Below, piece after piece: positions 1 through 37,830 of a DNA stretch of 37,830 nucleotides. The DNA is taken from NCBI GenBank assembly GCA_025358765.1, contig JANYIG010000126.1, positions 1-37,830 on the forward strand. Direction: 5' to 3'. The notes below the pieces were generated by a model. It saw only the letters and a list, made by a program, of their open reading frames with translations. It had not been told where the DNA came from and did no database searches. The stretch is from Candidatus Kapaibacterium sp. (GTDB taxonomy: Bacteria; Bacteroidota; Ignavibacteria; Kapaibacteriales; UBA4661). The translations under genes were made by a program, and so were the position numbers. The first letter of the stretch is position 1, and the number at the start of each line of letters is the position of its first letter.

Positions 1-589
1 TTTCATCAAAGAACACGTCGGCATCTTCAAAGCTGCCAATAATTACGACGTGTTTGATGCCGAAACAGATGAACATTTGATGGAATGCCGTGAGAAGATA
101 GGATTTTCAACCAAAATACTGCGATTCACTCCGTTCAGGAGAGTCACGCCGTTTTGTTCAGTCGCGCAAACGCTTGGAGGTGACAGCCTTTTTATAGTAC
201 GCCGGGGAGTTACGTTTTGGATGTCGCAGATAGAAGTATTGGACAAGAACGAACAGCTTGTGGGAGCATTTAGACAACGATGGTCGTGGTTAGCGTTCTT
301 GAGTGGTTGGGGGTGCGCGAACGTTGATGTACTCAATCCTCAGGGACAAGTGATCTGCCGTATTGCGCCAGATTTCAATGTCGTACAATTCAGATTTGTG
401 ACTAAAGACAGCGAAGATGTTGCGGTGATTACCAAACAGTGGGCAGGTTTAGCACAAGAATTATTTACCTCGGCTGATAATTACATGCTTTCTATTGCTC
501 CAAATGTTGACAAAAAATCTCCGCTACGGCTGTTAATGCTGGCTGCAGTACTCTGTATAGATTTTGTGTTCAAAGAAGGGACGAAGTAA
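1..589 (+). CDS. Phospholipid scramblase / LURP-one-like protein, 5'-partial
   Basis: The reading frame is open from base 2 and has no start in the window, so this is the 3' part of a gene that begins upstream; the GTG at 50 is internal. The visible N-terminal residues FIKEHVGIFKAANNYDVFDA, then an acidic stretch, and the hydrophobic C-terminal LLMLAAVLCIDFVF helix followed by a charged end, match the bacterial branch of the scramblase/Tubby-like (LURP-one-related) fold as I know it. Members are 12-stranded beta barrels wrapped around a C-terminal hydrophobic helix. Their bacterial function is poorly established; lipid binding or scrambling is only inferred. The family call is fairly secure, the biochemical role is not. 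Confidence 0.7.
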   Translation, partial: FIKEHVGIFKAANNYDVFDAETDEHLMECREKIGFSTKILRFTPFRRVTPFCSVAQTLGGDSLFIVRRGVTFWMSQIEVLDKNEQLVGAFRQRWSWLAFLSGWGCANVDVLNPQGQVICRIAPDFNVVQFRFVTKDSEDVAVITKQWAGLAQELFTSADNYMLSIAPNVDKKSPLRLLMLAAVLCIDFVFKEGTK

Positions 590-629
590 CACTTACATTC
601 AAGCTCAAAATCTTTTTTGTATTTCCACT

Positions 630-836
630 ATGCTACAAACAATAAACGGCATTCTCAAACCGGATGGAAGTATTTATTTGCTTGAGAATATTACCATAAG
701 CCATTCGGTGCGAGTATTGATAACTGTCTTGAATGATGAGCCAGATATTGCATTCATGAGTGAACAAGCCCTTGCTCAAGATTGGCTTAACGACAAGGAG
801 GAAGAGGCGTGGCTCCATCTTCAACAGGCGCAATAG
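630..836 (+). CDS. Antitoxin-like small protein of a MazF/PemK-type toxin-antitoxin pair
   Basis: A 68-residue protein. A longer in-frame start exists at 564, inside the preceding gene, but the ATG at 630 gives the typical antitoxin N-terminus, MLQTINGILKPDGSIYLL. The pattern is a short beta-rich N-terminus (PDG.I.LLE), then RVLITVL, then an acidic helix SEQALAQDWLNDKEEEAWLHLQ. I recognise this as the layout of small antitoxins encoded directly before PemK/MazF toxins in cyanobacteria and related genomes. It would bind the toxin through the acidic C-terminal helix. The toxin gene overlapping its 3' end is broken, so this is probably an orphan antitoxin. The assignment rests on motif memory. 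Confidence 0.6.
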   Translation: MLQTINGILKPDGSIYLLENITISHSVRVLITVLNDEPDIAFMSEQALAQDWLNDKEEEAWLHLQQAQ

Positions 837-982
837 TTCTTGTCCCCTTCCCATTTTCTAACCTCGCACAAACAAAACTGCGTCCGGCATTAGTGTTGGC
901 TGCGGCACAGGGAAACGATTAGATATTATGCCAAATTACCAGCAACCCGTTTTCTGACCCAACAGCAATAGAAATACCATAG
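809..982 (+). pseudogene. Decayed MazF/PemK-family endoribonuclease toxin
   Basis: A frame opening with GTG at 809, overlapping the antitoxin's last 28 bases, reads GAIVLVPFPFSNLAQTKLRP and then ALVLAAAQGND. This is the characteristic MazF/PemK N-terminal SH3-like barrel (VPFPFS, K.RPALVL). A TAG at 920-922 interrupts the frame where the family normally has Trp. In the same frame the text continues ILCQITSNPFSDPTAIEIP, still clearly family-like, until a second TAG at 980-982. The C-terminal half is absent. A near-perfect 11-bp tandem duplication (971-981, 982-992) lies at the break. The gene is therefore inactivated by one nonsense change and a truncation. Confidence 0.7.
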
Positions 983-992
983 AAATACCATG
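971..992 (+). repeat. 11-bp tandem duplication at the toxin break point
   Basis: GAAATACCATA is followed at once by GAAATACCATG (10 of 11 identical). It lies exactly where homology to the MazF/PemK family ends, so it may mark a slippage or deletion scar. From here to 1109 I see no gene. Confidence 0.7.
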
Positions 993-1109
993 AAGTGATT
1001 TTGTGCTGGGTTCGTTGCAGCGAGTGAGTTACGCTCGTCCAAGGAAGCTTTTTATTGGTCGTATTCCAAGCATTTTCGCTCACTCTTTTGCACTATTCGC
1101 CCCTAGCAA

Positions 1110-1577
1110 ATGAATCTTCAAGACCTGCTTTCGGGAAAGAAAAAAAGCCTCACAATTGTCGTGAGTGTGGCGGTATTACTTGGCTTTGGCGTACTGGTGA
1201 TTATGGCGAGCGTTTTCAAAGCATTTGCACCCCCCATCAACCCCGTGATTGAACGCTCGGACGAGCTCGTCCGCCAAGGCGACCAAATCCAACTCAACCT
1301 CCTGAATGGCTGCGGCGACCAAGGCGTGGCGCGGCAAACGATGAATTATCTGCGTAAAACGGGCTTCGATGTTGTAGAAATTGAGAATTATTCGCGGTTT
1401 TCGGTGCAACGCTCGTTTGTGATAGACCGCGTGGGCGACTCGTTATCCGCCCAAAAAACCGCCAAAGCATTAGGCATTGCGGATTCGTTACTTATCAGGC
1501 GCGTAGATTCCACACTCTATGTGCGGTGCAGTGTCGTATTGGGCAAGGATTATCGTACATTAAAGCCGTTCCAATAA
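1110..1577 (+). CDS. LytR C-terminal (LytR_C) domain membrane-anchored protein
   Basis: 155 residues. There is a short basic cytoplasmic N-terminus (SGKKKS), one membrane segment at about residues 15-37, then an exported domain at about 58-150. That domain has the LytR_C signature: a strand IQLNLLNGCGDQGVA, a helix, VVEIENYSRF, then FVIDRVGD and a late AKALGI helix. LytR_C modules often follow LytR-CpsA-Psr cell-wall ligase domains, but here the module stands alone on an anchor. In related genomes such proteins often sit near rsfS and cell-envelope genes; here it lies between a dead toxin and tRNA-Cys. A role in the envelope is inferred. The ATG at 1110 is the only start that keeps the membrane anchor; no clear Shine-Dalgarno site. 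Confidence 0.75.
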   Translation: MNLQDLLSGKKKSLTIVVSVAVLLGFGVLVIMASVFKAFAPPINPVIERSDELVRQGDQIQLNLLNGCGDQGVARQTMNYLRKTGFDVVEIENYSRFSVQRSFVIDRVGDSLSAQKTAKALGIADSLLIRRVDSTLYVRCSVVLGKDYRTLKPFQ

Positions 1578-1638
1578 CGTTGTGCCAAGCCATATAGTCT
1601 TTTTCTCGGTGTTTTTTGCATCGTGGGGAAAACGAAAT

Positions 1639-1670
1639 TTTGCGTACTATTAGCAAAAATTCTATATTTG
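1639..1670 (+). promoter_or_regulatory. Bacteroidota-type sigma-A promoter for tRNA-Cys
   Basis: TTTG at 1639-1642 and TATATTTG at 1663-1670 are separated by 20 nt. This fits the -33 TTTG and -7 TAnnTTTG consensus of Bacteroidota housekeeping promoters. The predicted start would be near 1676, about 35 nt before the tRNA. The transcript could continue into efp. Confidence 0.7.
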
Positions 1671-1711
1671 TAGTCTGTACTTCAAAAAAACGAAGCACTT
1701 TTAGGGCAATT

Positions 1712-1782
1712 GGAGACGTGGCCGAGCGGTTAGGCAGAGGTCTGCAAAACCTTTTACAGCGGTTCAAATCCGCTCGTCTCCT
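1712..1782 (+). tRNA. tRNA-Cys (GCA)
   Basis: Folds as a complete cloverleaf of 71 nt. The acceptor stem pairs GGAGACG with CGTCTCC (7 bp), the D arm pairs GCC with GGC, the anticodon stem pairs GAGGT with ACCTT around loop CTGCAAA, and the T stem pairs AGCGG with CCGCT around TTCAAAT. The anticodon is GCA at 1744-1746. The discriminator base is U, the usual base for bacterial tRNA-Cys. CCA is not encoded. Confidence 0.95.
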
Positions 1783-1863
1783 CACTTTTTATCATTACGA
1801 ATTCAGAGTTAAGAATTGTTGAACAATGGCATTCTTGATTCATCATGTTGACTAACTGATTTT

Positions 1864-2427
1864 ATGAGTACAACAGCAGATTTGCGTAGAGGCGCTGTTA
1901 TTAAGTTTAATAACGATCCTTGTCTTGTTCTTGAATCCGAACACCGCACGCCTGGCAACCTTCGTGCGTTCTATCAAGTGAAAATGCGGAATCTTCGGAG
2001 CGGAAAACTGCTCGAAAACCGCTTCCGTTCTGGCGAGAGTATTGATTTTCTGCGGGTAGAAAAACGGGTATTTCAATATCTCTACAAAGACGGTGACAGC
2101 TTTGTATTTATGAATAACGATGATTACGAACAAATTTCGGTTGACCCGAAAATTGTCGGCGATGTCGCAAAATTCCTTAAAGAGGGCGTCAATGTTGATA
2201 TTTCCACGAACGAAGGCGAAGTTATGTCGGTGGATGCTCCGGCACACGTGAATTTGCGTGTAACACACACGGAGCCGGGCGTTCGGGGCGATACAGTGAA
2301 CAACATTATGAAGCCGGCAACGCTTGAAACGGGCGCAGCGATTACGGTGCCGATTTTTGTCAACGAAGGTGATTTGATTCGCATTGACACTGCTACCGGT
2401 TCATACATTGAGCGCGTGAAAGCATAA
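1864..2427 (+). CDS. efp: Translation elongation factor P
   Basis: 187 residues, the full family length, with the three beta-barrel domains (KOW-like N-domain, central OB, C-terminal OB ending TGSYIERVKA). EF-P binds between the P and E sites and rescues ribosomes stalled on polyproline. The N-domain tip reads HRTPGNLRAFYQ. The residue aligned with the modified Lys34 of E. coli (PGK) or Arg32 of Pseudomonas (SGR) is Asn32 here, with Arg34 two positions on. As I remember it, this tip is typical of Chlorobi relatives; it implies no EpmA-type lysylation. The gene precedes accB and accC, a common conserved order. The start is the ATG at 1864, 81 nt after tRNA-Cys. Confidence 0.96.
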   Translation: MSTTADLRRGAVIKFNNDPCLVLESEHRTPGNLRAFYQVKMRNLRSGKLLENRFRSGESIDFLRVEKRVFQYLYKDGDSFVFMNNDDYEQISVDPKIVGDVAKFLKEGVNVDISTNEGEVMSVDAPAHVNLRVTHTEPGVRGDTVNNIMKPATLETGAAITVPIFVNEGDLIRIDTATGSYIERVKA

Positions 2428-2452
2428 AGTACAAAAACGTAAGCAAAGCGTC

Positions 2453-2484
2453 TTCAATTAAACGTACCCATTCAGATAATTGAA
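2453..2484. repeat. 8-bp inverted repeat in the efp-accB gap
   Basis: TTCAATTA at 2453-2460 and TAATTGAA at 2477-2484 are perfect inverted copies 16 nt apart, ending 9 nt before the accB start. They could form a leader hairpin or an operator. Without a T-tract it is not a convincing terminator. Confidence 0.35.
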
Positions 2485-2493
2485 CCTTGAACT

Positions 2494-3051
2494 ATGGACT
2501 TAAATTACCTGCGCCGACTTCTGAAAATTTTTGATGAGAGTACAGCCGTTGAATTAGAGATTGAAGAAGAAGGCGTTACGCTTCGCATGACCAAACAAGG
2601 TGAGGGTTCTGCGATGGCATCGTTTGCGCCGCCGCCGTATGCTGGGCAGCAATATGCTGGTCAATACATGCCGCAACCGCCCATCTACCATGTTCCTTCA
2701 ATGATGCCACAGTCTCCTCCAGTGGCAGCGCCCATGCCAGCCGCCCCCGTAGCTGCTGCACCTGAGATTCAAGCTCCTCCAGCAGAGGTAAAACCTACGG
2801 CTTCCTCCAAAACGCATCAAATCACATCGCCGATTGTCGGTACGTTCTATCGTTCGCCATCGCCGGATACTGCTTCATTCGTGCAGGTTGGCGACCGCAT
2901 CAATGCTGGCTCCACATTGTGTATTGTGGAAGCAATGAAGCTTATGAACGAGATTGAAAGCGATGTGTCTGGTACAATAGTAAAAATTCTTGTTGAGAAT
3001 GCTCAACCGGTTGAATACAATCAGCCGCTCATGATTGTCGAACTTGATTAA
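2494..3051 (+). CDS. accB: Acetyl-CoA carboxylase biotin carboxyl carrier protein
   Basis: 185 residues. A short N-terminal helical domain (about 1-35, [15 protein letters not shown]) is followed by a long flexible linker rich in Pro, Ala, Gln and Tyr (about 40-105), then the biotinyl domain (108-185). The biotin attachment motif EAMKLMNE puts the biotinylated lysine at residue 149, and the thumb-like [14 protein letters not shown] is present. The protein carries CO2 between biotin carboxylase and the carboxyltransferase in the first step of fatty acid synthesis. accC follows 94 nt downstream. The AccA/AccD subunits are not in the window. Confidence 0.96.
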
Positions 3052-3053
3052 CA

Positions 3054-3083
3054 GTCATTGGTCATCAGTCATTGGTCATTTGG
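3054..3083 (+). repeat. Heptanucleotide array, accB-accC spacer, left half
   Basis: Consecutive units GTCATTG, GTCATCA, GTCATTG, GTCATTTG follow directly after the accB stop codon. It is one of seven arrays of this family in the window. It faces an inverted partner at 3111-3138. Confidence 0.8.
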
Positions 3084-3110
3084 CAAACGTGAGAAGTTGG
3101 AATGATTACG

Positions 3111-3138
3111 ACTGACTGCTGACCAATGCCCAATGACT
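3111..3138 (-). repeat. Heptanucleotide array, accB-accC spacer, right half (inverted)
   Basis: Read on the minus strand the units are GTCATTG, GGCATTG, GTCAGCA, GTCAGT. This is inverted relative to 3054-3083, so an accB-accC transcript could fold back on itself just before the accC start at 3146. Confidence 0.75.
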
Positions 3139-3145
3139 ACGAACT

Positions 3146-4489
3146 ATGCTCAAGAAAGTCCTTATCGCCAATCGTGGCGAAATCGCGCTTCGCGTTATCC
3201 GTGCTTGCCACGAACTCGGCATCAAAGCTGTTGCCGTTTATTCCGAAGCCGACCGTAGTGCTCTTCATGTCCGTTTTGCTGACGAAGCAATTTGCATCGG
3301 ACCGGCAACCAGCCGCAATAGTTACCTCAAAATTCCCTCGCTCATCTCTGCTGCCGAAATCAGTCGCGCGGATGCTATCCATCCGGGTTATGGCTTTTTG
3401 TCGGAAAATGCAGAGTTCGCGCAAATTTGTATGGATTGCGGGTTTACCTTTATCGGTCCAAAGCCTGATTCCATCACGCGCATGGGTAATAAATCCATGG
3501 CAAAAGAAACCATGCGTGCCGCAAACGTTCCCGTAATTCCGGGCAGCGAAGGTATTGTTTCCACGTTGGAGGAAGCACGAACGGTCGTTGAGAGTATGGG
3601 TGTTCCCGTGATGCTCAAAGCATCTGCTGGCGGGGGTGGCAAAGGTATGAGGCTTGTGACGACGATGGACGAACTCGAAAATGCGTTCGTCACGGCTCGA
3701 ACGGAAGCCGAAGCCGCGTTTAATAATCCCGATTTGTACGTCGAGAAATTTGTCGAATCGCCGCGCCACATTGAAATTCAGGTGTTTGGCGACATGCACG
3801 GGAATATCGTGCATCTGAACGAGCGGGAATGCTCCATTCAGCGCCGTCACCAGAAGTTGATTGAAGAATCACCTTCGCCGATTATGGACGAAGATCTGCG
3901 TCGCAAAATGGGCGAAGCAGCCATAAAAGCCGCCAAAGCAGTAGATTATCAGGGAGCAGGGACGATTGAGTTTCTTGTGGACAAACACCGCAATTTTTAC
4001 TTTATGGAGATGAACACGCGGATTCAAGTGGAACATCCCGTAACGGAAGAAGCCATCGGTATTGACCTCGTGAAAGAGCAGTTGCTCGTGGCTGGGGGTG
4101 CAAAGCTGTCTATCGGCGACGCTCCGCCACGCAAACACGCCATTGAATGCCGCATCAATGCCGAAGACCCGTATCACAATTATCGTCCGTCGCCGGGCAA
4201 AATCACGGCGCTCCATTTTCCGGGCGGTCCGGGTGTTCGCGTGGATTCGCACATCTATCAAGGCTACGAAATTCCGCCGTATTACGATTCACTTATTGCT
4301 AAACTTATCACGTTTGGCGAAACACGCGACGAGGCTATCAGCCGCATGAAACGGTCATTGCAGGAGTTTGTGATTGAAGGCATCCACACGACGATTCCGT
4401 TCCACTTGAAGATGATGGATAATAAAGATTTTATTGCGGGTGAGTTTGATACGAAATATCTTGATACGCATGATTGGCAGCAGTTTTGA
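3146..4489 (+). CDS. accC: Acetyl-CoA carboxylase, biotin carboxylase subunit
   Basis: 447 residues, the full family length. Starts [17 protein letters not shown], the standard N-terminal fold. The ATP-grasp glycine loop GGGGKGMR lies at about 162-169, with the downstream catalytic block [16 protein letters not shown] and the C-terminal biotin carboxylase domain ([30 protein letters not shown]). It uses ATP and bicarbonate to carboxylate the biotin on AccB. The intact catalytic motifs and close accB leave little doubt. The start codon lies eight bases after a heptanucleotide repeat array. Confidence 0.97.
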
Positions 4490-4531
4490 GGTAATTTTAA
4501 GGGTATTTTCTACACCTATTTGATTCTAATC

Positions 4532-5059
4532 ATGACAGCACAAACCATCTTCAAACGCTTTACGCGCACCAAAGAACAATGGGAACAAGCATTAGAGAGC
4601 TATACGGACGAACAATTTCTCCGTAAGCCCGATGCAGATTCGTGGTCTGTTGGGCAGGTCTATGTGCATCTTACCCAAAGTACGCTTCGTTTTCATCTGA
4701 AACAGGTGGAGCAATGCCTGACGGAAACCACGACACACGTGAACGAGAGCAAAACCTTTCCGGGCAACGTGAGCTTTTTGCTGGGTTCATTCCCGCCAGT
4801 TCGCATTAAAGTGCCGCCCTCACCGGAATATACGCCCAAGCAGCCGGAAAACCGTGAGCAAGTGCGGGCAGGGTTTGCAGAACTAACGAAGGCGATGCAA
4901 GCAGCAACAGAGCGGCTTGCGGCAAACCCACCAAGCGGCAAAACAAAACACCCTCGACTTGGCTATTTTAGCGCTTTGGAGTGGTTTCGGTTGATTGAAA
5001 TGCACTTCCGTCATCATCTACGCCAAAAAGAACGCCTTGACAAGTTTTTGCAAGCCTAA
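4532..5059 (+). CDS. DinB-like four-helix-bundle protein
   Basis: 175 residues from the ATG at 4532; an in-frame TTG at 4520 would add four residues and is less likely. The pattern matches the DinB/YfiT superfamily: an N-terminal helix, then DSWSVGQVYVHLTQ, a middle insert, and a C-terminal helix with FRLIEMHFRHHLRQKERL. The histidine in VYVHLTQ and the pair in MHFRHHLRQ are the expected metal ligands. Members include thiol-S-transferases and damage-inducible proteins of unknown activity; no specific substrate can be inferred. It follows accC by 42 nt and could share its transcript. Confidence 0.75.
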   Translation: MTAQTIFKRFTRTKEQWEQALESYTDEQFLRKPDADSWSVGQVYVHLTQSTLRFHLKQVEQCLTETTTHVNESKTFPGNVSFLLGSFPPVRIKVPPSPEYTPKQPENREQVRAGFAELTKAMQAATERLAANPPSGKTKHPRLGYFSALEWFRLIEMHFRHHLRQKERLDKFLQA

Positions 5060-5169
5060 ACCTGATAAATAGAGTTTATTCCGATTATTGTACGCGGCTG
5101 TCATGACATACAAACGTAATCGCCTCCAATACCTAATTCAATTTTTTATACGTATTTCAGCATAAAGCC

Positions 5170-5550
5170 ATGAACTTCCCAGAAAATCTTCGGTACACAA
5201 AAGAACACGAATGGGTGCGCGTTGAAGGAACTATCGGCGTTGTGGGCATTACTGACCACGCGCAAAGCGAACTCGGCGACATTGTCTATGTAGATATTCC
5301 CGACGCTTCGGCGGAGATAAAAGAAGGCGACACGTTTGGTACGATTGAAGCCGTGAAGACCGTAGCCGACTTGTTTGCGCCCGTGAGCGGCAAAATTGTG
5401 GAAGTCCACACTGCGCTGAACGATTCGCCGGAATTTGTCAATAACGACCCGTATAACGATGGATGGATTGTCAAAATTGAATTGGCGAACCCGTCGGAAG
5501 TGGATGCGCTGATGGACGTAGCCGCATACAAAGCCTTGATTGGGCAATAA
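5170..5550 (+). CDS. gcvH: Glycine cleavage system H protein
   Basis: 126 residues, full length. Opens with [19 protein letters not shown], the standard start, followed by [17 protein letters not shown]. The lipoyl-attachment motif is [16 protein letters not shown], with lysine 63 as the lipoylated residue (most homologues read ESVKA). The protein shuttles the aminomethyl group between the P, T and L proteins in glycine breakdown. None of the partner genes is in the window. Confidence 0.95.
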
Positions 5551-5560
5551 TAAAACCAAA

Positions 5561-6091
5561 ATGAATCCAATTCGCGTACTCCTTATTCCCGGTTTGTGGA
5601 ACTCCGGCGTGGAGCATTGGCAATCCTACTGGGAGCGCGAGAACGAGGGCTTCGTGCGCGTGGAACAGGGCGATTGGGAAACACCAAAACGGCCCGAGTG
5701 GGTCACGGCGCTGGATGCGGCTGTACATGGGGCTGGCAGCGATGTTGTGCTGGTCGCACACAGTCTAGGGTGCGCGACGGTTGCACATTGGTCAGCGCAG
5801 ACGAAATATCGGGTGAAAGGTGCATTGCTTGTTGCGCCCAGCGACGTAGAAGCACCATTGTATCCGCCCGGTACGAAAGGTTTTATCCCGATGCCGCTTG
5901 AAGGGTTGCCTTTTCCAAGTATTGTTGCCGCAAGCTCGGACGATGAATATGTGACGCTCGAACGAGCGCAATTTTTTGCGGCGGCATGGGGAAGCCGACT
6001 CGAAAACATCGGCGCAGCCGGACATATCAATACCGCAAGTAATCTCGGTTCGTGGGAACAAGGAATGAAGCTACTTCGGGAGCTTTTGTAA
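5561..6091 (+). CDS. RBBP9/YdeN-family serine hydrolase
   Basis: 176 residues from the ATG at 5561, 10 nt after gcvH; an upstream in-frame TTG at 5540 overlaps gcvH and is less likely. The order matches the small RBBP9/YdeN alpha/beta hydrolases: RVLLIPGLWNSGVEHWQ, then LVAHSLGC with the nucleophile Ser, LVAPSDVE, an acidic SDDEYV and GAAGHIN with the catalytic His. Substrates of bacterial members are largely unknown; esterase activity is inferred. It converges with the regulator gene that ends at 6144. Confidence 0.85.
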   Translation: MNPIRVLLIPGLWNSGVEHWQSYWERENEGFVRVEQGDWETPKRPEWVTALDAAVHGAGSDVVLVAHSLGCATVAHWSAQTKYRVKGALLVAPSDVEAPLYPPGTKGFIPMPLEGLPFPSIVAASSDDEYVTLERAQFFAAAWGSRLENIGAAGHINTASNLGSWEQGMKLLRELL

Positions 6092-6143
6092 GTTCTGTCT
6101 CGAATTGTTCTTTGCCGATTGTTCCTTGCTACTATGACAAACT

Positions 6144-6791
6144 TCACTCCACAAAAATTTGCTCCGCAGCAGTCGTCTGGATAATGTGCTGCGCCATTCC
6201 AATTTGCACCGTGAATGTTTGATTGACTGTTGTTCTGGCAACAAGTTCTACGGCAGCATTAGGAACCAAGCCGATTTCCGCACAATAACGCAAAAACTCC
6301 GGTGCTGCGTCCGACACACGACGCACAGTCACACACTCACCCTCATCGACACTGGAAAGAGCACGGTTGAACACTTTGGGGATAGTACCGTCTTTGGCGG
6401 GAATAGGGTCGCCGTGCGGATCGTGCGTAGGATTGCCAAGCATCGCCGCAATGCGGTCTTCAAACTCCTCAGAGATGTGATGCTCCAATTGCTCTGCTTC
6501 GTCGTGTACCTTGTCCCACGAGTATCCAAGTGCTTCTTGAAGGTATAATTCTAACAAACGATGATGACGAATAATCTCCAATGCGGCTTTACATCCGGCA
6601 TCGGAGAGAATCACGCCTTTGTACGAAACATGCGTCGCCAAATTCATTTCGGTCAGGCGCTTGAGCATATTCGTCACCGATGCTGGCGTTACCTTGAGTT
6701 CACGGGCGATGTCGTTCGTCGTCACCGCCGCACCGTCCTCGCCGAGCTTATAGATGACTTTGAGATAATCTTGTACGGCTTGCGTCAGCAT
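6144..6791 (-). CDS. DtxR/MntR-family metal-dependent transcriptional regulator
   Basis: 215 residues from the ATG at 6791, which gives MLTQAVQDYLKVIYKL, the usual family start. A TTG at 6899 would add 36 residues with no family character. An N-terminal winged helix (VTTNDIARELKVTPASVTNMLKRL) is followed by a dimerisation domain with metal ligands and a C-terminal FeoA/SH3-like domain (about 140-215). Asp8 stands where DtxR has Met10, and DEAEQLEHH has Glu where DtxR has Cys102; both resemble the manganese sensor MntR rather than iron-sensing DtxR, although MntR's Glu11 is Lys here. Mn(II) sensing is inferred. No metal transporter is adjacent; the upstream gene on this strand is an acyl-CoA ligase. 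Confidence 0.88.
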   Translation of the reverse strand: MLTQAVQDYLKVIYKLGEDGAAVTTNDIARELKVTPASVTNMLKRLTEMNLATHVSYKGVILSDAGCKAALEIIRHHRLLELYLQEALGYSWDKVHDEAEQLEHHISEEFEDRIAAMLGNPTHDPHGDPIPAKDGTIPKVFNRALSSVDEGECVTVRRVSDAAPEFLRYCAEIGLVPNAAVELVARTTVNQTFTVQIGMAQHIIQTTAAEQIFVE

Positions 6792-6901
6792 GGATTGGCG
6801 CGTTGGTGGACAGTCAGCGAATAGTAAATTGATGGTAAAAATAGCACATTCGGGCGTAGCAGCCAACAATTCGCTGCTTGTCAGGTTTTCATTCAGCAAA
6901 A

Positions 6902-8464
6902 TTAGCTAATTTTTTGGCGTTCGCGTTCGATCAACACACGGCGAAGAATCTTGCCGGAGGCAGATTTGGGAATTTCATCAATAAATTCCAACATCCGCAG
7001 TTTTTTGTATGGGGCCACTTGTGCCGCAACGTAATCCATGAGTTCTTCGGCAGTAACTTCCGATTTTTTTACCACAAATGCCTTCGGAACCTCACCTGAT
7101 TCCTCGTCCGGCGCGGGAATAACAGCAGCATCGCCCACCGCCACGTGTCCAAGCAAAATGCTTTCCAATTCCGCTGGAGCCACTTGATACCCGCGATATT
7201 TGATAAATTCCTTGAATCTGTCCACCACATACACATACCCTTCTGCATCTATATAGCCGATGTCGCCCGTGTGAAGCCATCCTTCCTCGTCGAGCGCTTC
7301 TTCGGTGGCTTTAGGGTTGTTGAGATACCCCTTCATCACCTGCGGACCGCGAAACAATAGCTCACCAATTTCCGTTACGCCAAGTTCCTTCTTGGTTTCG
7401 GTGCTGATAATTTTGAGCTCCGTGTTCGGTGCGATTGGACCAACAGATGCCAGTTTTATAGGGGCGCTGGGGCTGTTCATGTTTGTGACGGGGCTTGCCT
7501 CGGTCATACCATACCCTTGTTTGACGATGCAACCAATCCGATCCGCACAGGCTTTTGCTACTGCCTCCGACATAGGCGCAGCGCCAGAAGTAAGGTATTG
7601 AATGCTTGAAAGGTCGTAATTGTCTATCATCGGATGTTTTGCAAGGGCAAGCATAATCGGCGGCACGATGTACGCCCGTGTGATTTTGTGCTGCTGCACG
7701 AGTTCGAGGAAAAGCTGCAAGTCGAAACGCGGCATTGTAACGATTTTTGCATTTTCGTAGAGCATTCCCGCCATGATACACGTCATTCCATAAATATGAA
7801 AAAACGGCAACACGGCTATCATACTGTCGCCGGGTGTGAGTTGTTCAAGAGATATCACCTGACGAATATTCGCCGTTAAATTATGGTGCGTCAGCATTAC
7901 ACCCTTCGGCAGACCCGTTGTACCACTTGAATACGGCAGCACGACAACATCTTCTTTCGGATTGAATGGTATTACGGGCATTTGTCCGTCACCCGCCATT
8001 AGCGCTGAAAATGGCGTTGCGCCTTCACCCTCACCAAATACAACTACCTCCTGAATACCCGCTTGTTTGGCGGCTTCGAGGGCATTCGGCAGAAACATCG
8101 GAATCGTTATTAGAAATTTCGCTTTGGCATCCTTGAGTTGATGCGCGAGTTCGTTCACAGTGTAAAGCGGATTGACCGTGGTAACGATGCCGCCTGCCAT
8201 TGCCGTACCGAAAAATGCAAACGCATATTCAGGGATATTCGGGCTGTAAATCGCAACCGTTTCGCCTTTGAGCAAGCCGCGTTTGATAAGGTTCGATGCC
8301 ACAAGCCTGATAGCGCCTGAAAGCTGCGCGTATGTGTATGAACGCCCACTTGGACCATCCACGAGAGCAGTATTTGTAGGGAAGAGGCTTGCCTTATTCA
8401 GAATCAAGTCGTGAAGCGTGATTTCGGGCAATGCTGCGTCGGGGAAAGGGCTGCGGAATATCAT
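6902..8464 (-). CDS. AMP-dependent acyl-CoA synthetase, 4-coumarate/fatty-acid--CoA ligase type
   Basis: 520 residues, full length. The ATP-binding loop YSSGTTGLPKG lies at about 178-188, followed by the adenylate motif GYGMTEASP, the hinge region GWLHTGDIGYID and the C-terminal lysine motif PKSASGKILRR. The enzyme activates a carboxylic acid as acyl-AMP and loads it on CoA. The sequence is closest in feel to plant-type 4CL and medium/long-chain ligases; the real substrate cannot be read from sequence. It precedes the MntR-like gene by 110 nt and follows the IcmF-like gene by 144 nt on the same strand, which fits a role in acyl-CoA metabolism. Confidence 0.92.
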   Translation of the reverse strand: MIFRSPFPDAALPEITLHDLILNKASLFPTNTALVDGPSGRSYTYAQLSGAIRLVASNLIKRGLLKGETVAIYSPNIPEYAFAFFGTAMAGGIVTTVNPLYTVNELAHQLKDAKAKFLITIPMFLPNALEAAKQAGIQEVVVFGEGEGATPFSALMAGDGQMPVIPFNPKEDVVVLPYSSGTTGLPKGVMLTHHNLTANIRQVISLEQLTPGDSMIAVLPFFHIYGMTCIMAGMLYENAKIVTMPRFDLQLFLELVQQHKITRAYIVPPIMLALAKHPMIDNYDLSSIQYLTSGAAPMSEAVAKACADRIGCIVKQGYGMTEASPVTNMNSPSAPIKLASVGPIAPNTELKIISTETKKELGVTEIGELLFRGPQVMKGYLNNPKATEEALDEEGWLHTGDIGYIDAEGYVYVVDRFKEFIKYRGYQVAPAELESILLGHVAVGDAAVIPAPDEESGEVPKAFVVKKSEVTAEELMDYVAAQVAPYKKLRMLEFIDEIPKSASGKILRRVLIERERQKIS

Positions 8465-8608
8465 AATTGTGGTATGATAAGTCGTTTAGGGAAACGAATG
8501 GAAGAACTGTGGAATTGTGCTGGCGGTGAAAATAAAACAGAATTTCATCTCCGCAAACAAAAAAACACAGTCACACACAATACTTCGCACAGCTTCCGCA
8601 AAACGGCG

Positions 8609-10075
8609 TTATTCCTGCTCTTTCAGCACTTCGATAGCGCCCTTCACTTGATAGAGTTTGCGTGCAAGTGTGGTTTGTTCGTTGGTGAACGTTTTATAGC
8701 GGTCATGTTCATCAGCAATTTCTGCAAGGTAGCGGGTGCGTTGTGGTGGGATGATGTGAATTTTCTGGCTCATCGCGTCCGTAAGCTCGAACGAGGAGTG
8801 AAGCGGTGCGCCCGTCTTGCGTTGAAGCGTTTCCATAAGCGCTTTGTAAAGGACGTTCATGCCCGGGTCGTTGAATTGGGCGGCGATTGTGCCAAACACG
8901 GGCATTTCATCCGGCACTTGCTGCCACAGCCCGTGAGCGCGTTGGTACTGTTTTTTCACATCGCGCAGAGCATCAAGCGCACCAGCTTTGTCGAATTTAT
9001 TGAGTGCAATTACGTCGGCATAATCAATCATGTCAATCTTCTCAAGCTGTGTAGCAGCGCCAAATTCCGGTGTCATCACGTACAGCGATACGTCCGCAAT
9101 GTCCGTGATTTCGGAGCCACTTTGCCCAATGCCTGCCGTTTCGACAATAATCAAATCGTACCCAGCAGCCTTGAGAACGTCGAGCATGGGCAGAATATTC
9201 TTGCTCACCGCAGCATTTGTCTGGCGCGTGGCGAACGAGCGCATAAACACACGAGGCGCGAACCGTTCTTGGCTAATAGCATTCATACGGATGCGGTCAC
9301 CCAACAATGCGCCACCCGTTTTGCGTTTGGAGGGGTCAATTGAAATAATGGCAATCGTTTTTTCATCAAAGTCAAGCATAAAGCGGCGTACAAGCTCATC
9401 AGTCAGCGAGGATTTTCCTGCGCCGCCCGTTCCCGTAATGCCCAACACTGGGACATGATTTCCCTTCGCTGCCGCATGAATAGAAGATTGCAGCGCCATT
9501 ACCTCTGGCATGCTCGATTCTAAACCATTCTCAAATATCGTCATCACGCGAGCAATCGCGGCTACGTCATTTGCTTTCACACGCTGCACAAGCTCCTGTG
9601 TCTGCCTATTCCCACCACCAATGCCCAATGCCCAATGTCCAATGTCTGATTTTGCCAGTAAATCGTTAATCATTCCCTGCAAACCCATTGTACGCCCGTC
9701 TTCCGGCGAATAAATTCGCGTTATGCCGTACTGATGCAAGTCAGCAATTTCCTCTGGCAAAATCGTTCCACCGCCGCCGCCAAAAATCTTGATATGCCCC
9801 GAACCCCGCTCGTTCAGCAGGTCGTACATATATTTGAAAAACTCATTGTGTCCACCTTGATAACTTGTAATAGCAACAGCTTGCACGTCCTCCTGAATCG
9901 CCGCGTCCACGATTTCACCCACCGAGCGGTTGTGTCCGAGGTGAATCACCTCCGCGCCTGTGGCTTGCAATATGCGTCGCATAATATTGATGGCGGCATC
10001 GTGTCCATCGAACAGCGATGCGGCAGTAACAATACGGATTTTATTTATGGGTAAATATGGTTGTTGAGGTGTCAT
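8609..10075 (-). CDS. IcmF-type B12-binding plus G-protein chaperone protein, lacking the mutase domain
   Basis: 488 residues from the ATG at 10075 (MTPQQPYLP); an ATG at 10117 would add 14 residues. The B12-binding domain (about 10-135) has [29 protein letters not shown]-like TSYQGGH and [10 protein letters not shown]. The MeaB/ArgK-type GTPase follows, with P-loop [12 protein letters not shown] at 212-223, [31 protein letters not shown] and NKFDKAGA. In isobutyryl-CoA mutase fusions (IcmF, about 1090 residues) the substrate-binding mutase domain comes next; here the protein ends in the linker ([15 protein letters not shown]) with a normal stop and no mutase sequence after it. Residues 143-155 are encoded by a heptanucleotide repeat array. 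It could serve a mutase encoded elsewhere or be a remnant. Confidence 0.88.
9616..9647 (-). repeat. Heptanucleotide array inside the IcmF-like gene
   Basis: On the coding strand the units run GACATTG, GACATTG, GGCATTG, GGCATTG, then GTGGTGG. They are translated in frame as [12 protein letters not shown] between the B12 and GTPase domains, where family members vary. Confidence 0.75.
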
Positions 10076-10120
10076 AAATGTTGCTTGAAAACTGCGGTTA
10101 CACGAGAGAATGGGCATGAA

Positions 10121-11239
10121 TCAGCGTTTCGCCGATGCTTTTTTGGATTTCGAGCTACGTACGCTCTTTTTTGCGGTAGATTTCGTGTGCTTTGAGCGTT
10201 TGGAGTGCTTCGAATATTTCACGTGCTTCAGCGCCGCTGCCGAAATTTCGTCGGAACCAGCTTTACGGGCAAGCGCAAGGATGGCACTCACGTAGTCGTC
10301 GCTGTTGTTGTAGTTGTAGAGGGCGCGTCGTTGCTGGTTTTTGTCGCTGCCCCAACCGGCAGTATTTAGATAATTTCCTACGCTGAACACCGCATCGGCA
10401 ATCTGGAAAAGATCAACTTTGCCATCACCGTTGCCGTCCACTGCAGCACGCAGATAGCTCGACGGCAAAAACTGCGACCAACCAAATGCGCCCGCCCATG
10501 AGCCGTAAAGATTCATAATTGGCAAGGGCAAAATCCCCTGCATCTGGCGCAATGCCAATAATTCTTTGATTGCCCACTTCGCTTTTTTCTCAGCGCGTTG
10601 TTCGATTTTTTCTTCTAACTCTTTTGCTTCTGCCTCTTCGCCATCGAATTTTTCGTGCATTGCCTTTTTGTTCTTTTCGATGAACTCCGGTTGTGCACAC
10701 ATTGCCACACTCAAATATACGCTCGGAACGTGATGTAGTCCCGTTATTGTTCCATGTTTTGTTTCCACCCACAACAACGCTGCCACGACTTCTTTGGGAA
10801 CGCCATATTTTTTCTCTTGTGCGGCAAGGAGAGAATCATGTTCTTCCACAAATTCTTGCACCGACCGCACGGAATAGTCCGTGTAATTATGGGAATAATC
10901 CGCTTTTTTCTTCTGCCCAATGACGTTGATTCGCACGAGTGTTTCGTTAAACGCCGTGCGTGGATCGTTGACAATCATTTTCACAAAGCCAGAATCCGCG
11001 CCTTGTGTGAGGAGTTCTTTGATGACAGGTGCGAAAAATCGTTCGTTAGGGGTTTTGCAAGTATCCGCTTTTGCTGTTCGTAATAAAAGTGATGAGGGTT
11101 TGCCGTCACTGCTACCAGATGCGCTCACGCTGAAATACTCAACCAGCAGCAACGTCGCAAGCGCAAACAGTGCCGTAAACAAAAAGGGTAGCCATTGGCG
11201 AACAGGTGAACGCGATATATTTGTTGATGCAGTATTCAT
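10121..11239 (-). CDS. MltB-like lytic murein transglycosylase
   Basis: 372 residues. A signal anchor at about 15-38 is followed by the periplasmic domain. The catalytic Glu is residue 159 in ALLWVETKHGT. Later come YGSWAGAFGWSQFLPSSYL and VDGNGDGKVDLF...DAVFSVGNYL, the signature of the SLT_2/MltB family, which cleaves peptidoglycan to 1,6-anhydro-muropeptides. A Lys/Glu-rich insert (about 205-240) interrupts the domain. The C-terminal 35-40 residues are a low-complexity Lys/Ser/His/Arg tail, unusual for the family and possibly wall- or nucleic-acid-binding. It lies 45 nt before the IcmF-like start on the same strand. Confidence 0.9.
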   Translation of the reverse strand: MNTASTNISRSPVRQWLPFLFTALFALATLLLVEYFSVSASGSSDGKPSSLLLRTAKADTCKTPNERFFAPVIKELLTQGADSGFVKMIVNDPRTAFNETLVRINVIGQKKKADYSHNYTDYSVRSVQEFVEEHDSLLAAQEKKYGVPKEVVAALLWVETKHGTITGLHHVPSVYLSVAMCAQPEFIEKNKKAMHEKFDGEEAEAKELEEKIEQRAEKKAKWAIKELLALRQMQGILPLPIMNLYGSWAGAFGWSQFLPSSYLRAAVDGNGDGKVDLFQIADAVFSVGNYLNTAGWGSDKNQQRRALYNYNNSDDYVSAILALARKAGSDEISAAALKHVKYSKHSKRSKHTKSTAKKSVRSSKSKKASAKR

Positions 11240-11300
11240 GTACTCCTCCGTTAGATTTCCTCAAAGTCAGTCGTGGTGATGCCTACAAAGGCTCATTCAT

Positions 11301-11909
11301 TTACCGTTCGCCGCGTTTGATTTCCAACGCTGCTTGGTGCAACGATTCGGGATAAATCTCGCATTCCCACTCGTTTATACGATGCGCCAGCGTTTCGGGC
11401 GTGTCTCCCGCCAGCACTTCAACAGTTTTCTGTGCAAAAACCTTGCCAGAATCATAGTCGGCATCCACTTCGTGAATCGTGAGACCGCTTTCGTGTTCGC
11501 CAGCTTCTATCACCGCACGGTGGACGTTCGCCCCGTACATACCGTGTCCGCCAAATTTGGGCAGTAGCGCGGGATGAATATTAAAAATCCGATGCGGAAA
11601 TGCCTGAATCACGTCTGTAGGCATTTTTTTCATAAAACCAGCCAGTGCTATTATTTCGACGGAATGGGTGCGAAGTTCGTTTAATAAAGCGTGAGAATAC
11701 TCAGATTCATTGGGATGAGTGGTAGAGCTGATGTGAAGCGTGGGGATGGCAAACATCATAGCGCGTTGCAGCGCAAGACATTGGGAATTATTGCTCACAA
11801 GAAGCGCCACACGGTACGATGCTGCCTCGCGGAACGAATAATGAATAATGGCTTCGGCGTTAGAACCAGTACCGGATGCAAAGATTGCGAGGTTGAGCTT
11901 ATTAGTCAT
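11301..11909 (-). CDS. purN: Phosphoribosylglycinamide formyltransferase (GAR transformylase 1)
   Basis: 202 residues. FASGTGSNAEAI binds the substrate phosphate, and the catalytic triad appears as NIHPALLP (Asn and His) and DADYDSG (Asp). It transfers a formyl group from 10-formyl-tetrahydrofolate to GAR, the third step of purine synthesis. The start codon ATG (CAT at 11907-11909) lies inside a heptanucleotide repeat unit, so the first residues MTN come from the repeat. The family fold begins at LNLAIFASGTG, so no essential residue is affected. purA lies upstream on the same strand. Confidence 0.95.
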   Translation of the reverse strand: MTNKLNLAIFASGTGSNAEAIIHYSFREAASYRVALLVSNNSQCLALQRAMMFAIPTLHISSTTHPNESEYSHALLNELRTHSVEIIALAGFMKKMPTDVIQAFPHRIFNIHPALLPKFGGHGMYGANVHRAVIEAGEHESGLTIHEVDADYDSGKVFAQKTVEVLAGDTPETLAHRINEWECEIYPESLHQAALEIKRGER

Positions 11910-11953
11910 TTGGTTGCTTAGTCATTGGTTACTTGGTCATTAGTCATTTGGTG
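11905..11953 (+). repeat. Heptanucleotide array overlapping the purN start
   Basis: Degenerate 7-8-nt units: GTCATTTG, GTTGCTTA, GTCATTG, GTTACTTG, GTCATTA, GTCATTTG, GTGACG. The first unit contains the purN start codon on the opposite strand. It faces an inverted partner at 11999-12021. Confidence 0.85.
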
Positions 11954-11998
11954 ACGTTCGCCACACTGTATTGCGTACACCGCTCTTCGCAACACACA

Positions 11999-12021
11999 AC
12001 CAATGACAAATGGCAAATGAC
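11999..12021 (-). repeat. Heptanucleotide array, purA side (inverted partner)
   Basis: Read on the minus strand: GTCATTT, GCCATTT, GTCATTG, GTT. It lies 9 nt beyond the purA stop and is inverted relative to 11905-11953, so the purA-purN spacer is bounded by GTCATTT...AAATGAC. Confidence 0.75.
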
Positions 12022-12030
12022 TTTCTGAGA

Positions 12031-13714
<1,684 letters not shown>

Positions 13715-13824
13715 AAGAATATTCCTGAATAGTGTGAATGATGTGTGTACCAAACAAGCGAGCAATATAAGGAACTTGCCGGAAACTTTGCGGGTGTTTT
13801 TTTTCGCGTCTCGCTGAAAAAGCG

Positions 13825-13832
13825 TAACTTTG
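13825..13832 (+). promoter_or_regulatory. Candidate -7 element for the DUF3592-like gene
   Basis: TAACTTTG fits the Bacteroidota TAnnTTTG element, 33 nt before the ATG at 13866. The -33 position, 20 nt further up, reads TTTT instead of TTTG, so this is a partial match. Confidence 0.4.
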
Positions 13833-13865
13833 TTTCTTTTGTGTTTCATCTGCGTCTCTTCTGCT

Positions 13866-14303
13866 ATGCTTCCAACAACCGTTCACCTATTCAAACGCCT
13901 ACTCGCTCTCGTGATGTTACTCTTGGGCGCACTGTTTGCCGTGTCAGGCTATTATGCGTATAACAGTAAAGCGACATTGCTCGCAAATGCAGCAACGACA
14001 ACCGCAAAAGTCGTGAGCCTCCGCGACGTACAACGATTAGGCGGTGGAGTATTTCCTGTGTTTCAATTCACAACGATAGAAGGTAGTATTATCAAGACAG
14101 AAAGCAGCGTTTCGACCTCTGCATACAAGGTTGGCGACGTAGTCGAAATTTTCTACGACCCCGCAAATCCGCAGCAAGCCAGCATCAATACTTTTTGGCA
14201 ATTGTGGACGACTGCGCTCTGGCTCGGTGCAGCAAGCGGACTCCTGCTCGTAACGGGCGCGATAACCCTCCGCACAGCGCGGAAGGAAAAGGGCAAAGCC
14301 TGA
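13866..14303 (+). CDS. DUF3592-like two-helix membrane protein
   Basis: 145 residues from the ATG at 13866. One membrane segment at about residues 8-30 (ALVMLLLGALFAVSGYYAY), a beta-rich middle (AKVVSL, VFPVFQFTTIEG, YKVGDVVEIFYDPANPQQASI), and a second segment at about 108-130. The middle, with the VGD.V.I.YDP.NP motif, is the hallmark of DUF3592, a family without known function. It is transcribed away from the STAS gene and is 24 nt before the methyltransferase. Confidence 0.78.
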   Translation: MLPTTVHLFKRLLALVMLLLGALFAVSGYYAYNSKATLLANAATTTAKVVSLRDVQRLGGGVFPVFQFTTIEGSIIKTESSVSTSAYKVGDVVEIFYDPANPQQASINTFWQLWTTALWLGAASGLLLVTGAITLRTARKEKGKA

Positions 14304-14327
14304 TTATCTTTTTTAATTTGAATCGCT

Positions 14328-15923
14328 ATGACCAATACACTCTACTACGGCGACAATTTAGATATTCTCAATCGCTACGTACCCGATGAATCCGTAGATT
14401 TGATTTATCTCGACCCGCCCTTCAACTCCAAACGTGATTACAATGCGACGTTTACGGAATCTTCCGGCGAAGAATCCACCGCGCAAGTAAAGGCGTTCAA
14501 AGACACGTGGTACTGGGATTTGGAAGGAGCTACAAATTACGAACAAACGCTTGCTATCGGCGGACAGCTTGCCGAGACGATGCGAGCGTTTCGCGTGATG
14601 CTCGGCACTACAGGTTATATGGCATATCTGGCGATGATGGCAACGCGTCTTTGGGAACTCAAGCGTGTGCTGAAGCCAACGGGCAGCATCTACCTCCACT
14701 GCGACCCGACGATGGGGCATTACCTAAAAATCCTGCTGGACGCAGTGTTCGGGCGGGAAAACTTTCGGAATGAAATCGTGTGGAAACGGACAACGGCTTC
14801 GAGCAGCAAGGCACGTGCCAAGCGCTTCGCCTCTGACCACGACACAATTTTTTTCTATGTCAAAAGCGAAACAAGCTACAAGTTTGTACAACAATACAAG
14901 CCGTATCCTGACAAAGAAGTTGCAAAGCGCTTTAAGAAAAGCGATGAACACGGACGATACAAAGACGCTGAACTCGCAACCTATTCGCCGGAGAAATTAG
15001 AACAGCTCAAGAAAGAAAACAAGCTCATTGTTACGCCTGGCGGAAAATATCGCTACAAAATTTATCTTGAGGATATTAAGGGAGTGTTGATAGATGATGT
15101 TTGGGAAGATGTTCCGCCGATTAACTCGCAAGCAGCCGAACGCCTCGGCTATCCAACACAAAAACCGGAGTCCCTACTGGAGCGCATTCTGCAAGCCAGT
15201 TCCAATGCGGGCGATGTGGTGCTTGACCCATTTTGCGGCTGTGGCACGGCTGTGGCTGTGGCGCAGCGCTTGGGCAGGAAATGGATAGGCGTTGACATCA
15301 CGCATTTGGCGGTGAATCTTATTCGCTACCGTTTGCACAATACCTTTGGCGAGGATTTTAAGCACGAGTACAAAACCGTTGGCGAGCCAACAACGCTCGA
15401 CGGCGCAATTGCATTGGCAGAAGAGAACAAATATCAGTTTCAATTTTGGGCATTGGGGCTTGTAGGCGCTCGCCCTGCCGTTTCGGACGAGAAAAAAGGC
15501 GCAGACAAAGGCATTGACGGGCGTTTGTATTTTCACGATGAACTCAAAGGCGACACGAAGCAGATTGTATTGTCCGTCAAAAGCGGCAAGCTCAAAGCGG
15601 ACGACGTTCGCAGCATCGGCTACGTGCGAGAGCGCGAACACGCCGCCATCGGTGTGTTGATAACGCTGTACGAACCAACACGCCAAATGCTCGCCGATGC
15701 CGCCGCAAGCGGTTTTTACAACGACCCGTCCGGCGCTCGTTTCCAGCAAGTGCAGATTATCAGCATCGAAGAATTAATGCAGGGCAAACCGCTCGCCTAC
15801 CCGCGCTACGCAGTGAACCAAACCTTCAAACAAGCGCCACGCCTTGCATCCAAACAATCGGCAACGAACGAATTTTTATTTGATACTGAACTGAGCGAGG
15901 GAGAAAACGATGACGATGAATAA
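14328..15923 (+). CDS. DNA methyltransferase (N6-adenine/N4-cytosine) fused to a PD-(D/E)XK-like domain
   Basis: 531 residues. The beta-class order is clear: catalytic motif DPPF at 29-32 (IYLDPPFNSKRDYN) comes first, and the AdoMet-binding DPFCGCGTA at 300-308 comes later with WIGVDITHLA. Between them lies a charged target-recognition region (about 155-265). After about residue 360 a second domain reads GADKGIDGRLYF (Asp397), then QIVLSVKSGKLKADDVRSI (Lys418) and AAIGVLITLYEPT. This resembles Mrr/PD-(D/E)XK restriction folds, with Ser in place of the usual Glu/Gln before V-K. The C-terminus is acidic. No separate restriction gene is adjacent, so it may be a self-contained or solitary system. 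The methylated base and recognition site cannot be read from sequence. Confidence 0.88.
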   Translation: MTNTLYYGDNLDILNRYVPDESVDLIYLDPPFNSKRDYNATFTESSGEESTAQVKAFKDTWYWDLEGATNYEQTLAIGGQLAETMRAFRVMLGTTGYMAYLAMMATRLWELKRVLKPTGSIYLHCDPTMGHYLKILLDAVFGRENFRNEIVWKRTTASSSKARAKRFASDHDTIFFYVKSETSYKFVQQYKPYPDKEVAKRFKKSDEHGRYKDAELATYSPEKLEQLKKENKLIVTPGGKYRYKIYLEDIKGVLIDDVWEDVPPINSQAAERLGYPTQKPESLLERILQASSNAGDVVLDPFCGCGTAVAVAQRLGRKWIGVDITHLAVNLIRYRLHNTFGEDFKHEYKTVGEPTTLDGAIALAEENKYQFQFWALGLVGARPAVSDEKKGADKGIDGRLYFHDELKGDTKQIVLSVKSGKLKADDVRSIGYVREREHAAIGVLITLYEPTRQMLADAAASGFYNDPSGARFQQVQIISIEELMQGKPLAYPRYAVNQTFKQAPRLASKQSATNEFLFDTELSEGENDDDE

Positions 15924-15946
15924 AAAACAAATAACAATACACTTCA

Positions 15947-15986
15947 GCAACCAATGACCACTGACTAATGACCAATGACCAACTAA
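15947..15986 (-). repeat. Heptanucleotide array overlapping the prfC start
   Basis: On the minus strand the units run GTTAGTTG, GTCATTG, GTCATTA, GTCAGTG, GTCATTG, GTTGC. The prfC ATG (15968-15970) is contained in the array and the first codons (M-T-N-D-Q) are repeat-derived. Confidence 0.85.
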
Positions 15987-17548
15987 CGCCCGAAATCAAG
16001 CGCCGCCGCACTCTTGCTATTATTTCGCACCCCGATGCCGGCAAAACAACGCTGACGGAAAAACTTCTGCTGTACTCCGGCGCTATCCGCTCGGCAGGCA
16101 ACGTAACCGTTGGCAAGCACAAAGCTACGGTGTCCGATTGGATGGACATTGAGAAGCAGCGCGGAATCTCGGTTTCTTCCAGTGCCGTGCGCGTGGAATA
16201 CGACGGGTATTTGCTGAATATTCTCGATACCCCCGGTCACCAGGACTTCAGCGAAGACACGTACCGCACGCTGATGGCGGTGGATTGCGCGATAATGCTG
16301 CTCGACGCGGGCAAAGGCGTGGAGGAACAAACGATAAAACTTTTCAAAGTCTGTCGCTCACGCGGCATCCCGATTATCACGTTTATCAATAAGATGGACA
16401 GACCCGCGCTGAATCCGTTCGAGCTGTTGGATAACGTTGAGAAAGTGTTGGATATTACCGCTGTCCCTATGACGTGGCCCGTTGGCGACGGACCGGATTT
16501 TCGTGGTGTGTATGAACGCGGCGACAAACGCTTTCACTTCTTCGAGCGCACAACGGGCAACGCGTTTATGGCTCCGATGACGGTTTCGGACGTACACGAC
16601 CCGCACATCAAAGCCTCACTCGGTGCAAACAAACACGCTAAACTCGTGGAGGATTTGGAGCTTGTGGAAACCGCATTGCCGCAATTTGATAAAGACGATT
16701 TTTTTGCAGAGCGCATCACGCCGGTGTTTTTCGGTAGTGCGGGTACAAACTTCGGTGTAGAAACGTTTTTGCAGCATCTTATCGAACTCGCGCCGGAGCC
16801 GCAAGGAATGAATTCGTCCGCAGGGGTGATAGCACCGGAAAGCGGCTATTTTTCGGGCTTTATCTACAAAATGCAGGCGAACATGAATAAATCCCACCGC
16901 GACCGCATCGCATTTTTCCGCATTATTTCGGGCAAATTCGAGCGCGGCATGGGCGCACGACATTTTCGTTCCGGCAAGGAGGCGAAGTTGAATTATTCGT
17001 TCCAAATTTTTGGGCAAGACCGCGACCTTATTGAACAGGCGTTTCCGGGCGATGTCATTGGTCTCTCGAATCCGGGCGTGTTTCGCGTGGGTGATGTCCT
17101 CTCGAACGGACCGGATTTCAGCATTCCGCAATTTCCGCGTTTTGCGCCGGAGATTTTTGCGAAAGCCATCCCAAAAACAGGATCATTCTCGAAAAGTTTT
17201 CGCAAGGGTATTGAACAGCTTGGCGAAGAAGGCGTGGTGCAGATTTTCTCGGACGCGCACCAAAGCCCTATTCCGCTTGTGGCGGCGGTGGGCGAACTAC
17301 AATTACAGGTGTTCCAGTCGCGCATGGAATCGGAATACAACGAAATCATCAACCTCGAACGGCTGCCGTTCACACGCACACGCTGGCTTGGAAGCGATGT
17401 GGAACCAAGTTCGTCGTCCATGACATATGCGTTTGACGAGCGAGGTCGCAAAGTGATTCTCTTCCGCAGCGATTGGGAAATGAACTATCACGCGCAACAA
17501 ACGAAGGGCTTGATATTGCTCGAAAGCCCGCCAGAAACAAATTTGTAA
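15968..17548 (+). CDS. prfC: Peptide chain release factor 3
   Basis: 526 residues, full length. The GTPase motifs are SHPDAGKTT (20-28), DTPGHQDFSEDTYR and NKMDRPAL, followed by the RF3-specific segments FFERTTGN, FFGSAGTNFGVETFL and FAPEIFAKAI. RF3 uses GTP to recycle RF1/RF2 after termination. The N-terminus to RRRTLAII is the usual length, so the ATG at 15968 is accepted even though it lies in a repeat array. No Shine-Dalgarno site is visible. It follows the methyltransferase by 44 nt. Confidence 0.97.
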   Translation: MTNDQLTPEIKRRRTLAIISHPDAGKTTLTEKLLLYSGAIRSAGNVTVGKHKATVSDWMDIEKQRGISVSSSAVRVEYDGYLLNILDTPGHQDFSEDTYRTLMAVDCAIMLLDAGKGVEEQTIKLFKVCRSRGIPIITFINKMDRPALNPFELLDNVEKVLDITAVPMTWPVGDGPDFRGVYERGDKRFHFFERTTGNAFMAPMTVSDVHDPHIKASLGANKHAKLVEDLELVETALPQFDKDDFFAERITPVFFGSAGTNFGVETFLQHLIELAPEPQGMNSSAGVIAPESGYFSGFIYKMQANMNKSHRDRIAFFRIISGKFERGMGARHFRSGKEAKLNYSFQIFGQDRDLIEQAFPGDVIGLSNPGVFRVGDVLSNGPDFSIPQFPRFAPEIFAKAIPKTGSFSKSFRKGIEQLGEEGVVQIFSDAHQSPIPLVAAVGELQLQVFQSRMESEYNEIINLERLPFTRTRWLGSDVEPSSSSMTYAFDERGRKVILFRSDWEMNYHAQQTKGLILLESPPETNL

Positions 17549-17561
17549 CGCTCTTGTCATT

Positions 17562-17603
17562 CGGAGTTAAACCCGATGGACATTCTTGTTGCGAGAAACT
17601 CCG
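17562..17603. repeat. Imperfect inverted repeat after prfC
   Basis: CGGAGTT at 17562-17568 pairs with AACTCCG at 17597-17603 around a 28-nt loop. No T-tract follows, so terminator function is uncertain. The rest of the gap to 17771 shows nothing recognisable. Confidence 0.3.
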
Positions 17604-17771
17604 TCGGCATTTCAGCTCGTATTGCAACCGCTCATCGAGGTATTCCGCCGTTTATCAAACAATTCGTACTTCTCGTCACCCATCCACGTATATTCGCCAT
17701 GTACAGACGGCGCACGTGAATATCATACCGTCGTACTTCACATTTTTTTCACATTGTTTGGAGATTGTATC

Positions 17772-18737
17772 ATGGCTTCATCACGTTCCTCCGCCCCACG
17801 CAGCAAACACCCTCTCTTCTGGGCAACCATAATCTATGGAATTGTTGTTGTACTTTGTTCTACTCATGGTTCTGCTCATGCAGCGCCCGTGGCAACACCT
17901 GCTGCTGCGCCTCAATCGTTCAGCGTAACCGTCACGGGCAAAGGTGCGCCCATGCTTCTTATTCCGGGGCTAACGTGCTCTGGCGACGTTTGGCGGGAAA
18001 CAGTCGAGCACTATAAAACATCCTACGAGTGCCACGTGGTAACGCTTGCGGGATTTGCCGGACAGCCGCCGATTGCATTTTCGGATCAAAAACGCTTATT
18101 GGCAACGGTGAAAAATGACCTTATTGCCTATATTCGCACCCAAAAATTTGTCAAACCTGTTATTGTTGGTCATAGTTTAGGCGGATTTCTGGCATTGTGG
18201 ATTGGAGCCGAAGCGCCGGAGCTGGCTGGAAAACTTGTGATTGTGGACGCACTGCCGTTCCTGCCCGGAGCTATGATGCCGAATGCGACGCTTGAATCAG
18301 CAAAACCGATAGCAGAACAAATGCGCTCAATGATTGCCGACCAACCGCTCGAATCCTACAAAACATTTCAGCGCACCAGTCCGGCGCTTAAATCCATGAT
18401 AACCGACCCTAAAAATTTAGCTATTGCCGCTGAATGGGGCGCAAATTCTGATCCCAAGACCGTGGGACAGGCAATGTACGACATGTACCAAACCGACTTG
18501 CGTTCTGATATGGCTCGCATTACCGCCCCCGCGCTTATATTTGGCACGTGGATAGGCTACAAACCATATGCAACCCGCGAAGGTGTGGAGGCGAATTTTA
18601 AGGCACAATACACATTGCTTCCGAATCATACACTCGTAATAACCGACAAGGCGCGTCATTTCGTGATGTGGGATGATAAAGAAGGATTCTTGAGCGCTGT
18701 TGATAATTTTCTTGGTCGTAGCACAAGCGCACGATAG
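17772..18737 (+). CDS. Exported alpha/beta hydrolase
   Basis: 321 residues from the ATG at 17772; in-frame upstream codons from 17586 have no family character. An N-terminal signal or anchor lies at about 15-37 (LFWATIIYGIVVVLCSTHGSAHA) with an Ala-rich mature start. The hydrolase fold shows MLLIPGLTCSGDVW, VGHSLGG with the nucleophile at residue 135, VIVDALPFLPGA and a late ARHFVMWD that supplies the histidine. The protein is therefore periplasmic or surface-anchored. The substrate is unknown. It heads a run of same-strand genes ending in a LytS/LytTR pair and may be co-regulated with it. Confidence 0.85.
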   Translation: MASSRSSAPRSKHPLFWATIIYGIVVVLCSTHGSAHAAPVATPAAAPQSFSVTVTGKGAPMLLIPGLTCSGDVWRETVEHYKTSYECHVVTLAGFAGQPPIAFSDQKRLLATVKNDLIAYIRTQKFVKPVIVGHSLGGFLALWIGAEAPELAGKLVIVDALPFLPGAMMPNATLESAKPIAEQMRSMIADQPLESYKTFQRTSPALKSMITDPKNLAIAAEWGANSDPKTVGQAMYDMYQTDLRSDMARITAPALIFGTWIGYKPYATREGVEANFKAQYTLLPNHTLVITDKARHFVMWDDKEGFLSAVDNFLGRSTSAR

Positions 18738-18776
18738 TTTTTTTTCGTCACCATACAAATCGGAAGGAATAATGCA

Positions 18777-19160
18777 ATGAGTACAAGACCAATAATGATT
18801 TCAAGCGCTTTGATAATGGGTCTATGTGGAATTTTAGCCTCTTTTTTGCCGCACAAAATATTGCATTATTTGGGAGTTTCTTCCGATGGGTTTACTTCAG
18901 CAATCGTGCAAATTATTGGTGCTTTGTATTTTGGCTTTGCTATGATGAATTGGATGGCACAATCCGTTCTTATAGGCGGTATATATGCCCGCCCGCTTGT
19001 TATGGGGAACTTTACGCATTTTGTTGTTGGCGCTTTGGCTCTTATGAAGGGAGCTTTTGCCAGCTCAATGTTCTCAACTACTTGGATCATTGCCGCTGTA
19101 TATGGAATATTTGCAGTATTATTTGGCTTCGTGCTTTTTAGACACCCGTCAAAGAGTTAG
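18777..19160 (+). CDS. Small four-helix integral membrane protein of unknown function
   Basis: 127 residues, almost entirely hydrophobic, with segments at about 5-25, 40-60, 72-92 and 100-122. A good Shine-Dalgarno site (GGAAGGA) lies about 8 nt before the ATG. I do not recognise a characterised family; it resembles small DoxX-like or other uncharacterised four-helix membrane proteins. It lies 39 nt after the hydrolase and 14 nt before the histidine kinase, so co-transcription with the two-component genes is likely. Confidence 0.75.
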   Translation: MSTRPIMISSALIMGLCGILASFLPHKILHYLGVSSDGFTSAIVQIIGALYFGFAMMNWMAQSVLIGGIYARPLVMGNFTHFVVGALALMKGAFASSMFSTTWIIAAVYGIFAVLFGFVLFRHPSKS

Positions 19161-19174
19161 AAACAGGCACTGCG

Positions 19175-20281
19175 ATGAATCGTAAACAATATCTCTACTG
19201 GATATGTCAGACAAGCGGCTGGTCGTTCTACTCGCTTGCGAGCATTGCTATCAGTGCATCGTTTCAGGCGGCATCGTGGAAAGCGGCATTGGTTGCTGCA
19301 TTCAACTCTGCCATAGGATTCGTGCTTACGCATTGGTACCGTGAAATTATTCGTAAATGGGGCTGGACGAGTTTTACGCTCAAAAAAGTAGTGCCGTTGA
19401 TTATCGCCGTCAGCATCGTGCTGGGGTTTGTATGGGTCGTTATTGCGCTCACGGCTTGGGTCGCCGTTTTTCAAATCTTTACGCTTGCCACGTTTCAGCA
19501 CGGTATTGCTGTTGTCACGTGGTTTAATTGGAGTGCGACGATTCTGATTTGGTCATTGATATATTTTAGCATTCATATTTTCCAGAATTACAAACGCGAG
19601 GAAATACAACGATGGCAACTCCAAGCCGCCGTCAAAGACGCAGAATTGCTTGCACTCAAGGCGCAAATGAATCCGCATTTCCTGTTTAACTCGCTTAATA
19701 ATTTGGAAGAGCTTATTTTGGAAGACCCGCAGAGAGCACGGGAAGCCGTTTCCAAGCTCTCTGCGCTGTTGCGCTACGCTCTGCAATCGGGCAGCGCCAA
19801 AACCGTAACGCTCGAAGAAGAGCTCCGTGTTGTTCGGCACTACCTTGATTTGGAATACATTCGCTTTGAAGACCGTTTGCAAACGATGTTTGTTATAGAA
19901 CCAAGCACACTCGCGGCACACATCCCGCCAATGCTCCTGCAAACGCTTGTGGAAAACGGTATTAAACACGGCATTGCCAAACGTCCGCAAGGTGGTATGA
20001 TTACGATTACCTCAGCTATGACGGGCAACTTACTTCGTCTTGCCGTCTCGAATGACGGGGTGTTGGAGAGCGTCAGTGATAGGAAAGGTTTGGGAATAGC
20101 AAATACACAGGAACGGCTTCGGCTGGTCTTTGGCGAACAGGCAGTCTTTGCCCTTACGGGTGGAGTCAGCGAGCACGTGACAGCACATGTGACGATTCCT
20201 TGCATCGCAGAAAGCGAGCGAGAATCTGGAGAGAACATTGAGTTGATTTCAGGTGAGGAAAAATCTGGAGAAGCAGTATGA
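19175..20281 (+). CDS. LytS-family sensor histidine kinase
   Basis: 368 residues. Four membrane segments fill residues 10-135, with no large periplasmic sensor domain, followed by a short coiled linker. The His_kinase domain begins LLALKAQMNPHFLFNSLNNLEEL with the phosphorylated histidine at 168, and continues into an HATPase domain (LLQTLVENGIKHGIAK, KGLGIANTQERLRLVFGE). It should autophosphorylate and pass phosphate to the LytTR regulator whose ATG overlaps its stop (ATGA at 20278-20281). The signal is unknown; a membrane-perturbation or small-molecule cue is typical of the family. Confidence 0.94.
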   Translation: MNRKQYLYWICQTSGWSFYSLASIAISASFQAASWKAALVAAFNSAIGFVLTHWYREIIRKWGWTSFTLKKVVPLIIAVSIVLGFVWVVIALTAWVAVFQIFTLATFQHGIAVVTWFNWSATILIWSLIYFSIHIFQNYKREEIQRWQLQAAVKDAELLALKAQMNPHFLFNSLNNLEELILEDPQRAREAVSKLSALLRYALQSGSAKTVTLEEELRVVRHYLDLEYIRFEDRLQTMFVIEPSTLAAHIPPMLLQTLVENGIKHGIAKRPQGGMITITSAMTGNLLRLAVSNDGVLESVSDRKGLGIANTQERLRLVFGEQAVFALTGGVSEHVTAHVTIPCIAESERESGENIELISGEEKSGEAV

Positions 20282-21006
20282 TTCGAGTTATTATTGTAGA
20301 TGACGAGCGGCTTGCACGCAGTAATCTCAGGCGTAGGCTCGGCGAATTTCCTGAAGTTATGGTCATCGGCGAGGCGCAAAATGCGGACGAAGCGCAAGAG
20401 TTTATCGAAGCCGAGCAGCCGGATGTTGTTTTTTTGGACGTACAGATGCCCGGCAAAACGGGGTTTGAATTGTTAGAGAGGCTTGATAGTACGCCGCAGG
20501 TGATTTTTACAACTGCGTATGATGAATATGCACTCAAGGCATTTGAGGTGAATGCGCTTGATTATTTGCTAAAGCCAATAGACCCCGTGCGCCTTGCCGC
20601 AGCACTCGCCAAAGTCTCTATAGAGCCACGCCATCACAATCAAAACGGCGAACCACTTCGCTCTATAGATTATCTTAATCCCACAGAGCGTGTTTTTGTG
20701 CGTGATGGCGATCGTTGTTGGTTTGTTCAGATAAAAGATATTCGGCTATTTGAGTCGGAAGGAAGTTACGCTCGGTTGTATTTTGACGGACACAAACCCC
20801 TCATTTTTCGCTCTCTCAACCACCTTGAAGAGCGATTGCATCCCGCCCAATTTTTCCGTGCAAGCCGCCAACACATAGTCAATTTGGAATACGTCGAAAG
20901 CATCGAACCGCGTTTGGACGGCGGGCTTACGATGCACGTGGCGGGAACACCAGTTTCCGTCTCTCGCCGCCAAGCACAACGCTTTAAGGAGAGTAACACG
21001 TTGTGA
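20278..21006 (+). CDS. LytTR-family response regulator
   Basis: 242 residues. The receiver domain (1-120) has the acidic pair DDE at 8-10, phosphoacceptor Asp54 in VVFLDVQMPGKTG, and the conserved KP of LLKPIDPV. The LytTR DNA-binding domain (about 135-240) shows VFVRDGDRCWFVQIKDI, YARLYF, FFRASRQHIVNLEYV and VPVSVSRRQAQRFKE-like VSVSRRQAQRFKE. It is translationally coupled to the kinase by a 4-bp overlap. Targets are not evident, though the upstream hydrolase and membrane protein are candidates. Confidence 0.95.
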   Translation: MIRVIIVDDERLARSNLRRRLGEFPEVMVIGEAQNADEAQEFIEAEQPDVVFLDVQMPGKTGFELLERLDSTPQVIFTTAYDEYALKAFEVNALDYLLKPIDPVRLAAALAKVSIEPRHHNQNGEPLRSIDYLNPTERVFVRDGDRCWFVQIKDIRLFESEGSYARLYFDGHKPLIFRSLNHLEERLHPAQFFRASRQHIVNLEYVESIEPRLDGGLTMHVAGTPVSVSRRQAQRFKESNTL

Positions 21007-21052
21007 ACCCGCACCATTAGTGCTTGCGATTCAAAAAATGTGCTGTAAAAAG

Positions 21053-21790
21053 TTATGCGCTTTTACGGGCTGTACGTTTAGGCACAGCAGCGATAGGTTT
21101 TTCCACCACAGTTTTTTTGGCAGTTGGCGCTTTTTTTGCGGTCGTTTTTTTCGGCGCTTCCTCTACAGGAGCCGCTTTTTTTGCCGTTACTGCTTTTGCA
21201 GGTTTTTTTGGCGCTGTGTCTGCAATAGTCGTTTTTTTAACGGCTGTGCGTGGTTTTACTGCTTTTTTAGGCGTATCACTGACAGGGGCTTTTTCGACAG
21301 ATGCTTTTTTACCAGAAGTCGCTTTGGCGCTTGCTTTTGCACTTGTTTTTGTTCCCGTTTTTGCGGCTGGTTTTGCGCTTGCTTTTTTCGCTGGTTTTGC
21401 CGTTACAGCCGTTTGCCGCTCGATTTCCTCTTGTTCTTGCTTTACAATGTCCACCACAGGCGCATCACCCCACAACTTTTCAAGTTTATAATACTCCCGG
21501 GAATCTTGGCGGAAGATGTGGACAACCACGTCGAAAAAGTCTATCAAAATCCATTCTGCCGTATCCCGACCTTCCAAGCGTGGACGATCTAAGCCGGCAG
21601 TGTCGGCGGTACGAGCAAGCGTATCTGCCAGTGCGCGGGCGTGAACATCAGAATTGGCGGTGCAGATTAAGAAGTAATCGGTCGGCGAGGAATCTACATT
21701 GCGAAGGTCGAGCGCAAGAAGGTGTTCGGCTTTGAGGTTGTCGAGTGTACGGGCGCAAAATCCAGCAAGCAGAAGCGATGAATAGGTCAT
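21053..21790 (-). CDS. rsfS: Ribosome silencing factor RsfS with a long basic C-terminal tail
   Basis: 245 residues, about twice the usual family length. Residues 1-115 are a complete RsfS/Iojap domain: LRNVDSSPTDYFLICTANSD, then RPRLEGRDTAEWILIDFFDVVVHIF and REYYKLEKLWGDAP. This domain binds ribosomal protein uL14 and blocks subunit joining. Residues 130-245 are low-complexity Lys/Ala/Thr/Pro with repeated KKA, AKP and TAKK patterns, like a bacterial histone H1-like tail. The frame is open and in phase throughout, so the tail is translated. It may add RNA or DNA binding. The gene converges with the LytTR regulator (46 nt gap). Confidence 0.92.
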   Translation of the reverse strand: MTYSSLLLAGFCARTLDNLKAEHLLALDLRNVDSSPTDYFLICTANSDVHARALADTLARTADTAGLDRPRLEGRDTAEWILIDFFDVVVHIFRQDSREYYKLEKLWGDAPVVDIVKQEQEEIERQTAVTAKPAKKASAKPAAKTGTKTSAKASAKATSGKKASVEKAPVSDTPKKAVKPRTAVKKTTIADTAPKKPAKAVTAKKAAPVEEAPKKTTAKKAPTAKKTVVEKPIAAVPKRTARKSA

Positions 21791-21836
21791 AGATACGGGG
21801 TTTATGGAAAAAAAGCAATTGGAATACTCATTCTCA

Positions 21837-21868
21837 CAATTTTACTATAAAGCAACGACCCTGCCAAG
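21837..21868 (-). promoter_or_regulatory. Candidate promoter for rsfS
   Basis: On the minus strand, CTTG (21865-21868) and TAAAATTG (21837-21844) are 20 nt apart, one mismatch from each Bacteroidota consensus box. The predicted start would give a leader of roughly 40 nt before the rsfS ATG at 21790. Confidence 0.45.
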
Positions 21869-21926
21869 AAATTTTTTCACGAAATTGCTCGCCAGTGGTT
21901 TGATTGAATGCAGAGAAGTCAATAAG

Positions 21927-21955
21927 CAGCAATGCTCACGTAGTGAGCATTGCTG
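21927..21955. terminator. Perfect 13-bp hairpin between the T9SS cargo gene and rsfS
   Basis: CAGCAATGCTCAC (21927-21939) and GTGAGCATTGCTG (21943-21955) are exact inverted copies around a GTA loop. It lies 120 nt past the stop of the minus-strand gene ending at 22075 and upstream of the rsfS promoter candidate. There is no long T-tract on either side, so it may be a terminator, a processing or attenuation hairpin, or a protein-binding palindrome. Confidence 0.5.
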
Positions 21956-22074
21956 GCTCCGTTGGACACCGCTTGCAGTCCGTGGCAAGAACAAGCAACA
22001 TGGCGCTATGACGACCAATACCTTGAGCAAGGAAAAGAGGGAGGCATTCATGGAATTGCCCCTTTGCATAATGA

Positions 22075-23451
22075 TTATTTTACAACAAGAAGTTGTCTGA
22101 TTATTACGTGTCCGTCAGCCAGAAGCCGAACGACGTACATACCTTGTGGCAAGCCGCTTGCGTTCCAGTGCTGTTCGTGCCGCCCTGCAGTTTGGCGCTC
22201 GTCCACAAGAGTTGCCACCGTTTCACCCAGCAAAGACACAACTTCCACCCGCACAGGTGCGGCTTCGGGCAAGGCGTAGCCAATAACGCACGAGGATTCA
22301 AGCGGGTTAGGAGCAATAGTCAAGTCTGAAGATTCTTGCGACTGTTGGACTGCTGTACTGCCGTCGAGGAAGGCGCGGTAGAGTTCCCCGTTTGGGTGTG
22401 ATGCAAACAGTGTTGGGCGGTTCAAAGCTGTGCTCATAGCAAGAAGAAACGAAGTGGAATTGCCTATTATTGATACGGCTTTCCACGCAAGAGATGTCGT
22501 TGTTGTTTGATAGATGCCACTTGATGTGCTAACAAAAATGTCATTACCGTTTTGAGCAACCGAATATACGATTATTGGGGCGGGAAGATTGCCGCTAATT
22601 TTTGCCCATGTCCTCCCACTGTCGAGCGAACGATATATCTCTGTGGGTATCTCTATCTTGTTGACACTATCTCCAAGAGTAGCGCCGGCCCGTATTCCCA
22701 TTGCCGCACAATACACGACATTGTTCATAGTCTTAAACACTTTCAGCAAGGGATGCCCAAGAGGAATACCGTTGTCGGACAGTTGCCACGTTTTGCCACT
22801 GTCGTCAGAACGAAACAATCGCGTAGCGATGGTAGAAGCAATCCCCAATCCCAATGTTGTTGCCGTTGCTAACACTACATTGCCGACCACAGCAAGGGAA
22901 TAGATATTATTGATTGTAACCGACACGCTGCTGTTTATAGGGATTTTCAGGGTGATAGGCTGCCATGTTACGCCTCTATCACTGGAATAGTAAGAAGGAA
23001 AGGTAATAAAATCCGTCAGTTTGCGGATAAAAAGCGTTTCGCCCAAACCCGCAATATCAATTGCTCCAGAGATAGCAGAAGGAGAATGTGCCAAAAAAGG
23101 ATGCGTTGTTGGAACCCACGTTTGTCCGTTGTCGGTGGAATGAAACAGCGACGAAGAGCGATTGACAGCAAGAAGCTCTTTACCGTTTGAACCAAGAGCA
23201 ATAGGCTCTTTGCCGTTTGGCGTGAGCGTTGCTGCCCACGAAACACCGTTATCACTTGAGCGATAGATGGATTGCCATGTTGCAACCAGCACAGAGCCAT
23301 CGGCGGCAGTCATAATATCAACAAAACCGCTGTCACTTGCGTTGGGTACAATGCGCTGCCACTGCAAAGCTGACGACTGTGCTAGCACACAGCTGAAGCT
23401 GCACAAGAAGAGTAACACTGAGCTGCACCAAAGGATAAGATTTGTGTACAT
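22075..23451 (-). CDS. Secreted Asp-box (BNR) repeat protein with T9SS sorting domain
   Basis: 458 residues from the ATG at 23451, which gives a clean signal peptide (LILWCSSVLLFLCSFSCVLAQ). The ATG at 23487 would lie within the terminator of the upstream gene and is rejected. Five Asp boxes are visible (SSDNGVSW, STDNGQTW, SSDRGVTW, SDDSGKTW, SLDSGRTW), spaced as in a beta-propeller. The C-terminal 80 residues start at TIAPNPLESS and run through LLGETVATL to GMYVVRLLADG, a type A sorting domain used by the type IX secretion system for outer-membrane passage and attachment. Its ligand or activity is unknown; sialidase activity should not be assumed from Asp boxes alone. Confidence 0.88.
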   Translation of the reverse strand: MYTNLILWCSSVLLFLCSFSCVLAQSSALQWQRIVPNASDSGFVDIMTAADGSVLVATWQSIYRSSDNGVSWAATLTPNGKEPIALGSNGKELLAVNRSSSLFHSTDNGQTWVPTTHPFLAHSPSAISGAIDIAGLGETLFIRKLTDFITFPSYYSSDRGVTWQPITLKIPINSSVSVTINNIYSLAVVGNVVLATATTLGLGIASTIATRLFRSDDSGKTWQLSDNGIPLGHPLLKVFKTMNNVVYCAAMGIRAGATLGDSVNKIEIPTEIYRSLDSGRTWAKISGNLPAPIIVYSVAQNGNDIFVSTSSGIYQTTTTSLAWKAVSIIGNSTSFLLAMSTALNRPTLFASHPNGELYRAFLDGSTAVQQSQESSDLTIAPNPLESSCVIGYALPEAAPVRVEVVSLLGETVATLVDERQTAGRHEQHWNASGLPQGMYVVRLLADGHVIIRQLLVVK

Positions 23452-23472
23452 AACGTTAGGGTAATCATGGTG

Positions 23473-23514
23473 AAGAAAAAAAGGCATACAACGGTGAAGC
23501 TGTATGCCTTTTGG
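23473..23514 (-). terminator. Rho-independent terminator after the patatin gene
   Basis: On the minus strand, AAAAGGCATACA pairs with TGTATGCCTTTT around a 10-nt loop and is followed by a T-run. It lies about 60 nt beyond the stop of the patatin gene and 20 nt before the start of the next gene. Confidence 0.85.
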
Positions 23515-23575
23515 TTAGTTTTTAGGTAACTATTCAGGTAGGCATTTTACATTGTTACTTTCTCTCCAGATAAGT

Positions 23576-26215
23576 TCAAAGTTTCATGCCAATACTAAAA
23601 TAGAACATCGTTGGTCCCCAGAGCGCTCCATCCGGCTTTTCGATGAAATAAAAACTTTTCCCAACAGATGCTCGCGCCGGACCAAACGGCGTATCCAATG
23701 CTGCGCTCACGCCAATACCGTGTCGGATATCGCTGATACGAATGAGATTAAACTCCTTCCACGTAGTTCCCGCATCGTAGCGAGCGGATAAATACGTATC
23801 AAAAAATATCTGCAAGGGTAATTTGTAGCGATACTCAAACGACATAAGCGCAAGTTGCCTGCCGCGCAGCTCGTCCTCACGCATTCCATAAAACATATTT
23901 TCGCCGCCAAGCCTGAACCAATCTGCTTCTGGCAATGGCAAATCGGCAAAGCCAAACTTCACAAGTGAGCGCACAACGTGATTACTGCTCGCGTCTAAGC
24001 TGATGGAGCCTGCTACTTGCACCACTGCTTTCGAGAACGCCGCACCACCCGGAACGTTCAGTACGGGAAATTCGAGTGACATATCTATCACGCGCCCTGT
24101 GGTGGGGAAATAGGCACGATCTTGTGAATCAAAGCGAGTACCAAGTTTGAGTGTGCCGAGTGTTTTGAACGGTTCTGGGTTTGTTGCCGCAAGGTTTGTT
24201 ACGCGCTGCCGTTCATAACGAAACTCAGCGGTAAGCGATCCATTGCGCTCAATCTGCCGCGAAATGGCGGTTTTGAAGCCAAAACGATCAATCGCAAGCT
24301 GATCAGCGTCGCGGATACGCTCGAAATCGGGGCGCGGAAGGATAGCGTCTGTGTAGGTGTACAAATTCATTCTGCTTGCATAACCGCGTACATCATACAC
24401 CCATTGTGACCCAAAGATTCGCGGCACGGCTATGCTTAGTTGTCCGTCCACATTCCGCGTCCCACCAGCAATGTGTAAGGACGTTTGAATGCCGCTGTCA
24501 AACATATTTTCCTCAGTAAACTCCATACCAAGCTGTGTGTGGCGTTCGTTGTCTATTCGTGCGCCGAGCCGGAACATCGTCGTTGGATGTTCTTCTACTC
24601 GTACCAACACGTCCACACCACCATCTGTGTGTGGCAACGGTGTGATATTGAGGTCATTAAAGAGATTCGTCGCCATAAGTCCACGCCATGCCCTCCACGC
24701 AAGCTCGGCAGAAAATGGCTCTCCAACACGTAAGGGGAATTCGCGCAAAATAAGGCTTTTTTGCGCCGATGACATTAATGCGGCTTCACCCACAAGTTGA
24801 ATAGATTGTACCAATCCTTCGTCACACACAAGGCTGACCGATACTTGTTCAGGCGTAATATCATGGAGAATGGGAGTGTTCAAATATGCTTGAGAATTCC
24901 CACATCGTCGGTAATAACGCATCACTGTTTCAGTGAGCGCGGTGAGTACGGAACTGGTTGCCAATGAATCCTTGAAGCAAGCGGTAATGCGGGCGAGTGT
25001 GTCTCTGTGTATAGGTGAAATACCAGCGAACGTGATGGATGCGATGGATGCAACGTGCGGAGTGTGGGCAGTTGGGCGAGGTGCTGTTTGCGGGATTTGT
25101 GCGGATGGTGAGGATTGTTCTGCAACAGCCATATTCATCGTCTGCAAGCGGCTCAAAGAATCAGTTTTGTGCTGAATGAGCGCCTTGATTGTTGTTAATG
25201 CTCGCTCGCCAGATGTTTCGCCTTCTTCCACTAATGAACGCAAATTTGTAAAATCAGTGGAATTGTGGTTATACAATAATGGTTCTAACGATGATGTGAG
25301 TGGCTCGATACAAACATCTGCCACGCGTGATGCGGCTTCCGAGCGTTTTCGCATCATGAGTGTAATAGTTTGGTCTAATACATTCCAAGGTTTGGCGAGT
25401 TCTTCGCGGGAAAGCAGTGGCGATACGGTATTGACGGCAATGACAATATCGGGAGCAAACTCCCGTGCGGCTTCCACCGGAAGATTTGCCAGCAATCCAC
25501 CATCCACCAAAATCATCGCATCAAGTTTCACAGGCGTAAAGCGTAAGGGGATTGTTGCACTGGCACGCATTGCAGTCACGAGATCGCCGGATTTGAGCGA
25601 AATACTATTGCCGCTGACCAGGTCGGTAGTGATTGCACGGAATGGGTATTTCAGGTTGTTGAAGTCGTCACGGACTTGATAGAGTGCGCCCCACACAAGG
25701 CGTTTGAGTGTGCTGGTGAAATTCACACCACCCGAAATTGCCTCCGGAAGTGCCAGATGTCCTTTTTTGAAGCGCAGTGTGACGATGCTACGGTCAGCAT
25801 CATCTTTTTGGTCGAGAAACTCGCCGGAACGATCCCGTTCGTCTGCCACGCCAACAACTTCTTCCCAGTTGAGATTGGTCAGCAAAGAGTCCAATTCTTG
25901 TGCCGTGTAGCCGGAGGCGAATAATCCACCCACAACAGCTCCCATGCTTGTTCCCACGACATAATCTACCGTTATGCCTGCGCGATGTAATGCCTTCAAA
26001 ACGCCAATTTGCGCCAATCCTCGTGCGCCACCACCGCTCAAAACGAGGGCAATTTTGGGACGTGGTGTTTCAAGAGCTTCGGAATGACGCTTGCTCGTGT
26101 CCTGCCCACTGTTGGGGGTAGAGGGAGCGCCATATAATGGCGTTGTCTTTAGAAGAAACCAAAGACAAGCCGCGAAATAAACGAGGCGAACATGATAGAT
26201 TCGGCTGAAGAACAA
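23576..26215 (-). CDS. Patatin-like phospholipase with BamA/Omp85-type outer-membrane barrel
   Basis: 879 residues. A signal anchor (about 8-29) precedes the patatin domain (about 53-330) with oxyanion loop GGGARG at 61-66, nucleophile Ser90 in GTSMG, and catalytic Asp238 in LVDGG. A region with POTRA-like character (about 400-560; ITFAGI, VQSIQLVGEA, GLMATNLFNDL) leads to a C-terminal surface-antigen barrel (about 570-879) ending in alternating strands and FYFSIGMKL. The arrangement matches RssA/PlpD-like patatins that carry their own Omp85 domain. It should cleave phospholipids at or beyond the outer membrane. Both neighbours are T9SS cargo genes on the same strand. Confidence 0.92.
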   Translation of the reverse strand: MFFSRIYHVRLVYFAACLWFLLKTTPLYGAPSTPNSGQDTSKRHSEALETPRPKIALVLSGGGARGLAQIGVLKALHRAGITVDYVVGTSMGAVVGGLFASGYTAQELDSLLTNLNWEEVVGVADERDRSGEFLDQKDDADRSIVTLRFKKGHLALPEAISGGVNFTSTLKRLVWGALYQVRDDFNNLKYPFRAITTDLVSGNSISLKSGDLVTAMRASATIPLRFTPVKLDAMILVDGGLLANLPVEAAREFAPDIVIAVNTVSPLLSREELAKPWNVLDQTITLMMRKRSEAASRVADVCIEPLTSSLEPLLYNHNSTDFTNLRSLVEEGETSGERALTTIKALIQHKTDSLSRLQTMNMAVAEQSSPSAQIPQTAPRPTAHTPHVASIASITFAGISPIHRDTLARITACFKDSLATSSVLTALTETVMRYYRRCGNSQAYLNTPILHDITPEQVSVSLVCDEGLVQSIQLVGEAALMSSAQKSLILREFPLRVGEPFSAELAWRAWRGLMATNLFNDLNITPLPHTDGGVDVLVRVEEHPTTMFRLGARIDNERHTQLGMEFTEENMFDSGIQTSLHIAGGTRNVDGQLSIAVPRIFGSQWVYDVRGYASRMNLYTYTDAILPRPDFERIRDADQLAIDRFGFKTAISRQIERNGSLTAEFRYERQRVTNLAATNPEPFKTLGTLKLGTRFDSQDRAYFPTTGRVIDMSLEFPVLNVPGGAAFSKAVVQVAGSISLDASSNHVVRSLVKFGFADLPLPEADWFRLGGENMFYGMREDELRGRQLALMSFEYRYKLPLQIFFDTYLSARYDAGTTWKEFNLIRISDIRHGIGVSAALDTPFGPARASVGKSFYFIEKPDGALWGPTMFYFSIGMKL

Positions 26216-26253
26216 TGTTTGATGCGCTTTTGAGGTGCCATTACATGAAAAAA

Positions 26254-28773
26254 TTATCGTTCAATCACAAGCGGGAACGTCATTGTTCCTTGCTTTCCTT
26301 GAACAACAACAAGATACGTGCCACTTGCCAAAAGGCGAGTATCAGCTACAAACTGCCCTTGTTGATAGATTACGTCGCCTTCCGAGCGTGTTCCGACCGA
26401 TTGGTATGCTGCTTGAGCAACGACAACACCCATCAAATTATAGATCAGACAGCGCTCTGCTACTTGCGTTGTGGAAGGAGGTGATAGTGCAGTAGAAAGA
26501 GATTCAAGGTGTTCAATATAAAGCGAAACTTCTGTCGAAGCAGGATTTGGTGCGGGCAGTGAGGCTCTAAGCGTTGTGAGCGGTAATGTCCCAATGGAGC
26601 GAATCAGCAAACTTGCATCGCAGCGTGATGTGCCTTCCAACAGATTCGCGGCTCCCACGCTCACAAGCGTTACAGGCGTTGCGCCGCAAGAATCTGCTAC
26701 GTAGAGCGTGTCGCGCTGCATCTGCGCTTGCGAGGCGTTGTAACAAATGGTCAGCGACCGTTCGCTGTTTGGCGGCACGACAAGAGGAAATTGACTTAAT
26801 GGCACAGAAAATTCAACATTCCGCGCTAAATTTACCGCAGAAATCACCACGGTGCGAACGGTGTCGCGGTTCAAAAGCCGCATTGGGACACATCGTATGC
26901 CCGTCACCGTCGTCGTATCAATCGTAAATACGCCATTCGTCAACTCAGAAGTGATAAAAAGCTGTTTCGTGAAGTTGTAGCGCGTTGCATCTATTATGTT
27001 TGATTGCCAGACGCAGCCATTTTCGTCGGTAAGCCGCACGGAATAGCGACCAGACAACCGCACCGTAATCCGTTGTGTGCGAGCAATACTGTCGCGTGTG
27101 CCGTCCGACCAGCGATATTCCCTGAACCCAGCTGGAGCTTCCAACACAGTGCTATCGTTCACACAGAATTGCAAGGCACGAAGGGCGCGAAGAGTTGTGT
27201 TTGGGCGTGGGAAAACAGTAATGCTTGCGACAGAACTGACCGAGCAAGCATTGTCGTTGGTCACGCGCAGGGTGTATGTGCCGGAGCGCCCAACGGTGAT
27301 GCGATCGGCAGCGCTGACGATGTTCGTGCCGTTAAGCCACTCGTAGCGGTAGCGCGGATCGAGCGCGACAGAACTCAGCGTGACGGAATCGCCCTCGCAA
27401 AGCCGCCCCGTGCGGCTGAGGAGGATACGTGCTTCGGGACGAGGTGCAAAGCGAATGCTCACTGTGTCGGAATACTGCTTGCAGCCCGTAACGCTGTACC
27501 GATCGGATGTGCGGATGACGATGGATCTTGTTGTTCCACCATTCGACCAGTTGTATGTCAAAAAATCATTCGGTGCAGTAAGTACAAGGCTGTCACCGTC
27601 GCAGAATAGTGTCTGCGGGGTTTGGAGTTTGTAAAGCCGTTCGGAAGGCGGCACAAAACGATAGACATTGCGGCGTTCAGGGGAATCCATGCCAACGGTA
27701 AATTTCCCTCCGACAGCAAAACCCGTTGTATCGTTCACAAACCAAAGGTCGTCAATATTCACATCATCGGGAATGCCACAATTTTTATATTCCCACGAAC
27801 GCCCGCCATCGGCTGTGTAGATGACTGATGCGTCGTCGCCCACGACCCAGCCCGTAGAATCATTCAACAAAAATGCGCCAAACGCAGATTTTCCCGTTTG
27901 AAACTCGCTCCATGTCGCGCCGTTATCCGTTGAAAACCTTGCTCCGCCAGCATTGCCGCCGCCGCCGCAGCTTGTTCCCGCTATTGGAACGAGGAATGAA
28001 CGTCCTTTGCGCTGCAAATCTTCCTGCCAAACGTTGACAACATCGGAATTTGGAGCGCCTGTTGTGGTAAATATTTTCCATGTTGCGCCAGCATCCGTCG
28101 TGCGCCAGATAAGCCCGCTACTGGAGGCGTAGCCAGTGCGGTGGTCTGCCTCGAAAACAACATCGGTCACTCCCGAATTGATAGCATCCCCCCGAAAATC
28201 CGACCATGTCCTGCCGCCGTCGGTTGTACGATAGAAGTGCTGCGGATTGGCAAAACCAATACTATTGCCACAGCCTCCGCCAACCACAAACGCCGTATCG
28301 CGGCTCAGAGCATAACAACCCCACGTAACACCTTCAGGCATTAGCACACTATCACGAACATCTGCCCATGTTTTGCCACCATCAGTGGATTTAAACACGC
28401 CAGCGCTGCCAGAGCAGTACCCAACGAGCGAATCTGCAAAAAAAATGCCTTCCAAACGGTCTTCGCCGCTTACAATGGAGGCTGGGTCGCCAGCTCGGCG
28501 TGTACGCCCGGGCGCGGAGGAACGTTGCCACGTTTTGCCGCCATCCCTTGTAAACAACGTGCGGCGGTTCATTCCTACAATCCAGCCATATTGCTGGTTT
28601 GACGGCAAAAAATACACTTCTAACCAATAATCGGGCGAAACATCGGCGGGTGGCGGAATTTCTACGCGCTTCCATTCCTGTGCCACAGCGCTCGGACACG
28701 ACACGCATAGCACACAGAGCGCGTACAGTGCCGTTAGCAGCAAGAGAGAGATTGTTGTACGTCGGTGGTGCAT
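26254..28773 (-). CDS. Large secreted Ycf48/Asp-box protein with T9SS sorting domain
   Basis: 839 residues. The signal peptide is at 1-31 (TTISLLLLTALYALCVLCVS, cleaved after AVA). A propeller region (about 35-380) carries six Asp boxes (TRDGGKTW, STDGGKTW, TTDGGRTW, TTDAGATW, STDNGATW, TADGGRSW) with Ycf48-like GWIVG, GYCSG and GWVVG turns. Three Ig/PKD-like repeats follow, each with a C-x-(G/N)-D-S motif (FCDGDSLVL, LCEGDSVTL, FCVNDSTVL), then a beta-sandwich. The end (PAPNPASTEVSLYIEH to SGTYLVVVQGKQGTMTFPLVIER) is a T9SS C-terminal sorting domain. It is probably a surface protein. It starts the minus-strand group with the patatin gene, 38 nt away. Confidence 0.88.
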   Translation of the reverse strand: MHHRRTTISLLLLTALYALCVLCVSCPSAVAQEWKRVEIPPPADVSPDYWLEVYFLPSNQQYGWIVGMNRRTLFTRDGGKTWQRSSAPGRTRRAGDPASIVSGEDRLEGIFFADSLVGYCSGSAGVFKSTDGGKTWADVRDSVLMPEGVTWGCYALSRDTAFVVGGGCGNSIGFANPQHFYRTTDGGRTWSDFRGDAINSGVTDVVFEADHRTGYASSSGLIWRTTDAGATWKIFTTTGAPNSDVVNVWQEDLQRKGRSFLVPIAGTSCGGGGNAGGARFSTDNGATWSEFQTGKSAFGAFLLNDSTGWVVGDDASVIYTADGGRSWEYKNCGIPDDVNIDDLWFVNDTTGFAVGGKFTVGMDSPERRNVYRFVPPSERLYKLQTPQTLFCDGDSLVLTAPNDFLTYNWSNGGTTRSIVIRTSDRYSVTGCKQYSDTVSIRFAPRPEARILLSRTGRLCEGDSVTLSSVALDPRYRYEWLNGTNIVSAADRITVGRSGTYTLRVTNDNACSVSSVASITVFPRPNTTLRALRALQFCVNDSTVLEAPAGFREYRWSDGTRDSIARTQRITVRLSGRYSVRLTDENGCVWQSNIIDATRYNFTKQLFITSELTNGVFTIDTTTVTGIRCVPMRLLNRDTVRTVVISAVNLARNVEFSVPLSQFPLVVPPNSERSLTICYNASQAQMQRDTLYVADSCGATPVTLVSVGAANLLEGTSRCDASLLIRSIGTLPLTTLRASLPAPNPASTEVSLYIEHLESLSTALSPPSTTQVAERCLIYNLMGVVVAQAAYQSVGTRSEGDVIYQQGQFVADTRLLASGTYLVVVQGKQGTMTFPLVIER

Positions 28774-28901
28774 GATGCTTTGTCTTTTTCGTGATGAACG
28801 TGGTTTGTGGAGAACCGATTGAATACATTTGTCAGGTTTCGATAGCTTGCATCATTTGAGGCATTGCCGCATATTATTTATATTGTACCAAAGTACAAGC
28901 A

Positions 28902-29384
28902 TTATTGAGCGCCAAAGTTTATTGGAAAACTTAACCAGCACCAAATAGGCTGAGTGTTATTTTGTATGGCAGGTGAACCTCGCAGACACTTGACTAAAGC
29001 AAAGGCGGGTTTATTAAAAATGCTACTATCTGTTCTTTCAATGACAGCGGCTTTGATAATTCCTTGTTGGTCAAATAGCGCTCTGATAAGCACTGTTCCA
29101 ACAACCTTTTTACTCTTGAGTTCTTCAGGATAAAATTGTTCAGCTCTCTTTTGAACCACGGCAGAATCTATTTGCGGTTCTTTCTGAACTGGCAAGAAGT
29201 CATAAGCTCTGACAATCTCCGGAGAAGCAAGTCCATGAGAAGATTTATAAATCGCGCTGTCAAGATACCACGAGTTTTCCGTCTCAATCTCATAACTCAG
29301 GTTACAAATAATTACGTCTGAAACTGGCGAAGAGCAGCCGTACACTATGAACACAGCAACAATGAACATGACATTACTCCGCAT
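28902..29384 (-). CDS. Lipoprotein with TonB C-terminal-like domain
   Basis: 160 residues. A short signal ends in a lipobox (FIVYGC, Cys17). The C-terminal 75 residues resemble the TonB_C/energy-transducer fold: YPEELKSKKVVGTVLIRALFDQQGIIKAAVIERTDSSIFNKPAFALVK. Stand-alone TonB_C modules in lipoproteins are common in Bacteroidota, but their role is not settled. The ATG at 29384 overlaps the end of hicB by 11 bp and has AGGAG 4 nt upstream; a second ATG at 29369 also has GGAG and would shorten the signal. The overlap implies co-translation with hicAB. Confidence 0.7.
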   Translation of the reverse strand: MRSNVMFIVAVFIVYGCSSPVSDVIICNLSYEIETENSWYLDSAIYKSSHGLASPEIVRAYDFLPVQKEPQIDSAVVQKRAEQFYPEELKSKKVVGTVLIRALFDQQGIIKAAVIERTDSSIFNKPAFALVKCLRGSPAIQNNTQPIWCWLSFPINFGAQ

Positions 29385-29670
29385 ATTGCTCCTGTAAAAA
29401 TGAGTTATTCATCGAAATTTTAACGGTTGTCAAAAACGCATCTGGCTCTGCGATTGGCTCTTGAGAAACAATGTAATATGCTAATCCCTTCGGCTGGGGC
29501 ATTGCTTCGCTATCTTCCGCCATACTGTCAAGGTGGAATTGTAGCACTTCGGTCATATTCTGTACCGTCTCTTCGATAGTCTCACCCGTCGCGCCGCAGC
29601 CCAACACATCTGGTGAGTAGGCGGAGTAATTACTGCCCGCCTTATGAATAATGATGAGATAGTGCTGCAT
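29374..29670 (-). CDS. hicB: HicB-family antitoxin
   Basis: 98 residues from the ATG at 29670, chosen because GGAGGAGG ends 5 nt upstream, one of the strongest Shine-Dalgarno sites in the window. An ATG at 29685 would add five residues. The N-terminal degraded RNase-H-like fold reads YLIIIHKAGSNYSAYSPDVLGCGATGETIEETVQNM, the HicB signature. No ribbon-helix-helix or HTH domain follows clearly. It should bind and neutralise the HicA encoded 39 nt upstream and may repress the operon. Confidence 0.9.
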   Translation of the reverse strand: MQHYLIIIHKAGSNYSAYSPDVLGCGATGETIEETVQNMTEVLQFHLDSMAEDSEAMPQPKGLAYYIVSQEPIAEPDAFLTTVKISMNNSFLQEQYAE

Positions 29671-29709
29671 AAAAACCTCCTCCATGAAACGTCAGGGCTT
29701 TTTATTTGA

Positions 29710-29895
29710 TTATTTGAGTCCGGCTTGTTTCAAAATACTATTTTGTAGAAACTTATCTATGTCATCATTAGGCTTACCATTGACGGTGACTTTACCTTGT
29801 TTGGCTGAATGTTTATATTGCCGATGACTGCCTTTCGTCTTGATATGCCGCCATCCATCAGCCTCAAGCATTTTGATAATATCCCGTACTTTCAT
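29710..29895 (-). CDS. hicA: HicA-family mRNA interferase toxin
   Basis: 61 residues from the ATG at 29895 (MKVRDIIKMLEADGW); an ATG at 29901 would add two residues. The double-stranded-RNA-binding-like fold shows the motif IKTKGSHRQYKH with catalytic His24, then GKVTVNGKPNDDIDKFL. It cleaves mRNA when HicB is lost. The order toxin then antitoxin is normal for hicAB. This pair looks intact, in contrast to the decayed system at 630-982. Confidence 0.92.
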   Translation of the reverse strand: MKVRDIIKMLEADGWRHIKTKGSHRQYKHSAKQGKVTVNGKPNDDIDKFLQNSILKQAGLK

Positions 29896-29969
29896 CCCCA
29901 TATCATCTACTCCGCATCATACTCCTACGACAAATTCATGTTGTATTACCTCCAGCATCGTAAGCAACA

Positions 29970-31139
29970 CTACCGCTTGGACAGATGAGCTTTGAGCGCC
30001 AAAATATCGTCAATTGTGGTCGGGTCTTGCCCGCCCAACAGCGCAAGCCAGTAGCTTACCCAATCGCCCAAATATAGCAACATGAACGCCTGCGTAAGGA
30101 AGGACGAGCCTTCGGCGTGAACTTCGATGACCTGTTTTGTTCGTTTTTTCAGAATCGGTTTCATTGCATCAAAACGTGTAGCGATGCGCCCGTGTTCGCC
30201 GTCGTGCCGCAAAAGCACAATAGAACATTGTTTTGTGAACTGCGTCGGCAGCGTCCAACCGTTGATTTCGTTATGATTCATCTCTGGCACAATATTACCA
30301 AAGGCGATGTGTTTGGCGTTTTCCTGAAACTGCCCGCGCCACCGCATATTCACTGCTTCCAACAGAGGCGCTGAATAAAAAATGGGAATCGTGCTGTGGA
30401 GTTTTTCAGCAAGCGCAAACGCAGGGTTTTTTTTTGCATCGGGAACCGCATAGATACTTGCTTTTGCGTCCAAAAGTGGCAGAAGTTCTCTTATGGCTTT
30501 ACGAAGCTCTGCGGTGGATTTTTTGTTGATAGCATTGTGGTCGAGAAGCGTGGTCAAAAGCGGAAAAAACGACAATCCAACGGCACAGCGTGGCTGCAAA
30601 CCCGATGGAATCTGGATAACAGGAACGTTGTTTTTTTTCGCACGAGTGCTAAGTTCACCGCCAGTCGAGATACAAAGTAGGCGTTTTGTTTTTTTACGAG
30701 CCGCATCGAACGCTGCGAGTGTTTCTTCTGTTGCACCAGAATAGCTGCTGGCAACTACCGCCGTGTCTGCGTTCACACCGCTTGGAAGCTCATAACCACG
30801 ACTAACATTGACCGAAAATTCATCCACTCCGTGTGCCGCAAGACAGCATCGGAGCAAATCGCCGCCGATAGCTGAACCGCCCATTCCCGAAAACACCAGC
30901 GCTCGAAACGGCGTGGTATCGTTAAAATATGGTGCTTTTGAACCGATAGCGATGCCTTGCCGTACTTGCTCTGGGAAGCCTTGCAGAACGTCGAACATCC
31001 GCGATGTATCATGCTTCAAAAGTGGCGACTTTGGGAGCGACGAAGAAGTTGGCAATAGCTGTTTTTTTGCTGGTTGTGCCTTCGTTTGTGCCTTTACTCG
31101 CGTCTTTGCTTGTGTTTTGGGTTGTGTTTTTGTAGCCAT
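29970..31139 (-). CDS. Bifunctional phosphoglucose/phosphomannose isomerase (SIS domain)
   Basis: 389 residues. Two SIS halves: the first has FSGMGGSAIGGDLLR and VASSYSGATEETLAAF; the second has PIFYSAPLLEAVNMRWRGQF, the family-specific NHNEINGW motif and a C-terminal helix. This is the archaeal/bacterial PGI/PMI family that interconverts fructose-6-phosphate with glucose- or mannose-6-phosphate. The first 27 residues are a low-complexity Lys/Thr/Gln/Ala extension absent from typical members. The ATG at 31139 keeps this extension; no internal Met is available until after the domain begins. hicA follows 74 nt downstream on the same strand. Confidence 0.88.
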   Translation of the reverse strand: MATKTQPKTQAKTRVKAQTKAQPAKKQLLPTSSSLPKSPLLKHDTSRMFDVLQGFPEQVRQGIAIGSKAPYFNDTTPFRALVFSGMGGSAIGGDLLRCCLAAHGVDEFSVNVSRGYELPSGVNADTAVVASSYSGATEETLAAFDAARKKTKRLLCISTGGELSTRAKKNNVPVIQIPSGLQPRCAVGLSFFPLLTTLLDHNAINKKSTAELRKAIRELLPLLDAKASIYAVPDAKKNPAFALAEKLHSTIPIFYSAPLLEAVNMRWRGQFQENAKHIAFGNIVPEMNHNEINGWTLPTQFTKQCSIVLLRHDGEHGRIATRFDAMKPILKKRTKQVIEVHAEGSSFLTQAFMLLYLGDWVSYWLALLGGQDPTTIDDILALKAHLSKR

Positions 31140-31281
31140 ACTGTCAAAAAGTCGAAAAATCTTGTTGAATGAGCGATTGCCATAAACAAATGCGAGTGAT
31201 AGTTTTCAGCATCATGTATAGCATCATTTACTGTAGCGGAAACTTACAAAAACTCGCGCAATTTCGCACAGAGAAGTTTCT

Positions 31282-31312
31282 TTTGAAAACTGCTGCGACA
31301 GTGGTAAATTTG
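31282..31312 (+). promoter_or_regulatory. Bacteroidota-type sigma-A promoter for sucC
   Basis: TTTG at 31282-31285 and TAAATTTG at 31305-31312 are separated by 19 nt, a full match to both boxes. The expected start near 31318 leaves a leader of about 100 nt before the sucC ATG at 31417. No riboswitch fold is evident in it. Confidence 0.7.
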
Positions 31313-31416
31313 CAAGTCTTTTCAATCGTGCATAACGATTGCTTGAAGCAAACGCAACAAACGACGGTAATCAACCAAAATTTTATTTCACGTTATATTC
31401 AAAAGCAGGTTCCTCC

Positions 31417-32658
31417 ATGAACATTCATGAATTTCAGGCAAAAGAGCTTCTTCGCAAATATGGCATCCCCGTTCCGTTTGGCAAAATGATTGCTAACGCA
31501 TCGGATGCTGGCGAAATCACGCACAATGAATTTGCTGCAAAAGGTATCACTACGGTTGTATTGAAGTCGCAAATCCATGCGGGTGGTCGCGGCAAAGGCG
31601 TGGTATCGGATGTACATACTAATCTGCCGATGGAAGTGGATGGCAAACAAGTACGCGGTGTGACGGTTATCCGCGAAGGAAATATTGCCGACAAAGCGTA
31701 CCATATTGCCAAAGCAACACAAGGCAACAAACTCGTGACGATTCAAACGGGTGCGGAAGGCAAAATCGTTCGCAGAATGTTGGTAGAAGAGGGCTTGAAC
31801 ATAGCTCGTGAATTTTACCTGAGCATTTTGCTCGATCGTCAGGTGTCGAAAAATGTGATTATGGTTTCCACCGAAGGCGGCATGGAAATCGAAGAGGTAG
31901 CAGAACATCATCCTGAAAAAATTGTGCGCGTTCATATTGAGCCAAAAATGGGCTTTCGCAGTTTTCAAGCACGCGAACTCGGCACAGCACTTGGTCTCAC
32001 TGGTGAGGCGCTGAAAAACTTTATTGATTTTGCTATCAAACTTGTGAAGGCGTACGATGAGTTGGATTGCAGCATGTTGGAAGTGAACCCACTTGTTCTG
32101 ACCGCAGACAATCGCATTGTGGCTCTCGATGCCAAAGTGAATTTTGATGATAACGCTCTGTACCGTCACCCTGAGTATAAGGAGTTGCGCGACCTCGACG
32201 AGGAAGAAGCACTTGAAATTGAGGCTTCCAAATACGATTTGAATTACATCAAACTCGACGGTAATGTTGGCTGCATGGTCAACGGTGCGGGTTTAGCCAT
32301 GGCGACGATGGACGTGATTCAACTTGCGGGCGGTAAACCGGCGAATTTCTTGGACGTAGGCGGCACTGCAACTGCTGATCGTATTGCAAACGCTTTCCGC
32401 ATTATGTTGAGCGACAAAAGCGTAAAAGCTGTGTTTATTAACATTTTTGGCGGTATTGTGCGTTGCGACCGCGTTGCAAACGGCATCATTCAAGCCTCGA
32501 AACAAGTAGATTTAACGGTTCCTTGCATTATCCGTTTGGACGGCACGAATGCTATTGAAGCCCGCGAAATCCTTGAGAAATCAGGGTTGAAGTTTTCCGT
32601 CGGTTCTACGCTTCAAGAAGCTGCTGCGAAAGTGAAAGCAACGGTAGATGCACTGTAA
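31417..32658 (+). CDS. sucC: Succinate--CoA ligase (ADP-forming) beta subunit
   Basis: 413 residues from the ATG at 31417, giving MNIHEFQAKELLRKYGIPVP, the standard start; the in-frame codons from 31339 are leader. The ATP-grasp loop QIHAGGRGKGVV is followed by LLVEEG-like MLVEEGLNIAREFYLS, EVNPLVLT, DAKVNFDDNALYRHPE, GCMVNGAGLAMATMD, FLDVGGTA and FGGIVRCD, and a C-terminal CoA-ligase-like domain. It catalyses succinyl-CoA + ADP + Pi to succinate + CoA + ATP with SucD. sucD is not in the window: a strong terminator follows sucC, so the subunits are transcribed apart. Confidence 0.96.
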   Translation: MNIHEFQAKELLRKYGIPVPFGKMIANASDAGEITHNEFAAKGITTVVLKSQIHAGGRGKGVVSDVHTNLPMEVDGKQVRGVTVIREGNIADKAYHIAKATQGNKLVTIQTGAEGKIVRRMLVEEGLNIAREFYLSILLDRQVSKNVIMVSTEGGMEIEEVAEHHPEKIVRVHIEPKMGFRSFQARELGTALGLTGEALKNFIDFAIKLVKAYDELDCSMLEVNPLVLTADNRIVALDAKVNFDDNALYRHPEYKELRDLDEEEALEIEASKYDLNYIKLDGNVGCMVNGAGLAMATMDVIQLAGGKPANFLDVGGTATADRIANAFRIMLSDKSVKAVFINIFGGIVRCDRVANGIIQASKQVDLTVPCIIRLDGTNAIEAREILEKSGLKFSVGSTLQEAAAKVKATVDAL

Positions 32659-32695
32659 GAGAGTGAGAAGATAAAAACGAGAAAGATTACAGCAA

Positions 32696-32731
32696 AGAGG
32701 CTGTCTCCATACCGAGGCAGCCTCTTTTTTT
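32696..32731 (+). terminator. Rho-independent terminator after sucC
   Basis: AGAGGCTG (32696-32703) pairs with CAGCCTCT (32718-32725), with extra pairing TCTC/GAGG inside, followed by seven T. It lies 38 nt after the sucC stop. Confidence 0.92.
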
Positions 32732-32806
32732 GTACAGGGCGGAAAGTTGATACGAAATGTTGCTTTACTCCGGCAAGTGATGGTAAAACCTGTCTATGAA
32801 ATAGTG

Positions 32807-32960
32807 AAGTTTAGATAAATTCCTGAAAACTGCATCAAACCTTACGCGCAAGAATCCCACTCAATCTGCCCTTATAAGGGGAGAAGCAAGACGTAACACG
32901 TCTTCGTGGCGGCTTGCAGAGGGGTGATGCGCTTGAGGGTAGTCAAGGTTATCTAAACTT
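32807..32960. repeat. Inverted-repeat-bounded non-coding element
   Basis: Perfect 12-bp terminal inverted repeats AAGTTTAGATAA (32807-32818) and TTATCTAAACTT (32949-32960) bound a 154-bp non-coding segment. Inside are a 12-bp palindrome CCCTTATAAGGG (32869-32880) and a 7-bp hairpin AAGACGT-AAC-ACGTCTT (32888-32904). AAAACTGC inside (from 32826) is matched by GCAGTTTT just outside the right end. I see no target-site duplication. It may be a small non-autonomous (MITE-like) element, a REP-type repeat or a structured RNA. It is the main content of the 370-bp gap between sucC and the cyclase gene. Confidence 0.5.
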
Positions 32961-32994
32961 AAAACTAAGGCAGTTTTTAGTGGTCGAACTTTCT

Positions 32995-33025
32995 TTTGTC
33001 GTCACGCTTCCTTGCCGTACATTTG
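32995..33025 (+). promoter_or_regulatory. Bacteroidota-type promoter giving a near-leaderless cyclase mRNA
   Basis: TTTG at 32995-32998 and TACATTTG at 33018-33025 are 19 nt apart, a full match to both boxes. Transcription should begin at about 33030-33032, on or next to the ATG at 33030 and 7-9 nt before a second in-frame ATG at 33039. The mRNA would have almost no leader. Confidence 0.6.
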
Positions 33026-33029
33026 TTGC

Positions 33030-35081
33030 ATGAGAATCATGAGAAAATTGATGATTGTGATTATTATTGTTGCACTGAATGTTTGTGAGGCGAAGACACA
33101 AATGACGGCGCAACCCAACTCCCTGCTACCACCCAAAGTGGATAGCTTGCGGAACGTACTGGAAGCAACTCGCGCCGACACAAGCCGCGTGGACGTATTG
33201 GTGAATATTGCTCGCGAGCTTTGGTCAACCAACCCCACGCGGGCTCGTACCTATGCACACGAGGCGTTAGGCGTTGCCGAGCGTGTGGCGTATCCGAAAG
33301 GCATTGGCAACGCGCTGAACACTATCGGCGTGACCTACTATTATCAAGGCTGGTATGATATTGCGCTTGAATATTATTTCAAATCGTTGGCAGTGCGTCA
33401 AGAAATCGGCAACAAAAGTGGTGTGGCGCATTCGTTTAACAATATTGGGCTAATTTACAACGCGCAAAATAAATACGATGATGCTCTGACTTACCTTAAT
33501 CGCGCTCTGAGTGCGTATCAAGAACTTGACCTCAAAAGCAGTACGGCGCTTGCTTTGAACAATATTGGCAGCATTTACCGCAAGCAACGCCGATTCGATG
33601 AAGCGTATCAAATGCACCAGAAGGCGCTGGCTATCACGCAAAGCGGAAATAATCGGCTGGGATTAGCACTGACCTACAATAACCTTGGGGCGCTTGCCGA
33701 GGCACAAGAACGGTATCAAGAAGGTTTGCAACACCAGCTTCAGTCGTTTGAGCTTTACAGCGCCGGAAGCGACCAAAAAGGCGTTGTGAATGCGCTGACC
33801 GCTGCTGGAAGTTGTTCGGAAAAACTCCGCCGCTACGACCAAGCATTAGAATATGTAAAACGTGCATTGCAAGCTGCATCCATTATGAATGCTCGTTCGG
33901 AGATGAAGGATTGTTTTGCGCTGCTTGCCAGAATTTATCGCAACACGGGCGATTTGACGCGAGCGTTGGATTTTCACGAACGCTACGACGCGCTCAAAGA
34001 CTCGCTTTTTAACGAAGAGAGTACAAAACAGATTGCGGAAATCAGCACCCGCTATGATTCGGAGGTGAAAACGAAAGAAATAGCGCTGCTACAGCGTGAC
34101 AAAGAAGTGCAAGCACTCTTCCGCAATACTTTGATTGGCGGTATTGTTCTCGCCCTCATTGCTGCGTTTACCCTCTTCAATCGGTATCTCCTGAAGCGTC
34201 GTTCAGAAACGGCACTACAGGAATCAAACATGCAATTGATTGCTGCGAATTTAGAAGTCCAGCGCCAAGTGGATGTGTTAGATGAGCAAGCGCGAACGAT
34301 TGAAGCTGCAAATACGGAGCTTCAAGAAAAAAATATGTCACTCCAGCAAATCAATACGCTGCTTGACATTGAGAAAGAAATGTCAGAATCGTTGCTGCTG
34401 AATATCATGCCTGAACCAATTGCCTTGCGCTTGAAGGCTGGTGAGCAGTTGATTGTGGATACCTTTTCGGATGTAACGGTCATGTTTGCTGATATTGTGG
34501 GATTCACAAAGCTCACAGGGCAGATGAAACCCGACTTGCTGATTTCACTCTTAGACACGATTTTCACAGAATTTGACGCAATGGCAGAACGGCATGGCGT
34601 GGAGAAAATCAAGACAATTGGGGATTCGTACATGGCGGTCTGTGGATTGCCTGAGCCAAACCCGCATCACTGCGAGGCTGTAGCAAATATGGCGCTCGAA
34701 ATGAAAGATACTATTGGGCGTATGGCGCAAGAACTTGGTATCGTGGGATTGACGCTTCGTATAGGTATTCACACGGGTAGCGCGATTGCTGGTGTTATCG
34801 GCAAAAAGAAATTTAGCTACGACCTTTGGGGCGATACCGTCAACACCGCTTCACGCATGGAATCGCACGGCATGGCAGGAGAAATTCATTGTTCGGAGGA
34901 AGTCTATCAAAAACTGTCACCAGCCAGATTGTCATTGGTCATTGGTGATTTGTCATTGGTTGATGGTATTTCCACAGCCTACCAGGGAACAAACGACTTT
35001 CTTTTTGAAGAGCGCGGGTTGATGGAAATTCGCGGCAAAGGCATGATGCACACCTATTTTCTTACGGGAAAAAGCCAATAA
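33030..35081 (+). CDS. TPR-repeat class III adenylate cyclase
   Basis: 683 residues from the ATG at 33030; the ATG at 33039 is an alternative. A signal peptide (MIVIIIVALNV) leads to about seven tetratricopeptide repeats (residues 50-330, e.g. GVAHSFNNIGLIYNAQNKYD), a membrane helix at about 364-388, a coiled coil (395-460), then the catalytic domain (480-670). Metal-binding Asp in FADIVGFT, adenine-selecting Lys in EKIKTIGDSYM and Asp in YDLWGDTVNTASRM, plus the Asn/Arg pair of NTASR, point to cyclic AMP. The TPRs are outside the membrane, so it likely senses a periplasmic partner. Near the end LSLVIGDLSLVDG is an in-frame insertion encoded by a heptanucleotide array. Confidence 0.93.
   Translation: MRIMRKLMIVIIIVALNVCEAKTQMTAQPNSLLPPKVDSLRNVLEATRADTSRVDVLVNIARELWSTNPTRARTYAHEALGVAERVAYPKGIGNALNTIGVTYYYQGWYDIALEYYFKSLAVRQEIGNKSGVAHSFNNIGLIYNAQNKYDDALTYLNRALSAYQELDLKSSTALALNNIGSIYRKQRRFDEAYQMHQKALAITQSGNNRLGLALTYNNLGALAEAQERYQEGLQHQLQSFELYSAGSDQKGVVNALTAAGSCSEKLRRYDQALEYVKRALQAASIMNARSEMKDCFALLARIYRNTGDLTRALDFHERYDALKDSLFNEESTKQIAEISTRYDSEVKTKEIALLQRDKEVQALFRNTLIGGIVLALIAAFTLFNRYLLKRRSETALQESNMQLIAANLEVQRQVDVLDEQARTIEAANTELQEKNMSLQQINTLLDIEKEMSESLLLNIMPEPIALRLKAGEQLIVDTFSDVTVMFADIVGFTKLTGQMKPDLLISLLDTIFTEFDAMAERHGVEKIKTIGDSYMAVCGLPEPNPHHCEAVANMALEMKDTIGRMAQELGIVGLTLRIGIHTGSAIAGVIGKKKFSYDLWGDTVNTASRMESHGMAGEIHCSEEVYQKLSPARLSLVIGDLSLVDGISTAYQGTNDFLFEERGLMEIRGKGMMHTYFLTGKSQ
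34931..34966 (+). repeat. Heptanucleotide array inside the cyclase gene
   Basis: Units GTCATTG, GTCATTG, GTGATTT, GTCATTG, GTTGATG. They are translated as LSLVIGDLSLVDG between EEVYQKLS and FLFEERGLMEIRGKG, a junction that is normally short in class III cyclases. Confidence 0.8.
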
Positions 35082-35230
35082 CGAGCCATCTACAACAAAC
35101 CCTTCCTTTTGTTGACACTTTTGCGTAATTTTTCCGTTATTATACATCACTGCTACGTCTATGCAAATGGCAGTACCGTGTAGGTGTGCATAATGAGCAA
35201 TAAACAATCACCATTTCCTTTACAATCATC

Positions 35231-37830
35231 ATGGACTACAAAGCGCTCTACCACGAGCTTCTCGGCAAACTTCACCGTGTGCGCCGCAAGGAGCTAACGC
35301 TTTCGCTTTCCGCCGGGCTGCTTTCGGCGTTCGCTTGTTCACTGGCGCTGGCATTCGTATTTACAGGTATTGAAGCGCTTACGTTCTCCAGCACGGCTAC
35401 TCGAACGGTACTCACATTAGGTTGGGTGGCGAGTACGCTCGGCGCAGTGGCGTATTTTGCAGGAGCGGCAATCATGCGGCTTCTCAGGATTCAACCTATT
35501 GCCAGCGAAGATGATGTGGCGCTGCGTGTGGGTAATAAATACCCTACGGTACAGGACAAATTGCTGAACGCGCTCCAACTCTATCGAATGTCTGAAATCC
35601 CATCGAATATTTCCAACGAACTCGCACTCGCAAGTTTTGGTACGGTTGGCGCACAAGCACGAATGCTGGATTTTGGGGCGATTTTGGATACAGAATCCCG
35701 CAAACGCGCATTGATGTGGTTTATGGGCGTGGCTGCTGTGGCGGCGCTCGTGTTTGGCGTGGCTGCAAAACCGATGTCTTCTGCGTTGTATCGTTTGGTG
35801 CATTTTAGTCAGTCGTTTGTACCACCCGCGCCATTTACGCTTGTCGTTCAGCCGACGGAACAGAAGGTGTTGCGGGGCGAAAATGTGACGATTACGGTCG
35901 TTGTTGATGGCGATCCGAATAATCCGAATATTGCAAATAAAGCGGCGTTTGGCGAAATCACGTTGCGTCTGCGCGAGAAAATGACGGATGACAAAACGCA
36001 AGAGAATTTTGATTCGTACACGCTGCGCCCTGACTCTATGGGCGCGTATCACTATCAAATTGCTTCCATCAAACGCGGCGTGGAATTTTTTGCCGAAGTG
36101 CCGTGGTATCTGGATTTCGTGCGCTCCGACATTGGGCGCGTGCTGGTCTATGACCGTCCTGATATTCGCTCACTCGCAGGCAGCGTCACGCCGCCCGCGT
36201 ACACCAAACAGCCGTCGAGGACGCTTGACGAGAACTCTGCGGCTGTGATGAGTCTTGTAGGTTCGCACGTGGAATTGGCGGCAGTTGCGAATAAATCTCT
36301 GAAAGCTGCGGAAATTGTGCTGTTGAAGCAGCGAGGCGCAGGAATTGGCGGGAATGTGGGCAATGCTTCGTCACAAGATTCTTCCACAAAACGCTTCGAC
36401 ACAACCCGCATCGCCATGAACGTGAATGACCGCCGAGCTTCGGGCGGATTTAGCGTGAATTTTTCGGGCGAATATTTTATCCGCATCACCGACGTAAACG
36501 GCGAACAGAACACAGAGCCGATTCGTTATTCTGTGTTGGCGCTCACCGACGGTGCGCCTACGATTACGCTGTTGCAGCCAATTTCTGACGTAGAACTTAC
36601 CGAACAGGGTTTGTTGCCAATGAAATTCACAGTGAGCGACGACTACGGTTTTTCTGCTCTTAAGCTCCATTATCGCCTTGTGGAATCGCGCTACTCGAAG
36701 CCGCAGGAGAATTTTAAATCCATAAATCTTTCGCTGCCGATAGGCGAAAAAACGGCCGAAATGCCCTACATCTGGGACGTAAACAAAGTTGGTATTTCGC
36801 CCGCTGACCGCTATGAGTTTTATGTGGAAGTGTTCGACAATGATGTCGTGACGGGTCCAAAATCCGCACGAACAAATATTCTGTCGGCGCGACTGCCATC
36901 ACTTGACGAGATTTTCAAAGAGGCGGACAAAACGCAAGAAGTTGCTACCAAAGAGCTTCAGAATATCATGAAGGAAGCCGAGCAGATGAAGCGCGAGATG
37001 GAGGATGCCAGCCGCGAACTCCGCAAGCAGCAAGAAAAGCCGCAAGCGGATTGGAAAGAAAAAAAGCGCCTTGAAGAAATGCTCAAAAAGCAGGAGGAAA
37101 TGACGAAGCGCGTTGACCAAGTGAAGCAACAATTGGAGCAAATGACCGATAAGCTCCAGCAAAATCAGACGATTTCGCAGGAGACACTGAAACAGTATAT
37201 GGAGCTTCAAAAACTCTTAAAACAAGTGGATGCGCCGGAACTTCGTAAGGCTGCACAGCAGATGCAGCAAGCGCTTCAGCAAATGAATCCGCAGCAGATG
37301 CAGCAAGCGCTTCAGAAATTTCAACTCAATGAAGAGGAGTTTAAACGCAATATTGAGCGCACGATGAAGATTTTGCAACGGTTGCAAGCAAATCAGAAAA
37401 CCGATGAACTTACCAAACGTGCACAGGCGTTGGAACAGAAGCAGCAGGAATTGCAAAAGCAGATGGAAAACGCGAATATGCAAGACAAGCAAAAACGCGA
37501 GCAGATGGCACAAAATCAGCAAGAACTTCGGAAAGATTTGGACAATCTGAACAAAGAGCTTTCTGACCTCGAAAAATTGATGAAAGACATTGAGCAAAAA
37601 GGCGGCAAAGATATGCCGATGGAAGAGATGAAAAAGGCACAGGAAGCGCTTCAGAAGGAGCAGACGGAGCAGGCAATGGAAGATGCTGAAAAGCAGATGG
37701 AGCAGGGCAACCAACAACAAGCCAAAAAGCAGCAAGAGCAGGCGCAAAAAAATCTGCAACAGTTTGCTAAACAAATGCAAAACCTGAAAAAAGAGATGCA
37801 GCGCAACGTGCAGCAAGAAGCTATTCGCTC
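35231..37830 (+). CDS. DUF4175-like membrane protein with long Gln/Lys/Glu coiled coil, 3'-partial
   Basis: A frame open from the ATG at 35231 to the window edge, 866 codons so far. Two membrane segments at about 28-50 and 58-82 are followed by a third at about 155-180, as in DUF4175 proteins. An extracytoplasmic beta-rich region (about 190-550) has PFTLVVQPTEQKVLRGENV, SVTPPAYTKQP and DDYGFSALKLHYRLVE, repeating Ig-like features. From about residue 555 to the end it is a near-continuous coiled coil rich in Gln, Lys, Glu and Met (QQMQQALQQMNPQQMQQA). Function is unknown; in related genomes such proteins lie in MoxR/vWA-domain neighbourhoods linked to the envelope, but no such neighbours are visible here. 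Confidence 0.85.
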   Translation, partial: MDYKALYHELLGKLHRVRRKELTLSLSAGLLSAFACSLALAFVFTGIEALTFSSTATRTVLTLGWVASTLGAVAYFAGAAIMRLLRIQPIASEDDVALRVGNKYPTVQDKLLNALQLYRMSEIPSNISNELALASFGTVGAQARMLDFGAILDTESRKRALMWFMGVAAVAALVFGVAAKPMSSALYRLVHFSQSFVPPAPFTLVVQPTEQKVLRGENVTITVVVDGDPNNPNIANKAAFGEITLRLREKMTDDKTQENFDSYTLRPDSMGAYHYQIASIKRGVEFFAEVPWYLDFVRSDIGRVLVYDRPDIRSLAGSVTPPAYTKQPSRTLDENSAAVMSLVGSHVELAAVANKSLKAAEIVLLKQRGAGIGGNVGNASSQDSSTKRFDTTRIAMNVNDRRASGGFSVNFSGEYFIRITDVNGEQNTEPIRYSVLALTDGAPTITLLQPISDVELTEQGLLPMKFTVSDDYGFSALKLHYRLVESRYSKPQENFKSINLSLPIGEKTAEMPYIWDVNKVGISPADRYEFYVEVFDNDVVTGPKSARTNILSARLPSLDEIFKEADKTQEVATKELQNIMKEAEQMKREMEDASRELRKQQEKPQADWKEKKRLEEMLKKQEEMTKRVDQVKQQLEQMTDKLQQNQTISQETLKQYMELQKLLKQVDAPELRKAAQQMQQALQQMNPQQMQQALQKFQLNEEEFKRNIERTMKILQRLQANQKTDELTKRAQALEQKQQELQKQMENANMQDKQKREQMAQNQQELRKDLDNLNKELSDLEKLMKDIEQKGGKDMPMEEMKKAQEALQKEQTEQAMEDAEKQMEQGNQQQAKKQQEQAQKNLQQFAKQMQNLKKEMQRNVQQEAIR

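What the first reader, a model, noticed from the sequence alone, without database searches (positions are those of the whole stretch)
21053..21405. RsfS carries a histone-H1-like basic tail
After a normal RsfS domain the protein continues for about 115 residues of Lys/Ala/Thr/Pro repeats, doubling its length. Such tails bind nucleic acid in bacterial H1-like proteins. A ribosome silencer with an RNA- or DNA-binding tail could tie ribosome hibernation to the nucleoid or to RNA.
Basis: partly seen in the sequence, partly recalled or inferred. Interest (0 to 1): 0.5.

Follow-up and report, generated by a model that had tools for sequence, protein, structure and literature searches.

The report
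Ribosome silencing factor with lysine-rich tail
A common bacterial protein that shuts ribosomes down during starvation carries, in this little-known bacterial family, a long, floppy, positively charged tail that probably lets it grip RNA, and similar tails seem to have been added to the same protein more than once.

Summary
Window 21053-21790 (-) encodes 245 aa: an intact RsfS domain, a predicted helix (115-131), then about 114 residues predicted disordered. From residue 115 on, Lys is 24% and net charge +25. RsfS is single copy, and three uL14-contact residues named for S. aureus RsfS are kept. The tail is coding: its frame is open in 10 of 10 family genomes while both other sense frames hold stops; dN/dS is 0.18-0.36 in three pairs. 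In the 15.6% of this genome sampled, no other frame passed the strict rule for such a stretch. One of the ten (G004) has largely lost the lysines.

Basic extensions on RsfS recur: N-terminal in one genus of the order (3 of 3 genomes), and shorter C-terminal ones in a family elsewhere in the class (20 of 20 genomes with a match). The tree supports at least two changes for C-terminal ends and one for N-terminal.

Most likely it is a working RsfS whose polycationic arm binds RNA, first rRNA beside its 50S docking site. Nucleoid or polyphosphate tethering is possible but untested. 'Histone-H1-like' fits composition only. New variant of a known kind.

The parts
21053..21790 (-). rsfS, whole gene, 245 aa plus stop
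   Evidence: ORF listing and translation; the only PF02410 match in the genome
21446..21790 (-). RsfS domain, residues 1-115, with residues E73, D84 and Y101 aligned to S. aureus uL14 contacts Glu70, Asp81 and Tyr98
   Evidence: PF02410 at residues 13-107; alignment to 6sj6; contacts from passages of PMC7125091; RsfS structures are the best fold matches
21398..21448 (-). predicted helix, residues 115-131, joining domain and tail
   Evidence: AlphaFold2 model, block pLDDT 93-95 up to residue 130
21056..21397 (-). lysine-rich tail, residues 132-245, predicted disordered
   Evidence: coil with block pLDDT 51-69; composition from residue 115 on; sequence printed

Best explanation
A functional ribosome silencing factor with an added polycationic disordered arm. 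The RsfS domain docks on uL14 of the 50S subunit and blocks joining of the 30S, as in other bacteria (inferred from fold and kept contact residues). The arm of about 114 residues then makes non-specific electrostatic contacts with RNA within reach, first with 23S rRNA on the intersubunit face around the docking site. That would raise affinity for 50S or pre-50S particles, widen the blocked surface, or help late rRNA folding. Shown here: the intact domain, the tail, its open frame and its presence throughout the family. Probable: selection on its composition. Inferred only: RNA binding and any effect on subunit joining.
For: Domain and contact residues intact. Tail predicted disordered with net +25. 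Extension present in 10 of 10 family genomes, lysine-rich in 9. Tail dN/dS 0.24, 0.18 and 0.36 in three pairs. Random mutation to 40% identity leaves 11-12% Lys against 25-26% observed, 0 of 500 as high in each of three comparisons. Basic ends also on RsfS of genus g11 (N-terminal) and family f15 (C-terminal), at either end of the domain, which fits a non-specific electrostatic role. RsfS sits beside uL14, bL19 and 23S helix 95 (PMC7125091, passages).
Against: No binding was tested. G004 keeps the length but has 8% Lys and net +7. In the pair G002/G006 the mutation-only model matches or exceeds the observed Lys content in 59 of 500 runs, and the observed net charge per residue (0.104) is below the model mean (0.127); acidic residues there are kept as well as lysines (20 of 23 against 40 of 47). 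Tail dN/dS is about 5 to 10 times that of the domain. The other 45 RsfS read in the order do without such a tail.
Confidence: 0.5

Rival explanations
1. The tail is a nearly neutral low-complexity extension, gained and kept by repeat slippage and tolerated because it does not harm the domain.
For: Fast divergence and indels (pairs at 40%, 71% and 87% tail identity); A-runs of up to 8 bases in the tails; lysine loss in G004; weaker basic or low-complexity stretches on some unrelated proteins.
Against: Present in 10 of 10 family genomes; dN/dS below 1 in three pairs; Lys content above the mutation-only model in 4 of 5 comparisons; basic ends on RsfS in three lineages; no other strict hit in 15.6% of the genome.
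Confidence: 0.22
2. The tail binds polyphosphate made in starvation and gathers RsfS, with or without 50S subunits, at polyphosphate granules.
For: A polyphosphate kinase match (PF02503) in 9 of 10 family genomes. [quoted passage not shown] coli protein YihI binds polyphosphate (PMC12345225, passages). AlgP, with a KPAA tail, associates with polyphosphate granules (PMC9239181, passages).
Against: The kinase is common in bacteria, so its presence says little. The PASK definition (75% D/E/S/K in 20 residues) is not met by this tail, best 11 of 20; 1 of 10 relatives (G005) reaches 15. No binding data.
Confidence: 0.13
3. The tail binds DNA and ties RsfS-bound 50S subunits to the nucleoid, as H1-like tails are thought to do in AlgP and PhaF.
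For: Lys/Ala/Pro-rich composition. [quoted passage not shown]
Against: No H1-like family match and only one KPAA unit. The domain's known partner is the 50S, which offers RNA at once (inference).
Confidence: 0.08

Closest known systems
RsfS / YbeB / Iojap family (PF02410, TIGR00090), e.g. S. aureus RsfS (6sj5, 6sj6) and B. halodurans BH1328 (2o5a)
   Same: Domain, fold and uL14-contact residues.
   Different: Bacterial RsfS chains matched in the structure database are 105-152 aa; this one is 245 aa with a lysine-rich tail.
MALSU1, mitochondrial RsfS relative (5ool, 234-aa chain)
   Same: RsfS-type domain on the large subunit, with a longer chain.
   Different: The matched stretch lies at chain residues 120-196, so most extra length is N-terminal; its make-up was not examined here.
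AlgP / PhaF type H1-like tails (PMC9239181, passages)
   Same: Long, disordered, Lys/Ala/Pro-rich C-terminal region.
   Different: AlgP has 25 perfect KPAA repeats; this tail has one KPAA and Thr-rich units, and it is attached to a ribosome factor.
Low-complexity tails of bacterial ribosomal proteins and IF2 (PMC6821194, PMC11838494, passages)
   Same: Disordered extensions on translation proteins, mostly C-terminal on ribosomal proteins.
   Different: Those are on average mainly Ala and Glu with about 9% Lys in bacteria. In this genome the S16 tail is Ala/Glu/Lys and the IF2 frame is net acidic overall.

Membership tests
RsfS (PF02410 / TIGR00090) | Profile match over the curated cut-off | tested here: met
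   100.3 bits, cut-off 21.6; 99.1 bits, cut-off 56.9
RsfS (PF02410 / TIGR00090) | RsfS fold | tested here: met
   Predicted model; the first 10 fold matches are RsfS/Iojap-type structures, e.g. 6sj6_9 with target TM 0.89
RsfS (PF02410 / TIGR00090) | uL14 contacts corresponding to S. aureus Glu70, Asp81 and Tyr98 | tested here: met
   E73, D84 and Y101 by alignment; loss of anti-association activity on Y98 mutation is from the abstract of PMC9503621
RsfS (PF02410 / TIGR00090) | Binds 50S and prevents subunit joining | not testable with these tools
   Needs protein and ribosomes
Bacterial H1-like proteins (AlgP, PhaF, Hc1/Hc2 type) | Match to an H1-like protein family | tested here: not met
   Pfam at E up to 1 lists only RsfS and a weak Dictyostelium REP hit (E 0.17); NCBIfam adds only a sub-cut-off SepH hit
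Bacterial H1-like proteins (AlgP, PhaF, Hc1/Hc2 type) | Arrays of KPAA-type or lysine-rich repeats | tested here: not met
   One KPAA; weak 12/24-bp arrays with 63-84% matches over part of the tail
Bacterial H1-like proteins (AlgP, PhaF, Hc1/Hc2 type) | Disordered Lys/Ala/Pro-rich tail of net positive charge | tested here: met
   Lys 24%, Ala 23%, Pro 9%, net +25; low pLDDT
Bacterial H1-like proteins (AlgP, PhaF, Hc1/Hc2 type) | DNA binding | not testable with these tools
   Needs protein
PASK polyphosphate-binding motif | 20-residue window with at least 75% D/E/S/K and one Lys | tested here: not met
   Best window 11 of 20 here; 1 of 10 family members (G005) reaches 15

The most novel reading that the evidence does not exclude
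RsfS is a repeated target for adding a polycationic disordered arm at either end, which turns the silencing factor into a tether that gathers idle 50S subunits onto RNA, polyphosphate or the nucleoid: a condensate-like form of ribosome storage in Kapabacteria and their relatives.
Probability: 0.2. Interest if true: 0.65.

Novelty: new variant of a known kind. Interest (0 to 1): 0.42.

Why it matters
RsfS is widespread (match in 10 of the 14 control genomes) and usually compact (105-152 aa in the bacterial chains). Natural versions with and without a basic arm, placed at opposite ends in different lineages, give a ready comparison for asking what disordered basic tails do for a factor that parks ribosomes. 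If the tail changes 50S binding or localisation, it would link ribosome silencing with RNA, polyphosphate or nucleoid organisation.

Tried and rejected
Assembly or frame artefact: rejected. The tail frame is open in 10 of 10 family genomes, while the other two sense frames hold 2-14 stops each.

A genome-wide habit of equally strong tails: not supported in the sample. One strict hit, RsfS itself, and four loose ones in 15.6% of the genome; one of the four is a short frame that may not be a gene. With the looser rule, 0 hits in 310,502 bases of G007 and 1 in 335,009 bases of G017; neither sample held that genome's own rsfS contig.

A copy of the tail elsewhere in the genome: the tail search found itself plus two weak matches, E 0.08 (another frame of the same stretch, with stops inside) and E 0.27. 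Such scoring is weak for low-complexity queries.

Antisense gene over the tail: + strand frames 21020-21592 and 21024-21491 are open. One antisense frame has 0-1 stops in 10 of 10 relatives. I take this for a by-product of codon make-up; not pursued, so not excluded.

Tails on hibernation factors in general: HPF (PF02482) matched in 9 of 10 family genomes with open frames of 103-156 aa. I read only that of this genome, which has no tail.

Literature: six searches, of which I saw the listings (12-20 rows each, out of 13-378 hits), showed no paper on a lysine-rich RsfS tail. The library holds open-licence papers only. Seven papers were opened: passages of six, outline and abstract of one.

Limits: one search listed only its best matches; of these I read the 10 outside the order with open frames of 182 aa or more, so most families of the class and phylum were not read for tails. 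The tree is a quick one on 107 columns, and one row labelled C-tailed there, L042 of family f9, is a borderline result of my 20-residue rule. Starts of L007, L011, L031 and L032 were set to the nearest start codon and may be wrong; this touches total lengths, not tails. In the run L001 to L005 the 40% identity is assumed, not measured. One of the 58 RsfS frames read (G046) is interrupted by N. Names PDH E1 and kinase for two loose hits are my reading of the sequence; no call named them.

Full report
What is there. The - strand ORF 21053-21790 encodes 245 aa. Residues 13-107 match RsfS (PF02410, 100.3 bits; TIGR00090, 99.1 bits). It is the only PF02410 match in genome G000, 4.86 Mb in 362 contigs. 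The nearest named relatives, at 70% and 67% domain identity, are MAGs called Ignavibacteria bacterium Clear-D13 and Candidatus Kapaibacterium SKYG85, so the window comes from the Kapabacteria area; its exact taxon was not established.

Domain. The sequence search of solved structures gives 13 chains, best 2o5a (E 2.6e-27), then S. aureus 6sj6 and 6sj5. The AlphaFold2 model has 10-residue block pLDDT of 86-98 over residues 1-130 with a helix at 115-131, then coil with block means of 51-69. Foldseek puts RsfS-type structures first. The S. aureus contacts Glu70, Asp81 and Tyr98, described as conserved across bacteria (PMC7125091, passages), align with E73, D84 and Y101. The domain therefore most likely still docks on uL14 (inference).

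Tail. Counted from residue 115 the extension has 131 aa: Lys 24%, Ala 23%, Thr 13%, Pro 9%, no aromatics, net +25. In 758,516 bases of this genome (15.6%) it is the only frame passing the strict rule. Four others pass a looser rule: an N-terminus that I read as PDH E1, a kinase-like protein, the SLT_2 transglycosylase of the window (named), and a short frame that may not be a gene.

Relatives. One search covered 61 genomes; 58 had an RsfS match. I read the frames of all 58, 50 and 8, one of them (G046) interrupted by N. All 10 of the window's family f1 carry a C-terminal extension of 105-176 residues. In 9 of 10 it is 21-26% Lys with net +11 to +30; G004 has 8% Lys, 10% Arg, 19% Ser and net +7. 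All 3 genomes of genus g11 in family f9 carry instead an N-terminal lysine-rich extension of about 100 residues; these are the only g11 genomes held. The other 45 have no long lysine-rich extension; those of genus g23 in f9 end in 42 residues of mixed charge. Of 80 named loci the low-complexity rule flags 3 (L094, L115, L127), and L095 has the lysine-poor extension; by sequence all four are the same as f1 or g11 genomes already counted.

A further lineage. A phylum scan covered 395 genomes, 384 with a match, with the list of matches cut. Of the rows listed I read the 10 outside the order with open frames of 182 aa or more; 2 of 10, G284 and G245, had basic C-terminal extensions of 68 and 40 residues. 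Both belong to family f15 of the same class. There 20 of 22 genomes had a match, and all 21 loci have basic C-terminal extensions of 20-68 residues. On a tree of 102 RsfS domains (quick method, 107 columns) C-terminal basic ends need 4 changes, of which well-supported branches force 2, and N-terminal ends need 1. One of the 32 rows labelled C is the borderline L042. Opposite ends show that the g11 and f1 tails arose apart; for f1 and f15 one gain with losses in between is less simple but not excluded, since changes cannot tell gain from loss.

Selection. Three pairs within genus g3 give tail dN/dS of 0.24, 0.18 and 0.36, against 0.023, 0.021 and 0.073 for the domain; synonymous distance in the third pair is near saturation. 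Mutating tails at random to 40% identity leaves 11-12% Lys against 25-26% observed, with 0 of 500 runs as high in each of three comparisons; at 87% identity 1 of 500. At 71% identity (G002 to G006) 59 of 500 are as high, and observed net charge per residue lies below the model mean, so that pair does not show retention of charge. Lysines are kept more than Ala/Thr: 66 of 68 against 98 of 117, 40 of 47 against 64 of 94, and 52 of 72 against 30 of 89, counted from both sides of each pair; acidic residues are kept about as well in the first two pairs (26 of 28, 20 of 23) and not in the third (4 of 30). Aligning low-complexity sequence favours matched lysines, and slippage can help to keep composition, so selection on charge and disorder is probable, not proven.

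Mechanism. RsfS docks in a cavity of uL14, bL19 and 23S helix 95 and overlaps bridge B8 (PMC7125091, passages). A disordered arm of this charge starting there should meet rRNA first. I therefore favour an electrostatic arm that strengthens 50S or pre-50S binding or blocking; this is inference. [quoted passage not shown] Nucleoid tethering rests on likeness to AlgP (PMC9239181, passages), while repeat arrays and family membership do not match. A nearly neutral extension remains possible.

Known context. Low-complexity tails on bacterial translation proteins are documented (PMC6821194, passages; PMC11838494, passages). In this genome the S16 tail is Ala/Glu/Lys-rich and the IF2 frame is net acidic overall, so neither has the make-up of the RsfS tail. 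HPF of this genome has no tail. The listings of six literature searches showed no report of a lysine-rich RsfS tail, within an open-licence library.

Verdict. Real, present throughout the family, unusual for RsfS and recurrent; function unproven. New variant of a known kind, interest 0.42.

Noticed in passing
window 10121-11239 (-): SLT_2 transglycosylase whose last 35 or so residues are very basic (Lys/Ser/Arg/His), a second, shorter basic tail in the same window.
   Followed up: partly
window 29970-31139 (-): Phosphoglucose/phosphomannose-isomerase type protein (PF10432) with a Lys/Thr/Gln/Ala-rich N-terminal stretch of about 35 residues.
   Followed up: no
L252 19216 (+) of G000 and L198 16828 (+) of G017: Proteins that I read as PDH E1 have lysine-rich low-complexity N-termini in both genomes; no call named the family.
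   Followed up: no
L295, genome G000 contig C132: Ribosomal protein S16 lies in a 184-residue open frame with a long Ala/Glu/Lys tail, in line with the S16 low-complexity tails reported in PMC6821194.
   Followed up: partly
window 21056-21448 (-): Six A-runs of 7 bases in the tail's coding strand and 30 AAA against 1 AAG lysine codons; such runs could favour slippage.
   Followed up: partly
L263-L283 (family f15): RsfS with short basic C-terminal ends of 20-68 residues in all 21 loci; G428 has two nearly identical rsfS-bearing contigs.
   Followed up: partly
L107 and L123: Record titles seem odd for the RsfS they hold: a 'Desulfobulbaceae' contig whose RsfS falls inside family f3 on the tree, and a 'Bifidobacterium breve' MAG contig among these relatives. 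Possible misbinning or mislabelling.
   Followed up: no
L011 / L095 (G004): Family member whose extension is Ser/Arg-rich instead of Lys/Ala/Thr-rich. PMC11838494 (passages) reports shorter IF2 disordered regions in thermophiles; whether G004 is one was not checked.
   Followed up: no
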